DNA from: Thioalkalivibrio sp. ALJT
Lineage (GTDB): Bacteria; Pseudomonadota; Gammaproteobacteria; Ectothiorhodospirales; Ectothiorhodospiraceae
Assembly: GCF_000381825.1 (NCBI RefSeq)
Contig: NZ_KB907124.1
Span: forward strand, 62,001-126,000
Length of the DNA stretch: 64,000 nt
Direction: 5' to 3'
Position numbers and translations under genes: made by a program. How positions within the stretch are numbered: position 1 is the first letter of the stretch; each line of letters begins with the position of its first letter. Below, piece after piece: positions 1 through 64,000 of this stretch. The notes under the pieces were generated by a model that was not told the origin of the DNA, did not search any database, and was given only the letters and a program-made list of their open reading frames with translations.

Positions 1-30
1 CAGGGCGGGTGTGAACCGCGAGGAGGTCAT
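1..30 (-). CDS. Start of an unidentified protein (partial, runs off window)
   Basis: A leftward ATG at 28-30 opens a frame reading MTSSRFTPAL before the window ends. GGGAGC lies about 7 nt upstream, in the Shine-Dalgarno position. It begins 19 nt after the stop of the FAD oxidoreductase, so it is probably the next gene of the same leftward operon. Ten residues are too few to identify it, and the call rests on position and the ribosome-binding site only. Confidence 0.35.
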   Translation of the reverse strand, partial: MTSSRFTPAL

Positions 31-49
31 GGTGTGCTCCCGGGGCGTG

Positions 50-1003
50 TCACCGGCATGGAGGCAGGCTGTCGGCGACGGCAGCGGCCAGGGCCTCGCC
101 GCTGTCGAAGGCGGCCTCGACACGAGCGCCCAGGGCCCAGTCGCCACAGGCTCCCAGACGCCGCTCGGCATGCCACAGGCAGGGCTGGCCGGCAGCCTGT
201 TCGACCCGGGCGTACAGCCAGCGATGAACCTGGCGATGAATGGGCTCCGCACCGCCCACATAGGGTCGGAGGGCCTCTACAAGGGGTTCGGCCAGCGTCT
301 CCGGGTCGGCCTCGATATGCGCACGTGACCATTCGGCGCCGGCGTGGGCCACCAGGGTCTCGGGCTGAGCCGGGCGCTCGGGTTTTGAGTGGTTGCGCGC
401 AATCCAGGCGAGCGGACTGCATGCAGGCTGGAGGGTGTCGGCGATCCCGGTCAGGGGATGGTCGAAGGCCGCCATCAGCGTCACCGTGGGCGCGTAGCGT
501 ACGTGCTCCAGTTCGGGCAGCCCAACCTCCGCGGTGTTGGCCAGGGCCGCAGCCTGCGGGGCCGGGATGGCCAGCAGTACTGCCGCGAATACGCCCTCGA
601 GCTCGGCGGGACGGGCGCAGGTGGCCGGGTCGGCCTGCAGGCGCCAGCCTTCGGCGGTCGACAGCAGTTGGGTGATGCGGCATTCGTAATGGATGGTGAG
701 GCCGCGGGCCAGGGCGTGCGCTGGCGCCGTCATGTCCGGGCAGCCCACCAGGCGGCCGGGTGCCCACGCGGCGACAGTCCCGAGCGCTTGCCAGGTGCGC
801 ACCCGCGTCTGCAGAGAGGGGCCACGCGCGGTGAAGTACTGGGCGCCGTGATCGAAACGCAGTGGGCCGGCGTGTCGGGTTGCCATGCGCCCGCCCAGCC
901 CGCGGCTTTTCTCGAATACGGTACAGGTGTAGCCGCGCGTGCTCAGGTCACGTGCGGCCGCCAGCCCGGCGATGCCGGCCCCAATGATGGCGATGCGATT
1001 CAT
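50..1003 (-). CDS. FAD/NAD(P)-dependent amine-oxidase-like oxidoreductase (renalase-like)
   Basis: A 317-residue flavoprotein. The N-terminus carries a Rossmann dinucleotide-binding motif (IGAGIAGLAAARDL) followed about 20 residues later by the GG-R region (RGLGGRMATRH) typical of amine-oxidase/renalase-like FAD proteins. The C-terminus has a second FAD-contact segment (ACGDWALGARVEAAFDSGE). Its start codon overlaps the stop of the upstream SDR gene as ATGA, so the two are co-translated. Bacterial homologues often sit beside photolyase genes, as here, where the photolyase diverges from this pair. The substrate is unknown. Confidence 0.8.
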   Translation of the reverse strand: MNRIAIIGAGIAGLAAARDLSTRGYTCTVFEKSRGLGGRMATRHAGPLRFDHGAQYFTARGPSLQTRVRTWQALGTVAAWAPGRLVGCPDMTAPAHALARGLTIHYECRITQLLSTAEGWRLQADPATCARPAELEGVFAAVLLAIPAPQAAALANTAEVGLPELEHVRYAPTVTLMAAFDHPLTGIADTLQPACSPLAWIARNHSKPERPAQPETLVAHAGAEWSRAHIEADPETLAEPLVEALRPYVGGAEPIHRQVHRWLYARVEQAAGQPCLWHAERRLGACGDWALGARVEAAFDSGEALAAAVADSLPPCR

Positions 1004-1770
1004 GTGCGTTGTACCAGGGGGCGTACGCGGGAGAAGCCACCATCCACGGACAGCACTTGCCCGGTCACCCAGGCAGCCGCATCGGACAGCAGCCAGTTCG
1101 CGGCGCGGGCGATGTCGTCGGCCTCGCCGTAGCGCTGCAGCGGGTATTGTGCAGCGATTTGGGCCTCGGCATTACGCGCCGCGAACAGATGTTCGGTGGC
1201 CCCAGTCCGGGTCAGCCCCGGGGCAATGCCGTTGATGCGCAGCCCCTGGGCGGAATAGGTGGCTGCGGCGGCCGGGATCAGGCTGGCAATGGCGCCCTTG
1301 GCCATGGCGATGGCCTCGTGATTGGAGATCCCGATCTGCGCGACCACCGAGCTGAACAGGACCGCGCTGCCCGCGGGTGCGTCAGCCTGCAGCCGCGCCC
1401 GGACCCAGGCGCGGAGAGTGAAGAAGGCGCTGTCCTGGTTGGCGGCCACGCAGTCTCGATACTGGCGATCGGTAGTGCGGTGCAGGGGCGCCAGCAGAGC
1501 GCTTCCGACACCGTGGGCGAGACAGTCCGGGGCGGTTCCGAAATGTTCCGAGGTGGCCTGCACCGCTTCGTCGGCACCCTCCGGGGTGCTGGTGTCCGCG
1601 TCGATGGCGATGGCTTCAAGTCCGGCCGGAAGCGTTGCGGCGAGTTCGGCCAGGGTGGTTGCGTCGCGTGCGACCAGTGCGGCGCGGTCACGCCCGGGCT
1701 GGAGTTGTCCCAGCAGGGCGCGGGCGATACCGCCGGTGGCGCCGGTGATCAGCAGGGTCCGGTAGCTCAT
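1000..1770 (-). CDS. Atypical short-chain dehydrogenase/reductase (SDR) family protein
   Basis: A 256-residue SDR-fold protein with the N-terminal cofactor motif TGATGGIA (residues 10-17) and the usual C-terminal tail (VTGQVLSVDGGFS). The classical YxxxK site reads IxxxK here: Lys158 is present but Ile154 stands where the catalytic Tyr should be, with Ser140/141 upstream. It may therefore be a weak enzyme or a binding protein. I chose the ATG at 1768-1770 because the Rossmann motif follows directly; an upstream start would add 19 residues of low-quality sequence. It overlaps the FAD oxidoreductase gene by 4 nt and diverges from the photolyase. Confidence 0.8.
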   Translation of the reverse strand: MSYRTLLITGATGGIARALLGQLQPGRDRAALVARDATTLAELAATLPAGLEAIAIDADTSTPEGADEAVQATSEHFGTAPDCLAHGVGSALLAPLHRTTDRQYRDCVAANQDSAFFTLRAWVRARLQADAPAGSAVLFSSVVAQIGISNHEAIAMAKGAIASLIPAAAATYSAQGLRINGIAPGLTRTGATEHLFAARNAEAQIAAQYPLQRYGEADDIARAANWLLSDAAAWVTGQVLSVDGGFSRVRPLVQRT

Positions 1771-2138
1771 GGCGGCGGGTCCTGTTGGTAGGTGAAGGGG
1801 CAGGCGCAGGGTCACACCCGTAAACAAGAGCTATGGCCGGTCGAAACCCCGCAAGTTCCCCTGGGCCCAAGCGTCGGAACCGGGCGCAATGGGCAGGGTC
1901 TGTCGATGAGGGCGTTGGCCCCAGTGCGCGCTTGTGTCGAGGCCGGCACGTATGGCGATCACCATTCGGGGTGTCTGCGGCAGCCAGAATCGCAGCGCCA
2001 CAGGCGCGTCCGGTCACGCTCGGCATCGGGTGGGCCGTGTACCGACACAACCCGACGAACGCCGCAGGTGCAAGGACCCCCCGTTTTGGCCCGCGGGGCC
2101 CGAGTGGGTCGGGGAACCCGTTAGCGAGGAGATTTCAC
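1771..2138. other. Divergent intergenic region (368 nt)
   Basis: This lies between the leftward SDR/FAD operon and the rightward photolyase gene, and must hold both promoters. Apart from the GAGGAG ribosome-binding site at 2126-2132 before the photolyase I could not pick convincing -35/-10 pairs or an operator. No credible gene is visible in it. Confidence 0.4.
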
Positions 2139-3701
2139 ATGGCATCGCCGGTTCAGGTGGTCTGGTTCAAGCGCGATCTGCGGATTGATGATCATGTGCC
2201 GCTGGTGCAGGCGGCACGGACTGGTCGCGTGTTACCGCTGTATATCGTCGAACCGGAGTACTGGGAGCAGGCCGATACCAGCCGTCGCCACTGGGATTTC
2301 ATCCGTGGCAGCCTGGTGGCGCTGGATCGGGCGCTGCGCGGCCTGGGGCAGGCGCTGATCGTGCGTCATGGCGATGCCGCGGGCGTGATCGAACAGCTGT
2401 GTGCAACTGTGCCGGTGGCGGCGCTGCACAGCCACCAGGAAACGGGCAACCAGTGGACCTTCGCTCGCGACCGCGCGGTGGCCCGCAGCCTGTCGGCGCG
2501 TGGCATACCGTGGCATGAATATCGACAGCACGGGGTGGTGCGCCGCCTGCGGAAACGCGATGGCTGGGCCGCGCAATGGGAGGCGCTGATGGCCGCGCCC
2601 GCGGCGGCTGCGCCCGCGGCGATTACTGGCTGTGAAGGCGTTGCCGGCGGGATCGAGCGACTCCCCGACTGCCCCGGGCCGGTGGCGGCGGAGCCCCTGA
2701 TTGACCTCCAGCCACCGGGTCTGGAGGCCGGGCGCGACGTGTTGCGCGATTTCCTGCGCGAGCGCGGTCGCCACTATGCCGGAGGTATCAGCAGCCCGGA
2801 GCGCGCGTGGACGGCCAGCTCGCGCCTGAGTCCGCATCTGGCCTATGGCACGCTCTCCCTGCGGCGGGTGTTGCAGGCGACCCGCGAGCGTCGGCATGCG
2901 CTTCGCGGCACGCCGGATCCGGCGTGCCGGGCCTGGCAGCGTTCACTGCGCCAGTTCGAGGAACGGTTGCACTGGCATTGCCACTTCATGCAGAAACTAG
3001 AGGATCAGCCTTCGATCGAGTTTCGCAACCTGCATCGCGCCTGCGACGGACTGCGCGAGGAGGGTTTTAACCGCGACCGTTTCGAGGCCTGGCAGGCGGG
3101 CCACACGGGGTTCCCGCTAGTGGATGCCTGCATGCGGGCCCTGCGCGACCATGGATGGATCAATTTCCGCATGCGGGCGATGGTGGTGGCCTTTGCCGCC
3201 TACCACCTGTGGCTGCACTGGCGCGAGCCTGCGTGGCATCTGGCGCGAATGTTCACCGACTACGAGCCCGGCATCCACTACAGCCAGATGCAGATGCAGT
3301 CGGGCACGACCGGCATCAATGCCCTGCGCATCTACAACCCGGTGAAGCAGTCACAGGATCAGGACGCGGAGGGACGCTTCATCCGGCGCTGGGTGCCCGA
3401 ACTGGCGGCGGTACCCGGTGACTGGATTCACCAGCCATGGAGGATGCCGGAATCCTTGCAGCACAGGGCTGGTTGCCGCATCGGCGCCGATTATCCGGCC
3501 CCGCTGGTGGATCATGTGCACGCGGCGCAGCGCGCCCGCGAGCGGTTCCGGGACATCCGACGAGAGGCGCTGGCCCGGCGTGAGAGCGTGACCATCCGGG
3601 ATCGACACGGCAGCCGGCGCCCCGCCCGCGGGCGGGGCGGTTCGCAAAAGAGTCGGGCGGACCGCCATCAGCTGGACCTGTTCCCGGAGCCGGACCGGTG
3701 A
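2139..3701 (+). CDS. Cryptochrome/DNA photolyase family flavoprotein
   Basis: A 520-residue member of the photolyase/cryptochrome superfamily. The N-terminal alpha/beta antenna-binding domain begins VVWFKRDLRIDDH (residues 7-19). The C-terminal helical FAD-binding domain runs from about residue 220 to 470 and contains the signature region around WINFRMRAMVVAFAAYHL, FTDYEPGIHYSQ and NALRIYNPVKQ. Photolyases use light to reverse UV pyrimidine dimers; cryptochrome-like relatives can be photosensors, and sequence alone does not settle which this is. The start at 2139 follows GAGGAG and the antenna-domain beta strand; the frame is open further upstream but without family similarity. The C-terminal tail is Arg/Gly-rich and ends QLDLFPEPDR. 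Confidence 0.88.
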   Translation: MASPVQVVWFKRDLRIDDHVPLVQAARTGRVLPLYIVEPEYWEQADTSRRHWDFIRGSLVALDRALRGLGQALIVRHGDAAGVIEQLCATVPVAALHSHQETGNQWTFARDRAVARSLSARGIPWHEYRQHGVVRRLRKRDGWAAQWEALMAAPAAAAPAAITGCEGVAGGIERLPDCPGPVAAEPLIDLQPPGLEAGRDVLRDFLRERGRHYAGGISSPERAWTASSRLSPHLAYGTLSLRRVLQATRERRHALRGTPDPACRAWQRSLRQFEERLHWHCHFMQKLEDQPSIEFRNLHRACDGLREEGFNRDRFEAWQAGHTGFPLVDACMRALRDHGWINFRMRAMVVAFAAYHLWLHWREPAWHLARMFTDYEPGIHYSQMQMQSGTTGINALRIYNPVKQSQDQDAEGRFIRRWVPELAAVPGDWIHQPWRMPESLQHRAGCRIGADYPAPLVDHVHAAQRARERFRDIRREALARRESVTIRDRHGSRRPARGRGGSQKSRADRHQLDLFPEPDR

Positions 3702-3738
3702 ACTGCCCATAGCGGGCTCGTAATCAGAAACGACGTTC

Positions 3739-3820
3739 AGCCCGTCTCGGGCTGGGTTTGCGCCCGGGCTGGCACCCAGCCACCCCAGGGGCAGGGTGTG
3801 GTTGAGCGTAGCGCAACGCA
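3739..3820. terminator. Cluster of short hairpins between convergent genes
   Basis: The gap between photolyase (+) and ubiG (-) holds several inverted repeats. AGCCCG/CGGGCT with a 3-nt loop is at 3739-3753, GGCTGG/CCAGCC with a 3-nt loop at 3767-3781, and GTTG/CAAC around AGCGTAGCG near 3802-3818. None has a good T-tract. The region probably acts as a bidirectional end of transcription or is a REP-like palindrome; this is an inference from position and symmetry. Confidence 0.35.
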
Positions 3821-3863
3821 CCGTGCCCCATTGGCGCCGCTCCCTTGATGAGATTCGCCGGGC

Positions 3864-4658
3864 TCATCCCGTCCGGCGAGTCGCGGACGCTCGTTGCACA
3901 TCAAGTGCGGGCTTGTGTGCCATCAGCATGTAGTTGACGCTCAGCGAGCGGGACAGCCACATCCGCCGCGTCAGCGGGTTCACCTTGACACCGATGCGTG
4001 CCATCGGCTCGAGCCCGTCGCGGGCGAAGAAGGCCAGCATCTCTGCGGGGGTGACGAAGCGCCGCCACTGGTGGGTGCCTCGCGGCAGGATGCGGAAGAG
4101 GTATTCGGCGCCAAGGATGGCCACCAGGTAGGATACCGGGTTGCGGTTGATGGTGGCGACAAAGCTGTGGCCGCCCGGCCGCACCATCCGATGCACGGCC
4201 TGCAGGAAGCCCGGCAGGTCGGCCACGTGCTCGACGACCTCCATGTTGAGGACCACATCGAAGTGCTCGCCGCGTCCGGCGAGGGCCTCGGCAGTGGCCA
4301 GTTCGTAGTGCACGCGGAGCCCCGTGTCCCGCGCGTGCTGGCGCGCAACGGCGATGTTGCTTGCGACCACGTCCACGCCCAGTACGTCGGCGCCCAGTCG
4401 GGCCATCGCCTCGCTCAGCAGGCCGCCACCACAACCGGTGTCGAGTACGCGCAGCCCGGCAAGCGGGGTCGGTTGAGCCGGGTCGCGGCCGAGCGCGGCG
4501 CAGAGCCGATCACGGATGTATTGCGTACGCAGAGCATTGAGCACATGCAGCGGCCACAGGCGGCCCTCGGGCTCCCACCATATCTCGGCCAGGGCGCGGT
4601 AGCGTGCCACTTCTGCGGGATCGACCGTGCGGTCATGGGGGGCGGGGGAAGAGGTCAT
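3864..4658 (-). CDS. ubiG: Bifunctional ubiquinone biosynthesis O-methyltransferase UbiG
   Basis: A 264-residue SAM-dependent class I methyltransferase. The N-terminus (VDPAEVARYRALAEIWWEPEG) is the UbiG signature that precedes the fold. SAM motif I reads VLDTGCGGGLLSEAMA near residue 70, and NMEVVEHV marks the post-II region. UbiG methylates both ring hydroxyls during ubiquinone synthesis. The family average is about 240 residues, so the length is normal with a short C-terminal tail. It is followed upstream on the same strand by another methyltransferase with a 71-nt gap. Confidence 0.92.
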   Translation of the reverse strand: MTSSPAPHDRTVDPAEVARYRALAEIWWEPEGRLWPLHVLNALRTQYIRDRLCAALGRDPAQPTPLAGLRVLDTGCGGGLLSEAMARLGADVLGVDVVASNIAVARQHARDTGLRVHYELATAEALAGRGEHFDVVLNMEVVEHVADLPGFLQAVHRMVRPGGHSFVATINRNPVSYLVAILGAEYLFRILPRGTHQWRRFVTPAEMLAFFARDGLEPMARIGVKVNPLTRRMWLSRSLSVNYMLMAHKPALDVQRASATRRTG

Positions 4659-4729
4659 AAGCGGGGCCCGGGCCGTGATTGTGTTCCTGCTACGACCATG
4701 CCCCGGCGCAAACGATCAACCGTTGCGGA

Positions 4730-5398
4730 CTATTCCGGGCCTTGCGAGGGTCGGCGGCGATGAACCGGGATGGGATCGCCGTCGGTCCCGGCGGGCGTTG
4801 GTTTCGCGATCACCAGGCAGGCGGCGCGCCCGTGGTGTTCATCCAGCGTGATCCATTCCTCGATCGTCAGTCCGGCATTGGTCAGATGCGCGCGGAAATC
4901 CGCTGCGTAGGTCACCTGCCCGAAGTCGATGGTGGTCAGTCGCCGTAGCCAGGGTTTGATGCGCTCGACCAGCCACGAGCGCCGTGTCTGGAAAGTCTGG
5001 GTAAAGTAGACGCGCCCCGCGTTGGTCAGCAGGCCCGCGCAGTGGTGCAGTGCCCGTTCGGGCTCCGGCAGCAGCATGAAACTCCCGGAGAAATACACCG
5101 CCTCGTAGGGACCGCCCGCGTGGTCGTACACCGACTCCAGGGTGACTTCGACCCGACCCTCCAGCGCCGCCGCACGCACCCGCGCACGGGCACGGCGGAT
5201 ATAGTCCGCATCGATATCGATGCCGGTCACGTGCAGCCCGCGTTCGCGTATCCAGCGCTCATGCGCGAGCAGGGCGCCTGCGGTACCCACGCCGATGTCC
5301 AGTACAGTCGCCCCCGGCGCCAGACGCTGGAACACGGCGGCATACCACTGCGTGGTCAGGCGCAGGATCAGGGTGTCGTAGATCAGGCTTCTAAACAT
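4730..5398 (-). CDS. Class I SAM-dependent methyltransferase, substrate unknown
   Basis: A 222-residue Rossmann-fold methyltransferase. SAM motif I is VLDIGVGTAGALLAH (about residues 33-47), followed by an acidic residue at the end of beta-2 (GIDIDADYI) and a post-motif segment (AVYFSGSFMLLPEPERAL). It lies upstream of ubiG on the same strand and could be co-transcribed with it, but nothing ties it to quinone synthesis. I do not recognise a named subfamily. Confidence 0.75.
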   Translation of the reverse strand: MFRSLIYDTLILRLTTQWYAAVFQRLAPGATVLDIGVGTAGALLAHERWIRERGLHVTGIDIDADYIRRARARVRAAALEGRVEVTLESVYDHAGGPYEAVYFSGSFMLLPEPERALHHCAGLLTNAGRVYFTQTFQTRRSWLVERIKPWLRRLTTIDFGQVTYAADFRAHLTNAGLTIEEWITLDEHHGRAACLVIAKPTPAGTDGDPIPVHRRRPSQGPE

Positions 5399-5532
5399 GG
5401 CGTCGGACTTCGCGGCAGCCGGCGTTACAGGGCCGGCAGTGTGCGCAGGCTCGGCCGGTGGTGCAACGCCGGCTCAAGATATCGCGCCCGCGGCCGTTAC
5501 CCTCCGTACCCGCCCCCGTGTGTGTGACTGCC

Positions 5533-6669
5533 ATGACCATCGATAGCCCCCTTTCCGTTTCCAACCGCACCGTACCCGCCCACCTGCGGACCGGCTCCGA
5601 AGGCCCTGGTGCCGCTCCGGTGGGTCCTGCGGCTGCAACGCGCGGCTTGAGCACGCTGCAGAATCAGCTATTGCAGCATCTGCCCGGGCAGAGTCCCGGC
5701 AGCCTGAAACGGCTGGATGCGAACGACTTTTCCCCGGAGAAGGTGGCCGAGCGGGTTGTCGGCTTCGTCGAACTGGGCCTGGCCAATGCACGCGCCCGAG
5801 GGGCCTCGGAGGCGGAGCTGGCCAACCTGAAGGAACAGGCAGCGGCCGGCGTGGAACAGGGCTTGCGCGAGGCGCGCGAGATCCTGTCCGGCCTGAACGT
5901 CCTGAATGGGCAGGTCGCCGCGGACGTGGATAAAACGGAACGCCTGATCTTCGCGGGTCTGGAAAAACTGGGCATCGAGCCGGTGACCACGACGGCCCCC
6001 GAAGAAGCCCGCTTCGTGCGTGCGGAGCGATTTCAACGGGCGGAGAGCCTGGAGCTGAATATCCAGACCCGATCCGGAGCCGAGATCCGCATCGAATTTC
6101 AGAGCATCCAGGATGCGCGCGCGCAGCTCGCGCTGGAGTCCGGGCCGGATGCAGCCGTTGCATGGCTGGACGTGAGCCGCTACCAGGAGAGCGGGTTCCG
6201 CTTTTCCGTACAGGGCAGCCTGGAACCGGATGAGTTGCGAGCGGTGCAAGGCATGGTCCGGGATCTGGGCCAGGTGGCCGACGAGTTCTTCAACGGCGAT
6301 GTACAGCAGGCGTTCGCGATGTTGCCCGACCTGCGCTTCGACACTGGGCAGTTGCAGTCCATGGAACTGCGCATGACACGCACCGAGGTCTCCCGCATGG
6401 CGCAGGCCTACGAACAGACCCGGCAAATCGATGCGCCGGAGCAATCCGCGCAGGGGCAGCGCCTGGGCCAGCTCATCGAGGCCCTGCGGGAAAGCCTGAA
6501 GGCCCCGGGGCTGCCGTTTGCCGACGAAGCGAACCAGGCGATTACGGCCGCAGGCCCCATCCTGCAGACGCTGATGGAGCAGGACACCCGCTTCAAGACT
6601 GCGGCCACGGACCAGCAGGAGAACTTCCGCAAGAACCTGGACCGCCTGCTGGACGCCGTGCGCGAATAG
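5533..6669 (+). CDS. DUF5610-like protein of unknown function
   Basis: A 378-residue, mostly helical, soluble protein without a signal peptide or membrane segments. The N-terminal 40 residues are low-complexity. Residues about 60-150 (LDANDFSPEKVAERVVGFVELG and on through GLREAREILSGL) resemble the DUF5610 domain found in flagellated gammaproteobacteria. The remainder is charged and alpha-helical. The ATG at 5533 is preferred over the in-frame upstream start at 5458 because the added residues would be Arg/Pro-rich out-of-family sequence. The gene stands alone and is followed by a good terminator. Function unknown. Confidence 0.7.
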   Translation: MTIDSPLSVSNRTVPAHLRTGSEGPGAAPVGPAAATRGLSTLQNQLLQHLPGQSPGSLKRLDANDFSPEKVAERVVGFVELGLANARARGASEAELANLKEQAAAGVEQGLREAREILSGLNVLNGQVAADVDKTERLIFAGLEKLGIEPVTTTAPEEARFVRAERFQRAESLELNIQTRSGAEIRIEFQSIQDARAQLALESGPDAAVAWLDVSRYQESGFRFSVQGSLEPDELRAVQGMVRDLGQVADEFFNGDVQQAFAMLPDLRFDTGQLQSMELRMTRTEVSRMAQAYEQTRQIDAPEQSAQGQRLGQLIEALRESLKAPGLPFADEANQAITAAGPILQTLMEQDTRFKTAATDQQENFRKNLDRLLDAVRE

Positions 6670-6694
6670 ACCGGTCGTCAGCCGCTCCACCAAC

Positions 6695-6731
6695 AAAAAG
6701 GCCGCCCCGGTTTCCCTCGGGCGGCCTTTTC
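6695..6731. terminator. Bidirectional Rho-independent terminator
   Basis: GGCCGCCC (6700-6707) pairs with GGGCGGCC (6719-6726) around an 11-nt loop. It is flanked by five A on the left and TTTT on the right, so it works in both directions. It ends the DUF5610-like gene on the plus strand and tRNA-Val on the minus strand. Confidence 0.9.
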
Positions 6732-6737
6732 TGTATC

Positions 6738-6814
6738 TGGTAGGCGCGATTGGACTCGAACCAACGACCCCCACCATGTCAAGGTGGTGCTCTAACCAGC
6801 TGAGCTACGCGCCT
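6738..6814 (-). tRNA. tRNA-Val(GAC)
   Basis: On the minus strand the sequence folds into a full cloverleaf of 77 nt including an encoded CCA. The acceptor stem is AGGCGCG/CGCGCCT with discriminator A. The D arm contains AGCTCAGCTGGTTAGAGC. The anticodon stem is CCACC/GGTGG with loop TTGACAT (anticodon GAC, valine GTC codons). The T arm is GTTGG-TTCGAGT-CCAAT. It has its own promoter upstream and shares the 3' terminator with the convergent gene. Confidence 0.97.
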
Positions 6815-6832
6815 GTCGTGTTCAAGCGGCGT

Positions 6833-6860
6833 ATTCTACAGCGTCTCCCCGTCGTGTCAA
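6833..6860 (-). promoter_or_regulatory. Sigma-70 promoter of tRNA-Val
   Basis: Reading leftward, a consensus -35 TTGACA (6855-6860) is followed after a 16-nt spacer by a -10 TAGAAT (6833-6838). Transcription would begin about 12 nt before the mature tRNA 5' end at 6814, a normal leader for RNase P processing. Confidence 0.75.
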
Positions 6861-7230
6861 AGGTCTCTGCAACCGGTTGTTGCAGAGCCAGAATTCAGGA
6901 AAGCGAAAAAGGCTCCGTGAAGTTCTTCGGCTTCGGCTCGGTGAAGGCAACCCATGGCCAGAAAGTGAGAAATGCCTCGCGGGCAGTTGCGGCTCATCGG
7001 TAGCCCGTACCGTGGTCTACTTGCTCGGACAGCCGTTGACGATGCCCTGTCGAATTGAATGCCACCCTGGCGGGTCCGGAGCGGTTTAATGGAAGACATC
7101 CGAATTTTAGGACCCATCCGAATCGCTGTGCGGTAGTGTTCGACGAGAGCTTTCTCCTGGCAGTCGAAAGGTGACGTAGCGGCGGGCCGTTGCCCATGGG
7201 ATGGGCAGCTTGTGGGCTTCGGCCGTGTGA
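6861..7230. other. Non-coding stretch upstream of siaA
   Basis: No convincing gene here. One clean inverted repeat, CTCTGCAA (6865-6872) and TTGCAGAG (6880-6887) around a 7-nt loop, sits just behind the tRNA promoter and lacks a T-tract. The rest has somewhat lower GC than its surroundings and no recognisable operator. Confidence 0.4.
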
Positions 7231-7259
7231 TTGACCGGTATGGGCGGCTTCCGGATACT
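7231..7259 (+). promoter_or_regulatory. Candidate sigma-70 promoter of siaABCD
   Basis: TTGACC (7231-7236), a 17-nt spacer and GATACT (7254-7259) sit about 57 nt before the siaA start. Five of six and four of six positions match consensus. This is only a pattern match. Confidence 0.35.
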
Positions 7260-7316
7260 GGCTTGCAGATACGGATTGCATGAGCGGCCCGGTGCGGCCG
7301 GGGTGCCGAGATACCA

Positions 7317-9311
7317 ATGGCGGATTGGGGCTACGGACTACGCGCAAAGTCGGTTGTGGCCCTGGTCATTGCCTGTATGGTGGCGCTGATGCCGCTCAGC
7401 CTTGTGGGCTGGCAAGTGGTCGAGAATGTCCGCGGCCACTTCGGCGAGGCCTATGCCCGCAACATTACCCTTCTGAATGCCCAGAACATCCTGGCGCCGG
7501 TTTCCCAGGAGCTTGCGCTTGCCAATCGGCTGGCGGATTCGGTGCTGACGACAGACTGGCTGCAACATGAGGAGGACGCCGAGCGGCGTACGCGTTTCTT
7601 CCGCGAGGCAGAACGCTACCGGGCGGATTTTCGTGATGGCAATTACTTCATCGCAAGCGCCGAAAGCCGCCATTATTACACCAACGACGGCGCGACGGCG
7701 TTCAGTGAAAAGCCGCGTTATACACTCGATGACGAAAGCGTGGATGATCGCTGGTTCTTCGCGACGATGGCGCAGGAAGCGGGCTTCAATATCAACGTCA
7801 ATCCGGATGTGGAGCTGGGGGTGACCCGGGTCTGGATCAATGTGCTGGTCAAGGGTCCGGAGGGCGAGCGTCTGGGGCTGGCCGGTACCGGGCTGGATCT
7901 CAGTCGTTTTCTGGAGCAGTTCCTGAGTACCTCGGAGCCCGGGGTGACGCCGATGATCCTGGATCGGGCGGGCGCGATTCAGGCCCACCCCGATCCGGAG
8001 CAGATCGCCTTTGGGTCCGCGGCGCGGTCCGCCGGCTTTGATGAGACCCTGCAGCACCGGATCGGGGGCGAGCAGGGGGAGGCCCTGGGGGCGGCGATGG
8101 CGCGTGCCGAGACACATCCGGGTGCGGTCGAGCTGGCCGGTGTGACGCTGGATGGGGCGGAGCGCGTGCTCGCGCTCACTTTTGTGCAGGACCTGGGCTG
8201 GCATGTGGTCAGCGCCGTGGATTTGCAGACTGCCAGGGTGGTCGAGGGGCCGTGGTTCCGGCTTGCCGTGGGGGCCCTGGTGGTGACGTTACTGGTGTTG
8301 ATGCTGGCCTTTGCCTACGGAGTGGATCGCATGGTGTTGCGACCGCTGCGTCAGCTCAGCACCTCCGCGCGGGCGATGGCCGCCGGGGATTATGCGGTTT
8401 CGCTGCCGCCACCGGGGCGCGACGAGGTGGGTGATCTGAGCCGAGCGTTCGACTCCATGGCCACACAGATCCGCAGTCATACGGAGGAGCTGGAAAACAA
8501 GGTCCGTCAGCGTACCCGGGAGCTGGTGGCGGCCAACCGGGAGATGGCGGCGGCGCAGAAACAGATCCGCGACTCCATCGATTACGCCGGGCTGATCCAG
8601 CGCGCGCTGTTGCCGGATAACCAGTTGCGCAACACTCTGGGGCACGATCACTTTGTGCTCTGGCATCCGCGTGATGGGGTCGGGGGCGATTTCTATCTGT
8701 TTCGTCGCGAGGGCGAACGTTTTCTGGTCGGGGTGGTGGATTGCGCCGGGCATGGGGTGCCGGGTGCGCTGATGACCATGCTGGCGCGGGCCGCCTTTGA
8801 TGATGCGATGAACCGCCATGGCCTCCATTCTCCGGCCAGGCTGTTGAAACATGCCGATGCGGTCCTGCGGGAGATGGTCCGGCAATCGGAGATGCCGTCC
8901 TCGGTGGCCACCAATCTGGATGCCGGCCTGGTGCTGGTCGAACCGACGGCGCGGCGTCTGCGGTTCGCGGGCGCGCGCATCGGGCTCTACTGGAGCGATG
9001 GTGAGCAGGTGGTGGAGTTGCCCGGTGGTCGGCGTGCGCTCTGCGATCGGCGCCAGGGCGAGTACAGTGATCGCGAGGTGATGGTCGCGAGCGGGCGAAC
9101 CTACTACATGGTGACCGACGGCTATCTGGACCAGGCCGGAGGCGAGCTCGGGTTTGGCTTTGGCAATGCCCGTTTCGCCGAACTGTTGCAGGACCATGCG
9201 GCGCAGCCGATGGCCGCGCAGGCCGAGGCGATCCGGGCCGCCCTGGCCACGTATCAAGGTGATTATGAGCAACGCGATGACGTCACTGTCCTCGCCTTTC
9301 GTGTGGAATGA
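7317..9311 (+). CDS. siaA: SiaA-type membrane PP2C/SpoIIE phosphatase with HAMP domain
   Basis: A 664-residue membrane receptor phosphatase. TM1 is at about residues 13-33 and a periplasmic Cache-like sensor runs from about 35 to 312. TM2 (about 315-335) is followed by a HAMP domain ending EVGDLSRAFDSM, a coiled coil, and a C-terminal PP2C/SpoIIE domain. The phosphatase metal ligands are visible in VGGDFYLF, DCAGHGVPGA and the terminal DDVTVLAF. In Pseudomonas aeruginosa SiaA dephosphorylates SiaC in response to an external cue, freeing it to activate SiaD. The same four genes follow in order here, which makes the assignment strong. Confidence 0.92.
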   Translation: MADWGYGLRAKSVVALVIACMVALMPLSLVGWQVVENVRGHFGEAYARNITLLNAQNILAPVSQELALANRLADSVLTTDWLQHEEDAERRTRFFREAERYRADFRDGNYFIASAESRHYYTNDGATAFSEKPRYTLDDESVDDRWFFATMAQEAGFNINVNPDVELGVTRVWINVLVKGPEGERLGLAGTGLDLSRFLEQFLSTSEPGVTPMILDRAGAIQAHPDPEQIAFGSAARSAGFDETLQHRIGGEQGEALGAAMARAETHPGAVELAGVTLDGAERVLALTFVQDLGWHVVSAVDLQTARVVEGPWFRLAVGALVVTLLVLMLAFAYGVDRMVLRPLRQLSTSARAMAAGDYAVSLPPPGRDEVGDLSRAFDSMATQIRSHTEELENKVRQRTRELVAANREMAAAQKQIRDSIDYAGLIQRALLPDNQLRNTLGHDHFVLWHPRDGVGGDFYLFRREGERFLVGVVDCAGHGVPGALMTMLARAAFDDAMNRHGLHSPARLLKHADAVLREMVRQSEMPSSVATNLDAGLVLVEPTARRLRFAGARIGLYWSDGEQVVELPGGRRALCDRRQGEYSDREVMVASGRTYYMVTDGYLDQAGGELGFGFGNARFAELLQDHAAQPMAAQAEAIRAALATYQGDYEQRDDVTVLAFRVE

Positions 9312-9324
9312 CAGGGGAGCCCGG

Positions 9325-9867
9325 ATGAATCAGTTCGACCTCTATGGTTTGCGCAAGCACTTCCAGAATCAGCGTATCCTGCTCTGCTTCAACGGGCCGA
9401 TTTCGCGCAGCTTGATCGAGGAACTTGGCAACGCCCTCAAAAAATACATGGAGGCGGAGTGCCTCCAGGCGGACGCGATTACCGATGTGTTCGGGATCTA
9501 CATCGAGATGACGCAGAATATTCGTCATTACGCCGCCCGCCATGATTACGGCGAGCATGAGGCCGAGGCTACGGTTGTGATCGGCACCGACGAGCGCGGG
9601 CGCTACCTTGTCGAGGCCGGTAACCGCGTGGAACGGGCGGATGGCGAACGGTTGCTCGCTCGGGTGCGGGATCTGGCTGGTATGGACGCCGCGGAATTGA
9701 AGGCGGTTTACAAGCAGCAGCTACGCGCGCCGCGCGACGAAGCGGGTGCCAGTGGCTCGGGCCTCGGTCTGATCGACATGGCGCGCCGGTCCAGCGCCCC
9801 GCTGGAGGCGGATCTGCGGGATGCCGGTGCCGGCGGTACGTTTTTCAGCCTGCGTGCGATGGTCTGA
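9325..9867 (+). CDS. siaB: SiaB family protein kinase
   Basis: A 180-residue cytosolic GHKL-type ATPase-fold protein. The N-box-like segment IEMTQNIRHYAARHD and the G-box-like segment GSGLGLIDMARRS are visible. SiaB phosphorylates SiaC and so opposes SiaA. The ATG at 9325 follows GGGGAGC and begins 13 nt after the siaA stop; upstream in-frame sequence overlaps siaA and is not family-like. Length matches P. aeruginosa SiaB closely. Confidence 0.9.
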   Translation: MNQFDLYGLRKHFQNQRILLCFNGPISRSLIEELGNALKKYMEAECLQADAITDVFGIYIEMTQNIRHYAARHDYGEHEAEATVVIGTDERGRYLVEAGNRVERADGERLLARVRDLAGMDAAELKAVYKQQLRAPRDEAGASGSGLGLIDMARRSSAPLEADLRDAGAGGTFFSLRAMV

Positions 9868-9904
9868 TGCCGGACACCATTACGTCGAAGTACGGAAAGT
9901 GCAC

Positions 9905-10288
9905 ATGAACGACCTTGCTGTTGAAAAAACCCAGTCCACGCCAGCGATCACGGCCGATTCCGCCAGCGGGCTCCTGAAAATGGAGGGCGATTCCTACCCG
10001 GAAAACTCGTTCGAGTTTTTTGGCCCGGTGATGGAATGGGTACGGGAACAGTTGAGCGATAAAGCGTGTCCCCTGCACCTGGAACTGCGCCTGATCTATC
10101 TGAACACCAGTTCGGTTCGCGCCATGCTCGATATCTTCGACATGCTGGAGGCCGCGCACGGGCGTGGCGTCGATGTGGCGGTGGTCTGGTACTACGACGC
10201 GCGTAATCAACGGGTGGCCGATCTGGCTGAGGAGTTCAAGGAAGACTGCACGTTTGCCTTCGAAATTACTGCCGAAGAACCGGATTGA
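9905..10288 (+). CDS. siaC: SiaC, DUF1987 phospho-switch protein
   Basis: A 127-residue DUF1987 protein. The segment IYLNTSSVRAMLDIFDML contains Thr68, the exact position of the phosphorylated threonine in P. aeruginosa SiaC. Unphosphorylated SiaC binds and activates the diguanylate cyclase SiaD; SiaB phosphorylates it and SiaA removes the phosphate. The start at 9905 gives this numbering. The stop overlaps the siaD start codon by one base. Confidence 0.92.
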   Translation: MNDLAVEKTQSTPAITADSASGLLKMEGDSYPENSFEFFGPVMEWVREQLSDKACPLHLELRLIYLNTSSVRAMLDIFDMLEAAHGRGVDVAVVWYYDARNQRVADLAEEFKEDCTFAFEITAEEPD

Positions 10289-11115
10289 TGGTGGAGCCCG
10301 TGGAATCGGACTTTGCAGATGCACGGATTGTTGAACGGGTCCGGCAGTTGCTGGACGATCCGGCTCATGTTGGCAATCCGCTGTTCGAACCGCTGGCGGA
10401 ACTGCTCCAGCTTGCCACCCGGCAGGGCGAGCGCATGGAGCGTCTGATCCGGATTGCCGACGGATTTCAGGGTGCGGCCATGGAGCGACACGAGTCACTG
10501 GTGGCGTCCTATGACCGGAATCTGCGGCGGCTGGAAAAAGTTGTGCGGATCTCCGATCTGTATCACGAGGGCATGCGCGAACTGAGCGAGAGCTTGCAGG
10601 CCGCGGCCACCACCGATCCGTTGACCGGTGTTGGTAACCGGCGTTTCCTGATGGAACGGCTGAGCGAGGAACAGGATCGCGCTCGGCGTATGGGGCGACC
10701 CCTGACCCTGGCATTGCTGGATGTCGACCGTTTCAAGACCGTGAATGATCGCTATGGGCACGAGGTGGGCGATCAGTTGCTTTGTCAGGTGGCCGACACG
10801 ATTCGTGGCCATCTGCGGGAATATGACATCTGCGGACGCTGGGGTGGCGAAGAGTTCCTGCTGCTGTTTCCGGAGGCCGGGACCGAGGTTATGAAGGCCT
10901 GCGAGCGCGTCCTGGATGCGGTTCGGGCGATCGAGCTGCCCGGGCGCCCGGTCGGACATTGCATCACCGCGAGTATTGGCTTGACGCAGGTCGACTACTC
11001 GAGCCGGGGGTATTCGGAGGGCGTCAACCGCGCCGACGCGCTGTTGTATCGGGCGAAGGAGCTGGGACGCGACCGGATTGTGCACGACTTTGCATCGCAG
11101 AGCCCGGCGGACTGA
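10288..11115 (+). CDS. siaD: SiaD-type GGDEF diguanylate cyclase
   Basis: A 275-residue cytosolic diguanylate cyclase making cyclic di-GMP from two GTP. The N-terminal half (about residues 1-105) is a helical coiled-coil stalk that would bind SiaC. The GGDEF domain follows, with an active-site GGEEF at residues 186-190. An inhibitory I-site RxxD (REYD, 177-180) sits five residues before it, so product inhibition should be intact. ATG at 10288 overlaps the siaC stop (TGATG); a TTG three bases earlier is in frame but less likely. It closes the sia operon. Confidence 0.92.
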   Translation: MVEPVESDFADARIVERVRQLLDDPAHVGNPLFEPLAELLQLATRQGERMERLIRIADGFQGAAMERHESLVASYDRNLRRLEKVVRISDLYHEGMRELSESLQAAATTDPLTGVGNRRFLMERLSEEQDRARRMGRPLTLALLDVDRFKTVNDRYGHEVGDQLLCQVADTIRGHLREYDICGRWGGEEFLLLFPEAGTEVMKACERVLDAVRAIELPGRPVGHCITASIGLTQVDYSSRGYSEGVNRADALLYRAKELGRDRIVHDFASQSPAD

Positions 11116-11137
11116 TCGGTTACTCCTGTTTCTCCTT

Positions 11138-11185
11138 GCGGACCCCGGGATGTGCCGGGCCTCGCGTGGGGGGAGACCGCTTTTT
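11138..11185 (+). terminator. Probable intrinsic terminator of siaABCD
   Basis: GCGG (11138-11141) pairs with CCGC (11177-11180) directly before TTTTT (11181-11185). An inner CCCC/GGGG stem and a CCGG-rich apical hairpin stack above it. It lies 22 nt after the siaD stop. The stem has an internal loop, so strength is uncertain. Confidence 0.45.
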
Positions 11186-11479
11186 GCTGCGTACTGGCGG
11201 CCACGATCGCGGGGCGGGGACCGGGTGCGCGAGACGGTTTTGGATACAGGCGCGGGGACAGCGCAGAATTGAGCAGGGCCGCGCATGAACCTCGTCGCTT
11301 TGGGCGGGGCGCTTGTGCGTCCGTTCTGGATAATAAACGGCGCGGGTGCTGGCCTGTCAGGGCCCGCCGGGCGCCGCGTTGTTGCAGGACATTCATCGCA
11401 GACTGAGACGTACGCAAAGCCGGTGCGCGCGCAGGCGGGTACATGGATCAGTGTTTCCTGAAGGGGATTGGCTGGGCGG
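11186..11479. other. Non-coding region before the phospholipase D gene
   Basis: No credible gene in about 290 nt. GATAAT at 11329-11334 could be a -10 hexamer, but no matching -35 is seen at the right distance. Confidence 0.35.
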
Positions 11480-13039
11480 ATGGGACACTGGAAGCTGTAT
11501 GGGACGCTGGCCCTGGCCGCGATGCTGGGGCTGGCGGTGGGCTGTGCGCCACTACCACCGGCGCCGGATCGAGCGCTGGAGGAGCTGGCACCGCCTGCCG
11601 CCGAGGGGCCGCTGGCGCAGTGGCTGAACGGGTTCGAGCCGGCTCAGTCCGGGGGGAAGAGCGGGTTTCGGTTGCTGGATGAGGGCGCAGAGGCCTTTCG
11701 CTGGCGGGTCATGAGCGTGCGCAAAGCACGTGAGCGGATTCAGGTGCAGTCCTACATCTGGCGGGACGATGCCGCGGGCCGTGTGCTGATGGGTGAGTTG
11801 CTGGGGGCGGCCGATCGCGGGGTGCAGGTATCGCTGCTGCTGGATGATGTGGATGCTCGTGGTCGCGATGCGAAACTCGCGGCGATTGATCAGCACCCGA
11901 ATATGGAGGTACGGATCTTCAACCCGTTCCGCACGCGCCAGGGCTGGCTGAGTGCGAGCACCGAGTTCTTGTTCCGCGGTAGAGAGCTGAACCACCGGAT
12001 GCACAACAAGGCCTGGGTGGTGGACGGGCATCTGGCGATCACCGGGGGGCGCAATGTCGGGGATGAATACTTCGAGGCGAGCCCGGATTACAACTTCGCC
12101 GATCTGGACCTGGTGATGGTGGGTCCGCTCGCCCGGTCGGTCGAGCAGTCCTTTCTGGAGTTCTGGAACAGCCCGGGGGCCATCAGTATGGCGTGCCTGG
12201 CGCCGGGGAAGGGGGAGCCGGAGCGGCTTGTGATGCAGCAGGGCGCGTTACGCGCCTGGATTGCACAGAATCACACCCATCCGCTAATGCAGATGGAGCC
12301 GCTGAACGGCCTGCCGCTGCCCCAGCCGATGGCGGACGCGGCCAGCTATATATGGACGACGCAGGCGGAATTCGTGGTGGATGACGAGGCCAAGGCGCGC
12401 GCCCGCGGTGAGGGTTCGCGGGTCGCGGATGCGCTGGGTCAGCGGCTCCTGGGCGTGGAGAAGGAGTTGCTGATTATCTCGCCGTATTTCGTGCCCGGAC
12501 GTGACGGTACGGCGCAGTTGTCGCAGATGAGTGCCTCCGGTGTACGGGTTCAGGTGCTGACCAATTCCCTGGCCTCCAATGATGTGGCCTTCACCCATGG
12601 CGGCTACGCGCGCCGACGCCATGCCCTGCTGGATGCGGGCGTGGAGCTGTTCGAACTGCGTCCGACCGGGCCGCCGCGCTGGGCGCGGCTGGAGCGTGAC
12701 CGTGGCATCGATCCGTCGCAGGCCAGTCTGCACACCAAATTGCTGGTCTTCGACGGCGAGGAGGCCTTTGTCGGTTCGTTCAACATGGACCCACGCTCGG
12801 CACACACCAACAGCGAATCAGGGGTCTTTCTGCGCGATCCGGTCCTGGTGGGGCAGCTGGCCGAGTTATACCGCGAGGCGCTGCGGCCGGAGGTCGCCTA
12901 TCGGGTGGAGCGGGATGCGGAGGGCGCGCTGATCTGGCAGGACGGATCCCGGGCGCATCGCTACGAGCCCAAGGCAGGATTCTGGAGGCGGTTCGTGTCC
13001 GGCATGACGCGTATTCTGCCGGTGGAACCGTTGCTGTAG
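11480..13039 (+). CDS. Phospholipase D family lipoprotein (ClsC/YmdC-like cardiolipin synthase)
   Basis: A 519-residue protein with a lipoprotein signal peptide (lipobox LAVGC, about residues 15-19). Two phospholipase D HKD motifs are present: HNKAWVVDG with His175 and HTKLLVFDG with His418, each followed by a G-S/G-R-N-type segment (GGRNVGDEYF and GSFNMDPRSA). Length and layout fit the ClsC/YmdC branch, which makes cardiolipin from phosphatidylglycerol and phosphatidylethanolamine, although that branch usually works with a YmdB partner not present here. The ATG at 11480 puts the lipobox in the usual place; a TTG at 11468 is the alternative. Confidence 0.82.
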   Translation: MGHWKLYGTLALAAMLGLAVGCAPLPPAPDRALEELAPPAAEGPLAQWLNGFEPAQSGGKSGFRLLDEGAEAFRWRVMSVRKARERIQVQSYIWRDDAAGRVLMGELLGAADRGVQVSLLLDDVDARGRDAKLAAIDQHPNMEVRIFNPFRTRQGWLSASTEFLFRGRELNHRMHNKAWVVDGHLAITGGRNVGDEYFEASPDYNFADLDLVMVGPLARSVEQSFLEFWNSPGAISMACLAPGKGEPERLVMQQGALRAWIAQNHTHPLMQMEPLNGLPLPQPMADAASYIWTTQAEFVVDDEAKARARGEGSRVADALGQRLLGVEKELLIISPYFVPGRDGTAQLSQMSASGVRVQVLTNSLASNDVAFTHGGYARRRHALLDAGVELFELRPTGPPRWARLERDRGIDPSQASLHTKLLVFDGEEAFVGSFNMDPRSAHTNSESGVFLRDPVLVGQLAELYREALRPEVAYRVERDAEGALIWQDGSRAHRYEPKAGFWRRFVSGMTRILPVEPLL

Positions 13040-13087
13040 AGAGCAGAGAGACCCCTGGATACGGCGATAAAGAGAGAGGGAGAGATC

Positions 13088-13636
13088 ATGAAATGCGTCC
13101 AGTGCGGCAAAGAGAATGCCCCGGATGCCCGTTTTTGCGTCCAGTGCGGGGCCGTGTTGGACCCAGCGGTCCTGGAGGAAGCGGGTCCACCCGAAGATCG
13201 TGCGGCCTATGGCGGTTTCTGGGTGCGGGTTGGGGCCTATCTGCTGGATGCGGTGATTATCGGTGTCCCGCAGGTGGCCGCGCAGACCTTGATCAGTCCG
13301 GAGACCATGGTGGCGCGCGGCCCCGACGATCCCGTACCGCCGGCAGAGGCGACATGGTTCCTGGTGAATGTCGTGGTGGCCTGGCTGTATTGGGCAGGGA
13401 TGCACAGCTCCCGGTATCAGGCGACGCTGGGCAAGATGGTGTTCGGCTTGCGGGTGGTGGACTTTAACGGGGACCGAATTACGTTCCTGCGGGCGACCGG
13501 GCGCCATTTCGCGACCATTCTGTCCGGGCTGATCCTGATGATTGGTTACATCATGGTGGCGTTTACCCGGCGGCGTCAGGCGTTGCATGACCTGATTGCG
13601 AACACCTTGGTCGTGCGCAAGGAATGGTTGCGCTGA
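13088..13636 (+). CDS. RDD family membrane protein with N-terminal zinc ribbon
   Basis: A 182-residue protein. The first 25 residues form a zinc ribbon from two CxxC pairs (CVQCGKENAPDARFCVQCG). The RDD domain follows: AAYGGFWVRVGAYLLDAVII is the first membrane segment, then a second near residue 100 and a third near 150, with the classic GKMVFGLRVVD loop between. RDD proteins are implicated in transport or ion homeostasis, but this one has no assigned function. A purine-rich GAGAGAGGGAGAGA leader gives a strong ribosome-binding site. Confidence 0.8.
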   Translation: MKCVQCGKENAPDARFCVQCGAVLDPAVLEEAGPPEDRAAYGGFWVRVGAYLLDAVIIGVPQVAAQTLISPETMVARGPDDPVPPAEATWFLVNVVVAWLYWAGMHSSRYQATLGKMVFGLRVVDFNGDRITFLRATGRHFATILSGLILMIGYIMVAFTRRRQALHDLIANTLVVRKEWLR

Positions 13637-13682
13637 AGATGTCGGGTGGGTGGCAGGGCTCGCACGTCGCGGGGCACACGCA

Positions 13683-14879
13683 GTGACGGACGCGCCGCAT
13701 CCGACGGAGGTCTTCGATGTTGTAGTGATCGGGGGTGGCGCGGCGGGGCTCATGTGCGCCCTGACCGCGGGCGGGCGCGGCCGGCGGGTGCTGGTGCTGG
13801 ATCATGCCAACCGCGTCGGAAAGAAGATCCTGATGTCCGGTGGTGGCCGCTGCAATTTCACCAATCTGTATTGCGAGCCGGAGAATTTCATCTCCGCTAA
13901 TCCGCATTTCGTCAAGTCGGCGCTCAGCCGCTACAGCCAGTGGGACTTTATCGCCCTGGTGGAGAAACACGGCATTCCCTACCACGAGAAGAAGCTGGGA
14001 CAACTGTTCTGCGATCGCTCGTCCAGGGATATCGTGCGCATGCTGCTGGACGAATGCGCGGCGGTCGGGGTCGTGGTGCGCACGGATACGCCAGTGCGCG
14101 ACGTGCAGCCGGGCGCACCCAACCGGCTGGCAGCAGGCGCAGAGATGATCGCCTGTGAATCGCTGGTGATCGCCACTGGCGGCTATTCGATCCCGCGTAT
14201 GGGCGCGACCGGGTTCGGGCTCGATCTTGCGCATACGCTGGGCCTGTCGCTGCAGCCGACACGGCCGGCGCTGGTGCCCTTTACGCTGAGCGGGCGTCCC
14301 TTGCAGGAACTGGAGGGGCTGTCCGGTGTGGCGCTGGATACGGTGACGACGGCCGGCGGGATGGGGTTTCGCGAGAACCTGCTGTTCACCCATCGCGGCC
14401 TGAGCGGGCCGGCCGTGCTCCAGGCCTCGTCCTACTGGGAGGAGGGGCAGGCGGTGACGATCGACCTGTTTCCGGAGCTGGATCTGTCCGCGCACCTCCA
14501 GGCACTGCGGGCGCAACGCCCGAAGCTGGAGCTGAAAAGCGTACTTGGAGAACAACTGACGCGGCGGGTGGCGCAGCGCTGGTGCGAACTGTGGGTCGAG
14601 AACCGGCCCCTGGAGCAACTGAGCAATGCCCATATCGAGCAGGTGGTCGCGGCCTGTCAGCCCTGGACCGTGTGGCCCTCCGGGACCGAGGGCTATCGGA
14701 CTGCGGAAGTGACCCTGGGCGGGGTGGATGCCGGCGAGCTCTCCTCCAAAACCATGGAGTGCCGGCGGGTCCCCGGTGTGTACTTCATTGGCGAGGTGGT
14801 GGATGTGACCGGCCACCTGGGCGGGCATAACTTCCAGTGGGCCTGGGCCTCCGGGCATGCGGCCGGGGAACACGCCTGA
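13683..14879 (+). CDS. NAD(P)/FAD-dependent oxidoreductase, BaiN/HI0933 family
   Basis: A 398-residue flavoprotein of the HI0933/BaiN family. The FAD-binding motif VVIGGGAAGLMCAL (about residues 12-25) is followed by GKKILMSGGGRCNFTN, the family hallmark. The C-terminal GEVVDVTGHLGGHNFQWAWASG region completes the FAD site. The physiological reaction is unclear for most members. The GTG at 13683 puts the Rossmann strand about 10 residues from the N-terminus and gives the usual length; upstream in-frame sequence overlaps the RDD gene and is not conserved-looking. Confidence 0.85.
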   Translation: MTDAPHPTEVFDVVVIGGGAAGLMCALTAGGRGRRVLVLDHANRVGKKILMSGGGRCNFTNLYCEPENFISANPHFVKSALSRYSQWDFIALVEKHGIPYHEKKLGQLFCDRSSRDIVRMLLDECAAVGVVVRTDTPVRDVQPGAPNRLAAGAEMIACESLVIATGGYSIPRMGATGFGLDLAHTLGLSLQPTRPALVPFTLSGRPLQELEGLSGVALDTVTTAGGMGFRENLLFTHRGLSGPAVLQASSYWEEGQAVTIDLFPELDLSAHLQALRAQRPKLELKSVLGEQLTRRVAQRWCELWVENRPLEQLSNAHIEQVVAACQPWTVWPSGTEGYRTAEVTLGGVDAGELSSKTMECRRVPGVYFIGEVVDVTGHLGGHNFQWAWASGHAAGEHA

Positions 14880-15030
14880 GCCCCGCGGCAGTCCGGCTGC
14901 CAGCCCGTGCGCAAAAAACCGGTTCAGCAGCCTCCGTCCCGTTGGAAGAAGACGTGGCGGGTGACTACGCTCCTGTGGAAGGCATTCAGCCGTTACAGCG
15001 CATTGCCGCAAAGGCAGGCAAGGAGCAGGC

Positions 15031-16035
15031 ATGAAGATCGACCAGTTGGCCGAGACCGCCGAGGCGATGGTGGCGCCCGGCAAGGGCATCATCGCCATTG
15101 ATGAATCCACCGGTACGATTGCCAGGCGCCTGGCGGCCGTCGGGGTGGAGAACTCGGAGGAAAACCGGCGAACCTATCGCGAGCTGTTGCTGACTACCCC
15201 GGGCCTGAACGAATACATCTCCGGGGCGATCCTCTACGACGAGACCATTCGCCAGTCCACTCGGGCTGGCCGCCCGTTCGTCGACGTGATGCGGGAGGCC
15301 GGCATCCTGCCCGGTATCAAGGTGGATACCGGGGCGAAGGATCTGGCCGGTTTTCCGGGGGAAAAGGTGACCGAGGGTCTGGACGGCCTGCGCGAGCGCC
15401 TGGCGGCCTATGCCGGGATGGGCGCACGCTTTGCCAAGTGGCGAGCGGTGATCACGATTGGCGAGACCATGCCTACTGACACCTGTATCGAAGCAAACGC
15501 GCATGCCCTGGCCCGGTATGCGGCCCTGTGCCAGGAGCAGGGGATCGTACCGATGGTGGAACCGGAAGTCCTGATGGACGGGGACCACGATATCGAGACC
15601 TGCTATGGCGTGACCGAGGTCACCCTGAGGGCGGTATTCAAGGCCCTGTACGAACACCACGTACTGCTCGAAGGCGCCATCCTGAAGGCGAGCATGGTGT
15701 TGCCCGGGAAGGACTGCCCCGAGCAGGTCGACGTCGAGGATGTCGCGCACGCGACCCTGCGCTGCCTGGAGTCCGCAGTGCCAGCCATCCTGCCGGGCAT
15801 CGTGTTCCTTTCGGGTGGCCAGAGTGATGCGGATGCAACCCGGCATCTGGACGCGATAAACCGGATCGGCGGGGCGCCGTGGCCGCTGTCATTCTCGTAC
15901 GGTCGGGGCATGCAGCAGGCGGCGTTGCAGCTTTGGGGGCAGGACATGGCCGGAAACTACGAGAAGGCGCAGCAGACCGTGTATGCACGAGCGCGCGATA
16001 ACGGGTTGGCCTCTCAGGGCCGGTACGGGGACTGA
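15031..16035 (+). CDS. Class I fructose-bisphosphate aldolase
   Basis: A 334-residue class I (Schiff-base) aldolase of the animal/plant type, interconverting fructose 1,6-bisphosphate with DHAP and glyceraldehyde 3-phosphate. Recognisable blocks are GKGIIAIDESTGTIARRL near residue 20, FAKWRAV near 135, and LEGAILKAS containing Lys219, the Schiff-base lysine equivalent to Lys229 of muscle aldolase. FLSGGQSDADATRHLDAIN lies in the C-terminal third. AAGGAG precedes the start. The eukaryotic-type enzyme occurs sporadically in bacteria, including autotrophs. Confidence 0.93.
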   Translation: MKIDQLAETAEAMVAPGKGIIAIDESTGTIARRLAAVGVENSEENRRTYRELLLTTPGLNEYISGAILYDETIRQSTRAGRPFVDVMREAGILPGIKVDTGAKDLAGFPGEKVTEGLDGLRERLAAYAGMGARFAKWRAVITIGETMPTDTCIEANAHALARYAALCQEQGIVPMVEPEVLMDGDHDIETCYGVTEVTLRAVFKALYEHHVLLEGAILKASMVLPGKDCPEQVDVEDVAHATLRCLESAVPAILPGIVFLSGGQSDADATRHLDAINRIGGAPWPLSFSYGRGMQQAALQLWGQDMAGNYEKAQQTVYARARDNGLASQGRYGD

Positions 16036-16068
16036 CGCCGGATGCCTCGCCCCGAACGGGTTGAGTTC

Positions 16069-16082
16069 TTGATATGGATCAA
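16069..16082 (+). promoter_or_regulatory. Perfect FNR/Anr-type box
   Basis: TTGAT-ATGG-ATCAA matches the FNR/Anr consensus half-sites at all ten positions. It lies 33 nt after the aldolase stop. Its centre is exactly 41.5 nt before a predicted start at 16117 that has TAGCCT (16105-16110) as -10, the geometry of a class II FNR-activated promoter. Confidence 0.75.
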
Positions 16083-16116
16083 AAAGAGCGGGGGCGCGGA
16101 TGACTAGCCTGAGGGT

Positions 16117-16235
16117 GCCGGATTCGATTGCGGGGCCACGCGGGATGCACGTCTCCCCAGCGTGTGCGTGGCCGGCTCGTCTTCGGCGGTGTATGTCGCG
16201 TCTTGGCCTGCTATCTGCGGATAGCAGGCTTTTTT
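16117..16235 (+). ncRNA. Candidate FNR-activated small RNA
   Basis: Predicted as about 119 nt from the class II FNR promoter to a strong terminator. It contains an 8-bp stem GGCCACGC (16134-16141) with GCGTGGCC (16166-16173), inside which GGGA/TCCC (16142-16145 and 16154-16157) forms a second hairpin. A single-stranded linker follows, then the terminator stem-loop. No credible coding frame with a ribosome-binding site fits. The architecture recalls FnrS and Anr-dependent sRNAs, but no sequence similarity to them is evident. The start point is inferred from promoter geometry. Confidence 0.5.
16206..16235 (+). terminator. Strong Rho-independent terminator
   Basis: A perfect 10-bp stem, GCCTGCTATC (16206-16215) with GATAGCAGGC (16220-16229), has a TGCG loop and six T. 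It separates the aldolase/sRNA region from soxB. Confidence 0.93.
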
Positions 16236-16459
16236 GTGTGCGCATGCGGGGAATGGGGTGTCGGCCCAAAAGTCATCAAAATCGTGAACGCGCGTGATTT
16301 TTCGTTAAAAAATCAAAAAACGTATCGAATTGCACCGAACGGCTGCATTGCAGGCGGTGCGAACGGCATTCCGAATGGAACATTCTGCGGCCGCGTGCGT
16401 CGTGAAGCGGGAAGGGCGGTATTGTCCTGAACCATCTGAAGTCACCGAGGAGAACCTGA
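16236..16459 (+). promoter_or_regulatory. soxB upstream region with palindromes
   Basis: The 224 nt between the terminator and soxB must contain the soxB promoter. Two symmetrical sites stand out: an AT-rich inverted repeat TGATTTTT (16295-16302) with AAAAATCA (16308-16315), and the palindrome CATTCCGAATG (16367-16377) followed by GGAACATTC. They are possible regulator sites, for example for an ArsR-type sulfur regulator. GAGGAGAAC precedes the start codon. Confidence 0.4.
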
Positions 16460-18196
16460 ATGAGCCTTACGCGCAGAGAGTTTCTTGAAGCGATGGTTGC
16501 GGCAAGCGCAGCCGGATTCTCGATGAATGCCTGGGCCGGCGAGAAGGGAAGCTGGCGGCCTGCCGATGCGGCCATGTACGACCTGCCGAAGTTTGGCAAT
16601 GTTTCGCTGCTGCACTATACCGACTGCCATGCACAGCTGAGGCCGGTGCATTTCCGCGAACCCGACGTAAACATCGGCGTGGGGGACATGCAGGGCAAGC
16701 CGCCGGTGCTGGCGGGCGATGCGATGCTCGAGTACTTCGACGTAAAGCCCGGCACTGCCATGGCGCATGCGATCACCCACCTCGACTTCAAGTACGCCGC
16801 GCATAAATACGGCCGTCTGGGCGGCTTCTCGCATCTGTCCACGCTGGTCAAGAAGCTGCGTGCCGAGCGCCCGAACTCGTTGCTGCTGGATGGCGGCGAC
16901 ACCTGGCAGGGTACCGCGACCTCGCTGTGGACTGATGGTCAGGACATGGTGGATGCCCAGAAGCTCCTGGGGGTCGACATCATGGTGGGACACTGGGAGT
17001 TCACGTTCGGGGCCGAGCGGGTGCTCGATGTAGTCGAAAACGAATTCAAGCCGAACAACATCGACTTCCTGGCGCAGAACATCGAAGACCGCGACTGGGG
17101 CGACCCGGTGTTCGAGCCGTACAGCATCCGCGAGATGAACGGGGTACCGGTGGCGGTCATCGGCCAGGCATTCCCGTATACCTCGGTCGCGAATCCGGAT
17201 TACATGTTCCCGGACTGGAGCTTCGGCATCCGCGACCAGAACATGCAGCGCATGATCGACGAATGCCGCGAGAAGGGTGCCAGGGTGGTGGTGGTCCTGT
17301 CGCATAACGGCATGGTGACCGACATGGAGATGGCACGTCGCCTGCGCGACGTGGACATGATCATGGGCGGCCACACGCATGATGCGGTTCCGGGTGCAAT
17401 GGAGATCGAAAATGCCGGTGGCGGCCGTACGCTGGTGACCAACGCCGGCTCGAATGGCAAGTTCCTCGGCGTGATGGACCTGGATGTGACCGATCGCGGC
17501 ATCCGCGACTACAGGTTCACCCTGCTGCCGGTATTCTCCAACCTGATCGAGCCGGATGCGGACATGGAAGAACATATCCGCAAGGTGCGCGCGCCGTACG
17601 AGGACCAGCTGAACGAGGAGCTGGCCGTGACCGAGGGCGTGCTGTACCGCCGCGGCAACTTCAATGGCACATTTGACGAGGTCATCATGGACGCGATGAT
17701 CAAGAAGATGGATGCCGAAGTGGCCCTCTCTCCGGGCTTCCGCTGGGGTATCAGCGTGCTGCCGGGCCAGCCGATCACCTTCGAGGAGCTGATGACCCAG
17801 ACGGCGACCACTTATTCGGAGACCCAGCGCAACGAGATGACCGGTGCGCAGCTGAAGAACGCACTGGAGGATGTGGCCAACTCGATCTTCAACTCTAACC
17901 CCTATCACCACCGCGGTGGTGACATGGTGCGTACCGCCGGCGTCGAGTACACCATCGACCCGCACGAGTCGATGGGGAGCCGTATCAGCGATCTGTACAT
18001 CAACGGCGAGCCGGTGGACGCGGACAAGAACTACGTGGTTGCCGGCTGGGCCAACGTGCATGAGCCGCTGGATACCGATCCGGTCTGGGAGGTCGTCGCC
18101 GATTACCTGCGCGAGCAGGAGACGATCCGGCCCGGCAAGCCGTACCTGCCGAAGCTGAAAAACGTGGAGGGCGACCCCGGTCTGGCGCGCTCGTAG
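16460..18196 (+). CDS. soxB: Thiosulfohydrolase SoxB
   Basis: A 578-residue periplasmic dimanganese enzyme of the Sox thiosulfate-oxidation system. SoxB hydrolyses the sulfone group from SoxYZ-bound cysteine S-thiosulfonate, releasing sulfate. A Tat signal (TRREFLEAMVAASAAGFSM) opens the protein. Metallophosphatase-fold ligands are visible in HYTDCHAQ (Asp55, His57), GGDTWQGT, GHWEFTFG (the SoxB-specific form of the usual GNHE), SHNG and GGHTHD (His305, His307). The C-terminal 5'-nucleotidase domain includes GFRWGISVLPGQPITFEEL. No other sox gene is adjacent. The gene ends at a dispersed repeat and a strong terminator. Confidence 0.96.
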   Translation: MSLTRREFLEAMVAASAAGFSMNAWAGEKGSWRPADAAMYDLPKFGNVSLLHYTDCHAQLRPVHFREPDVNIGVGDMQGKPPVLAGDAMLEYFDVKPGTAMAHAITHLDFKYAAHKYGRLGGFSHLSTLVKKLRAERPNSLLLDGGDTWQGTATSLWTDGQDMVDAQKLLGVDIMVGHWEFTFGAERVLDVVENEFKPNNIDFLAQNIEDRDWGDPVFEPYSIREMNGVPVAVIGQAFPYTSVANPDYMFPDWSFGIRDQNMQRMIDECREKGARVVVVLSHNGMVTDMEMARRLRDVDMIMGGHTHDAVPGAMEIENAGGGRTLVTNAGSNGKFLGVMDLDVTDRGIRDYRFTLLPVFSNLIEPDADMEEHIRKVRAPYEDQLNEELAVTEGVLYRRGNFNGTFDEVIMDAMIKKMDAEVALSPGFRWGISVLPGQPITFEELMTQTATTYSETQRNEMTGAQLKNALEDVANSIFNSNPYHHRGGDMVRTAGVEYTIDPHESMGSRISDLYINGEPVDADKNYVVAGWANVHEPLDTDPVWEVVADYLREQETIRPGKPYLPKLKNVEGDPGLARS

Positions 18197-18354
18197 CCCG
18201 TCGGATTTGGGCGATCGTCGCGAGCGTAGCGGGAGAGTGAGGCCCTTTGTTCGGTCTCTCGAGGCCCTGGTGGGGATGATGTAACAAGAGAGAGCGGGTA
18301 AAGGGGCCGCTGTCCCGCACGCGCAGCCGATCGGCCCCCAATCGGACAGGCTCC
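18197..18354. repeat. Dispersed inverted-ended repeat, copy A
   Basis: This begins at the soxB stop with CCCGTCGGATTTGGGCGATC and ends AATCGGACAGGCTCCC. A second copy with the same organisation lies at 57040-57193. Both share GGGCGATCGTC-CGAGCGT near the left end, an AAAGGG segment, and complementary termini. Neither encodes a protein. It looks like a REP/MITE-type intergenic element. Confidence 0.65.
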
Positions 18355-18402
18355 CGGCGCGCAGCGTGTGCTTGGCCCGCCGCTGCGGGCCGGTTAGTCT
18401 CG

Positions 18403-18439
18403 CCGCCGTGTACGCAAGCCGTGCACGGCGGTTTTTTTT
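18403..18439 (+). terminator. Rho-independent terminator after soxB
   Basis: CCGCCGTG (18403-18410) pairs with CACGGCGG (18424-18431) and is followed by eight T. It ends soxB transcription beyond the dispersed repeat. Confidence 0.9.
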
Positions 18440-18472
18440 GCGGGTCTGGTGGCGACCCAGGGGCAGGTGGCG

Positions 18473-19549
18473 ATGGGTAAACAGGAAGAGGGCTTTGCCG
18501 GACTGCTGCTGTATTGCCGCGCAGGCTTCGAGGGCGATCTGACGGCCGAGCTGACCGATCGTGCGGCCGCGGCGGGCCTGGGCGGCTTTGCGCGAGTGCA
18601 GGCCGGCGCGGGGTTTGTCCTGTTCGAGCCCGCGGACGGCCGCGTGGCCGCACTGGAGTCGGTGCTGGCGCTGGAGCATCTGGTGTTCGCGCGTCAGGTC
18701 TTTCCGGCGCTGCCAGCGCTCGCGGGGCTGGATCGCAGTGACCGTCTGACGCCAATCATCGGACAGGTCGTGGCGGCCGGCTGGCAGGTCGAGTCGATCT
18801 GGCACGAGACCCCGGACACCAACGATGGCAAGGCGTTGCGGCGGTTGATTCGGGCGCTGGAGCGCCCGCTGGCAGCGGTGCTGAAAAGGCAGGGTGTGTT
18901 GCGCGCGGCGGCGCACGGGCAGCGCCTGCATGTGTTCTGGTGCGCGGGCGACCGCGTCCAGCTCGGACTCAGCCGGCCGGGACGGCGCAGCGAATGGCCG
19001 GGCGGCATCCTGCACCTGCGTTCGCCGCGGGAGGCCCCCAGCCGTTCCACGCTGAAGCTGGAGGAGGCCTGGCACACCTTCATCCCTCGCGAAGCCTGGG
19101 ATGAACGCCTGGCGCAGGGGATGCAGGCAGTGGACCTGGGGGCGGCGCCGGGCGGGTGGACCTGGCAACTGGTTCGGCGCGGGATGTACGTACATGCCGT
19201 GGATAACGGGCCCATGGATGCCCGATTGATGGCGACCACTCAGGTCGAACACCATCGCGAAGATGCCTTTACCTGGGAGCCTCCGAGCCCGGTGCGCTGG
19301 CTGGTGTGCGATATCGTCGACAAGCCCGCGCGGGTGGCTGCGCGCATGGCGGACTGGCTGGAGGCCGGCTGGTGCCGGGAGGCGATCTTCAACCTCAAGC
19401 TGCCGATGAAGAGCCGCTGGCAGACGGTGCGCCAGTGTCTGGGGCATATCGAAGACCGGCTGCAGGCGGCGGGGATTGGCTACCGACTGAGGGCGCGGCA
19501 GCTTTATCACGACCGCGAGGAGATCACCGTGCACGTGGTACGGGACTGA
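18473..19549 (+). CDS. rlmM: 23S rRNA (cytidine-2498) 2'-O-methyltransferase RlmM
   Basis: A 358-residue protein with the RlmM layout. An N-terminal THUMP-like RNA-binding region (about residues 1-160) is followed by a Rossmann methyltransferase domain. The SAM motif is VDLGAAPGGWTWQL near residue 220. VCDIVDKP and FNLKLPMKSRW hold catalytic positions, and the C-terminus is EEITVHVVRD. RlmM modifies C2498 in the peptidyl-transferase region of 23S rRNA. The ATG at 18473 (MGKQEEGF) is preferred; a GTG at 18449 would add 8 residues next to the terminator. Confidence 0.9.
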   Translation: MGKQEEGFAGLLLYCRAGFEGDLTAELTDRAAAAGLGGFARVQAGAGFVLFEPADGRVAALESVLALEHLVFARQVFPALPALAGLDRSDRLTPIIGQVVAAGWQVESIWHETPDTNDGKALRRLIRALERPLAAVLKRQGVLRAAAHGQRLHVFWCAGDRVQLGLSRPGRRSEWPGGILHLRSPREAPSRSTLKLEEAWHTFIPREAWDERLAQGMQAVDLGAAPGGWTWQLVRRGMYVHAVDNGPMDARLMATTQVEHHREDAFTWEPPSPVRWLVCDIVDKPARVAARMADWLEAGWCREAIFNLKLPMKSRWQTVRQCLGHIEDRLQAAGIGYRLRARQLYHDREEITVHVVRD

Positions 19550-19578
19550 TCCCGGCAGACGAGCGTGAAGCGGCAGCG

Positions 19579-19998
19579 CTATTCGCCCTGGATGGTGATC
19601 GTCAGGCGGCGGCTGTGGGGCGCGTAACGGTGCTCCCACAGAAAGATACCCTGCCAGGTACCGAGTACCAGGCGCCCGTGACCGACCGGGATGGTCAGGT
19701 CGTTGTGGGTGAACATGGCGCGCGCGTGGGCGGCCATGTCGTCGTCGCCTTCCATGTCGTGACGGTAGGCGGAGTCGGCATCCGGTGCGACACGCTGAAT
19801 CAGGGTTTCCAGATCCTGCCGCACATCGGGATCGGCGTTCTCGGTGATCAGCAACGAGGCACTGGTGTGATGCTGGAAGACGTGACAGGTCCCGGTGGTG
19901 ATGCCTGATGCCCGGACCACATGTTCTACTGCAGAGGTGATGTCGAGAGTGCCGCGACCGCGGGTCTGCTGGGTGAACGTGTCCTGGTAAACGGCCAT
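19579..19998 (-). CDS. YjbQ family protein (UPF0047)
   Basis: A 139-residue YjbQ/UPF0047 protein. The diagnostic region is HVFQHHTSASLLITENADPDV, followed by YRHDMEGDDDMAAHARAM and GTWQGIFLWEHR near the C-terminus. Members show weak thiamine-phosphate synthase activity in vitro; the true role is unknown. The ATG at 19998 (MAVYQDTF) begins at the family's usual position. It lies just downstream of the ssrA terminator on the same strand. Confidence 0.88.
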   Translation of the reverse strand: MAVYQDTFTQQTRGRGTLDITSAVEHVVRASGITTGTCHVFQHHTSASLLITENADPDVRQDLETLIQRVAPDADSAYRHDMEGDDDMAAHARAMFTHNDLTIPVGHGRLVLGTWQGIFLWEHRYAPHSRRLTITIQGE

Positions 19999-20018
19999 GG
20001 GTATTCTCGAATGCAAAC

Positions 20019-20040
20019 AAAAAAGCGCCCGCAGGCGCTT
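20019..20040 (-). terminator. Rho-independent terminator of tmRNA
   Basis: Leftward, AAGCGCC (20034-20040) pairs with GGCGCTT (20023-20029) around a 4-nt loop and continues into a T-rich run. It lies 18 nt beyond the mature tmRNA 3' end. Confidence 0.88.
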
Positions 20041-20057
20041 GATTGGTTGGTCAAAAT

Positions 20058-20418
20058 TGGTGGAGGCGGCGGGAATCGAACCCGCGTCCGCAGGACCTCC
20101 GCCTTCGGCTCTACATGCTTATTCTGTCTTTGAGTTTAACCAGCCGCTACCCGACAGGCAGGGAATGCAACTGGCGATCCCGGTTGAGTTTTAATGGATC
20201 CACGCCGGGAGCGCTTCACCACGAGCTTGTGAGAGTCGACGCCCGATACTGGACGCACAAGCACGGCTCCAGTCGGACGGCATCTACCGGTTTTTAAGCG
20301 GCGAGTGCGTAGTTGTCGTCGTTGGCAACTATTTTTTTGCAGTGATTTTTACGAGGCTCACCACATCCTCGGCATGCACCTAAGGTTTCGCGACCCGCGT
20401 CGAATCCAGGTCGCCCCC
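20058..20418 (-). ncRNA. ssrA: Transfer-messenger RNA (tmRNA)
   Basis: A 361-nt tmRNA that rescues stalled ribosomes by trans-translation. The tRNA-like ends pair as GGGGGCG (5') with CGCCTCC, then A and encoded CCA at 20058. The 5' domain GGGGGCGACCTGGATTCGAC and the T arm GCGGGTTCGATTCCCGC are typical. The reading frame after the resume site encodes ANDDNYALAA and TAA, so the full tag is AANDDNYALAA, the same as in Pseudomonas. TATCCT (complement of 20434-20439) could serve as -10 giving a short 5' leader; no clear -35 was seen. Confidence 0.97.
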
Positions 20419-20580
20419 AATTACTCCATTGACAGGATACCGCACCGAGAGTTCCCCGGCTATCTGCGATTCGACTTTTCGTAACGCGGTGTGGTCCGAA
20501 TGGCCAGCCGATCGATGGCGCTGCATGGCTGGTCGGACAAGGCTTTGCTAAGCTCGTTCAGGGTCTTGCGGAGGCAAACG

Positions 20581-21084
20581 ATGAGAATCAAACGACAGTA
20601 CGGGTTCGGTGCTCTGTGCGTCCTGCTGGCGACGTCGGGCACGGTATCGGCGCAGCAGGTGAGTGACGACTTCGACGTCACCATCACCCTCGAAGATAGC
20701 TGCGAACTGACCACGGCGCCGACAGACCTGTCGTTCGGTACGGTTGGGCTTCTCAATACCGACCACACGGCGACCTCGACGGTAGCGGTGACCTGTACGG
20801 ACGGCGCCGCATACGACCTCGTGCTGAACGCCGGGTTACACGATGACGGTACGACCCGTCGTATGGAACAGGCTGGCGAACATGTCAGCTATCGTCTGTA
20901 CAGCGACAGCGGTTTCACCGCCTTATGGGGGAACGACACAACCTTCGGATCGGTTGTCAGCGCCACGGGAACCGGGGAGGAGGCGGAGTTCACCGTCCAC
21001 GGGCGTGTCGAGTCGGCCGACAATGCCTCCACACCGCCGGGGGGCACCTATTCGGATACCGTGACCATTGAGGTCAGCTTCTGA
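20581..21084 (+). CDS. Spore coat U domain (SCPU) pilin, CsuA/B-like
   Basis: A 167-residue secreted protein with a signal peptide ending near TVSAQQ (about residue 23). The mature part is a spore coat U/SCPU domain, with two cysteines early (CELTTAP and VTCTDGA), the GLHDDGTTRRM block and the C-terminal strand YSDTVTIEVSF. It fits the major subunit of an archaic Csu-type chaperone-usher pilus. GGAGG lies just before the start. The chaperone begins 2 nt after its stop. Confidence 0.85.
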   Translation: MRIKRQYGFGALCVLLATSGTVSAQQVSDDFDVTITLEDSCELTTAPTDLSFGTVGLLNTDHTATSTVAVTCTDGAAYDLVLNAGLHDDGTTRRMEQAGEHVSYRLYSDSGFTALWGNDTTFGSVVSATGTGEEAEFTVHGRVESADNASTPPGGTYSDTVTIEVSF

Positions 21085-21086
21085 GG

Positions 21087-21935
21087 ATGTCAGATGCGGG
21101 CTCGGCCGGGCGGTGGCTGCGTCGAGGGGCTGGACCCTCGCGGTGCTGGCAGCCTTGGTCGATGGGGCTGCTGTTGTGCGTCCTTCTCGCCGGGAGCGTG
21201 ATGCCGGCCGCCGCGGCTGCGGGCCTGAGCGTGGCCCCGACCCTGCTGGAGTTTGCTCCCGGGGAGACGGCCAGGGGATTGACGCTGCGTAATACGGGGA
21301 CGACTCCCGTGCAGGCCCAGGTGCGGGTGTTCGAATGGCGCCAGGAGAACGGGGAGGATCGGCTGGAGCTCTCCACGGAGCTGGCGGTCAGTCCGCCTTT
21401 TCTGAGTGTGCCGCCCGGTGGTCGACAGGTGGTGCGGGTCCTGCAGCGGGGCGTCTCTGCCCCGGGCTCGACGAGTGCCGAGCGAAGTTTTCGCCTCCTG
21501 GTGGATGAAATTCCGGCGGACATTGGCGCGGAACAGGCGCCGGCCGGGGGGCAGGGCGGTGCGTCCGGTATTCGGTCGGGATTGCGTTTTCTGATGCGCT
21601 TCTCCGTTCCGGTGTTTGTGGCCGTGCAGTCCGACACGGCCCCCGATTTGCACTGGCGCCTGCAGCATACGGATACCGATGAGAGGGCGCGCCTCGTGGT
21701 GCAGAACACCGGGACCGGTCGCGCCCAGATCGCTGACCTCGAGCTGATGGATGGCGACGGGCGGGCCCTTTATCGGCATGCCGGCCTGGCCGGGTATGTC
21801 CTGTCCGGGACGTCGCGCGAGTGGTCGTTCGACCTGCCGGACGGTGCCGCAGGGGCCGAGGCAATCATCAGGATGCGGCTCAATGGTCAGCCGACACGCC
21901 ATGACCTGGCGGTGTCTGGTGCTGTCGATTACTAG
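21087..21935 (+). CDS. Periplasmic pilus chaperone (PapD/CsuC-like)
   Basis: A 282-residue protein with a long N-terminal leader ending in a hydrophobic signal peptide (MGLLLCVLLAGSVMPAAAAA). The PapD-like immunoglobulin fold follows (LSVAPTLLEFAPGETARGLTLRNTG, then RFSVPVFV). It would donate a strand to SCPU subunits and hand them to the usher. The start at 21087 is coupled to the pilin stop; an internal ATG at 21162 at the signal peptide is possible. The last 50 nt overlap a truncated usher head in another frame, and the 3' end is duplicated downstream at 26898-27113. Confidence 0.85.
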   Translation: MSDAGSAGRWLRRGAGPSRCWQPWSMGLLLCVLLAGSVMPAAAAAGLSVAPTLLEFAPGETARGLTLRNTGTTPVQAQVRVFEWRQENGEDRLELSTELAVSPPFLSVPPGGRQVVRVLQRGVSAPGSTSAERSFRLLVDEIPADIGAEQAPAGGQGGASGIRSGLRFLMRFSVPVFVAVQSDTAPDLHWRLQHTDTDERARLVVQNTGTGRAQIADLELMDGDGRALYRHAGLAGYVLSGTSREWSFDLPDGAAGAEAIIRMRLNGQPTRHDLAVSGAVDY

Positions 21936-21954
21936 CGCCCTGATCGTCGCATAG
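21886..21954 (+). pseudogene. Truncated usher head (signal peptide only)
   Basis: In the frame overlapping the chaperone 3' end, ATG at 21886 encodes MVSRHAMTWRCLVLSITSAL plus IVA and then TAG at 21952-21954. It is nearly identical to the first 22 residues of the intact usher at 27061. The homology stops at about 21951. It is the left half of a duplicated chaperone-usher junction. Confidence 0.75.
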
Positions 21955-22252
21955 TCAGCCGCAGGTGCAAGCGGCCCTGCGGGCGAGCTGGATGGCCGAA
22001 AGCCGCGCGCGTCGATTCCGGGGCTACGGATTTGGCTCGAACACGTCGAGCGCGAGGTGGCGTTCGATCCTCCTGTTTGGAAAGACCTCGAAGGTCCGGC
22101 TTGGACATGATGTATGCTGATTCCCAGAGACCAAGCCTGCGGTTGCTTCTGAACCTCTCGCAACGACAGAAAAATTTGCGGACGATCTTGATCAGGCCTT
22201 CCCTTGCTTGGAATTCAGCGGTAACGCATGGGGACGAAAAGGGAATCGACTT
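21955..22252. other. Non-coding stretch at left end of inserted segment
   Basis: About 300 nt between the usher-head remnant and the small membrane protein gene. No gene is evident. Sequence similarity to the usher region stops at 21951, so this is the left boundary of the segment that separates chaperone from usher. AAAAGGGA at 22237-22244 serves the next gene. Confidence 0.4.
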
Positions 22253-22582
22253 ATGGAAGACATGCTTGGGTTGCTGGGGGGAATCGGTCTTGCGGTGGTT
22301 ATTAGTATCGCGTTGATGGCCTACCAGAAAAAGAAGCGCAATCAGGCCTGGGCCGGAGCGGTCACGGATATCCGGCAATTCGAGGCTACCGAGGAAGACA
22401 GGCCCGGCAAGGAGTACGTCCGCGTTCGCTACCGCCGGGATGACGGTAAGAAGGGGAAACTGACGCTGGAGCGGTATCAGTACCAGCAGATGTTCCCCGA
22501 CCTGAAGGTGGGCGACCGGTTGATCAAGGAAGTCGGACAGGATCATCCCCGCGTCGAGTCCGCGGCTACTCGGAGAGACTGA
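22253..22582 (+). CDS. Small single-pass membrane protein, unknown
   Basis: A 109-residue protein. Residues about 5-22 (LGLLGGIGLAVVISIALM) form one membrane helix, then a basic patch (QKKKRNQ) and a charged soluble domain with strand-rich VRVRYRRDDGKKGKLTLERYQ and LKVGDRLIKEVGQDHP. The positive-inside pattern suggests a cytoplasmic C-terminus. I recognise no family. It is the first gene of the roughly 5-kb segment between chaperone and usher. Confidence 0.6.
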   Translation: MEDMLGLLGGIGLAVVISIALMAYQKKKRNQAWAGAVTDIRQFEATEEDRPGKEYVRVRYRRDDGKKGKLTLERYQYQQMFPDLKVGDRLIKEVGQDHPRVESAATRRD

Positions 22583-22717
22583 ACCCCCGCGACGGGTGGC
22601 GTAACGTCGCGCAGGGACTGTCTCGTCGAAAGCGCCAGTCACGCGAAACCTGGAGCAGTGGATCCGGTTGGGCAGGGTGAGGCCCGCAACTCCGACCGCC
22701 CCCTTCGCAAGGATCGA

Positions 22718-25543
22718 ATGATGGTAAGCACACACGCTTTTCCCGAGAAGGGAAGCACCCCGACCCAGTGGCACGGAGCTGCCCGGTTATGCCCCGGGGC
22801 GAGCGTTCTGGTCGCTGTCGGCCTGCTGCTGTCGACGACCGGCCTGGCCGCGGGGGATCGGTCTGGCTCCGCGATGGATGCACGCGAATCGTCCGTTCCG
22901 ATGCAACTGGCGTCAGGTCGGGATTCGGGGGTCATCATCTACGATCCCTGGCGTGGCGAAGAGGCGCTTTCCGGTTTGCGGGATGAAGAGCCCGCGTCCA
23001 CCGATGGCACCCCGCTTGTGGAGCCGGATCTGGATTTTGAGCATGAGCCGCCCGAGTTCCGGATCGTGCCCGATGGGTTCCTGGATCATCTGTTTGCCGA
23101 AGACGAAGACGAAGACGAAGACGAGGCAGCGGAATTCGCGCCCGTTCGCATTCACGATAAGCGGGTACAGCTCACCCTTGGCGAGACACACCAGATTCAG
23201 GTCGATCCCGGCGGCTTCGAGATTCTCGACATCGCCTACGAGGTCACCCAGCAACGCGAGGGCGGCTCACGGTTTTTTCGTGATCCGGTCATCGATTTTG
23301 ATGACGGTCGCATAACCGCTATGGGGGCCGGCACGGCCCGGATTGGCGTCTCGATTGAATATGCCGTTCCCGACTCGGATTCGGAGGAATGGCATTTGGC
23401 GGAGAAGACCGTGCATGTCCAGGTAATGGAATGCATCGATTCCACCATCCGCTTCAGTGACTTCTTCGGTGAGGTCTTCGTCTACCCGCATGACGATCCC
23501 GAGGATTTCTATTTCGCCACGCTCGACGCCACGCTGTGCGTCGGTGACAACGTGGAAACCCGGCACGACAGCGGCGCCATACTGAGCCTGGTCGACATGA
23601 CCACGTTTGTTATGCGATCCAACTCCAGGGTAGAAATCGGGGGTGTGGAAGAGTCCGAAAACCGGTTGCGGATTCTCGTCGGTCATGTCTTCGGGAATTT
23701 CAAGCGCATGTTCAAGGACGGCTCAATGGACGTCGAGATGTCTCAGGTCGCGATGAGTGTCCGGGGCACCGTGGTGTCCTTCGTTGAAGATGGAAATTCC
23801 ACCATCGAGGTGCTGCAGGGCGCCATGGATGTCCGGCCCAAGGGGACCACCGAAAGCATACGGGTGAACGCGGGGGAATCGCTTCGCGTCACCCCTGACG
23901 GCGTGACACGGTCCACCTTTTCACCCGCTGATGTAGCCGCACGTCTGGATGCGCGCAAGATTGATCGGTTGCTGGCCGATGGTGTTGACCCGGCCCTGCT
24001 GGGGCAAACGGAGGCCGCGGCGCAGGCGGCCAAGGCCGCCCTGGCAGATGACCCGCCCCCGGCGAAAGCCGTCACGCCGGGCGCCCGGCGGGAGCAGCGC
24101 CCGGATGCTCGGGCACGCGACCCGGTTTCCATGTTGAACGAGCGGGATCAAGTTGCGCTCAAGTCCGCGGAGGGCGAACTGGATCGCGATCATCGTGAGC
24201 AGTGGCATGATTTTTCGGTCGACCGTCCCGGTGCCGTAGTGATTCGCGTTGAGGCCGATGCGGGTTTGAATTTGCGGGCGAACCTGTTTGATGCTGATGA
24301 ACGGCACCTGAGCGGTTCAAGGGACGAGGACGGGATACGGACGTTGACCCGTGAAAACCTGGCAGCGGGTGACTATCGACTGCGTATCCGGAGCAACCAG
24401 GGAGAAGGCGCCTACGACCTGTCCGTCTGGCTGTACACACCGATGATTATGCCCCAGCCAGCGGCGGCCGCCGGTCCCGAAGAGGCGTTGCACGCCGACG
24501 CGGCGCTGCCACTGCGTACCGCGAGTGCCGGACTGCTCGGGTATGTCGATCGTGGAGCGCGTGACGCCGAGGACTGGTTTGTTTTCGAGACGCCTCGCTC
24601 CGGCGCCATCGAGTGGCGAGTTCATGCCGAGGACGACTTGAGCCTCCGGGTGAATCTGTTTGATGCTAATGAACAGCACTTGAGCGGTTCGCATGACGAA
24701 GAGGGGGTGCGTGTCCTGACGCGCGAGGATCTCGCACCGGGCACCTACTTCCTGCGCATCCGGCGCAACCAGGGACAAGGGGCGTATGTGTTGCAACCGC
24801 AGTTCACGCCGGCAGCGCATCCCGATCCGGTCCGTCCGCATGAGTCTCGTGAACAGGCCCGAAAAATCGAACCGGATGTCGAGGCGACCGGCCTGCTGGG
24901 TTACCGGGACCGGGGCCAGCGAAACACCGAGGACTGGTTCCGTTTCGAGATGGCCACCTCCGGGGCCCTTCATGTTGCGGTGCGCCCCGAGGGAACGCTT
25001 GCGGTTCGGGTCAATCTGTTTGATGCCAATGAACAGCACTTGAGCGGTTCGCATGACGAAGAGGGGGTGCGTGTCCTGACGCGCGAGGATCTCGCACCGG
25101 GCACCTACTTCCTGCGCATCCGGCGCAACCAGGGACAGGGGGGGTACACCCTCCTGCCGATCGTTACACCAGCGCTCTACCCCGATGCCGATGCACCACA
25201 CGCTTCTCGTGAACAGGCGCGGGAAATCGCACTGGGGGCCGAGACAACCGGCCTGCTGGGTTACCGGGACCTGGACCAGCGAAACACCGAAGACTGGCTG
25301 CAATTCACGCTCGCCAATCCCGGCGATCTTCAGGTCACGCTCAACGCCGAAACGGGACTTCGCATCCATGCCAATCTCTTCGATGCCGATGGGCAGCATT
25401 TGAGCGGGGCGCGTCGTGAGGATCAAACCTGGACCCTCGAACGCGACGACTTGGAGCCCGGGACCTATTTCCTGCGCATCCGGCGCAACCAGGGACAGGG
25501 CGGCTACACCGTCCGTCCCGCAATGACACCGCCGACTCAATAA
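22718..25543 (+). CDS. Exported FecR-domain protein with Big_2-like and four PPC-like repeats
   Basis: A 941-residue exported protein. After a signal peptide (ending about residue 48) come an acidic linker with an EDEDEDEDE run, a Big_2-like strand domain (about 150-237, containing GRITAMGAGTARIGVSI) and a FecR domain (about 273-397, containing VAMSVRGTVVSFVEDGNSTIEVLQG). Four PPC-like beta domains occupy the C-terminal half, each with the core LFDA-x-x-x-HLSG and Y-x-LRIR-x-NQG; the LFDA anchors are at about 523, 647, 767 and 887. FecR with pre-peptidase-C repeats suggests a surface or secreted stress/adhesion protein rather than an anti-sigma factor. AAGGA precedes the tandem ATG at 22718/22721. 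Confidence 0.78.
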   Translation: MMVSTHAFPEKGSTPTQWHGAARLCPGASVLVAVGLLLSTTGLAAGDRSGSAMDARESSVPMQLASGRDSGVIIYDPWRGEEALSGLRDEEPASTDGTPLVEPDLDFEHEPPEFRIVPDGFLDHLFAEDEDEDEDEAAEFAPVRIHDKRVQLTLGETHQIQVDPGGFEILDIAYEVTQQREGGSRFFRDPVIDFDDGRITAMGAGTARIGVSIEYAVPDSDSEEWHLAEKTVHVQVMECIDSTIRFSDFFGEVFVYPHDDPEDFYFATLDATLCVGDNVETRHDSGAILSLVDMTTFVMRSNSRVEIGGVEESENRLRILVGHVFGNFKRMFKDGSMDVEMSQVAMSVRGTVVSFVEDGNSTIEVLQGAMDVRPKGTTESIRVNAGESLRVTPDGVTRSTFSPADVAARLDARKIDRLLADGVDPALLGQTEAAAQAAKAALADDPPPAKAVTPGARREQRPDARARDPVSMLNERDQVALKSAEGELDRDHREQWHDFSVDRPGAVVIRVEADAGLNLRANLFDADERHLSGSRDEDGIRTLTRENLAAGDYRLRIRSNQGEGAYDLSVWLYTPMIMPQPAAAAGPEEALHADAALPLRTASAGLLGYVDRGARDAEDWFVFETPRSGAIEWRVHAEDDLSLRVNLFDANEQHLSGSHDEEGVRVLTREDLAPGTYFLRIRRNQGQGAYVLQPQFTPAAHPDPVRPHESREQARKIEPDVEATGLLGYRDRGQRNTEDWFRFEMATSGALHVAVRPEGTLAVRVNLFDANEQHLSGSHDEEGVRVLTREDLAPGTYFLRIRRNQGQGGYTLLPIVTPALYPDADAPHASREQAREIALGAETTGLLGYRDLDQRNTEDWLQFTLANPGDLQVTLNAETGLRIHANLFDADGQHLSGARREDQTWTLERDDLEPGTYFLRIRRNQGQGGYTVRPAMTPPTQ
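23099..23125. repeat. GAAGAC hexanucleotide tandem repeat
   Basis: Four and a half copies of GAAGAC inside the FecR-domain gene encode the alternating Glu-Asp run. A gain or loss of units would keep the reading frame. Confidence 0.8.
24653..25139. repeat. Near-identical internal repeats in the FecR/PPC gene
   Basis: About 125 nt at 24653-24777 recur at 25013-25137, exactly 360 nt later, with a single difference (GCTAAT versus GCCAAT). A more diverged third copy is another 360 nt on, and about 33 nt (CTGCGCATCCGGCGCAACCA and flanks) remain identical there. The 120-residue period matches one PPC-like domain. Confidence 0.85.
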
Positions 25544-25720
25544 CCGTTGCCCCTGGAGGGGCCTTATCCTTATCCATATTGGCTTTTGGCGATCTCGCAA
25601 GCGCTCGGCATTCATGTGGCGTGGGCTCGTGTGGAGTCCGGGGCACTACGTGGACTTGCAGACGTGTTTGTGGTCGGGGTACCGGTGAGTGGGCATCCTG
25701 GAAATTTATCAGGGGGTAAC

Positions 25721-26698
25721 GTGATCAAGCGAGCAACTGTGGGGATGGCCGGCTGGGTGGCGGCGGCGCTACTGAGTGTGAGTGGCGCAGGCGCATCCGA
25801 ACTCGAGGGGGCCGGAGATCATTCGGAGGTGCCGCGGGTTGCGGGGTCGTTCATCGTGTTTCATGAGTCGAGTGATTTCGATCGTCTGTCGATCCCGACA
25901 GGGGCCTGGGACGGGGATCAGTTCGAATCCTTCGAGCGGCTGGAGGGACAGGTTCTGCGGCTGAGCTATAACTTCGAGGACCCCGGCGTGACCACGCTGC
26001 GCGTGAAGCGCAGCTATCTGCAGGCGCTGGAGGCGCGTGGCTTCGAGATTCTCTTTTCCGGTTCCGAAGAAGAACTTTCCAGCGGCGCCGGGCGCACGTT
26101 CTTCCGGGAGTCGGGGCTGTTCGACCGCGGGGCACGGGATTGCTGCCGCGTCGCCAACCGGGATCGCCAGGTTCGGTATATGGCGGCACGCTCGGAGGCC
26201 GGCAATGTGCTGGCGGGGATTGCCGTGTTCAACGCCCGACGGGTCGACGGACCGGCGGTATCCAAGGCTATCGTGACCGCAGCGGAAATGGACGCGACCA
26301 TGGATCATCAGCCGTTAACGGCCGACGAGATGGAAACCGGGCTGGTCGAGGATGGTCGCGTGGCGGTGCCGGACATCCTGTTCGAGGTCAATAGTGCGGC
26401 GATCCTGCCGGAGTCCGCCGAGGCCCTGGAGTCGATCGCGGAGTTGATGAACGCGCAGTCGTCGATGGAGTTGCTGGTGGTCGGGCACACGGACAACACC
26501 GGGGACTTCGACTACAACGTTTCATTGTCCCTGCAGCGCGCGCAGTCTGTGGTGAACTGGCTGCGTGATGAGTACGGGATCGCCGGCGCTCGGCTTCAGG
26601 CCGCCGGGGCCGGGATGATGGCGCCTGTTACTACGAACCGGACAGAGGAAGGACGCGCGCAGAATCGGCGTGTGGAGCTGGTCGAACGCGGACGTTAA
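25721..26698 (+). CDS. OmpA-family outer membrane protein with DUF4892-like N-terminus
   Basis: A 325-residue exported protein. A signal peptide (MAGWVAAALLSVSGAGA) opens it. Residues about 30-185 resemble DUF4892 (SYNFEDPGVTTLRVKRSYLQ and EARGFEILF are the core), with a vicinal Cys pair in ARDCCRVANRD. The C-terminal OmpA/peptidoglycan-binding domain runs from about 205: FEVNSAAILPESAEALESIA, VVGHTDNTGDFDYN and EEGRAQNRRVELV. The GTG at 25721 follows AGGGGG by 5 nt. It is the last intact gene of the segment between chaperone and usher. Confidence 0.8.
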   Translation: MIKRATVGMAGWVAAALLSVSGAGASELEGAGDHSEVPRVAGSFIVFHESSDFDRLSIPTGAWDGDQFESFERLEGQVLRLSYNFEDPGVTTLRVKRSYLQALEARGFEILFSGSEEELSSGAGRTFFRESGLFDRGARDCCRVANRDRQVRYMAARSEAGNVLAGIAVFNARRVDGPAVSKAIVTAAEMDATMDHQPLTADEMETGLVEDGRVAVPDILFEVNSAAILPESAEALESIAELMNAQSSMELLVVGHTDNTGDFDYNVSLSLQRAQSVVNWLRDEYGIAGARLQAAGAGMMAPVTTNRTEEGRAQNRRVELVERGR

Positions 26699-26755
26699 CG
26701 GGGTGCGCGCAACCCGGAGCGGACCCCCATGATTTTTCCTGATCCGCAAGGCGCG

Positions 26756-26790
26756 TCACCCAGGCTCACGGCGTGAGCCTTCCCGGGTGA
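26756..26790. terminator. Nested hairpin after OmpA-family gene
   Basis: GGCTCAC (26763-26769) pairs with GTGAGCC (26773-26779) over a 3-nt loop, and outside it TCACCC (26756-26761) pairs with GGGTGA (26785-26790). No T-tract. It is probably the end of the inserted transcription unit, by position. Confidence 0.4.
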
Positions 26791-26897
26791 ACGCGGATGG
26801 TCCACATCGAGCGGAGGCTGCTCCCATCGCACAGAATCGAACCCAGCCCCAGCGCGGCCTGGCGTGGCCGGCGTCCATGGCACGCTACAGCACGGAG

Positions 26898-27113
26898 GTG
26901 CAGTCCGGCGCGGCCCCCGAGTGGCACGGGCGCTTGCAGGATACGGATACCGATGAATGAGCGCGTCTCGTGGTGCAGAACATCGAAACCCGCCGTGCAC
27001 AGATCGCCGACCTGCCGGACGGCGCCGCCGGGGCCGAGGTAATCATCAGGATGCGGGTCAATGGTCAGCCGACACGCCATGACCTTGCGGCGTCTGGCGC
27101 TGTCGATTACTAG
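26898..27113 (+). pseudogene. Degenerate duplicate of the chaperone 3' end
   Basis: Collinear with 21624-21935 of the intact chaperone gene. A nonsense codon interrupts it (GAA TGA at 26955-26960 where the intact copy has GAG AGG). A 96-nt in-frame deletion removes the segment between ATCGCCGAC and CTGCCGGAC. The final residues match the intact copy (NGQPTRHDLA and SGAVDY then TAG). Homology continues past the stop into the usher head, to about 27129. No 5' half of the chaperone is present. Confidence 0.88.
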
Positions 27114-29463
27114 CGCCCTGATCGTCGCGACCGGGGCCAGTGCGAATGTGGATCATGCGCAGGCCCCGGAAGCGCCGGCCAGGGGCAGCGGGGAGTGGTT
27201 GCTCCTTGACGGCCCCGGCCTGCACGGCAGTGATCAGCAGCTCTACCTTGAAGTGGTGCTCAACCAGGTGCCCACGGGCTTTATCCTGCAGGTGGCACAG
27301 CAGGATGGCGCCCTTTACGTGCCGTCGGAGCATCTGACCACCCTGGGATTGCGTATGGGAGAACGGTCCCGGGGAGGATATCAGACACTGGAGAGCCTGC
27401 CCGATCTGCAGTATCGCTACGATGCAGCCCGGCAAAGACTCTATCTGGAAGTGCCTGTCCGGCGCCTCAATCGCGAGCTGCAGGAGGCCCGTGCCGTACG
27501 GCACACCGGCCCTCGGGCCAGGGTCAGCCCCGGCATGCTGCTGAATTACGAGATGCATCTGGCGGCAGACGAACAGGGGGTGCTGGACTTCACGGCGGCG
27601 ACGGGATTGCGCGGATTTGCCGGCAATCATGTGGTGGAAAATACGGCTCTTTCGCGGTTATCGAGTCGAGGGGGGCAGCGCGATCACACCCGTCTCGATA
27701 CCCATTGGACCTGGTCCTCTCAGGATCGACTGCTCACGGTTACCGCGGGGGATCTGATTACCGGTGGCCTGGAGTGGACGCGGGCGACACGTCTGGGTGG
27801 CCTGCAGCTGCGCCGTAACTTCGCTTTGCAGCCGGGTTTGGTGACTCGGCCGCTGCCGGCCTTCTTCGGCGAGGCGGCATTGCCCTCCGAGGTGGAGCTG
27901 TACGTGGAAGGGCAGCGACAATTCAGTGGCGAGGTGCTGCCCGGTAGCTTCCGCGTCGATGGCCACCCGCCGATCACGGGGCTGGGGCAGGGCGAGGTGG
28001 TGCTGACCGATGCCCTGGGGCGTACCACGGTTCACGACTTTTCGTTCTACAGCTCGCCCCGCTTGCTGCAGCAAGGGCTGAGTGACTTTTCGCTGGAAAT
28101 CGGCAGCGTGCGCCAGGGGTATGGCACGGACTCCTTTCGTTATCGCAGTCGCCCGGCCGGGTTTGCCAGCCTGCGCCATGGTCTTACCGATACCGTGACG
28201 CTGGAAGGCCATGCCGAGGGCGATGACCGCCTGATGCTCGGTGGGCTGGGCGCCCTCTTTACTCTCCGGCATGCGGGACTCTTCAGCGCGGCATGGGCGC
28301 AGAGTACCGGCAGCAAAGCGGATGGCGAGCAGCTGGCGCTGGGTTACAACTGGACCGGACACGGATTCACGGTGGATTACCGTCTGCAGCGTGCCGATAA
28401 CGACTATCGGGATGTCGCTTCCAGCGTGAGTCGAGCGCCACCCCGGCGCAGCGAGCGTCTGGCGCTGGGGGTGGGGTCGAGTGCCACCGGGCGGCTGTCG
28501 CTGCACTACAACCGTTTCGAGGGCCAGGAGAAAGAGCGGGATTTCCGTAACGTGGGTGCGGGCTACAGTCGGCGACTCTTCCAGGGAACCACCCTGTTTC
28601 TCAATGCCTCGCGGGAACTTGGTGACGAACGGGATTATCGCCTGCGCGCCGGCTTGTCCGTGTCCCTGGGCGCGGGGGTCAGCGGCGGCGGCTCGGTCAG
28701 CCACAGGCGCGACGGCGACGACCGTCAGTCGGCCCATTTGCGCCGTGGTGTGCCCGGTGACGGTGGTACCGGCTGGGCCTTGCAGGCACAGCGTTCGGGT
28801 GATCGGCCGCTGTTCCGGGCCGACGTGGTACACCGAGGCGATTCCGCTCAGCTGCGCGGTGGCATTCGTGCGCGGCCCGGCGGCGGCGCGGTATACGGGG
28901 GCCTGGATGGCGCACTGGTCTGGATGGCGGCTGCACCGCAGGATCTGTTCCCGGCGCGTCGGGTGAGCGACGGTTTTGCGCTGGTTTCCACCGGAGGTGT
29001 CGGCGGCGTACCGGTCGCGCTGGAAAACCGCTACATCGGCGATACCGATGCGCGTGGCTACTACCTGCTCACCGGGCTGGGGGGCTATCGCAAAAACCAG
29101 GTCTCCATCGACCCGCTGGACCTGCCAGCCGACCTGCAGGTGGATCGCCACCAGGTCAATGTGGTTCCCGCCGAACGGGCCGGGGTGCGCGTGGATTTCG
29201 GCCTGCGTCGCGTGCGTGCCGCGCTGTTGACGGTGGTTGACCCGTCCGGCCAGCCGCTTCCCCTCGGCAGTTATGTACTGCGCGAAGGTCATCGCCTGGC
29301 GGTTGTGGGGCATGATGGTCAGGCCTATGTGGAAGACCTGGAAGCGCACAATCGCCTGGTCGTCAAGCAACCGGATGGCAGCGATTGTAGTGTCGAGTTC
29401 GAACTGCCCGAAGCGCCGGATGCGGTTCCGCCGATTGGCCCACTGACGTGCGAGGGGGCGTGA
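27061..29463 (+). CDS. Outer membrane pilus usher (PapC/FimD family, CsuD-like)
   Basis: An 800-residue usher that forms the outer-membrane pore and assembles pilus subunits from chaperone complexes. The signal peptide lies in LRRLALSITSALIVATGASA. The N-terminal periplasmic domain (LYLEVVLNQVPTGFILQVAQ), the barrel with the plug-proximal PSEVELYVEGQRQFSGEVLPG, and C-terminal plate domains ending CSVEFELPEAP and PIGPLTC are visible. Length fits the shorter archaic ushers. The start overlaps the chaperone-tail pseudogene, as the native chaperone and usher would have overlapped by about 50 nt. The stop overlaps the next start (TGATG). Confidence 0.9.
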   Translation: MVSRHAMTLRRLALSITSALIVATGASANVDHAQAPEAPARGSGEWLLLDGPGLHGSDQQLYLEVVLNQVPTGFILQVAQQDGALYVPSEHLTTLGLRMGERSRGGYQTLESLPDLQYRYDAARQRLYLEVPVRRLNRELQEARAVRHTGPRARVSPGMLLNYEMHLAADEQGVLDFTAATGLRGFAGNHVVENTALSRLSSRGGQRDHTRLDTHWTWSSQDRLLTVTAGDLITGGLEWTRATRLGGLQLRRNFALQPGLVTRPLPAFFGEAALPSEVELYVEGQRQFSGEVLPGSFRVDGHPPITGLGQGEVVLTDALGRTTVHDFSFYSSPRLLQQGLSDFSLEIGSVRQGYGTDSFRYRSRPAGFASLRHGLTDTVTLEGHAEGDDRLMLGGLGALFTLRHAGLFSAAWAQSTGSKADGEQLALGYNWTGHGFTVDYRLQRADNDYRDVASSVSRAPPRRSERLALGVGSSATGRLSLHYNRFEGQEKERDFRNVGAGYSRRLFQGTTLFLNASRELGDERDYRLRAGLSVSLGAGVSGGGSVSHRRDGDDRQSAHLRRGVPGDGGTGWALQAQRSGDRPLFRADVVHRGDSAQLRGGIRARPGGGAVYGGLDGALVWMAAAPQDLFPARRVSDGFALVSTGGVGGVPVALENRYIGDTDARGYYLLTGLGGYRKNQVSIDPLDLPADLQVDRHQVNVVPAERAGVRVDFGLRRVRAALLTVVDPSGQPLPLGSYVLREGHRLAVVGHDGQAYVEDLEAHNRLVVKQPDGSDCSVEFELPEAPDAVPPIGPLTCEGA

Positions 29464-30467
29464 TGTTTCGGCGAGTCCTTGCGGCGGGTGTGCTCGGCGC
29501 GGTGGCGCTGGCCGCCCTCCCGGTTCAGGCGGCGACCACCTGCAGCGCCTCGATGACTGATGTGAGCTTCGGCGCCAGCGACCCCTTTACCGGCTGGAGT
29601 GATGTCACGGCGACCATAAGCTATGAGTGCAGCACATCCGGACTCTCCGTGCTGGGAAATACGCGGGCCAGGCTGTGCTTCAGCATCGGTTCCGGCAGCC
29701 AGGGCAGCGGCAGTATTCAGCCACGCCGTATGACCAGTGACGGTAACGAAGTGCAATTCAATCTCTTCAGAGACGCGGCACATTCCCAGGTCTGGCCCGA
29801 TAGCTTGCAGCAGGACACCCAGGTGGACCTGCAGTATTCGCTCTCGTTGTTAGGGGGCGGTTCAGGCAGCGGCAGCGTGACCGTGTATGGCCGGATCGGC
29901 CCTGACCAGACCGCGGTGATTCCGGGCAGTTATGACAACAGCTTTTCCGGCCCGGATGCGCGGATGGAGTTCCGGGCCAATGAACCCACCCTGCTGGGTA
30001 CGCCACCCTGGCCTGACAGCTGCACCAGTGGTGGCGGGCAAGGCGGAACCGATAGTTTTCCCTTTACCACCAGCGCCACGGTTGCGGCGGCCTGTAATCC
30101 GAGTTTCTCGCTGGAGGACCTGGATTTTGGTACCCAGGGTCTTCTGAACACTGCGGTGGATACCACCGCCATCATTGCGCCCCAGTGCACCAACACCACC
30201 CCTTATCAGATGGGTCTGGATAATGGTCTGCACGCCGACGGCACGACCCGGCGTATGCACAACGGTGCCGGTGACTATGTGATCTATGAGCTATACCGCG
30301 ACGCCGCGCGTTCGCTGCGCTGGGGTGACACCCTGAATGTGGACACTCTGGCCGACACCGGTACCGGGAGTGCGCAGGCCCAACCCATCTACGGACGCGT
30401 CGACCCGCAGATTACGCCGCCCCAGGGGCTGTACAGCGATACGGTGACGGTGACGATCTACTACTGA
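29463..30467 (+). CDS. Two-domain spore coat U protein, CsuE-like pilus tip subunit
   Basis: A 334-residue exported protein with a signal peptide ending ALPVQAA (about residue 23). Two SCPU domains lie in tandem. The first (about 25-175) starts [13 protein letters not shown] and the second (about 200-334) contains [20 protein letters not shown] and [11 protein letters not shown], much like the single-domain pilin at 20581. A two-domain subunit encoded after the usher is the tip adhesin in Csu pili. It overlaps the usher stop by one base. Confidence 0.85.
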
Positions 30468-30616
30468 GGGCAGCCCGGTTCGGCGGTTCATCGGCGTTCA
30501 CCGCAGTACAGGGCCATGCAGCGACATGCCGCGAGAAGCGCCGGGCAGGTCCCGCGCGGCGGGTGGGTCCGGTACAATGCGTGGCTTTTGCCACGTCGGG
30601 TTTTCGAGGAAGCGCA

Positions 30617-33600
30617 ATGCGGGTTGTGGAAGGGGGCGCGGCGGTCTCGCCGTTCAGACTGCAGGCAATGGAGGCGGGCCTGCGGGCGGTGGTGCCGGGG
30701 GCCGGTCCGCTGGCCGCGCGGTTTGTGTATTTCGTGGCGACCCGGCGCCGGTTGAGCGCCGACGAGGAGTCCGTGCTCGGGCGCCTGCTGAACGAGGGCG
30801 AGGCATGGACGGGCCCGGGGTTCGAGGTGTGTCGCGAGCTGGTGGTGACCCCGCGCTTCGGCACGATCAGCCCGTGGTCGTCCAAGGCCACCGAGATCGC
30901 GCACCACGCGGGGCTGGAGGACGCGGTCGAACGGATCGAGCGCGGGGTGCACTGGCAGATCGGAGGGGAGGCGGCCCGGACCGCCGATGCCGGGACGCTG
31001 GCTGCGGTCTTTCATGATCGCATGACCGAGGCCGTGCTCGAGGACCCGGCCGCGGCGGTGCGGCTGTTCCACGATGAAACGCCGCGCTCGCTGACGCGCG
31101 TGGACCTGGGAGGTGATGCCCGCGGCGCTCTGGAGCGCGCCAATGCCGATCTGGGCCTGGCCCTGTCCGCGGACGAGATCGACTACCTCGCGGAGGGCTT
31201 CCTGGCTCTGGGTCGGGCACCGACCGATGCCGAGCTGATGATGTTCGCGCAGGCGAATTCGGAACACTGTCGGCACAAGATTTTCAATGCCGCCTGGGTG
31301 CTGGATGGTCAGGAGGACACACGCACCCTGTTCGGGATGATCCGCCAGACCCACGCGCGCCACCCGGAGGGCGTATTATCGGCCTACAGTGACAATGCCT
31401 CCGTGATTGCCGGGCACCAGGGGACGCGTCTGATGCCGGATGCCATCACCGGCGAGTATCGGCGCGAAGCGCTGGACCTGCCAATCCTGATGAAGGTGGA
31501 GACGCATAATCATCCGACCGCGATCTCGCCCTTCCCGGGGGCGGCGACGGGCTCCGGGGGCGAGATCAGGGACGAAGGCGCCACCGGCCAGGGGTCCAGG
31601 CCAAAGGCGGGTCTGACCGGGTTTTCGGTGTCCAACCTGCAGATTCCCGGTTTCAGGCAGCCCTGGGAGCGCGATTTCGGGCGCCCCGGGCGAATCGAAA
31701 GTGCGCGTAAGATCATGCTGGACGGGCCGATCGGAGCCGCGGCGTTCAATAACGAATTCGGTCGCCCCGCGCTGGCCGGTTACTTCCGCACCCTGGAGAT
31801 GGCATTGCCGGACGGGAGCGGAGGCGAGCGGCTGTACGGTTATCACAAGCCGATCATGCTGGCCGGCGGGGTCGGGTCGATCCGCGGCGAGCATGTGCAT
31901 AAGCAGGACGTCCCGGCGGGTACCCCGATCGTGGTGCTGGGCGGTCCGGCGATGTTGATCGGTCTGGGCGGCGGGGCGGCCTCGTCCATGGCCAGTGGCG
32001 CCAGTTCCGAACAACTGGACTTCGCCTCGGTGCAGCGCGGCAACCCGGAGATGGAGCGGCGTTGTCAGGAGGTGATCGACCGCTGTACCGCGCTGGGCGA
32101 TGGCAACCCCATTCTGTCCATTCATGATGTCGGGGCGGGCGGGCTTTCCAATGCGATCCCCGAGATCCTCGACGACGCGGGGCGCGGCGGGGTCATTCAG
32201 TTGCGCGATCTACCCAGCGCGGAGCCGGGGCTGTCGCCGATGGAGCTCTGGTGCAATGAGGCTCAGGAGCGCTATGTACTGGCGATCGCTGCCGATCGCC
32301 TGGAGACCTTCCGCACTCTGGCCGCGCGCGAACGTGCGCCCTTCGCGGTGGTTGGCGAGGCCACCGATGCCCGACACCTGCAGGTGCAGGATCGCCTCTT
32401 CCACGAGCCGCCGGTGGACATGCCGATGGGCATGCTGCTGGGCAAGACGCCGCGGATGACGCGTGAGGACCGGCGTCTGCCCGCGCCGGTGACGGCCTTC
32501 GACCCGGAGCGCGCGCCGCTGGCGGAGGCCCTGGAACGGGTCCTGCATATGCCTGCAGTGGCGGCCAAGCACTTCCTGATCACGATTGGCGACCGCAGCG
32601 TGGGCGGCCTGGTGGCGCGCGACCAGATGGTGGGCCCGTGGCAGGTGCCGGTAGCGGACTGCGCGGTCACGCTGACCGATTTCGATGGCTACAGCGGCGA
32701 AGCCATGGCGATGGGCGAGCGCACGCCGCTGGCGATCCTGTCGGCCCCGGCCTCCGGCCGTATGGCGATCGGCGAGGTCGTGACTAACCTCGCGGGTGCG
32801 GACATCGACGGTACCCATGCAATCCGTCTGTCGGCCAACTGGATGGCGGCCGCCGGCGTACCGGGCGAGGACGCCAATCTGTTCGACACCGTGCGCGCCA
32901 TCGCCGAGGACCTGTGTCCGGCGCTGGGTATCTCGATCCCGGTGGGCAAGGATTCGCTGTCGATGCGAACCGTGTGGGAGAGCGCCGATGGACAGTCGCG
33001 CCACATGCATGCGCCGGTGTCGCTGATCGTGTCCGGGTTCGCGCCCGTGGCGGATGCGCGGCGAAGCCTTACGCCGATGCCGGATGCGGCCGCCGATGAG
33101 CGCCTGTGGCTGATCGATCTGGGCGAAGGCCGGATGCGCACCGGGGGTTCGGCGCTGGCCCAGAGCCATGAACACATCGGCGAGACGGTCCCCGATGTCG
33201 TGGACGCCGGACGTCTGCGGGCCTTCTTTGATGCGATCACGACGCTGCGGCGCAACGGGCTGTTGCGGGCCTATCACGACCGTTCCGATGGGGGCGTGTT
33301 CACTACGTTGCTGGAGATGGCCTTTGCCGGACGCTGCGGGCTCGAGATCGAGGTGCCCGCAGTGCATCCGGCCGTGGCCTGGCTGTTCAACGAGGAGCTC
33401 GGTGCGGTGGTGCAGGTTGCGGCCGGGGCCGAGTCCGCCCTGCGCGACGCGATGGCGGCCGCCGGGCTGGAGGCGCATCTGCACCCGGTGGCGCGTCTGC
33501 GTGACGACGAAGCGATCGTGGTGCAGCAGGGTGGCCGTGAGTTGCTGCGCGCGAACCGCGCGGACCTGCAGCGCCAGTGGCAGGAGACCTCGGCGCAGAT

Positions 33601-34492
33601 GCAGCGTTTGCGTGATGATCCGGAGTGTGCCGACGAGGAGCTGGAGCGCGTGGATGTGGATGGCGGTCTGCAGCCGCGGCTTGTTTTCGACCCGGCCGAG
33701 GATGTGGCCGCGCCCATGATCGCGGGGGGGGTCCGGCCGCGGATCGCGATCCTGCGCGAGCAGGGCGTCAACGGGCAACTGGAGATGGCCGCCGCCTTCG
33801 AACGGGCCGGCTTTGCACCGGTGGATGTGCACATGACCGACCTGCTGCAGGGGCGCCAGGAGCTGGGTTCGATGCAGGGCATGGCGGTCTGTGGCGGTTT
33901 TTCCTATGGCGATGTCCTGGGGGCCGGGGGCGGCTGGGCGCAAACCATCCTGAATCACGCCAGTCTGCGCGATGCGTTCCAGGCCTTCTTCGAGCGCGAG
34001 GAGACCTTCACCCTGGGGGTCTGCAATGGCTGCCAGATGCTGTCGCACCTGGCACCGCTGATCCCGGGGGCCGAGCACTGGCCCCGCTTCGTGCGCAATC
34101 GGTCGGAACAGTTCGAGGCGCGGCTGTCGCAGGTGCGCATCGAGCCGGGACCGTCGGCCCTGCTGGACGGGATGGCCGGGTCGGTGCTGCCGGTCGTGGT
34201 GTCGCACGGGGAGGGCCGCGTGCACTACCCGGACGAGGCGCCGCTGCATGACCAGGCCGCGTTGCGCTATGTGGAGGCCGATGATGCCCCGGCCACGCGG
34301 TATCCGGCCAACCCCAACGGTTCGCCCGGCGGTGCCACCGGGTTCTGCAGTCAGGATGGCCGTGCGCTTATCATGATGCCGCACCCGGAGCGGGTGTTCC
34401 GCACGGTCCAGCATAGCTGGTACCCCGAGGACTGGGGCGAGGACGGGCCGTGGTTGCGGTTGTTCCGCAATGCCCGGGTGTTCGTCAACTGA
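30617..34492 (+). CDS. purL: Phosphoribosylformylglycinamidine synthase
   Basis: A 1291-residue single-chain (large-type) PurL. It converts FGAR, ATP and glutamine to FGAM in purine synthesis. The N-terminal PurS-like region precedes the linker and FGAM-synthase domain ([36 protein letters not shown]), then a second AIRS-like half. A C-terminal class I glutaminase has Cys1136 in GVCNGCQML and the His-Glu pair in PHPERVF. ATG at 30617 follows GAGGA and matches the expected N-terminus (SPFRLQ block near residue 10); the upstream in-frame start would add 18 unlikely residues. TACAAT at 30573-30578 may be its -10. Confidence 0.97.
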
Positions 34493-34544
34493 GAACAGCC
34501 GGGGGGTTTGGCAAGAAGGCGGTGGCCGCGGCCGGAGGGAGCGC

Positions 34545-35093
34545 ATGGACCAGACCAGTGAGAACGAATTCCTCGGGGAGGAGCTCCGGGTCTCCTGTCC
34601 GCTGATGATCGGTCCCTCGCGGCGCCCGCTGACCGACCCGGTTCTGGCGCAGCGTCTGATCGAGAGACTGGATCTGTTCGACGATTCCCAGTCGCGCGGA
34701 CCCTCGGCGCACGAGGATGAAGTGGCACCCGAGATCCAGCGGCTGGAGCACAAGCTGGATCTGTTGCTGCATCTGGTCGCCGAGTCGCTGCATCCCGAGC
34801 GCCCCGATCCTGTCGCTGTCACCCTCAGCACCTGCGGGCTTGTGCTGCCAGCGGGCACGCTGCCCGAGGATTGTGACCGCGTGGAGGTCTATCTCAGTCG
34901 GTTGCTGCCCCAGCCCTGTGTGCTGGGTGTCGAGACGCCGACGACTCGCGGAACGCAGCAATTCACGCGCTGGACCGGGATCGAGGGTCCACTGGAGGAG
35001 GCGATCGGGCGCTGGATCTTTCGTCTGCATCGGCGTGAGGTGGCGGAGAAACGCCAGAAAGTTGACGCCAATCGCAGTCAGGCCGGATACTGA
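34545..35093 (+). CDS. Degenerate PilZ-like domain protein
   Basis: A 182-residue soluble protein upstream of fleQ. A helical N-terminal half with a short coiled coil (IQRLEHKLDLLLHLV) precedes a beta domain whose LSTCGLVLPAG matches the second PilZ motif (usually D/NxSxxG) in degenerate form. No RxxxR arm is obvious before it. PilZ proteins bind cyclic di-GMP; whether this one does is doubtful. GGAGGGAGC precedes the start. Its position at the head of the flagellar locus suggests a role in flagellar or cyclic-di-GMP control. Confidence 0.6.
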   Translation: MDQTSENEFLGEELRVSCPLMIGPSRRPLTDPVLAQRLIERLDLFDDSQSRGPSAHEDEVAPEIQRLEHKLDLLLHLVAESLHPERPDPVAVTLSTCGLVLPAGTLPEDCDRVEVYLSRLLPQPCVLGVETPTTRGTQQFTRWTGIEGPLEEAIGRWIFRLHRREVAEKRQKVDANRSQAGY

Positions 35094-35168
35094 GAACTCG
35101 ATCACAGAACCGGATGCGGCGACGATCCCGGGCGCCCGCAGCGGTCACGGCCATCGAGGCACAGCGGT

Positions 35169-36545
35169 ATGTCGGATCTGGATGCAGACGCGCCTGCCCT
35201 GCGCATAGCGCTGAGCGGAGACGCCAGCGTGACGCAGACTACACAGGCGATCCTCAACTGTATGGGCTGCGCCGCGGAGACATACACGAATCCCGCTGAT
35301 CTGACCGTGGCTGCGCCTGCGGCGATCTGGCTCTGTGGTGCGGCCGCAGAGCTGGATGCACGCCTGCAGGAGGCACCCGTGGAGTCGGCCGCGGTGGTGG
35401 TGCGGCCGACCGACGGGGGGGCGGTCCGGGCGGAGGGTGTGGATTGCGTGGTTGAGCATCCGTTGACAATCGCCCGCCTTTCGCAGGTGCTGCAGTGGCT
35501 GCGTTTCGGTCGCGAGTCGGGGGATGATGACGCGTCGGGCCTGGTCGGGTCGCACTCGACGATGCAGGCCGTCAAGCGCCTGGTGGAGCAGGTTGCGCGA
35601 ACGGATGCCACCGCGCTGATCCTGGGCGAGACCGGGTCGGGCAAGGAACTCGTCGCCCGTGCGATTCATCATGCCTCGGAGCGTGCGGACAAACCCTTCG
35701 TCGCGGTGAACTGCGGTGCAATTCCCGGTGACTTGCTGGAGAGCGAGTTGTTTGGTCATGAGAAGGGGGCCTTCACCGGGGCCTTTACCGCCCGCGCCGG
35801 GCGTTTCGAACTGGCCGGGGACGGCACGTTGTTCCTGGACGAGATCGGCGACATGCCGCTGCCCATGCAGGTCAAGCTCCTGCGGGTGCTGCAGGAGCGG
35901 GTGTTCGAACGCGTAGGCTCCAGCAAGCCCATTCCGGCGCAGGCGCGGATTATTGCCGCCACCCACCGCGATCTGGATGCGGCCGTGGCGGATGGCAGTT
36001 TCCGTCAGGATCTGTATTTCCGCTTGAGTGTCTTTCCCATCGAACTGCCGCCGTTGCGCGAGCGCAGCAGCGACCTGCCACAGCTGATTGCGGCGCTGGA
36101 GGAGCGCTTGCGCGAGCAGGGCATGACCCCGGCCCATCTGACCCCGGCCGTGGTGGCCCATCTGGCGCAACTGGAATGGCCCGGCAATATCCGCGAACTG
36201 GCCAATCTGCTGGAACAGCTGGCCATTATGTATCCGGATCTGCCGGTGGATCTGCCGCAACTCCCGGCGCGGGTGCGACCGGACGGCATCGAGGCCCTTG
36301 GCCTGCCACCCGCGGAGGCGCAGGAGGCCGGGGCCGGTACCGCGGCGGCGGATCTTGCGCTTGTGGGCGGGCTGCCCCCGGAGGGGGTCGACCTGCGCAG
36401 TTTTCTCAACGATCTCGAGCGCGACATGATTGTGCGGGCGCTGGAGGAAACCGGGCAGGTGGTGGCACGGGCGGCCCGGCGGCTGGGTATGCGGCGGACG
36501 ACGCTGGTCGAACGGATGCGCAAGTTCGGGCTGGGGAAACACTGA
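35169..36545 (+). CDS. fleQ: Sigma-54-dependent flagellar master regulator FleQ/FlrA
   Basis: A 458-residue enhancer-binding protein. It has an atypical receiver-like N-terminal domain without a phospho-Asp (about 1-115), a sigma-54 AAA+ domain (about 125-360; Walker [15 protein letters not shown] loop intact, Walker [20 protein letters not shown]) and a Fis-type helix-turn-helix ([20 protein letters not shown]). It is expected to switch on fleR and early basal-body genes with RpoN. The LFRS segment used for cyclic-di-GMP binding in P. aeruginosa FleQ is not recognisable (DASG in its place), and the post-Walker KExxxRN motif reads KELVARA. Confidence 0.9.
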
Positions 36546-36676
36546 CGGATCGGCGGTTCCCGTAAGGACGGAATCCCGTCACGGCAGCGCCCGGAATGGC
36601 CGGATGAGGGCGTCGGAAGTTCGACGGGTTCGCGGTTTTTTCGCCAATAATTCTCGTAAAATCCGCATCTTGAGAA

Positions 36677-36694
36677 TTTGGCGTATATCTTGCT
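36677..36694 (+). promoter_or_regulatory. Sigma-54 promoter of fleR
   Basis: TTGGCGTATATCTTGCT has GG at 36680-36681 and GC at 36692-36693 with exactly 10 nt between, the -24/-12 signature. It lies about 34 nt before the fleR start and follows fleQ, whose product should activate it. Confidence 0.85.
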
Positions 36695-36700
36695 GAATCC

Positions 36701-36721
36701 CTTCCGAGATTCTTTCGGAAG
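36701..36721 (+). promoter_or_regulatory. Hairpin covering the fleR ribosome-binding site
   Basis: CTTCCGA (36701-36707) pairs with TCGGAAG (36715-36721). The Shine-Dalgarno GGAAG of fleR (start 36728) is in the right arm, so folding would hide it. Confidence 0.5.
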
Positions 36722-36727
36722 ACATCC

Positions 36728-38101
36728 ATGGCGCGCGCGACAATCCTGCTGGTCAATTCCGACCCGAACCTGCGCGAGGCCGTCGTACGGGTGCTGGCGA
36801 CCATCCCGCGGGTACGTCTGCAGACCTGTGCGATGGTGGCTCAAGTCGCAGAAGAGCTCGAGGCGGGGTCACCCGCCGCGATCCTGCTGGGCGAGGTGGA
36901 GGATCTCGATACCTGGACCGCGCCTGTGTCCGCGCGCGGCGAGCCGGCGGTGGCCGCGGTCAGTCGCGAACCCAGCCACGAGCGTGAACTGGCCGCGATG
37001 CGCGCCGGTGCCGAGGCGCATTTCGCCTTGCCGGAGATGGCCGCAGGCCTGGCCCGCTGGCTGCGCCCGCTGTTGTGTTCCGAAGACGGTTTCGAGGCAC
37101 CGACCATGGTTGCGTGCAGCGCGGCGATGCAGGCGCTGGACCGCTTCGTGACGCGGATTGCGCGCAGTGACGGGACGGTCTTCGTGACCGGGGAGTCGGG
37201 TGTGGGCAAGGAGGTTCTGGCGCGCCAGCTGCATGCGCGTTCGCCGCGCAGTCGGGGTCCGTTCGAGGCGATCAACTGTGCGGCGCTACCGGAGGCGATG
37301 CTGGAGGCGATGCTGTTCGGCCACGCCAAGGGTGCGTTTACCGGTGCATTGGAGGCCCGGCCGGGCAAGTTTCAGCGCGCCCACCGCGGCACGCTGCTGC
37401 TGGACGAGGTGACCGAGATCCCGGTCCATCTGCAGGCCAAGCTGCTGCGCGCGTTACAGGAGCGCGAAGTGGAACCGCTGGGCGGGCGCAAGGCCGAGCG
37501 GGTCGACGTGCGGGTGATCGCGACGTCCAACCGTGATCTGCAGGCGGCGGTGGCCGATGGCGTGTTGCGCGAGGACCTGTACTACCGCCTGAATGTGTTC
37601 CCCCTTTGCATCCCGCCGCTGCGCGAACGCGTCGAGGACATTGTGCCGCTCGCGCAGGCGCTGCTGCGCGGTTTGAGCCGCGATCGCCTGCAAGCACTCG
37701 ACGAAGGGGCCCGGCGTCGCCTGGAGGCCCATGACTGGCCCGGTAACGTCCGCGAGCTGGCGAATGTGATGGAACGTGCGATCACGCTGCACGAGGGTGA
37801 TGCCGGGTCGGTGGTGACTGCGGAGTCGGTATGGCTGGATGCTGACATGCTGGGGCCATGGACAACCGCGGTCGGGGACACGAAACCGTCAGACGCGACA
37901 GGGAGGATTGACGAGAACCCGACACCTTTGCTCGAGCAGACCCTGCAGACCCAGGAGAGTCGGGTCATCCTGAACGTGCTGCGCGAGTCCGGTGGGCGCC
38001 GCAAGGAGGCTGCGGATCGACTGGGAATCAGCCCCAGAACGTTGCGCTACAAGATCGCACGCTTGCGCGAACATGGCTTCACGGTTCCGGCCTCGGGGTA
38101 G
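36728..38101 (+). CDS. fleR: Sigma-54 flagellar regulator FleR/FlrC with degenerate receiver
   Basis: A 457-residue NtrC-family activator of class III flagellar genes. The AAA+ domain (about 130-350) has Walker A GESGVGKE, an intact GAFTGA, LLLDEVTEI and WPGNVRELANV. The Fis-type helix-turn-helix at the C-terminus includes RRKEAADRLGISPRTLRYKI. The receiver is abnormal: the acidic pocket is reduced to SD (11-12), Glu56 or Gly55 occupies the acceptor-Asp position (LLGEVED) and the conserved Lys is missing (HFALPEM). No fleS/flrB kinase gene is present between fleQ and fleR. It is probably phosphorylation-independent. Confidence 0.88.
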   Translation: MARATILLVNSDPNLREAVVRVLATIPRVRLQTCAMVAQVAEELEAGSPAAILLGEVEDLDTWTAPVSARGEPAVAAVSREPSHERELAAMRAGAEAHFALPEMAAGLARWLRPLLCSEDGFEAPTMVACSAAMQALDRFVTRIARSDGTVFVTGESGVGKEVLARQLHARSPRSRGPFEAINCAALPEAMLEAMLFGHAKGAFTGALEARPGKFQRAHRGTLLLDEVTEIPVHLQAKLLRALQEREVEPLGGRKAERVDVRVIATSNRDLQAAVADGVLREDLYYRLNVFPLCIPPLRERVEDIVPLAQALLRGLSRDRLQALDEGARRRLEAHDWPGNVRELANVMERAITLHEGDAGSVVTAESVWLDADMLGPWTTAVGDTKPSDATGRIDENPTPLLEQTLQTQESRVILNVLRESGGRRKEAADRLGISPRTLRYKIARLREHGFTVPASG

Positions 38102-38110
38102 AGTTGTTTA

Positions 38111-38126
38111 TGGCATGTACCTTGCA
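38111..38126 (+). promoter_or_regulatory. Sigma-54 promoter of fliE operon
   Basis: TGGCATGTACCTTGCA, with GG at 38112-38113 and GC at 38124-38125, matches the -24/-12 consensus nearly perfectly. It lies 10 nt after the fleR stop and 113 nt before fliE. Confidence 0.92.
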
Positions 38127-38238
38127 TTGCGTTCCTTGGGCAGTCGGATCGGACCGCCTGCGACATTCAGGGTTTCGGTTCCAAGACAGGTCGTAAGCCG
38201 GGCAGTGACCGGTGTGGGGTCGGCGAGAGGGTAAGAAC

Positions 38239-38577
38239 ATGAGCGAGATGCAGATCCAGAACGTGCTGCAGCAGATGCGCCAGCTGAGCCAGACCAGCGG
38301 TGTGCAGAATACGCAGCCAGCCCAGCCCGCGCGCGAGCCGCAGCGGGCAGGCGGGGTCGACTTCCAGAATGTGCTGACCGAGTCGCTGCGGGGTGTGAAT
38401 CAGGTACAGCAGGAGGCAACGGCCCTGCAGACACGATTCGAGCTGGGCGACGAGAACGTGAGTCTGCCGCAGGTGATGACCGCAATGAACAAGTCCAGTA
38501 TCGCCTTCGAGGCCACGAACCAGGTACGCAATCGGCTGTTGAATGCGTATCAGGAAATCATGCGGATGCAGGTCTGA
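38239..38577 (+). CDS. fliE: Flagellar hook-basal body protein FliE
   Basis: A 112-residue FliE, the adaptor between the MS ring and the proximal rod. The conserved C-terminus is visible (LPQVMTAMNKSSIAFEATNQ, VRNRLLNAYQEIMRMQV). GAGAGGG lies before the ATG at 38239. It is the first gene of the fliEFGHIJK operon behind a sigma-54 promoter. Confidence 0.95.
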   Translation: MSEMQIQNVLQQMRQLSQTSGVQNTQPAQPAREPQRAGGVDFQNVLTESLRGVNQVQQEATALQTRFELGDENVSLPQVMTAMNKSSIAFEATNQVRNRLLNAYQEIMRMQV

Positions 38578-38608
38578 TCGGCGCTCGAGCTGAAGGAGAG
38601 GGCGGATA

Positions 38609-40282
38609 ATGGCCGAAAATGCACAGTCCCTGCCGGCGGTGGTGAGCAGCGGCATCAAGGAATTCAACGGGATGCCGGCCGGGCGCCAGCTTGCCCTGAT
38701 GGGCATGGCCGCCGGCGCCATCGTGGTGGTCGTGGCCCTGTTGTACTGGTCGATGCGGCCGACCTATGTGCCGCTGTTCCCGCGCATGGAGGCCGAGGAC
38801 GCGGCCGAGGTGGTCCAGGTCCTGTCGCAGGCCGGGATCCAGTATCAGGTGGATTCCACGACGGGTCAGGTCAAGGTGCCGCAGGGGGATGTGGCCAGTG
38901 CGCGCCTGCAACTGGCCAGCGAGGGTCTGCCGCGCTCCGGGGATCTGGGGTTCGAGTTGCTGCAGGAGGATACTGGCCTGGGCACCAGCCGCATGATCGA
39001 GGGCGCGCGCCGCCACCGGGCGATGGAAGGCGAACTGGCGCGTACCGTCGCCTCTCTGGATGCGGTGGATCGGGCACGTGTGCACATCGCCGAGGGTGAA
39101 CAATCCGTATTTGTGCGTGATCGGCGCCCGGCCAGCGCCTCGGTGGTGGTGCACCTGCGCGGCGGGCGCTCGCTGAGCGAGGCGCAGGTGGGGGCGATCG
39201 TGCACCTGGTGGCCTCCAGTACCTCGGATCTGGATCCGGAGCAGGTGACCGTGGTGGATCAGCGCGGACGTCTGCTGACGCAGGATGGCGCCGAGGTCGG
39301 CATGGGCGGCAGCAGTGATCGCCTGGGCTTTACCCGGGATGTAGAGCAGCGCTACACCGAGCGTGTTCAGGACTTGCTGATCCCGATTGTCGGGCGTGAC
39401 CGCGTTCGGGTGCAGGTGAATGCCGATATCGACTTTTCGCAGGTGGAACGGACCGAAGAGCTGTACGACCCGGAGACCATTGCGCTGCGGTCCGAGCAGA
39501 CGCGCGACGAGGAGCGAACCGGTCCCGACGCCGGCGCCGGGGGGGTGCCGGGGGCGCTGACGAACCAGCCGCCGGCGGGTGGTGTGGTCGGTGAGGCCGA
39601 AGCCGACAACGAAAATGGAGTGCGACAGTCCGGCAGCCGCAGCAGCAGCGTGACCCGCAATTTTGAAGTGGATCGTCGCATCAACCACATTCGTGAAATG
39701 CCGGGCGGGGTACAGCGGGTATCGACCGCGGTGGTGGTGGATTTCCGTCAGGATGTGAACGAAGACGGCGAGTCGGTACAGGTGGCACGTGATGCCGAGG
39801 AGCTGGACCGGATCGAGTCGCTGGTGCGCGAGGCGGTGGGTTTTGATGCCGCTCGCGGGGATACGATCAACGTGGTGACCGCCCCGTTCGAGGCTCCGGT
39901 TGAGGAGGTTGTGACCGAGGAAATTGCGTTGTGGGAGCAATCCTGGTTCCTGGAGCTGGTCAAAATTGTTGCCGCCCTGCTGCTGGCGCTGGTGATCCTG
40001 CTGACCGTGGTGCGCCCGGCCATGAAACAGCTGTTGCAGCGTCCGGAACCACCGCCCGGGCACGACGAAGAACGCGAGGCGTTGACGGACGCATCCGGCG
40101 GTGCCGGGGCGGGGGCGGCCGCATCGGCCCCTACGGAGGCTTCGGCCGTGCCCTCCCTGACCGGTCCGAAGGGGCCGGACCAGCAGGAAATGGATCTGGA
40201 GGCGGTGCGCGAGATGGTCCGCGAAGATCCGAAGCGCGTGGCCCAGGTCATGAAAACGTGGTTGGGTGAAGATGGCCGCTGA
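38609..40282 (+). CDS. fliF: Flagellar MS-ring protein FliF
   Basis: A 557-residue membrane protein forming the MS ring. TM1 is at about 28-47 (LMGMAAGAIVVVVALLYW) and TM2 at about 448-468 (LVKIVAALLLALVILLTVV). Between them are the ring-building motifs (GLPRSGDLGFELLQ, VASLDAVDRARVHIA). The C-terminal tail (DLEAVREMVREDPKRVAQVM) is the FliG-binding segment. Its stop lies inside fliG, an 11-nt overlap. Confidence 0.96.
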   Translation: MAENAQSLPAVVSSGIKEFNGMPAGRQLALMGMAAGAIVVVVALLYWSMRPTYVPLFPRMEAEDAAEVVQVLSQAGIQYQVDSTTGQVKVPQGDVASARLQLASEGLPRSGDLGFELLQEDTGLGTSRMIEGARRHRAMEGELARTVASLDAVDRARVHIAEGEQSVFVRDRRPASASVVVHLRGGRSLSEAQVGAIVHLVASSTSDLDPEQVTVVDQRGRLLTQDGAEVGMGGSSDRLGFTRDVEQRYTERVQDLLIPIVGRDRVRVQVNADIDFSQVERTEELYDPETIALRSEQTRDEERTGPDAGAGGVPGALTNQPPAGGVVGEAEADNENGVRQSGSRSSSVTRNFEVDRRINHIREMPGGVQRVSTAVVVDFRQDVNEDGESVQVARDAEELDRIESLVREAVGFDAARGDTINVVTAPFEAPVEEVVTEEIALWEQSWFLELVKIVAALLLALVILLTVVRPAMKQLLQRPEPPPGHDEEREALTDASGGAGAGAAASAPTEASAVPSLTGPKGPDQQEMDLEAVREMVREDPKRVAQVMKTWLGEDGR

Positions 40283-41282
40283 AAAGAACTCCAAACTGGA
40301 AGGCGCCGAGCGCGCTGCGGTGTTCATGATGAGCCTGGGCGAGGAGGCCGCGGCAGAGGTCATGCGCCACATGGGGCCGAAGGAGGTGCAGAAGATCGGC
40401 ACCGCGATGGCCTCGATGGAGCGGATCTCGCGCAGTGACGTGAATGCCGCGCTGCAGGACTTCTCAAGCCAGGTGCAGGAGCAGACGGCCCTGGGCCTGG
40501 GTGCCGACGAATACGTGCGCAGCGTGATGCAGAACGCCCTTGGCGACAAGGCCTCCGGCCTGATCGACCGTATCCTGCTGGGGCGCAATTCCAAGGGGAT
40601 CGAGGCGCTCAAGTGGCTGGACCCGCGAGCCATCGCGGACATGATGCGCAACGAACATCCACAGATCGTGGCCATTGTGCTGTCCCACCTGGATGCCGAT
40701 CAGTCCGCGGATACGCTGCAGTATCTACCTTCGCGCGTGCAGTCGGACATCCTGATGCGCATCGCGACGATGGACGGGGTCCAGCCTCAGGCCCTGCAGG
40801 AGCTGGACGAGATCCTCGACCGGCAGTTGTCCGGCAATGCCTCCAGCACGACCTCGATGCTGGGCGGGGTGCGCTCCGCGGCTGACATCATGAACCTGAT
40901 GGAGGGCTCGCGCGAGGCCGAGATCATGGAGGTGATCAAGGAATCCGACGCTGATCTGGGAGCACGCATCGAGGATGAGATGTTCGTCTTCGAGAACCTG
41001 GCCGAGATTGACGACCGCGGTATCCAGACCCTGTTGCGGGAGATCCAGACGGAGTCGCTGGTGCTGGCCATGAAGGGTGCCGATGACGACCTCAAGGACA
41101 AGATCTTCCGGAACATGTCCAAGCGCGCCGGCGAGATGCTGCGCGAGGACCTGGAGGCGAAGGGCCCGGTTCGCGTCAGTGAGGTCGAGTCCGCCCAGAA
41201 AGAGATCCTCACCGTGGCGCGCCGGCTGGCGGAGAGCGGCGATATCGTGCTCGGTGGTGGCGGCGGCGAGGCGATGCTGTGA
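40272..41282 (+). CDS. fliG: Flagellar motor switch protein FliG
   Basis: A 336-residue rotor protein that couples MotCD-type stators to rotation. The N-terminal FliF-binding domain starts LEGAERAAVFMMSLGEEAAA. The middle domain carries NEHPQIVAIVLSHLDADQSA (the EHPQ motif) and the C-terminal torque helix has the charged residues in DDLKDKIFRNMSKRAGEML. ATG at 40272 overlaps the fliF end, and the stop overlaps the fliH GTG. Confidence 0.97.
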   Translation: MAAEKNSKLEGAERAAVFMMSLGEEAAAEVMRHMGPKEVQKIGTAMASMERISRSDVNAALQDFSSQVQEQTALGLGADEYVRSVMQNALGDKASGLIDRILLGRNSKGIEALKWLDPRAIADMMRNEHPQIVAIVLSHLDADQSADTLQYLPSRVQSDILMRIATMDGVQPQALQELDEILDRQLSGNASSTTSMLGGVRSAADIMNLMEGSREAEIMEVIKESDADLGARIEDEMFVFENLAEIDDRGIQTLLREIQTESLVLAMKGADDDLKDKIFRNMSKRAGEMLREDLEAKGPVRVSEVESAQKEILTVARRLAESGDIVLGGGGGEAML

Positions 41283-42004
41283 CCGACGCGCCCGCGGCCA
41301 AGCCGTACACGGACGCCTCGGCGTCGCTCTGGGAACCCCCGGAGATCGGCTCCGCAGGCGTGCAGCCACCGCGGCGCCTGCCCACGGCGGCCGAGATCGA
41401 GGCGATCGAGGAAGAGGCCCGCAAGAACGGTTTCGAGGCCGGGTATGCCGAGGGTCATGAGCTTGGTCGGAAGGAGGCCGAGAAGGCAACGCTGGCACGC
41501 GAGGAAAAAAAGCTGCGGGAAACCGTGGCCGCGCTGGAGGCCGTCGCCGGCGGGCTGGTGGATCCGCTGGCCGCGGCCGCCGATGCCCTGGAGCCGGAGC
41601 TGCTGGCGCTGGTGACGGCGCTGGCGCGCAAGGTTATTCAGGACGAACTGCAGACCCGGCCGGAACGGATCGAGGGCGTCCTGAAGGATGCCCTGGACCA
41701 GTTGCCCGGACGCAACCAGGCCGTTCGCGTCTACCTGCATCCGGACGATCAGGCTCTGGTGCAGGAATACGGCGCAACTGCGCAGGCCGAGATTAGCTGG
41801 GTGCCGGATTCGGGGCTGGCGCGCGGCGGTTGCCGGGTGGAGGCGGGGGCCGCGAGTGTGGACGCCAGTCTGGAACGGCGCCTGCAGCAGGCGGTAGAGG
41901 CCCTTTGGGATGGCGAGTATCCCGATGCCGAGTCCAAGTCCGCCGCGACCCCGGGCGATGCGCCTGATGCAGATGCGAATGGCCCCGACCAGGAGGCGCC
42001 ATGA
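41279..42004 (+). CDS. fliH: Flagellar export stator/assembly protein FliH
   Basis: A 241-residue FliH, which holds the FliI ATPase at the export gate. An N-terminal region with Trp (ASLWEPPE) is followed by GxxxG-type helical spacing (GFEAGYAEGHELGRKEAEK) and a C-terminal domain (RIEGVLKDALDQLPGRNQAV). The GTG at 41279 overlaps the fliG stop. The acidic, Ala-rich C-terminal tail after about residue 210 is longer than usual. Confidence 0.92.
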   Translation: MTDAPAAKPYTDASASLWEPPEIGSAGVQPPRRLPTAAEIEAIEEEARKNGFEAGYAEGHELGRKEAEKATLAREEKKLRETVAALEAVAGGLVDPLAAAADALEPELLALVTALARKVIQDELQTRPERIEGVLKDALDQLPGRNQAVRVYLHPDDQALVQEYGATAQAEISWVPDSGLARGGCRVEAGAASVDASLERRLQQAVEALWDGEYPDAESKSAATPGDAPDADANGPDQEAP

Positions 42005-43383
42005 GCCGGTCGATCGAAGAAGAGGTGCGGCGCAAGGGCCGGGAACGCCTGAGCCGTGGCCTTCTGGACCGCCTGCAGCAGTCGCGCGGTCGGGTCGAAC
42101 GGGTCAATCCGCCGCAATCGGAGGGGCATCTGTCGCGGCTTACGGGACTGACCCTGGAGGCCGAGGGCCTGCGCCTGCCGATCGGTGCGCGGGCGTTGAT
42201 TCATGGCGAGACCGGCCCCCCGGTGGCGGCCGAGGTGGTGGGGTTCCAGAGCGATCGCACCTTTCTGATGCCGGAAGAGCTGGCGGCAGGACTCACCCCC
42301 GGAGCCCGTATCGAACCCCTGGACAACCAGCGTCAGATCCCGGTCGGCGAAGGCCTTCTGGGTCGGGTGATCGACGCCAATGGTCAGGCGCTGGATGGCA
42401 AGGGCCCGATCCGGACGCATGTATTCGGTCCCCTGGCCGGGCGCCCGATCAACCCGCTGCAGCGGGCGCCGGTGCGTGAGCCCCTGGATGTCGGCATTCG
42501 GGCCATCAACGGGCTGCTTTCGGTCGGACGTGGCCAGCGCCTGGGCCTGTTTGCCGGTTCCGGGGTGGGCAAGAGCGTCCTGCTGGGCATGATGACGCGC
42601 AACACCACGGCCGATGTGATTGTTGTTGGACTGATCGGCGAACGGGGCCGGGAGGTCAACGAATTCATTCACGAAATCCTGGACGAGGAGTCGCGAACGC
42701 GCACCGTCGTGGTGGCGGTGCCGGCGGACCAGTCGCCACTGCTGCGCCAGCACGGGGCCTGGGTCGCGACCGCGGTGGCCGAGCATTTTCGCGATCAGGG
42801 TCTGCATGTCCTGCTGCTGATGGACTCCCTGACCCGATTCGCCCAGGGCGCCCGCGAGATTGCCATGGCGATTGGCGAGCCTCCGGCATCCAAGGGCTAT
42901 GCGGCCTCGGTGTTTGCGCGCCTGCCGCAGCTGGTGGAGCGAGCGGGCAATGCCGATACCGGAGGCGGGTCGATTACCGCCTTCTATACCGTGCTCGCTG
43001 AAGGCGATGACCAGAATGACCCGATCGTGGACGCCGCACGTGCCATTCTGGATGGTCACGTCGTGCTCTCGCGCGAGGTTGCGGAAACCGGGCGCTATCC
43101 CGCGATCGACGTGGGTGCCTCGGTCTCGCGTGTGATGTCGGCTCTCATCGCGCCGGAACACGAGCGTGCTGCGCGCCGCTTCCGCGACCTGTCGGCGACC
43201 TACATGCGCAACCGCGACTTGATCGCGGTCGGAGCCTATCGCAAGGGGGCCGATCCGCATCTCGACGAGGCAGTCGCCATGCACGAGCGGCTGGAGGCCT
43301 ATCTGGCGCAGGGTCGCACCGAGGCGGTCAGTTTTGACCAGGCGCGCAGCGACCTGCTGGCGCTGGTCGGGGGCAAGGGATGA
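42001..43383 (+). CDS. fliI: Flagellum-specific ATPase FliI
   Basis: A 460-residue F1-beta-like ATPase energising flagellar type III export. Walker A AGSGVGKSVLLG is at about 185-196, Walker B is in VLLLMDSLTRFAQ, and the family signature EPPASKGYAASVFARLPQLV is intact. The N-terminal FliH-binding helix is basic (EEVRRKGRERLSRGLLDRL). The ATG overlaps the fliH stop by 4 nt, and the stop overlaps the fliJ start. Confidence 0.97.
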   Translation: MSRSIEEEVRRKGRERLSRGLLDRLQQSRGRVERVNPPQSEGHLSRLTGLTLEAEGLRLPIGARALIHGETGPPVAAEVVGFQSDRTFLMPEELAAGLTPGARIEPLDNQRQIPVGEGLLGRVIDANGQALDGKGPIRTHVFGPLAGRPINPLQRAPVREPLDVGIRAINGLLSVGRGQRLGLFAGSGVGKSVLLGMMTRNTTADVIVVGLIGERGREVNEFIHEILDEESRTRTVVVAVPADQSPLLRQHGAWVATAVAEHFRDQGLHVLLLMDSLTRFAQGAREIAMAIGEPPASKGYAASVFARLPQLVERAGNADTGGGSITAFYTVLAEGDDQNDPIVDAARAILDGHVVLSREVAETGRYPAIDVGASVSRVMSALIAPEHERAARRFRDLSATYMRNRDLIAVGAYRKGADPHLDEAVAMHERLEAYLAQGRTEAVSFDQARSDLLALVGGKG

Positions 43384-43826
43384 ACCCCGGGCGCCTGGAA
43401 CGCCTGCTGCGACTGCGGCGGATCGAGGAGAGCGAGGCGACGCGCCAGCTCGGGGAGCGGCTGCAGCAGCTGGACATCATCGCGGATCAGCGCCAGCGGC
43501 TGGAGACCTACCAGCAGGACTACCTGCACACGACCCTGCCGGACGACGCCAACGCCCTGAAATGGCTGGCCGGGATGCGGGATCAGTTGCGTTCGGCGCT
43601 GGATCAGCAGGACCTGCGCCTGCAGGCGGCGGAGTCACAGGTGGAGTCCGCGCGCCAGGAATGGCTGGAACGCCACCGCAACTGTCTGTCGCTGGAAAAA
43701 CTGCTGGAACGGCGCCGGGCCGAGGCCCGGCAGCAGGATACCCGGCGGCAACAGGTGGAGCAGGACATGTGGGCGACGCGTCAGGCGTACGCACGCGGGG
43801 ATGGCCCGGTGTGGCAGGGTTCTTGA
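43380..43826 (+). CDS. fliJ: Flagellar export chaperone FliJ
   Basis: A 148-residue, almost wholly coiled-coil protein (RLERLLRLRRIEESEATRQL and SLEKLLERRRAEARQQDTRR), the gamma-subunit-like stalk of the FliI ring. It overlaps the fliI stop as ATGA. The size and position between fliI and fliK identify it. Confidence 0.92.
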   Translation: MNPGRLERLLRLRRIEESEATRQLGERLQQLDIIADQRQRLETYQQDYLHTTLPDDANALKWLAGMRDQLRSALDQQDLRLQAAESQVESARQEWLERHRNCLSLEKLLERRRAEARQQDTRRQQVEQDMWATRQAYARGDGPVWQGS

Positions 43827-43882
43827 ATGGACTGCATAGGGCAAGGGCATCGGACAACCCCCGGTAGACAGAGGATCCGGAC

Positions 43883-44947
43883 ATGATCGCGACACAGAAC
43901 ACCGGTCAGGGCATGTTACCGCTGCTGCAATTACTCGGCGGCAATGGCACGGCTCAGGATCTGGAGGGCCTGCAAATGCTGGAGCTCGAGGCGGACGGCA
44001 GTTTTCGTTCCGTGCTGGAGCCACGGATGGAGGCCTTGCTGGCGGAGCTGGGCGTGTCCGCCGACGAACTGGACGGGCTGGACCTGGTGGCCATGCTGAG
44101 CCGCCTGCAGGAGTTGCTGGACGGGCACGCGCTGGCCGCTGGCGAACATGCGCAGGGCAAGCCCTTGCCGCTGGCCGCCCTGATGGCGGCGGGCGGCGAG
44201 GGTGCGCCGCGTGCCGCCGGTCGTGACGAACCTGCCGTTGGCACATCCAGCCCGGCCCCGGTGAAACCGCTGCCGGCGGCCCTGATGCGCCTGTTCCTGG
44301 ACGCCAGCCAGGTCCCGGGTGGCCGCGAGGGTGTAGCCTCCGTGAAGCTGGACGTGGCGGGCATGCCGGGAGGGGCGCGGGAGCACCTTGGGGAGGTCCT
44401 CGCTCAGTGGATGCAGCAGGGGGGTGACGAGGGGCGGCGCGGGCGCGCGGACGTGCTGAGCGCGGTAGTCCCGGCCGCGGTAGTCCCGGCCGAGCCCGGG
44501 GACTCGGCGCGGGGCCTGCCGCGGCTGGACCTGACGCGCCTCTTGCAGCAGCCGAACGGCGCCCGTGAACTGGCCGACCAGGTCCGCATGCTTGCCCAGG
44601 CCCAGGGCGGGCGTACGGAGCTCAAATTACACCCGCCACAGCTGGGCAGCCTGGATGTGCGCGTGCTGGTAGAGGGCGATCGCACCAGTATTCAGTTCAT
44701 CAGTGCCAGTCCCGTGACCCGCGAGGTGCTGGAGGCGGCGCTGCCGCGGCTGCGCGACAGCCTGGCGGAAAGCGGACTGCAGCTGGCAGATGCGACCGTC
44801 TCCGATCACGCCGCCGAAGAACAGCGGGAGGACGCGGATGAGACTGCGTGGGACTCCGGCGCTGGCGCGGATGACGCAGCCGGTGACGAGGGACATGACG
44901 GGAGCACCTTGTCGCAGTTGAATCGACGTCTTGATCTGTTTGCCTGA
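43883..44947 (+). CDS. fliK: Flagellar hook-length control protein FliK
   Basis: A 354-residue FliK, the secreted ruler that sets hook length and switches export specificity. The N-terminal two-thirds is low-complexity with helical patches. The conserved C-terminal Flg_hook domain is seen in TELKLHPPQLGSLDVRVLVE and FISASPVTREVLEAALPRLR, with an acidic tail after it. AGAGGAT precedes the ATG. Length is slightly below the usual 400-plus residues. Confidence 0.92.
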   Translation: MIATQNTGQGMLPLLQLLGGNGTAQDLEGLQMLELEADGSFRSVLEPRMEALLAELGVSADELDGLDLVAMLSRLQELLDGHALAAGEHAQGKPLPLAALMAAGGEGAPRAAGRDEPAVGTSSPAPVKPLPAALMRLFLDASQVPGGREGVASVKLDVAGMPGGAREHLGEVLAQWMQQGGDEGRRGRADVLSAVVPAAVVPAEPGDSARGLPRLDLTRLLQQPNGARELADQVRMLAQAQGGRTELKLHPPQLGSLDVRVLVEGDRTSIQFISASPVTREVLEAALPRLRDSLAESGLQLADATVSDHAAEEQREDADETAWDSGAGADDAAGDEGHDGSTLSQLNRRLDLFA

Positions 44948-45186
44948 TCCGGTCGCTGCCTGGTCGGCACGGCGCATAGTGGCTGGGCCGGCACATTGAC
45001 GCCAACCCGGCCGCGGGCTGGCGCGTTCGCCCGGGCTTTCCGCTTTCGACTCGGCGCCAAGAATCCGTCTCCTGGCCGGTGCGGCTGGCTAATTCTTGAC
45101 GTTCCTGCCTTTGCGGGTCGCTCGGTTGTGCATTCGGAATGCGTCAGAATCAACGCAACCCACTAAAACTGCGACTAAAAATCCAT
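44948..45186. other. Intergenic region before fliL
   Basis: No gene in about 240 nt. A perfect palindrome GCATTCGGAATGC lies at 45130-45142, and just after it come AT-rich repeats of ACTAAAA (about 45163-45180) next to the sigma-54 promoter. These could be activator sites for FleR or FleQ, by position only. Confidence 0.4.
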
Positions 45187-45204
45187 TTGGCATCTGCCTT
45201 GCTA
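45187..45204 (+). promoter_or_regulatory. Sigma-54 promoter of fliL operon
   Basis: TTGGCATCTGCCTTGCTA has GG at 45189-45190 and GC at 45201-45202, 10 nt apart. It is 50 nt upstream of fliL and drives fliLMNOPQR and probably flhB onward. Confidence 0.92.
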
Positions 45205-45253
45205 AGTTCCCGGGAAAGGGCGAATCCCGGGTTCAGCGGAGAGTGGGTGCGAC

Positions 45254-45748
45254 ATGGCGGAGAAGGAAGTCAATCTGGGCGGCGATGACGCCGCCGGGAA
45301 GAAGGGTGGCAAGGCCAGGCTGATCATTCTGTTGCTGGTGGCGGTCATCCTGGTGGCCGGTGGCGGGGCGGCGGCCTGGTTCCTGCTGATGGGCGACGAG
45401 ACAGACACCGAGCAGGCAGAACCCGGTCCTCCGCAGCGACTGTACCTGAGTCTGGAGCCGATGACGGTGAACATCGAAGCCCCGGGACGAATTCGGTACC
45501 TGCGCACCGAGCTGAGCCTGGTCACGCACGACCCGGCCGTGAGCGCGGCCATCGAACGCTACATGCCGGCGATTCGCAATGACATGCTCGGCGTCCTCGG
45601 CGAACAGCGCTACGAGGATCTGAACACGCGGGCCGGCAAGGAGGCGCTGGCAGAAGAATTGCGCGATACGGTGCGCGGGATCCTGGCTTCGCGCAATGCC
45701 CCGCAGGCGGTCGAGGCCGTCCTGTTCAATGAACTGGTCATGCAGTAG
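45254..45748 (+). CDS. fliL: Flagellar basal body-associated protein FliL
   Basis: A 164-residue single-pass inner-membrane protein that supports stator function. A Lys-rich cytoplasmic N-terminus (GKKGGKARL) precedes one membrane helix (about 23-46, IILLLVAVILVAGGGAAAWFL). The periplasmic domain contains YLSLEPMTVNIEAPGRIRYL and ends NAPQAVEAVLFNELVMQ. First gene after the sigma-54 promoter. Confidence 0.95.
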   Translation: MAEKEVNLGGDDAAGKKGGKARLIILLLVAVILVAGGGAAAWFLLMGDETDTEQAEPGPPQRLYLSLEPMTVNIEAPGRIRYLRTELSLVTHDPAVSAAIERYMPAIRNDMLGVLGEQRYEDLNTRAGKEALAEELRDTVRGILASRNAPQAVEAVLFNELVMQ

Positions 45749-45757
45749 GGGCCGGTC

Positions 45758-46732
45758 ATGGCGCAGACGGATATCCTCAGCCAGGACGAGATCGATGCCC
45801 TGCTGCACGGCGTGGACGAGGGCGAGGTCGAGACCGAAGACCCCTATCCGAGTGATGGCGAGGCACGCGACTTCAACTTTGCCACGCAGGACCGGATCGT
45901 ACGCGGGCGCATGCCCACGCTGGAGATGATCAACGAGCGTTTTGCACGCCAGCTGCGCGTTCGACTGTTCAACCTGCTGCGCCGTTCTGCCGATATCTCG
46001 GTGGCCGGTACCCGCATCGCCAAGTTTTCCGAATACATGCATTCGCTGTTCGTGCCGACCAGCCTGAACCTGGTGCGCGCGCATCCGCTACATGGCACGG
46101 GCCTGTTCGTGTTCGATCCCAAGCTGGTGTTCATCTTGGTGGATAACTTCTTCGGTGGGGACGGGCGCTACTACACCCGCATCGAGGGTCGCGATTTCAC
46201 GCCAATGGAGATGAAGGTGGTCCACGGGGTTCTCGAGGGCGCCTTCGAGGACATGCAAAAGGCCTGGGAGCCGGTGATGGAGCTGCGGTTCGAGTTCCTG
46301 AACTCCGAGGTCAATCCGCAGTTCGCGAACATCGTCTCGCCCACCGAGATTGTGGTCATCAGCGAATTTCACATCGAGCTGGACGGTGGTGGCGGCAACC
46401 TGCACGTGACCATGCCGTACTCGATGATCGAGCCGATCCGTGAACAACTGGATACCGGCATCCAGTCGGATCGTTCCGACGTGGATCAGCGCTGGATGAA
46501 TGCGCTGCAACAGGAGATCCAGAGTGCCGAGGTCGAGATCAGCTCCGTCCTCACCGAGGCCGAGCTCACCGTGCGTGAACTTCTGGACATCCAGCCGGGC
46601 GACATCATCCCGGTGGACCTCCCCGAGAAGATCGTCCTGCATGTCGAGGACATCCCGATGTTTCGCGGGAAGTTCGGCGTATCCAATGGCATGAATGCGT
46701 TCCAGGTGCTGGAACGCACGTTTAAACGATAG
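45758..46732 (+). CDS. fliM: Flagellar motor switch protein FliM
   Basis: A 324-residue switch-ring protein. The N-terminal CheY-P-binding peptide is LSQDEIDALLHGV. The central CheC-like domain includes VDNFFGGDGRYYTRIEGRDF, and the C-terminal surface-presentation domain ends IPMFRGKFGVSNGMNAFQVL. It lies between fliL and fliN in the standard order. Confidence 0.97.
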   Translation: MAQTDILSQDEIDALLHGVDEGEVETEDPYPSDGEARDFNFATQDRIVRGRMPTLEMINERFARQLRVRLFNLLRRSADISVAGTRIAKFSEYMHSLFVPTSLNLVRAHPLHGTGLFVFDPKLVFILVDNFFGGDGRYYTRIEGRDFTPMEMKVVHGVLEGAFEDMQKAWEPVMELRFEFLNSEVNPQFANIVSPTEIVVISEFHIELDGGGGNLHVTMPYSMIEPIREQLDTGIQSDRSDVDQRWMNALQQEIQSAEVEISSVLTEAELTVRELLDIQPGDIIPVDLPEKIVLHVEDIPMFRGKFGVSNGMNAFQVLERTFKR

Positions 46733-46743
46733 AGGGCGGCATC

Positions 46744-47325
46744 ATGGCAGACACCGACGATCCGAAACAGGAAGGCCCGATTCCGGAGGATGTCTCCATC
46801 GGGCAGGAACCGGCGGACGCGGCCCCCGAAGGTGGCGCCGACGATCAGGCGCTTGCGGATGAATGGGCCGCCGCGCTGGCCGAACAGAAGGACGAAGATA
46901 CCGCGGAGACGGCGGACCCCGATCAGCAGGAGGACGCGGAGCCGGATGGCGGCTCCGGCGCCGCCGCGGCGGCGGGCAAGCGTGAACGCAAGCACAAACC
47001 CGATCCGGGCGCCGAGACCCTGCAGCCGGAACAGCTCTCGGGTGTTGTCCACGGCGATGGCGAGGAAATGAATCTGGATATGGTCCTGGATGTGCCGGTG
47101 ACCATCTCCATGGAGATCGGTCGCACGCGCATCCCGATTCGCAACCTGCTCCAGCTCAACCAGGGCTCGGTGGTGGAACTCGACCGTCTGGCCGGCGAGC
47201 CGCTGGATGTGCTGGTGAACGGCACGCTGATTGCGCACGGGGAGGTGGTCGTGGTCAACGAGAAGTTCGGGATCCGTCTGACCGACGTGATTAGCCCCAG
47301 TGAGCGCATCCGCAAGCTGAAATAG
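46744..47325 (+). CDS. fliN: Flagellar motor switch protein FliN, N-terminally extended
   Basis: A 193-residue FliN, longer than the usual 110-150. The first roughly 90 residues are acidic, Ala/Glu/Asp-rich and probably disordered (EDTAETADPDQQEDAEPDGG), with one basic patch (GKRERKHK). The conserved domain follows: LDMVLDVPVTISMEIGRTRI, NLLQLNQGSVVELDRLAGEP, and VVNEKFGIRLTDVISPSERI. It forms the C-ring base with FliM and docks FliH. Confidence 0.94.
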   Translation: MADTDDPKQEGPIPEDVSIGQEPADAAPEGGADDQALADEWAAALAEQKDEDTAETADPDQQEDAEPDGGSGAAAAAGKRERKHKPDPGAETLQPEQLSGVVHGDGEEMNLDMVLDVPVTISMEIGRTRIPIRNLLQLNQGSVVELDRLAGEPLDVLVNGTLIAHGEVVVVNEKFGIRLTDVISPSERIRKLK

Positions 47326-47336
47326 CCCGGGTTGGA

Positions 47337-47783
47337 ATGACTATGGATCCACGTAGCGTACGCAATCTGGCCGTAGTGTGGATGGCGACTGCCGGGCCGC
47401 TCTGGCCGCTGGCGGCCCAGGCCGAGGGCAGTGGCGTGGGCGCGGCCGGGTATCTTGCGCAGTTGATCGGAGGGCTGGTGCTCGTGATCGGCGCCATCGT
47501 GATCCTGGGCTGGGTGCTGCGCCGCACCCAGGGCGGGCTGAATCGCGGCTCGCAGGTGATCGAGATCGTCGCGGCGCGTTCGGTGGGGACGCGCGAACGC
47601 CTGGTACTGGTTCAGGTCGGCGACGAACAGGTGCTGGTGGGGGTGGCGCCTTCGGGCCTGCGCACGCTGCACACCATGAACACCCCGGTCCAGGCGCCCG
47701 CCGGTGGCGAGGCGGATTTCTCCGGCGCGCTGAAACGCGCAGTGAGCCGGGGTATGAACGCCGAGCAGCGGGGCACGTCATGA
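47337..47783 (+). CDS. fliO: Flagellar export apparatus protein FliO
   Basis: A 148-residue membrane protein assisting assembly of FliP. After a signal-like hydrophobic N-terminus, the main membrane helix is [20 protein letters not shown] (about 40-60), followed by the cytoplasmic domain ([34 protein letters not shown]). It overlaps fliP by 4 nt. Divergent, as usual for FliO; position confirms it. Confidence 0.9.
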
Positions 47784-48535
47784 ACACCCGGATGCTGCGC
47801 CTTTTGCTGGGCCTGGCCCTGCTGGCGCTGCCCGGATTGGCCGGTGCTCAGATGGGCCAGGGCATCGAGGCGCTGACGGTCACCACCAATGGTGACGGTG
47901 GCGAGACCTACTCGGTAACGCTGCAGATCATCCTGCTGATGACGCTGCTGACCCTGTTGCCGTCGATCCTGATCATGATGACCGCCTTTACCCGCATCCT
48001 GGTGGTACTGGCGATCCTGCGCCAGGGCCTGGGGACGACCCAGACGCCGTCCAACCAGATCCTGATCGGCCTGGCGTTCTTCCTGACCCTGTTCGTGATG
48101 GCGCCGGTGTTCGAGGAGATCCACGATACCGCCGTGGTGCCCTACCTGAACGAGGAGATGGGCACCGAGGAGGTGCTGGCGGCCGGCGTGCAGCCCCTGC
48201 GCGATTTCATGCTGGCGCATACCCGCGAGAGCGATCTGGCCATGTTTGCGGAGATCAACGGCATCGACGGGTTCGAGGATGCGGACGACGTGCCGCTGAG
48301 CCTGCTGGTGCCGGCATTCGTGACCTCCGAGCTGAAGACGGCCTTCCAGATCGGATTCCTGATCCTGATCCCGTTCCTGATTATCGACCTGGTGGTGGCG
48401 TCGGTGCTGATGTCGATGGGGATGGTGATGCTGTCGCCGTTGATCATTTCGCTGCCCTTCAAGGTGATGCTGTTCGTCCTGGTGGACGGCTGGGCGCTGC
48501 TGGTGAACACCCTGGCCACCAGTTTCTTCGTATAG
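47780..48535 (+). CDS. fliP: Flagellar export gate protein FliP
   Basis: A 251-residue export-gate subunit with a cleavable signal peptide ([17 protein letters not shown]). Hydrophobic helices include [20 protein letters not shown] and [20 protein letters not shown]. The family block [20 protein letters not shown] is intact. ATG at 47780 overlaps the fliO stop. Confidence 0.96.
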
Positions 48536-48544
48536 GAGCCCGAC

Positions 48545-48814
48545 ATGACACCCGAACTGGTTGTGGATCTGGGACAGGAGACCCTGATGGTGGTGACGCT
48601 GCTGGCGGCCCCGCCGCTGCTGACCGCGCTGGCCGTCGGGCTCGCGATCGGCATGCTGCAGGCCGCTACCCAGGTGCAGGAGATGACCCTGTCCTTCATC
48701 CCGAAGCTGCTGGCGATGTTTGCGGCGCTGCTGCTGAGCGGGCACTGGATGCTCGCCCTGTTGATCGACTTTACCGAGCGGCTCTACGAGGGCGCGCCGG
48801 GGATGGTGGGCTGA
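48545..48814 (+). CDS. fliQ: Flagellar export gate protein FliQ
   Basis: An 89-residue protein with two membrane helices (about 16-40 and 55-75) and the family loop GLAIGMLQAATQVQEMTLSF. It lies 9 nt after fliP and 4 nt before fliR. Confidence 0.96.
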   Translation: MTPELVVDLGQETLMVVTLLAAPPLLTALAVGLAIGMLQAATQVQEMTLSFIPKLLAMFAALLLSGHWMLALLIDFTERLYEGAPGMVG

Positions 48815-48818
48815 GCCC

Positions 48819-49592
48819 ATGACGCTGGCGGCCGAGCAACTGGTGCTGTGGGTGGGAGCGGTCCTGTGGCCGTTCGCGCGCATCGGCGCCATGCTGGTCG
48901 CGATGCCGATCTTCGGCGCCGACACCGTGAATGTGCGCGTTCGGATCGGGCTCGCGTTGCTGCTGGCGATCTTCGTGGCCCTGCAGGGCCCGGTGCTCCC
49001 GGACGTCGATCCGCTGAGCCTGGAAGGCGTGCTGGTGACCCTGCACCAGGTCGCCATTGGCGTGTTCATGGGCTTTATCCTGCAGATGGTGTTTTCCGCG
49101 CTGACTCAGGCGGGCGAGGTGATCGCCCTGGGTATGGGGCTGGGTTTCGCGTCCATCGTGGACCCGGCCCAGGGCGTGCAGGTGCCAGTGGTCTCCACCA
49201 TCTTCGTGATCTTCTCCACCCTGCTGTTTCTGGCAATGAATGGCCACTTGATTGCCCTGGAGTTGCTGCTGACCAGCTTCGAGACCATGCCGGTGGCTCC
49301 GTCGGGGCTGAGTGCGGAGGCCTTCTACGCCCTGGTCGCGTTCGGCTCCACCATGTTCGTGGGGGCCATCCTGGTGGCGCTTCCCGCGGTGGCCTCGCTG
49401 CTGCTGGTGAATATCTCCATGGGGGTGATCACCCGTGCCTCGCCGCAGTTGAACATCTTTGCGGTCGGGTTCCCGATGATGATCCTGATCGGGTTTGTGC
49501 TGCTGATGTTCACGCTGCCCGGCCTGCCGGAGCGCTTCGGCGAGCTGATGCTTGCGGGCTTCCACCTGATGCAGACGCGGATGGGCTTCTGA
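48819..49592 (+). CDS. fliR: Flagellar export gate protein FliR
   Basis: A 257-residue membrane protein with about six helices. The conserved segments are RIGAMLVAMPIFGADTVNVR near residue 20, GEVIALGMGLGFASIVDP near 100, and GVITRASPQLNIFAVGFPMM near 205. It completes the FliPQR gate, with FlhB wrapping its entrance. Confidence 0.96.
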   Translation: MTLAAEQLVLWVGAVLWPFARIGAMLVAMPIFGADTVNVRVRIGLALLLAIFVALQGPVLPDVDPLSLEGVLVTLHQVAIGVFMGFILQMVFSALTQAGEVIALGMGLGFASIVDPAQGVQVPVVSTIFVIFSTLLFLAMNGHLIALELLLTSFETMPVAPSGLSAEAFYALVAFGSTMFVGAILVALPAVASLLLVNISMGVITRASPQLNIFAVGFPMMILIGFVLLMFTLPGLPERFGELMLAGFHLMQTRMGF

Positions 49593-49593
49593 C

Positions 49594-50745
49594 ATGGCCG
49601 AGAACGAGAGCGGACAGGAGAAAACCGAACAGCCCACTCCGAAACGCCTGCGCGAGGCAAAGGAGAAAGGGCAGGTGCCGCGCTCGCGCGAGTTGAGCAC
49701 CTTCCTGGTGCTGATGGCGGCCGGTGGTTTCCTGTTGCTGTTCGGGCCCACCATGGGCGCACAACTCGCGGATCAGATGAGCAACCGCTTCACCTTCGAA
49801 CGCGAACTGGTCTACGACTCGCAGCTCCTGCTGCCGTATCTGGCGGAGGAGATCTTCCAGACCCTGCGCACGCTGTTGCCGTTGTTCGCCGTGCTGATCG
49901 TGGCGGCGATGCTGGCCCCGATCGTGATTGGTGGTGCCAATTTCTCCTTCAAGGCCGCAGCGCCCAAGCCCTCCAAGCTGAACCCGCTCAAGGGTCTGAA
50001 GCGGATCTTTTCCTGGCAGGGGCTGATGGAGTTTGGCAAGACCTTTGCCAAGTTCGTGCTGATCTCGAGTGTGGCGGTGGCGGTGCTGGCGACCTTCTCC
50101 GACCGCCTGCTGATGCTTGGCTACGAGCCGGTGCACCAGGGGATCGCCCATGCCGCCCAGCTGGTGCTGGGCACGTTCATCGCGGTCTCGGCTGCGCTGG
50201 TCGTGGTGGCTGCGATCGATGCACCGTTCCAGATGTGGAACCACCAGAAGCAGCTGCGGATGACGCGCCAGGAGGTCAAGGACGAGTACAAGGAGACCGA
50301 CGGCAAGCCGGAGGTCAAGCAGAAGGTTCGCCAGCTGCAGCAGGAGATGGCGCAGCGACGGATGATGGAAGAGGTGCCCAAAGCCGACGTGGTGATTACC
50401 AACCCGACCCATTACGCCGTCGCGATCGTCTACGAGGCTTCGCGCATGGCGGCGCCGAAGGTGGTTGCGAAGGGCGCCGACGAGGTAGCGGCCTCGATTC
50501 GTGCGGTGGCTGACGAGCACGCGATCATCCGGGTGGAGGCGCCGCGGGTGGCGCGCGCCATCTACTTCACCACCGATCTCAACCAGGAGATCCCCAACGG
50601 CCTGTTCGTGGCGGTCGCGCGCATCCTGGCCTATGTCTATCAGCTCAAGCGCGCGGACGCCGATGCGCAGATGCCGGATGACCTGCCGGTGCCGGACGAC
50701 TATCTCGATCCCGACAAGCAGCGCGGCCCGCGGAGGCAGCGCTGA
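49594..50745 (+). CDS. flhB: Flagellar export specificity switch protein FlhB
   Basis: A 383-residue protein that changes export from rod/hook to filament substrates. The N-terminal basic motif (EKTEQPTPKRLREAKEKGQV) and four membrane helices precede a cytoplasmic domain with the autocleavage motif NPTH at 270-273 (VVITNPTHYAVAI). The linker before it contains QEVKDEYKETDGKPEVK. Its stop overlaps the flhA start. Confidence 0.97.
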   Translation: MAENESGQEKTEQPTPKRLREAKEKGQVPRSRELSTFLVLMAAGGFLLLFGPTMGAQLADQMSNRFTFERELVYDSQLLLPYLAEEIFQTLRTLLPLFAVLIVAAMLAPIVIGGANFSFKAAAPKPSKLNPLKGLKRIFSWQGLMEFGKTFAKFVLISSVAVAVLATFSDRLLMLGYEPVHQGIAHAAQLVLGTFIAVSAALVVVAAIDAPFQMWNHQKQLRMTRQEVKDEYKETDGKPEVKQKVRQLQQEMAQRRMMEEVPKADVVITNPTHYAVAIVYEASRMAAPKVVAKGADEVAASIRAVADEHAIIRVEAPRVARAIYFTTDLNQEIPNGLFVAVARILAYVYQLKRADADAQMPDDLPVPDDYLDPDKQRGPRRQR

Positions 50746-52847
50746 TGGCCTTCTTCGATCGTATGGGCAATGTCGGCAAGTGGGGTCTGGGGGCACCGAT
50801 CCTGCTGGTGGCGATGCTGTCGATGATGGTGCTGCCGCTGCCGCCTCTGGCGCTGGATGTCCTGTTTACCTTCAACATTGCGCTGTCGCTCGTGGTCATC
50901 ATGGTCGCGATCTACACCCCGCGGCCGCTGGAATTCGCCGTCTTTCCGACCGTGCTGCTGGTCGCGACGCTGTTGCGTCTGGCGCTGAACATCGCCTCGA
51001 CCCGGGTGATCCTGCTGGAGGGACATACCGGGACCGACGCCGCTGGACAGGTAATTCAGGCCTTTGGCGACTTTGTGGTGGGCGGTAACTACACCGTGGG
51101 TCTGGTGGTGTTCGCGATCCTGATCATCATCAACTTCGTGGTGGTGACCAAGGGGGCCGGCCGCGTATCCGAGGTCAGTGCCCGTTTTACCCTGGATTCC
51201 ATGCCGGGCAAGCAGATGGCGATTGATGCCGACCTGAACGCCGGCATCCTGACACAGGAAGAGGCGCGCAAACGCCGCGAGGAGATCGCCAGCGAGGCGG
51301 ATTTCTACGGCTCCATGGACGGTGCCTCCAAGTTCGTCCGCGGCGACGCGATCGCGGGCATCCTGATCCTGTTCGTGAACATCATCGGCGGCCTGACCAT
51401 TGGCGCGGTGCAGCACGGCATGTCGTTGGGCGATGCGGCGACGAACTACGTGCTGCTGACCATCGGCGATGGTCTGGTCGCGCAGATCCCGTCGCTGGTC
51501 CTGTCGTCGGCGACCGCGATCATCGTCACCCGCGTGACCAGCACCCAGGACATGGGGCAGCAGGTGTTCGGGCAGATGTTCTCCAACCCGCGCGTGCTGT
51601 ATGTGGCGGGTGGCGTGATTGCGGCGCTGGGGATCGTGCCGGGGATGCCGAATGCCGTGTTCCTGGGCCTCGCCGCGCTGATCTTTGGCGGTGCCTACCT
51701 GCTCAGGCGCCAGGCCCGCGAGGCTGCGGTGGAGGTCGAACGGATCCCGCAGGAGGACGAGGGCGGGGCGCGCGCGGAGGATCGTGACCTGACCTGGGAA
51801 GACGTGCCGCCGGTGGACCTGGTCGCGCTGGAGGTGGGGTACCGGCTGATCCCGCTGGTGGATCGTACCCAGGACGGCCAGTTGATGGGTCGCATCAAGG
51901 GCGTGCGCCGCAAGCTCTCGCAGGAGCTGGGCTTTCTGCTGCAGCCGGTCCACATCCGCGACAACCTGGAGTTGAGCCCGAATGCCTACCGCATCAGCCT
52001 GCTGGGTGTGACGGTGGCCGAGGCCGAGGTCTTCCCCGATCGTGAACTGGCGATCAATCCGGGCGAGGTCTTCGGCACCGTACCGGGGACTCCGACCAAG
52101 GACCCGACCTTCAATCTGGACGCGCTCTGGATTGATCCCGCCGACCGCGACCAGGCGCAGGGGGCCGGCTATACCGTGGTGGATTGTTCCACGGTGATCG
52201 CGACACATCTCTCGCAGGTCTTCCGTGAAAACGCCCATCGTCTTATCGGGCACGAGGAGGCCCAGCACCTGCTCGACCAGCTGGCGCGGCATTCGCCGAA
52301 GCTGGTGGAGAACCTGGTGCCCAAGACCCTGTCACTGTCGATTGTGCTGAAGGTGCTGCAGAACCTGCTGGCCGAGCAGGTCTCCATCCGCGATCTGCGC
52401 ACGATCGCCGAAACCCTGGCAGACGAGGGTGTGAAAAGTCAGGATCCCGGCACCTTGACCGCGGCGGTTCGCGTCGCGCTGTCGCGCTCCATTGTGCAGG
52501 ACCTGGTGGGACCGGAGGAAGAGCTGCCGCTGGTTGCACTGGACCCATCTTTGGAACAGCTCTTGCATAAATCTCTGCAGGGCAGCTCGAACGGCACGGT
52601 GGGGCTGGAGCCTGGTCTGGCGGAACGGTTGCAGCGTTCAGTCGCGGATGCCGCCCGCCGCCAGGAGATGGCGGGTCAGCCGGCCGTCCTGGTGGTGGCG
52701 CCGGAGATCCGTTCCTGGATCGCCAGTTGGCTGCGCGGGGCCGTGCGCAGCCTGAGCGTGCTCGCCTTTACCGAGATTCCCGATAACCGACGGATTCGGG
52801 TCGTGGCCACTGTTGGTCAGGAAGAGACACCAAAGCAGCCCGCCTGA
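50745..52847 (+). CDS. flhA: Flagellar export protein FlhA
   Basis: A 700-residue export-gate protein. About eight N-terminal membrane helices cover residues 1-320, with the conserved FHIPEP-type loop region (RLALNIASTRVILLEGHTG, VTKGAGRVSEVSARFTLDSM, PGKQMAIDADLNAG). The large cytoplasmic ring domain follows (about 350-690) with IRDLRTIAETLAD and the late SVLAFTEIPDNRRI. Start coupled to flhB. Confidence 0.97.
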   Translation: MAFFDRMGNVGKWGLGAPILLVAMLSMMVLPLPPLALDVLFTFNIALSLVVIMVAIYTPRPLEFAVFPTVLLVATLLRLALNIASTRVILLEGHTGTDAAGQVIQAFGDFVVGGNYTVGLVVFAILIIINFVVVTKGAGRVSEVSARFTLDSMPGKQMAIDADLNAGILTQEEARKRREEIASEADFYGSMDGASKFVRGDAIAGILILFVNIIGGLTIGAVQHGMSLGDAATNYVLLTIGDGLVAQIPSLVLSSATAIIVTRVTSTQDMGQQVFGQMFSNPRVLYVAGGVIAALGIVPGMPNAVFLGLAALIFGGAYLLRRQAREAAVEVERIPQEDEGGARAEDRDLTWEDVPPVDLVALEVGYRLIPLVDRTQDGQLMGRIKGVRRKLSQELGFLLQPVHIRDNLELSPNAYRISLLGVTVAEAEVFPDRELAINPGEVFGTVPGTPTKDPTFNLDALWIDPADRDQAQGAGYTVVDCSTVIATHLSQVFRENAHRLIGHEEAQHLLDQLARHSPKLVENLVPKTLSLSIVLKVLQNLLAEQVSIRDLRTIAETLADEGVKSQDPGTLTAAVRVALSRSIVQDLVGPEEELPLVALDPSLEQLLHKSLQGSSNGTVGLEPGLAERLQRSVADAARRQEMAGQPAVLVVAPEIRSWIASWLRGAVRSLSVLAFTEIPDNRRIRVVATVGQEETPKQPA

Positions 52848-52866
52848 GCCAAACGATGAAGGGTTC

Positions 52867-52882
52867 CGCCGCCTCCGCGGCG
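52867..52882 (+). promoter_or_regulatory. GC-rich hairpin beside the flhF ribosome-binding site
   Basis: CGCCGC and GCGGCG form a perfect 6-bp stem with a CTCC loop, ending 2 nt before the GGAGAG Shine-Dalgarno of flhF (52885-52890). It may tune flhF translation. Confidence 0.35.
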
Positions 52883-52895
52883 CAGGAGAGATAGC

Positions 52896-54146
52896 ATGAA
52901 TGTTAGACGATACTGGGCCCGGGACATGCGCGACGCGATGCGGCAAGTGCGCGAGCAGCAGGGTGAGGACGCGGTCATTCTGTCCAGTCGGCGGGTGGAT
53001 GGACGACTGGAGGTGGTTGCGGCGCTGGAGGGCGAAGCAGGTCCGGAACCGGTATCTCCTCGGGGGTCGACTGCCCCGCGTCCGGAACGTAAGGGCACGG
53101 AGCGTGGTGGTGGTCAGGCGCAGGCCTCCTGGCCATCGGACCCGGAGCTGACCGCCATGCGTCAGGAGCTGCGGGATCTGCGCAGTCTGATGACCCGGCA
53201 GTACGCCGATAGCGAGGAGGCGCGCTGGGCGGCGCGGCACCCGCTGGCCGCCGAGTGCAAGGCGCGTCTGATTGATCGTGGCTTCAGCCCCGAACTGGCG
53301 GGGAGTCTGGCCGGAAGCATCCTGGATGACAGCGCCCCGGAACAGGCCTGGGAGCGGCTGCGTGCCCGCCTGTCCGGCGCGATTGCGACCCACCGCCCGT
53401 CCATCCTCGACGAAGGTGGCCTGCTGGCGATGGTGGGGCCGACCGGGGTCGGCAAGACCACCACGCTTGCGCGGATCGCGTTACGCCAGATCCGCCGGAT
53501 GGGGCCCGATTCGGTTACGCTGGTTACGCTGGACAGCCAGCGCATCGGCGCTACGCGCCAGCTCCAGGCCTTCGCCCAGATGGCGGGGATCTCGGTGCGC
53601 GTGTTGCAGGATGCGCGGGAGCTGCGGGAACTGGCGCGCCGGGTGGATGACGGTCACCTGATCCTGGTGGATACCGCCGGGCAGGCGCCACGGGCGGTAG
53701 AGGTCGAACCCCTGTTCGCCCATCTGCCCCCGGATATCCGCGCCGAGAGCTGGCTGGTGGTGTCTGCAACCACCCAGGGCAGTGTGCTGCGGCGGGTGCT
53801 GGAAGCCTTCCAGAAGGCCGAGCCGACGGCGCTGGTGCTGACCAAGCTGGATGAAACGGAACAACTCGGGGAGGTGTTGTCGGTGCTGCTGGATCAATAC
53901 CTCGGTCTTGCCTTTGTCAGTGACGGGCAACGGATCGCGGAAGACTTCCACCGGGTCGATACTGGGTATTTGACCGAGCGGGCGCTGGATGGTCCGGACG
54001 CGGGGGCGCCGGCCGCAGGCAATGCGCGCGAGCGCTGGGCCGCCGAACGTCTCGCCGGCGCGCAGCCGGGGGCGGCCCGCAGTACCGAGTCGGCGCCTCT
54101 GGAACTGATTCAGCCGGTGGGCAAGGGGCGTTATGCCACGCACTAA
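52896..54146 (+). CDS. flhF: Flagellar SRP-like GTPase FlhF
   Basis: A 416-residue SRP-family GTPase that sets polar flagellar placement. The N-terminal B domain (MNVRRYWARDMRDAMRQVRE, EDAVILSSRRVDG) precedes a variable linker, the N domain and the G domain with G1 GPTGVGKTTTLA at about 181-192, G3 LVDTAGQ and G4 TKLDE. The C-terminal tail after about residue 370 is low-complexity. It overlaps fleN by 14 nt. Confidence 0.95.
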   Translation: MNVRRYWARDMRDAMRQVREQQGEDAVILSSRRVDGRLEVVAALEGEAGPEPVSPRGSTAPRPERKGTERGGGQAQASWPSDPELTAMRQELRDLRSLMTRQYADSEEARWAARHPLAAECKARLIDRGFSPELAGSLAGSILDDSAPEQAWERLRARLSGAIATHRPSILDEGGLLAMVGPTGVGKTTTLARIALRQIRRMGPDSVTLVTLDSQRIGATRQLQAFAQMAGISVRVLQDARELRELARRVDDGHLILVDTAGQAPRAVEVEPLFAHLPPDIRAESWLVVSATTQGSVLRRVLEAFQKAEPTALVLTKLDETEQLGEVLSVLLDQYLGLAFVSDGQRIAEDFHRVDTGYLTERALDGPDAGAPAAGNARERWAAERLAGAQPGAARSTESAPLELIQPVGKGRYATH

Positions 54147-54957
54147 CAAGCCATTGAAGGTGATTGCCGTCGCCTCGGGCAAGGGCGGGGTCGGCAAGAC
54201 CAACGTATCGGTCAACCTGTCCGTTGGGCTGGCACGCCTGGGGCGTGAGGTGATGCTGTTCGACGCCGATCTCGGTCTGGCCAACGTCGATCTGCTGCTG
54301 GGGTTGCGCCCCGAGCGCACGCTGCATGATCTGGTCACGGGTGCAGTGGACAGCCTGGACGACGTACTGGTGCAGGGGCCGGACGGGGTCAAGGTTGTGC
54401 CTTCGGCCTCCGGGATTGCTGCGATGGCCAACCTGACACCCGCCGAACACGCGGGCCTGATCCACGCCTTTAGCGCGTATCGGAAGCCGCTGGATGTGCT
54501 GGTGGTCGATACCGCCGCGGGCCTGCAGGAATCGGTCACCGCGTTTTGCCGGGCGGTGCAGGAGACCCTGGTGGTAGTCTGCGACGAGCCGGCGTCGATT
54601 ACCGACGCCTATGCCCTGATCAAGGTCCTGCACCGCGATCATGGCCTGCGCCGCTTCCGCATGGTGGCCAACATGGTGAATGGTCGCGACGGCGCCGAGC
54701 GCCTGATGCGCAAGCTGAGTACCGTCTGTGAGAATTATCTGCCGGAAGTGATTCTGGACCTTGCCGGCTATATTCCCATGGACGAGCACCTGCGCAAGGC
54801 GGTGCAGAAGCGGGTTCCGGTGGTTCAGGAATATCCCGGCAGCCCGGCCGGAAAGGCCTTTGTGGACCTGGCCCGGGTCGTTGACCGCTGGCCGGTGGGC
54901 AAGGGTGACCACGGGGGTGTCGGGTTTTTCATCGAACGGATGCTGCAGAGCGCATGA
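54133..54957 (+). CDS. fleN: Flagellar number regulator FleN/FlhG (MinD-like ATPase)
   Basis: A 274-residue ParA/MinD-type ATPase that restrains flagellar number, in part by antagonising FleQ, and partners FlhF. The deviant Walker A is VASGKGGVGKTNVSVNLS (residues 14-31). LFDADLGLANVDLLLG and LVVDTAAGLQESVTAF are the A'/B motifs. The C-terminal amphipathic helix (GFFIERMLQSA) would bind membrane. Overlaps flhF and fliA. Confidence 0.95.
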   Translation: MPRTNKPLKVIAVASGKGGVGKTNVSVNLSVGLARLGREVMLFDADLGLANVDLLLGLRPERTLHDLVTGAVDSLDDVLVQGPDGVKVVPSASGIAAMANLTPAEHAGLIHAFSAYRKPLDVLVVDTAAGLQESVTAFCRAVQETLVVVCDEPASITDAYALIKVLHRDHGLRRFRMVANMVNGRDGAERLMRKLSTVCENYLPEVILDLAGYIPMDEHLRKAVQKRVPVVQEYPGSPAGKAFVDLARVVDRWPVGKGDHGGVGFFIERMLQSA

Positions 54958-55721
54958 CGATGACACGTAATCGACTTACCGGCTACAAGGCGGTTTCCGC
55001 GACCACAGGCGGTCACGACCAGTTGATTGCGGATCATGTCGAGCTGGTACATCGCATTGCGCATCATCTGATGGCGCGCCTGCCGGACTCGGTTCAGGTG
55101 GACGACCTGATCCAGGCGGGCATGGTCGGTTTGCTGGAGGCGGCGCGTCAGTTCGAGGGTGGCCATGGGGCGACCTTCGCGACCTATGCGGGCATTCGTA
55201 TTCGCGGGGCGATGATCGATGAGCTGCGGCGCAGTGACTGGACGCCGCGGTCGGTGCATCGGAACAGCCGGCGGATTGCCCGGGCCGTGCAGACCGTCGA
55301 GGCCCGCGAGGGCCGTGCGGCACGAGGTAACGAGGTGGCGGCCGAGCTGGAGGTGCCGATCGAGCAGTATTACGAAATGCTGCAGGATCATGCCGGGGCG
55401 CATCTGTTTGCCCTGGACGACCTCGGCGGCGGTGATGACGGCGCCGACCGTGTGGTTGAGGGCCAGGAGCCATCGCCCGGCGGGACTCTGGAGGCCGGCG
55501 AGTTCCGCGAGGAACTGGCACAGGCGCTGAGTGACCTGCCGGAGCGTGAACGTCTGGTGTTGTCGTTGTACTACATGGAAGAACTGAACCTGCGCGAGAT
55601 CGGTGCCGTGCTGGGGGTTACCGAGTCGCGCGTCAGTCAGATCCGCGGTCAGGCGGTGATTCGGCTGCGGGCGCGGCTGGGCGCCTGGCTCGAAGACGGA
55701 ACCGCTTTGCAGTTATTCTAG
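54954..55721 (+). CDS. fliA: Flagellar sigma factor FliA (sigma-28)
   Basis: A 255-residue sigma-28 that transcribes late flagellin, stator and chemotaxis genes and is held by FlgM until the hook is done. Region 2 shows VEVHRIAHHL-type sequence (HVELVHRIAHHLMARLPDSV) and DLIQAGMVGLLEAARQF. Region 3 follows RSDWTPRSVHRNSRRIARA. Region 4 has LREIGAVLGVTESRVSQIRG. Start overlaps the fleN stop (ATGA). Confidence 0.96.
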   Translation: MTMTRNRLTGYKAVSATTGGHDQLIADHVELVHRIAHHLMARLPDSVQVDDLIQAGMVGLLEAARQFEGGHGATFATYAGIRIRGAMIDELRRSDWTPRSVHRNSRRIARAVQTVEAREGRAARGNEVAAELEVPIEQYYEMLQDHAGAHLFALDDLGGGDDGADRVVEGQEPSPGGTLEAGEFREELAQALSDLPERERLVLSLYYMEELNLREIGAVLGVTESRVSQIRGQAVIRLRARLGAWLEDGTALQLF

Positions 55722-55750
55722 AACTCACCCTACGAACCCCGGAGTAACGC

Positions 55751-56143
55751 GTGGACAAGGGAATGAAAATTCTCATCGTGGATGACTTTTCCACAATGCG
55801 GCGCATTATCAAGAACCTCTTGCGCGATCTCGGCTTCAACAATACCCAGGAGGCCGATGACGGGAGTACTGCGCTGCCAATGCTGCAAAACGGCGATTTC
55901 GATTTCCTGATTACGGACTGGAACATGCCCAACATGCCGGGCATCGACCTGCTGAAGGCGGTGCGCGCGGACGCGAACCTGAAGTCAATGCCGGTCCTGA
56001 TGGTGACGGCGGAGGCCAAGCGCGACCAGATCATCGCGGCGGCCGAGGCCGGTGTGAACGGCTATATCGTGAAGCCTTTTACCGCTGAAACCCTGAAAGA
56101 AAAGATCGACAAGATCTTCGAACGCATTGAAGCGCAGGGATAA
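55751..56143 (+). CDS. cheY: Chemotaxis response regulator CheY
   Basis: A 130-residue single-domain receiver. Phospho-acceptor Asp56 ([13 protein letters not shown]), acidic pair Asp11/Asp12 ([12 protein letters not shown]), the Thr in MVTAEAKRD and Lys in GYIVKPF are all in place. Phosphorylated by CheA, it binds FliM to reverse the motor. GTG at 55751 follows GGAG at the right distance and gives the typical [12 protein letters not shown]-terminus. Confidence 0.96.
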
Positions 56144-56163
56144 GCGCGTTCCCGGCGTGTCCG

Positions 56164-56191
56164 GACAGGATCGGGAATTCCGGGTCCTGTC
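56164..56191. repeat. Inverted repeat between cheY and cheZ
   Basis: GACAGGA (56164-56170) and TCCTGTC (56185-56191) flank a loop that itself contains the palindrome GGAATTCC (56174-56181). No T-tract follows. It may be an mRNA-stabilising hairpin or a weak terminator. Confidence 0.45.
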
Positions 56192-56250
56192 GCCTGCGTG
56201 GATGGATACGATCTCGATCCGGTCCGTGTCGTGTCAGCGAGAGAGCCTCC

Positions 56251-57027
56251 ATGAGTGAACAGGAATATCCCTCCCGCGATGGTCAGCTCGATCTGGCCCG
56301 GCAACTGGTGCAAAAGCTGGAGGCGGGAGACCAGGTGGCTGCGCGTGCGCTGGTACAGGATCTGGCGCGCCCCTACGACCGGGAGCTCTTCGAAGAACTT
56401 GGCAAGCTGACGCGCGATCTGCATGAGGCCCTGCAAAGCTTTCGGGGGGATGCGCGGCTGGTCGAGCTGACCCAGGCGGAGATCCCGGATGCCAGGGAGC
56501 GTCTGCACTACGTGGTCACCATGACCGAGCAGGCAGCTCACACCACGATGAACGCCATCGAGACCAGCCTCCCGATCGTGGAGTCCTTCAGCCAGCATGC
56601 GGCCGATCTCACGGCCAACTGGACGCGCTTTCGTCATCGTGAACTGTCGGTTGAGGAGTTCCGCGATTTCGCGCGCGAGCTGGATGCCTTTTTTGCCCGG
56701 ACCGGAAAGGATGCCGAGGAGCTGCGGCGGCTGCTGTCGGAGGTGCTGATGGCCCAGAGCTATCAGGATATCACCGGACAGGTGATCCGCCGGGTGATCC
56801 AGCTGGTGACGGACCTGGAGGAAAACCTGGTCGCTCTGATCCGGCTGTCCAGTGGGCGCATGGATCAGGTCGAAGCCGCCGAGGAATCCCTGGAACGTGG
56901 CAAGGAGGCGCAGGAAGCGGATCGCAAGGGCCATGGTCCATCGGTGCCGAAGACTCAAGATTCCGGTGCCGATGTCGTTAAGGGACAGGACGAGGTGGAT
57001 GATCTGTTGTCGAGCCTTGGATTCTAG
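56251..57027 (+). CDS. cheZ: CheY-phosphate phosphatase CheZ
   Basis: A 258-residue long-helix phosphatase. The catalytic segment AQSYQDITGQVI carries Asp173 and Gln177, equivalent to E. coli Asp143 and Gln147. The C-terminal CheY-binding peptide is DEVDDLLSSLGF. Between them is a variable linker. GAGAGAG precedes the start. Confidence 0.95.
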   Translation: MSEQEYPSRDGQLDLARQLVQKLEAGDQVAARALVQDLARPYDRELFEELGKLTRDLHEALQSFRGDARLVELTQAEIPDARERLHYVVTMTEQAAHTTMNAIETSLPIVESFSQHAADLTANWTRFRHRELSVEEFRDFARELDAFFARTGKDAEELRRLLSEVLMAQSYQDITGQVIRRVIQLVTDLEENLVALIRLSSGRMDQVEAAEESLERGKEAQEADRKGHGPSVPKTQDSGADVVKGQDEVDDLLSSLGF

Positions 57028-57039
57028 GTCCGGGTTTCA

Positions 57040-57193
57040 GGAGCCTGTCGGGTTGGGGCGATCGTCACGAGCGTCGGGCGGGAAGCGAGACCGTTCCCCC
57101 GAGATGCATGGTGAGGACTGCGCATCGAGCAAGAGGGAGAAAGGGCCATTCTTCCTCCAGTGCCGCCACTTCGTCGCGAATCCGACAGGCTCC
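57040..57193. repeat. Dispersed inverted-ended repeat, copy B
   Basis: Begins GGAGCCTGTCGGGTT at 57040, 12 nt after the cheZ stop, and ends AATCCGACAGGCTCC at 57193. The ends are near-perfect inverted repeats of about 15 nt. Internal blocks GGGCGATCGTC-ACGAGCGTC and AGGGAGAAAGGGCC match copy A at 18197-18354. Non-coding. Confidence 0.75.
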
Positions 57194-57413
57194 CGGGAAA
57201 GACGGATGAGGAACCGTGTTCGTGTGGGCATTCCGGGTTTTCCGGGGGCGGGCGCGTCGCGCAAAGAGTAACGCGGCTACTCTCCTGGCCCGGGCGGCCG
57301 TCACCGCACATTCAACGCAGGCAAACGCGACGAAGCGAGCATGTTCATCCGGCGGCGTGCCCCTGGATCGCACCCCTCATGCGGCTGGCGCCACACGGGA
57401 CTGGAGAAACGCA
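57194..57413. other. Leader region before cheA
   Basis: About 220 nt without a gene. A short hairpin AGAGTA (57265-57270) with TACTCT (57278-57283) is the only structure seen. GGAGA at 57403-57407 is the cheA ribosome-binding site. No sigma-28 or sigma-54 promoter was recognised. Confidence 0.4.
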
Positions 57414-59498
57414 ATGGCCATCGACCCCAATGACGAAATTCTTCAGGACTTCCTGGTCGAGGCCGGGGAGCTGCTGGAGGGGCTCAACGAGCAACTCATT
57501 GACCTGGAACACAATCCGGAAGACCACGATCTGCTGAACGCGGTCTTCCGCAGTTTTCATACCATCAAGGGCGGGGCGGGGTTTCTGAACCTGGAGGCCC
57601 TGGTGACCGTGTGCCACCACGCCGAAGACGTGTTCAACCTGTTGCGTAATGGCGAGCGCCGGGCGGACAGCCAGCTGATGGACACGATGTTGCGTGTGCT
57701 GGATTCGCTGAACGTGATGTTTGACGATCTGCGCTCCGGGGTGGAGCCCACTCCCGCCGAAGCGGACCTGGTGGAAACCCTGCGGCAGATGGCCAGCAAC
57801 GAAGAGGCCGCGCCCGCGGTAAACGCCGTGCCGCCACCCGAACCCGAGCCCGAGCCGGAACCCGTATCAGAGCCGGAAGCGGAAACGCCGGCCGCCGATA
57901 CGACCCGGGTGGGGGCGGATGACGAGATCACCGACGACGAATTCGAGGCACTGCTGGACAGCCTGCATGGCGGTGGCGCGCCGGCGTCGGCCAGCGGTGC
58001 CGCCGAATCCGATGCAACGGGGGAGGGACCTGCGGCCGCAGGCGGCGGGGATGATCTCATTACGGATGACGAATTCGAAAACCTGCTGGACGAGCTGCAG
58101 GCGCGCGGCGCGGGTTTCGCAGCGCCCGTGCCGGCCAAAGCGGCGGAGCCGAAGTCGACACCAGTCGAACCCGAGGCCCCGCCACCCGTTGCCCGCGAAC
58201 CGGAGGCGCCGGCCGCTGCGGGTGGTCAGGGCGGTGGAGGCGGCCCTGCCGGAGGCAGGGGCGAGCCGGGCGGTCGCGCGGCGCCTCAGGGTGAGACCTC
58301 GGTTCGGGTCGACACCGAACGTCTGGACGAGATCATGAACCTGGTGGGCGAGCTGGTCCTGGTTCGCAATCGGTTGAGCATGTTGCGCGCGCAGCATGTC
58401 GATGACGAACTGGGCAAGGCCATCAGCTCGCTGGCGCTGGTGACCTCGGACCTGCAGACATCCGTGATGAAGACGCGGATGCAGCCGGTAAAGAAGGTCT
58501 TCAACCGCTTCCCGCGCGTGATCCGTGATCTTTCGCGCAGCCTTGGCAAGGAGATCGATCTGCAGATATTCGGCGAGGATACCGACCTCGACAAGAACCT
58601 GGTGGAGGCACTCTCCGATCCGCTGGTGCATCTGGTGCGCAACGCGGTCGACCACGGGATCGAAAGCCCCGAGGTCCGTGAGGCCGCCGACAAGCCGCGC
58701 AAGGGAACCGTGGTGCTGGGCGCGGCCCAGGAGGGTGACCACATTGCCCTGCTGATCAAGGACGACGGGGGTGGTATGGATCCACAGGCCCTGCGCCGCA
58801 AAGCCGTGGAGAAAGGCTTGATGGATGCGGCGATGGCCGAACGCATGTCGGATCGCGAGGCCTTCAACGTGATCTTCATGGCCGGGTTTTCCACCAAGAC
58901 GGAGATCTCGGATGTATCCGGCCGTGGGGTCGGGATGGATGTCGTGAAGACCCGGATCTCGCAGCTGAACGGCACCATCGAGATTGATTCCGAACTTGGC
59001 GTGGGCACCACGCTGCGGGTGAAACTGCCACTGACCCTGGCGATCCTGCCGGCGTTGATGGTGATTCTGGAGGGTCGTCGCTTTGCGATCCCGCTGAGCT
59101 CGGTTTCGGAGATCCTGGATCTCGATCTGACCCGCACGCATTACGTGGATGACCAGGAGGTCATCATCGTGCGCAAGCAGGCGCTGCCGATTCACTATCT
59201 GAAGCGCTGGCTCAAGGCCGGATCGGAACCGGAGCCACGCAAGAATGCCCATGTGGTGGTGGTGCATACGGCCGATCGCAAGGCCGGACTGGTGGTGGAT
59301 GGCCTGGTGGGTCAGGAAGAGGTCGTGATCAAGCCGCTGGGACAGAACCTGCAGGGCGTGAAAGGTCTGGCGGGGGCGACGATCACCGGGGACGGCGGGA
59401 TCGCGCTGATCCTGGATGTATCCGATTTGATCACCATCCTCATGCAGCAGCAGATGAACCGTCGCCCGCGCCGGGCGTCGGGGTCGAAAGAGGGTTAA
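57414..59498 (+). CDS. cheA: Chemotaxis histidine kinase CheA
   Basis: A 694-residue CheA. The P1 phosphotransfer domain has His49 in FRSFHTIKGGAGFL. Instead of a folded P2, the linker holds two acidic amphipathic peptides, ITDDEFEALLDSL (about 172-184) and ITDDEFENLLDEL (about 216-228). P3 dimerisation starts SVRVDTERLDEIMNLVGELV. The P4 ATPase has HLVRNAVDHGIES, DDGGGMD and GRGVGMDVVKTRI, and the P5 CheW-like domain ends the protein. ATG at 57414 gives the family N-terminus; upstream in-frame sequence is not conserved-looking. Confidence 0.96.
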   Translation: MAIDPNDEILQDFLVEAGELLEGLNEQLIDLEHNPEDHDLLNAVFRSFHTIKGGAGFLNLEALVTVCHHAEDVFNLLRNGERRADSQLMDTMLRVLDSLNVMFDDLRSGVEPTPAEADLVETLRQMASNEEAAPAVNAVPPPEPEPEPEPVSEPEAETPAADTTRVGADDEITDDEFEALLDSLHGGGAPASASGAAESDATGEGPAAAGGGDDLITDDEFENLLDELQARGAGFAAPVPAKAAEPKSTPVEPEAPPPVAREPEAPAAAGGQGGGGGPAGGRGEPGGRAAPQGETSVRVDTERLDEIMNLVGELVLVRNRLSMLRAQHVDDELGKAISSLALVTSDLQTSVMKTRMQPVKKVFNRFPRVIRDLSRSLGKEIDLQIFGEDTDLDKNLVEALSDPLVHLVRNAVDHGIESPEVREAADKPRKGTVVLGAAQEGDHIALLIKDDGGGMDPQALRRKAVEKGLMDAAMAERMSDREAFNVIFMAGFSTKTEISDVSGRGVGMDVVKTRISQLNGTIEIDSELGVGTTLRVKLPLTLAILPALMVILEGRRFAIPLSSVSEILDLDLTRTHYVDDQEVIIVRKQALPIHYLKRWLKAGSEPEPRKNAHVVVVHTADRKAGLVVDGLVGQEEVVIKPLGQNLQGVKGLAGATITGDGGIALILDVSDLITILMQQQMNRRPRRASGSKEG

Positions 59499-59500
59499 GG

Positions 59501-60616
59501 ATGCCGATCAAGGTATTGATCGTAGATGATTCCGGCTTCTTCCGCCGGCGGATTGCGGAGATCCTGGATGCCGACCCCGGGATCGAGGTGGTCGGTGCTG
59601 CCGAGAACGGTGAGCAGGCTATCGAGAAGGTTCGCGAGCTGGATCCCGATGTCGTCACCATGGACATCGAGATGCCGGTGATGGACGGGATCACGGCGGT
59701 ACGCAGGATCATGGCCGAGAGCCCGCGGCCGGTCCTGATGTTCTCCAGTCTCACCACCGAGGGTGCCCAGGCCACCCTGGATGCCCTCGAGGCGGGGGCT
59801 GTGGATTTCCTGCCCAAACGCTTCAGCGATATGGCGAACGATGAAGGCAGTGCGCGCCTGTTGTTACGTCGTCGTGTGCGCTCGCTGTCACGCAGTCGTG
59901 CGCGATCGGCCAGTGTGCTCGGGGGTTCGGCACCGGCGCGCGAGGCGCGGCCTTCGGCACGCCGCGAGGAAGCGGATCGTCAGGCAGCCGCAGAGACCCA
60001 TCGGCCGGCCACCCCGGTTGCGAACGCCCGGCCGCCCATCGCCCTGCAGCAGGTGCGCGCGGTGTTGATTGGCACGTCGACCGGCGGGCCGGTCGCACTG
60101 CAGGAGGTGCTGAAACCCCTGCCCAAGCATTTCCCTCAGCCCATCCTGCTGGTGCAACACATGCCGGCCAGCTTTACGCCGGCCTTTGCCGAGCGTCTGA
60201 ACGCGATGTGCAACATCGAGGTCCGGCAGGCCGTCGATGGCGACGTACTGCAGCCGGGGGTTGCACTGCTGGCGCCCGGCGGCATGCAGACGACCCTGGA
60301 ACGCGGCAGTCAGCCCCGGTTGCGGGTGACCGAAAGCCCGCTGGGTACGATCTACAAGCCCAGTGTGGACGCCGCATTCAGCTCCGCGGTGGAGGCGCTG
60401 CGGGGGCAGGTGCTCGCGGTCGTGCTGACCGGCATGGGGTCGGATGGTCGCGAGGGCGCCCGCGCACTCAAGGCGAGCGGGGCCCGGGTGTGGTCGCAGG
60501 ATGCCGCTACCAGCGTGGTCTACGGGATGCCGGCGGCTGTCGCCGAGGCCGGTTTGTCCGATCATGTCTATCCCCTGCCGGAGATCGGGCCTGCCCTGCT
60601 CAAGGGGTTCTGCTGA
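59501..60616 (+). CDS. cheB: Chemotaxis methylesterase CheB
   Basis: A 371-residue receiver-esterase that demethylates or deamidates chemoreceptors. The receiver has Asp9/Asp10 and acceptor Asp55 (VVTMDIEMPVMDG). The esterase triad is visible as Ser in IGTSTGGP, His in LVQHMPASFT and Asp in GMGSDGREG. An Arg/Ala-rich linker separates the domains. It begins 2 nt after the cheA stop; motC begins 1 nt after its end. Confidence 0.96.
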   Translation: MPIKVLIVDDSGFFRRRIAEILDADPGIEVVGAAENGEQAIEKVRELDPDVVTMDIEMPVMDGITAVRRIMAESPRPVLMFSSLTTEGAQATLDALEAGAVDFLPKRFSDMANDEGSARLLLRRRVRSLSRSRARSASVLGGSAPAREARPSARREEADRQAAAETHRPATPVANARPPIALQQVRAVLIGTSTGGPVALQEVLKPLPKHFPQPILLVQHMPASFTPAFAERLNAMCNIEVRQAVDGDVLQPGVALLAPGGMQTTLERGSQPRLRVTESPLGTIYKPSVDAAFSSAVEALRGQVLAVVLTGMGSDGREGARALKASGARVWSQDAATSVVYGMPAAVAEAGLSDHVYPLPEIGPALLKGFC

Positions 60617-60617
60617 T

Positions 60618-61361
60618 ATGGATATCCTGAGCCTCGTTGGGGTCACCCTGGGGCTGGTTGCCGTACTGGGTGGCAGTATCGCCAAAGGCAGCGGGATTGG
60701 TGCGCTGTGGAATGCCGCGGCCTTCGTGATCGTGGTCCTGGGTACGCTCGGGGCGACCCTGGTGCAGGCGCGCATGACGGTGTTCATGCACGGGATGCGG
60801 ATCCTGCCGTGGGCGTTCAAGCCGCCCCGGATCGACAATCGTGCAATGGTCGAACGCATCGTCGAGTGGTCCAACGTGGCCCGTAAGGAAGGGCTTCTGG
60901 GCCTGGAGACCCTGGCGGAAGAGGAATCCGACCCGTTTGCGCGCAAGGGCCTGCAACTGCTGGTGGACGGCAGCGAGCCGCAGACCATCCGCCAGATCCT
61001 GGAGGCCGATCTCGATACCCGCGAGCAGTTCGACATGCAGGGCGCCAAGGTCTTCGAGAGCATGGGCATCTACGCCCCGACCCTGGGGATCGTGGGGGCG
61101 GTGATGGGCTTGATGGCGGTCATGCAGAATCTGGCCGATCCCAGCAAGCTCGGGGCCGGTATTGCCGCGGCCTTCGTGGCCACGATCTACGGGATTGCCT
61201 CGGCCAATCTGCTGTTCCTGCCGGTCGCGAACAAGTTGAAGTCGATTGTTCAGAATCGATCGCAACACCAGCAAATGCTGATGGAGGGGTTGATTGCAAT
61301 CGCAGAAGGAGAAAACCCGCGCAACATTGAAAGCAAGCTGAGTGGCTTCATTCAGGAGTGA
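60618..61361 (+). CDS. motC: Flagellar stator protein MotC (MotA family)
   Basis: A 247-residue MotA/PomA-like stator subunit with four membrane helices (about 5-22, 30-52, 150-172, 180-202). The cytoplasmic loop carries charged torque residues (FARKGLQLLVDGSEPQTIRQ). The paired conserved region is GIYAPTLGIVGAVMGLMAVM. Its place after cheB and before motD matches the second stator (MotCD) of Pseudomonas. Confidence 0.93.
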   Translation: MDILSLVGVTLGLVAVLGGSIAKGSGIGALWNAAAFVIVVLGTLGATLVQARMTVFMHGMRILPWAFKPPRIDNRAMVERIVEWSNVARKEGLLGLETLAEEESDPFARKGLQLLVDGSEPQTIRQILEADLDTREQFDMQGAKVFESMGIYAPTLGIVGAVMGLMAVMQNLADPSKLGAGIAAAFVATIYGIASANLLFLPVANKLKSIVQNRSQHQQMLMEGLIAIAEGENPRNIESKLSGFIQE

Positions 61362-61367
61362 GGTCAC

Positions 61368-62273
61368 ATGGCACGTCGCAAACGCGCGGAAGAACACGAG
61401 AATCACGAGGCCTGGGCGATCCCCTATGGTGACCTGGTCACGCTGCTGCTGGCCTTTTTCGTGGTGATGTACGCGATCTCCTCCGTGGATGACGGGAAAT
61501 ACCGGGTGTTGTCGGAATCCCTGGTGGATGCCTTTCGGGCGCCGATGCAGCCGGAGCCGATTCAGGTGGGCGAGCCCACGGTGGCGCGGGATCATTCGCT
61601 GCAGGATCTTCGCGCGCTGGTGCCGATTGAGGTGCAGCCCGGTCTGGTCGATGATGGACCACCGCAGCCGATCGACATGGCCCTGACTGGCATGCTGGAC
61701 GAGGTGCGGCCGGAAGACGGGATGCAGGCCTTTCTGGACGAGCTGGCGGATACCGCGCGCGAGATCGAACAGGCAATGGGGCAGAGGATCGAGGATGGGG
61801 AGCTGCGCGTGAGTCGCGAGGCCTACTGGCTGGAGATCGAGATTACCAGCCGCCTGCTTTTCCCCTCGGGCTCGGCCACGCTGAATCCGGCGGCCGAAGA
61901 GTTGCTGCGGGAGGTGGGCGAGATCCTGGCGCCGCGGGTCTCGAGAATCCATGTCGAGGGGCATACCGACAATGTTCCCATTGACACGGCGGTCTATCCT
62001 TCAAACTGGGAACTGTCTTCCGGCCGCGCCGCGGCGGTGGTCAGCATGTTCGAATTGGTCGGGGTTGATCCCGAAAACCTGGTGGCGCTCGGCTATGGCG
62101 AGCATCGCCCCATCGCGAGCAACGAGACCGCCGAAGGACGCGCGGAGAATCGGCGGGTGTCGATCGTGGTCCTCCCGGGCCGGGCTCCGCGTGCGGAAGG
62201 TCAGCAGGAGCCGGAGCGGCTGCGCGAGGACCTGGGGCCGGCCCCGCTTCCGCTGGATGGAGACACACCATGA
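61368..62273 (+). CDS. motD: Flagellar stator protein MotD (MotB family)
   Basis: A 301-residue MotB-like protein. One N-terminal membrane helix carries the proton-path Asp (PYGDLVTLLLAFFVVMYAIS). After a long plug/linker region, the OmpA-like peptidoglycan-binding domain has SRIHVEGHTDNVPID and EGRAENRRVSIVV. The Asp-Leu context suggests proton drive; sequence alone cannot exclude sodium. It overlaps the ParA-like gene by 4 nt. Confidence 0.93.
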   Translation: MARRKRAEEHENHEAWAIPYGDLVTLLLAFFVVMYAISSVDDGKYRVLSESLVDAFRAPMQPEPIQVGEPTVARDHSLQDLRALVPIEVQPGLVDDGPPQPIDMALTGMLDEVRPEDGMQAFLDELADTAREIEQAMGQRIEDGELRVSREAYWLEIEITSRLLFPSGSATLNPAAEELLREVGEILAPRVSRIHVEGHTDNVPIDTAVYPSNWELSSGRAAAVVSMFELVGVDPENLVALGYGEHRPIASNETAEGRAENRRVSIVVLPGRAPRAEGQQEPERLREDLGPAPLPLDGDTP

Positions 62274-63070
62274 AGGTCTGGGCAGTCGCGAACCAGAAGG
62301 GGGGGGTGGGCAAGACCACGACCACGGTGACCCTGGGCGGGTTGTTGTCCGGGCCCGAGCAGCGGGTACTGCTGGTGGACGTGGATCCGCACGGCTCGCT
62401 GACTGCCTACTTCGGGCATGACCCGGAGACCGCCACGCGAGGCGTGTACGAACTTTTCAGCCAGTGTGCCGAGGGGGTCTCGCCCGATCCGACCGGCTTG
62501 ATCCGCGAAAGCCGGTTTCCGGGGCTGGACCTGCTGACTGCCAGTACCGCGCTGGCTACGCTCGATCGGCAGCTTGGTACCCGCAGTGGCATGGGGCTGG
62601 TGCTGCGCCAGGCCCTGGAAAAGGTGGCCGGTTGCTACGATTACGTGCTGCTGGACTGCCCGCCCATGCTGGGGGTGTTGATGGTGAATGCCCTGGCTGC
62701 CTGTGACGAGTTGCTGATCCCGGTACAGACGGAGTTTCTTGCCCTGAAGGGGCTCGAGCGGATGATCAACACGCTCAAGATGGTGCAGAAATCGCGCAAG
62801 GGCGAGCTGCGCTACCGGATCATCCCGACCCTGTTCGATCGCCGCACACGAGCGGCCCACGAGGCCCTGGCGGAGCTGCGGCGCCAGTATGGCGATGATG
62901 TCTGGCCGGGCGTGATCCCGGTCGATACCAAGTTCCGTGATGCCTCGAGTGCGGGTCAGCCGCTTTGCTTCATGATCCCGGATGCACGTGGTGTGCTGGC
63001 GTATTCGGATTTGCTCGAGGCGATCGGCGGACACTTGTCGGACCCTCATGAACGGAGGCGGCGCGGATGA
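62270..63070 (+). CDS. ParA-family ATPase of the chemotaxis cluster (ParC-like)
   Basis: A 266-residue ParA/Soj-type ATPase. Walker A is NQKGGVGKTTTTVTLG (residues 9-24), A' is VDVDPHGSLTAYFG and Walker B DYVLLDCPPMLGVLM. In Vibrio and Pseudomonas the homologue at this position (ParC) positions chemotaxis arrays at the cell pole with ParP. Operon overlaps on both sides (ATGA) support co-function. Confidence 0.9.
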   Translation: MKVWAVANQKGGVGKTTTTVTLGGLLSGPEQRVLLVDVDPHGSLTAYFGHDPETATRGVYELFSQCAEGVSPDPTGLIRESRFPGLDLLTASTALATLDRQLGTRSGMGLVLRQALEKVAGCYDYVLLDCPPMLGVLMVNALAACDELLIPVQTEFLALKGLERMINTLKMVQKSRKGELRYRIIPTLFDRRTRAAHEALAELRRQYGDDVWPGVIPVDTKFRDASSAGQPLCFMIPDARGVLAYSDLLEAIGGHLSDPHERRRRG

Positions 63071-63741
63071 GTCGTGCGAATCCGGACAACCTGGCACTGA
63101 AGGCAGAGCCCGAGGCGCTGGACGACTATTTTGGCAGCCTGCTCGACGAGCCGGCGCCGTCACGGCCGTTGCTGCCCCCGGATATCCTGGAGCCGCGCCC
63201 GACGGTCGTGGAGCCGGAACCGACCGCGATCGTGGAAGCGCCAGGGGGGGTGGCAGAGGCCGCCGCCGCTGCGGCCGAGCCGGCAGAGCGCGAGTACGCG
63301 CGTCCGGAGGCGCCGTTCTCGGTGCTGGTGTTCGAGGCGGGCAATCTGACCTTGCTGGCCCCACTGGACGCCCTGGGCGGCGTGGCGCCACTGGACAGCC
63401 TGGAGGTGCGGCCAACCCCGAATCATTCGGTCTGGTACCTTGGACTGGCGGATACCCGGGAGGGGCGGGTGCAGCTGATTGACCTTGCCGCCGTGGTAAC
63501 CCCGGAAGGCCGCGAATACGAGCCGGACACGGCGCATCAGGTCGTGTTCCTGGCGGGTTCGCGCTTTGCGCTGGCCTGCCATGCGATTCACGGTACCCGG
63601 GTGATCCAGCCGGAGGCGCTGCGCTGGCGCAAGAAGCGGCGGCGACTCCCGTGGCTGGCCGGGGTGGAACGCGAGCAGATGGCCACGCTACTGGATCTGG
63701 AGGCGCTGGACCGAACCCTGGACGAGGGCGCCTGGGAGTAG
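63067..63741 (+). CDS. ParP-like CheW-domain coupling protein
   Basis: A 224-residue protein. The Pro/Glu/Ala-rich N-terminal half (about 1-80) precedes a CheW-like domain (about 83-220) with PFSVLVFEAGNLTLLAPLDA and SVWYLGLADTREGRVQLIDL. ParP homologues link CheA arrays to the polar ParC ATPase, encoded just upstream and overlapping by 4 nt. Confidence 0.85.
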   Translation: MSRANPDNLALKAEPEALDDYFGSLLDEPAPSRPLLPPDILEPRPTVVEPEPTAIVEAPGGVAEAAAAAAEPAEREYARPEAPFSVLVFEAGNLTLLAPLDALGGVAPLDSLEVRPTPNHSVWYLGLADTREGRVQLIDLAAVVTPEGREYEPDTAHQVVFLAGSRFALACHAIHGTRVIQPEALRWRKKRRRLPWLAGVEREQMATLLDLEALDRTLDEGAWE

Positions 63742-63847
63742 GTCATACCCGCGCGCCATTCAAGCATGGCCGTCGCCGGCCGATACACCGGTCAGGAGCG
63801 CATACCATCAGGGAAACCCTGCCGCCGGAGCGAACAACGAGGACGAC

Positions 63848-64000
63848 ATGAGCAGCGCACAAAATGCAGAAGCCCTGGCCAAGGCCGACACCGCTCCGTA
63901 TGTGACGTTCAGCCTGGCGGACGAGACCTATGCGATCGACGTACTCCAGGTGCAGGAGGTTCTGAAGGTCGCGGAGATCGCACCGGTCCCCGGGGTGCCG
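63848..64000 (+). CDS. cheW: Chemotaxis adaptor CheW (partial, runs off window)
   Basis: The first 51 residues are visible. After a short N-terminus, YVTFSLADETYAIDVLQVQE followed by VLKVAEIAPVPGVP is the canonical CheW start, which couples CheA to receptors. GAGGA at 63839-63843 precedes the ATG at 63848. A 106-nt gap separates it from the ParP-like gene. Confidence 0.93.
   Translation, partial: MSSAQNAEALAKADTAPYVTFSLADETYAIDVLQVQEVLKVAEIAPVPGVP

Follow-up and report, generated by a model that had tools for sequence, protein, structure and literature searches.

A predicted FNR-activated small RNA between an aldolase gene and soxB in Thioalkalivibrio

The interval between the aldolase gene and soxB of Thioalkalivibrio sp. 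ALJT, a sulfur bacterium of soda lakes, very probably contains the gene of a small regulatory RNA whose activator is FNR, the sensor of low oxygen. This interval was studied within a stretch of 64,000 nucleotides that was analysed as a whole and is called the window here; all positions are counted from its first letter. The reading that we favor, and in which we have good confidence, is that of an independently transcribed, FNR-activated and trans-acting small RNA of about 119 nt (16117-16235, plus strand, with a 5' end deduced from promoter spacing), which ends before soxB. As a predicted transcript it would represent a new RNA family, and its gene is well supported: the promoter anatomy, the structure, the terminator and the presence of genes for FNR and Hfq are all backed by sequence and conservation.

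The upstream neighbor, which lies outside the RNA, encodes a class I fructose-bisphosphate aldolase (15031-16035, plus strand; NF033379, 515 bits against a cut-off of 250) and the downstream neighbor is soxB, the gene for the thiosulfohydrolase (16460-18196, plus strand; TIGR04486, 815 bits against a cut-off of 550). Between these two genes follow, in this order, an FNR palindrome, a hexamer, the predicted start, a 5' domain, a stretch of weak structure and finally the terminator, with T6. The first-pass annotation had recognized no named RNA family in the interval, and the search of Rfam 15 agrees with it: no match reached the gathering score, and the sole match with E ≤ 10 in 16040-16300 was a plant-virus pseudoknot (E 1.2) below its own gathering score. 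The plasmid collection, searched in distant mode, gave zero matches to the interval. The same annotation had stated that no coding frame with a ribosome-binding site lies inside; frames of the ORF list do cross the interval (a TTG-started frame of 100 aa at 16128-16430 and a frame of 126 aa on the minus strand at 15889-16269), but none of the short frames within the RNA is kept in all the relatives compared. Elsewhere in the window, a tmRNA gene (20058-20418) and a tRNA gene (6741-6814), both on the minus strand, scored over the Rfam gathering thresholds.

The promoter region presents at 16069-16082 (plus strand) the perfect TTGAT-N4-ATCAA box that had been claimed for it, TTGATATGGATCAA, whose center at 16075.5 lies at -41.5 relative to a start at 16117. 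The TAGCCT hexamer is also found where it had been placed as the -10 element of such a class II site, at 16105-16110 (plus strand), 22 nt after the box. The window has a single such box, where 100 dinucleotide shuffles give an expectation of 0.01, and the 2.66-Mb genome contains four perfect boxes (each palindrome appears on both strands and was counted once) against zero for a reversed control pattern. In the 13 sequences with the order aldolase-RNA-soxB, both half-sites are invariant and the distance from box to hexamer is always 22 nt, with TAGCCT, TAGACT or TAGGCT as the hexamer. Averaged over all pairs of these sequences, identity reaches 1.0 in each half-site and in the conserved core of the RNA and 0.91 in the hexamer, against 0.44 in the spacer, 0.39 over the 30 nt that precede the box and 0.38 after the terminator. 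A fixed distance combined with a drifting spacer sequence is what one expects of a site for a class II activator. In two further genomes, G007 and G013, the second half-site reads ATCAC, with one base changed, and a 21-nt spacer leads to the hexamer TACACT or TACAGT. A sigma-70 scan of 15500-16700 found no promoter, as expected if FNR takes the role of the -35 element. The arrangement is thus the one of a class II FNR site, located at about -41.5 and followed by a hexamer at fixed spacing.

The genome also encodes the corresponding regulator: an FNR protein (NF008365, 255 bits against a cut-off of 228) of the Fe-S-cysteine type, with a C-x2-C-x5-C motif and a fourth cysteine, all aligned with the cysteines of a solved FNR. 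Only one other protein of the genome passes the HTH_Crp_2 cut-off, and this second member of the CRP/FNR type, judged by eye, resembles CRP. The gene for Hfq was present in all eight genomes tried. The other three perfect boxes of the genome are located near ccoN (cbb3 oxidase), near a gene for a hemerythrin-domain protein and before a 45-aa frame adjoining a gene of the OmpA family; the box associated with ccoN was also found in G023 and G029. A perfect box near a hemerythrin-like frame is likewise present in three genomes (L149, L142 and L150 in G000, G023 and G029), the frame matching PF01814 in G000 and being judged by eye in the two others. The region of the 45-aa frame (L143 1501-1720; G000:C1 from 266360) combines the perfect box, a -10-like TACGCT 21 nt further on, an AGGAGG and the frame itself, which has the look of a membrane protein and a terminator-like hairpin at its end; it is a candidate for an FNR-activated small membrane protein. 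Finally, G013 (L042) has zero perfect TTGAT-N4-ATCAA boxes genome-wide despite its RNA gene and a CRP/FNR-type protein, which counts against a simple generality of the box, and the box preference in this genome may have shifted.

The predicted fold starts with a 5' domain (16117-16187, plus strand), in which a 6-bp helix called P1 (GCCGGA/TTCGGC, 16117-16122 with 16182-16187) encloses the stems P2 and P3; this helix, an addition to the earlier description, closes the domain exactly at the predicted start 16117. P2 corresponds to the 8-bp stem already proposed, made of GGCCACGC (16134-16141) and GCGTGGCC (16166-16173), and the nested hairpin was found inside it at about 16147-16165, as P3 (plus strand, about 16147-16151 with 16161-16165). 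After P1 comes a weakly structured stretch (16188-16204), covered by the conserved core GGTGTATGTCGCGTCTTGGC (16188-16207, plus strand), a candidate seed region whose final three bases enter the terminator stem. The intrinsic terminator (16205-16235, plus strand) shows the 10 perfect pairs described for it and, in addition, one G-U pair, with its stem-loop at 16205-16230 and T6 at 16230-16235; this terminator is conserved and would end a short transcript. The 117-nt fold has a z of -3.14, with one of 200 shuffles as good, and the folds of four sequences gave z values from -2.35 to -4.88.

When 13 sequences are aligned with MAFFT, P1 and the terminator show pairing in 100% of cells, a value reached by none of 500 shuffles; none of 500 shuffles reached either their covariation score or their number of doubly changed cells, and pairing fell to 32-50% when the helix partners were shifted by sliding. 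In the same alignment, the three doubly changed pairs and the further pair types were not above the shuffles (274 and 500 of 500 as high, respectively), and the two terminator pairs changed on both sides only separate two clades. On the whole, the closing helix and the terminator covary modestly. Within clade A (eight sequences), 87.5% of the P2 cells are paired and three pairs are doubly changed; of the eight cells that fail to pair, four belong to L003, whose alignment is shifted by one base. The clade B sequences have central stems of their own in single folds, aligned by neither MAFFT nor the covariance model. An alignment fitted to the model (A6) displayed 21 pairs changed on both sides, a count that none of 500 shuffles attained. 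Since it puts stem P2 of clade B in the wrong place, our conclusions are drawn from A1 and A2, the MAFFT alignments.

The core is identical in all 13 sequences and carries one substitution over its 20 nt in each of the two other loci, L042 and L043, which fold differently and for which the 5' helix P1 is not predicted in its usual form. In the predicted folds its bases are unpaired with a mean probability of 0.53-0.58 in the 13 sequences, where a weak 3-bp hairpin leaves it only partly open, and of 0.43 and 0.67 in the two others. About 30-40 nt 3' of the RNA, the clade B loci L009-L012 present another short inverted repeat, rich in GC and with a T-run; T6 follows this repeat in four of the five clade B sequences, and it is possibly a tandem terminator.

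The first-pass annotation had named a covariance search in relatives as a test, and this test went in its favor: all 13 aldolase-RNA-soxB loci retain the box, the hexamer, the closing helix and the terminator, and two more loci keep the box with one base changed, the hexamer, the core and the terminator, with the 5' helix not in the usual form. The covariance model (R1), built from eight interval sequences, found the RNA in 15 of 30 genomes of the genus at E ≤ 2.3e-4, or in 15 of the 23 that are at least 90% complete (G016 not counted), while two further genomes matched only at E 0.7-0.8. Seven rows at E 0.1-0.8 were dropped, two of them on the reverse strand of the terminator and five being scattered weak matches, and they include the only matches of G008 and G016. 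Applied with stricter filters to 47 genomes of the order, the model returned the same 15 and nothing in the 17 genomes outside the genus. At the DNA level, 15 of 58 relatives gave a match, 13 of them with the true interval; the matches in G016, in G036 and at a second place in G021 were short and unrelated. The exact 20-base core was found at 12 loci of the named genome collection, 10 from Thioalkalivibrio, with T. versutus AL2 and T. thiocyanoxidans ARh2 among the strains that carry the RNA, and two on uncultured contigs, the latter two rejected as chance matches with no FNR box and, by eye, within coding sequence. Among 369 genomes of the class, the core pattern matched twice, in G000 and G023, which are the only recognized members of the genus there. 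In G019, a genome 66% complete, the aldolase gene is followed by a perfect box and, at 22 nt, by TACGGT, and the contig ends soon after, which keeps this locus out of the scored set.

In all 15 loci the RNA lies directly upstream of one soxB orthologue, on the same strand, and the SoxB encoded beside it is 77-100% identical to the copy in the window. G017 has a 72% soxB copy with neither RNA nor box upstream, and the other 14 genomes of the genus have no soxB match (G028) or just copies and fragments at 50-61%. Neither the box nor the core was found on either strand of the 15 loci extracted from these 14 genomes and G017 (L083-L097). Shared ancestry alone could produce such an association.

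The gene order also bears on where the transcript would begin and end. At 13 of the 15 loci the RNA follows the aldolase gene; in G007 and G013 the place of that gene is taken by a divergent tRNA-Ser gene, and no aldolase gene was found in these two genomes. One could suppose that the element is the 3' untranslated end of the aldolase mRNA with its terminator, possibly processed to a small RNA, and that the FNR box is idle or repressing; the aldolase stop codon lies at 16035 and a scan found no other terminator up to 16230, which would suit this origin. Yet the RNA, a near-perfect box and the hexamer persist behind the divergent tRNA-Ser genes of G007 and G013, so that the RNA is not just an aldolase 3' end and we regard this origin as very unlikely. 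The opposite supposition makes the element a regulated 5' leader of soxB, with an FNR-dependent start at 16117 and a terminator that acts as an attenuator with read-through into the gene. The common strand, the constant linkage and the 177-259 nt between T-run and soxB would all suit a leader. Against it stands a promoter-like motif, GGAAC-N16-CGTC, situated at 16377-16401 (plus strand) in the window and at the matching place in L002-L013. Of the 15 leaders, 13 have it, at a distance of 82-108 nt from soxB, and per leader it appears in 0-3 of 1000 shuffles. We take this motif to resemble the promoters of ECF sigma factors, and it is a candidate ECF-sigma promoter for the thiosulfate-oxidation gene. 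With two occurrences in the whole window against 0.79 expected it is not rare, and its weight comes from its conserved place; soxB is therefore likely to be transcribed from a start of its own, with the RNA as a separate unit. The motif is absent from the leaders of G007 and G013, which would suit a leader in these two genomes; against a leader speak also the strong terminator stem with T6 and the position of the most conserved stretch upstream of the terminator, similarity being lost after it (0.38 identity). Overall, we consider a soxB leader improbable.

Two further explanations concern what the RNA does. It might titrate a protein, such as CsrA through GGA-containing loops or Hfq itself, instead of pairing with mRNAs, and the target screens, which brought out no enriched antisense partner, agree with this. 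For 13-mers antisense to the first half of the core, with at most one mismatch, 135 matches were counted in 15 genomes against 143 for the control (150 before the removal of 15 self-matches to the RNA gene), and for the second half, 24 matches in 13 genomes against 38 (37 before the removal of 13 self-matches). Near-perfect 13-mers are a poor proxy for real seeds, and therefore these counts are a weak negative. Duplex energies at the starts of soxB (15 sequences), of the soxB paralogue (13) and of the aldolase gene (8) gave z values from -1.9 to 2.6 with no consistent signal, and the conserved duplex energy along soxB and the aldolase gene was equaled by 32 and 12 of 60 shuffled cores, respectively. 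A spot near +24 of soxB was rejected as a site: 4 of 60 shuffles equaled it and it lies within conserved coding sequence. None of the six near-matches in the own genome lies at a recognizable start codon, gene starts being not rigorously called. CsrA recognizes GGA-containing loops, and GGAU does occur in loops of the RNA (ACAAGGAUC in L009, L011 and L012); however, its best conserved part is the core, which is devoid of GGA, and its GGA sites are few next to those of the known CsrA sponges, so we give titration little credit. As to a small peptide, a GTG-started frame of 11 codons exists in all eight clade A sequences and an ATG-started frame of 10 codons in all five of clade B, but the two frames differ, neither is preceded by a Shine-Dalgarno-like stretch, L042 and L043 have no frame of at least 8 codons ending inside the RNA, and the core is invariant equally at all codon positions. 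A coding function is therefore hardly conceivable.

For the trans-acting small RNA that we favor, the following mechanism can be proposed. At low oxygen, FNR bound at -41.5 would activate transcription from 16117 as a class II activator, and the RNA would end at its own terminator, before soxB. The 5' domain would fold as a closed stem of variable sequence which buries the 5' end, and the invariant stretch GGUGUAUGUCGCGUCUU, between this domain and the terminator, would serve as the seed for pairing with mRNAs in trans, probably with Hfq. The features of an Hfq-dependent RNA are represented by the encoded Hfq and by a conserved stretch before a T-run terminator, with a core only partly open in the predicted folds. 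We infer the transcription, the oxygen response, the pairing in trans and the Hfq dependence. The mode of action would be like that of FnrS, although none of the tests used shows the two RNAs to be homologues, and by analogy with its layout, mRNAs which are dispensable at low oxygen are expected to be repressed. A more tentative idea, which we hold to be possible but rather doubtful, is that the RNA acts as an oxygen switch for Sox-type sulfur oxidation, through which FNR would tune thiosulfate oxidation or the electron flow to oxidases post-transcriptionally, and that this is why it accompanies one of the two SoxB paralogues. What suggests the link with sulfur metabolism is the gene order, soxB being the neighbor at all 15 loci.

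If made as predicted, this would be an FNR-controlled small RNA in a chemolithoautotrophic sulfur oxidizer with no detectable relation to FnrS, and a further sign that low-oxygen small RNAs arise repeatedly around one promoter type. The 20-nt core, fixed amid flanks at about 0.4 identity, offers a direct handle on the targets, and since the RNA keeps strictly to one of two SoxB paralogues, a connection of oxygen sensing with thiosulfate oxidation can be tested.

Among the known systems, PhrS, which is controlled by ANR, and PaiI, both from Pseudomonas aeruginosa, are comparable as small RNAs with a link to low oxygen or to nitrate respiration; the abstract on PaiI states a dependence on NarXL, and the RNA described here has no Rfam match. 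Among the papers found by literature searches on Thioalkalivibrio small RNAs or FNR and on small RNAs of soxB or Sox/thiosulfate, no title or beginning of an abstract describes such an RNA. Other structured RNA motifs reported from Thioalkalivibrio (mgtE, aceE-II, ykoW and smtA; PMC11109978) share with it the restriction to this genus; the main text of that article, which surveyed a Thioalkalivibrio genome, contains no occurrence of soxB, sox, thiosulf, aldolase or FNR, and its supplements may hold an unnamed entry for the present interval. The FnrS RNA of the Enterobacteriaceae (RF01796, where it is named frnS) is similar in its length of about 120 nt, its class II site at -41.5, from which FNR is described to activate it in E. 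coli (PMC3032703), and its 3' terminator, and differs by its neighbor genes; the RF01796 covariance model matched none of eight genomes at E ≤ 1, with the E. coli control over the cut-off. The fnrS of N. gonorrhoeae, which is induced anaerobically and depends on FNR, is described as having a class II FNR site in front of an RNA that consists of a stem loop at the 5' side, an unstructured region and a terminator at the 3' end (PMC3032703). Compared by this description, the RNA of Thioalkalivibrio has the same three-part layout and the same type of FNR site, but while the Neisseria RNA lies opposite a coding region, the present one is located between an aldolase or tRNA-Ser gene and soxB.
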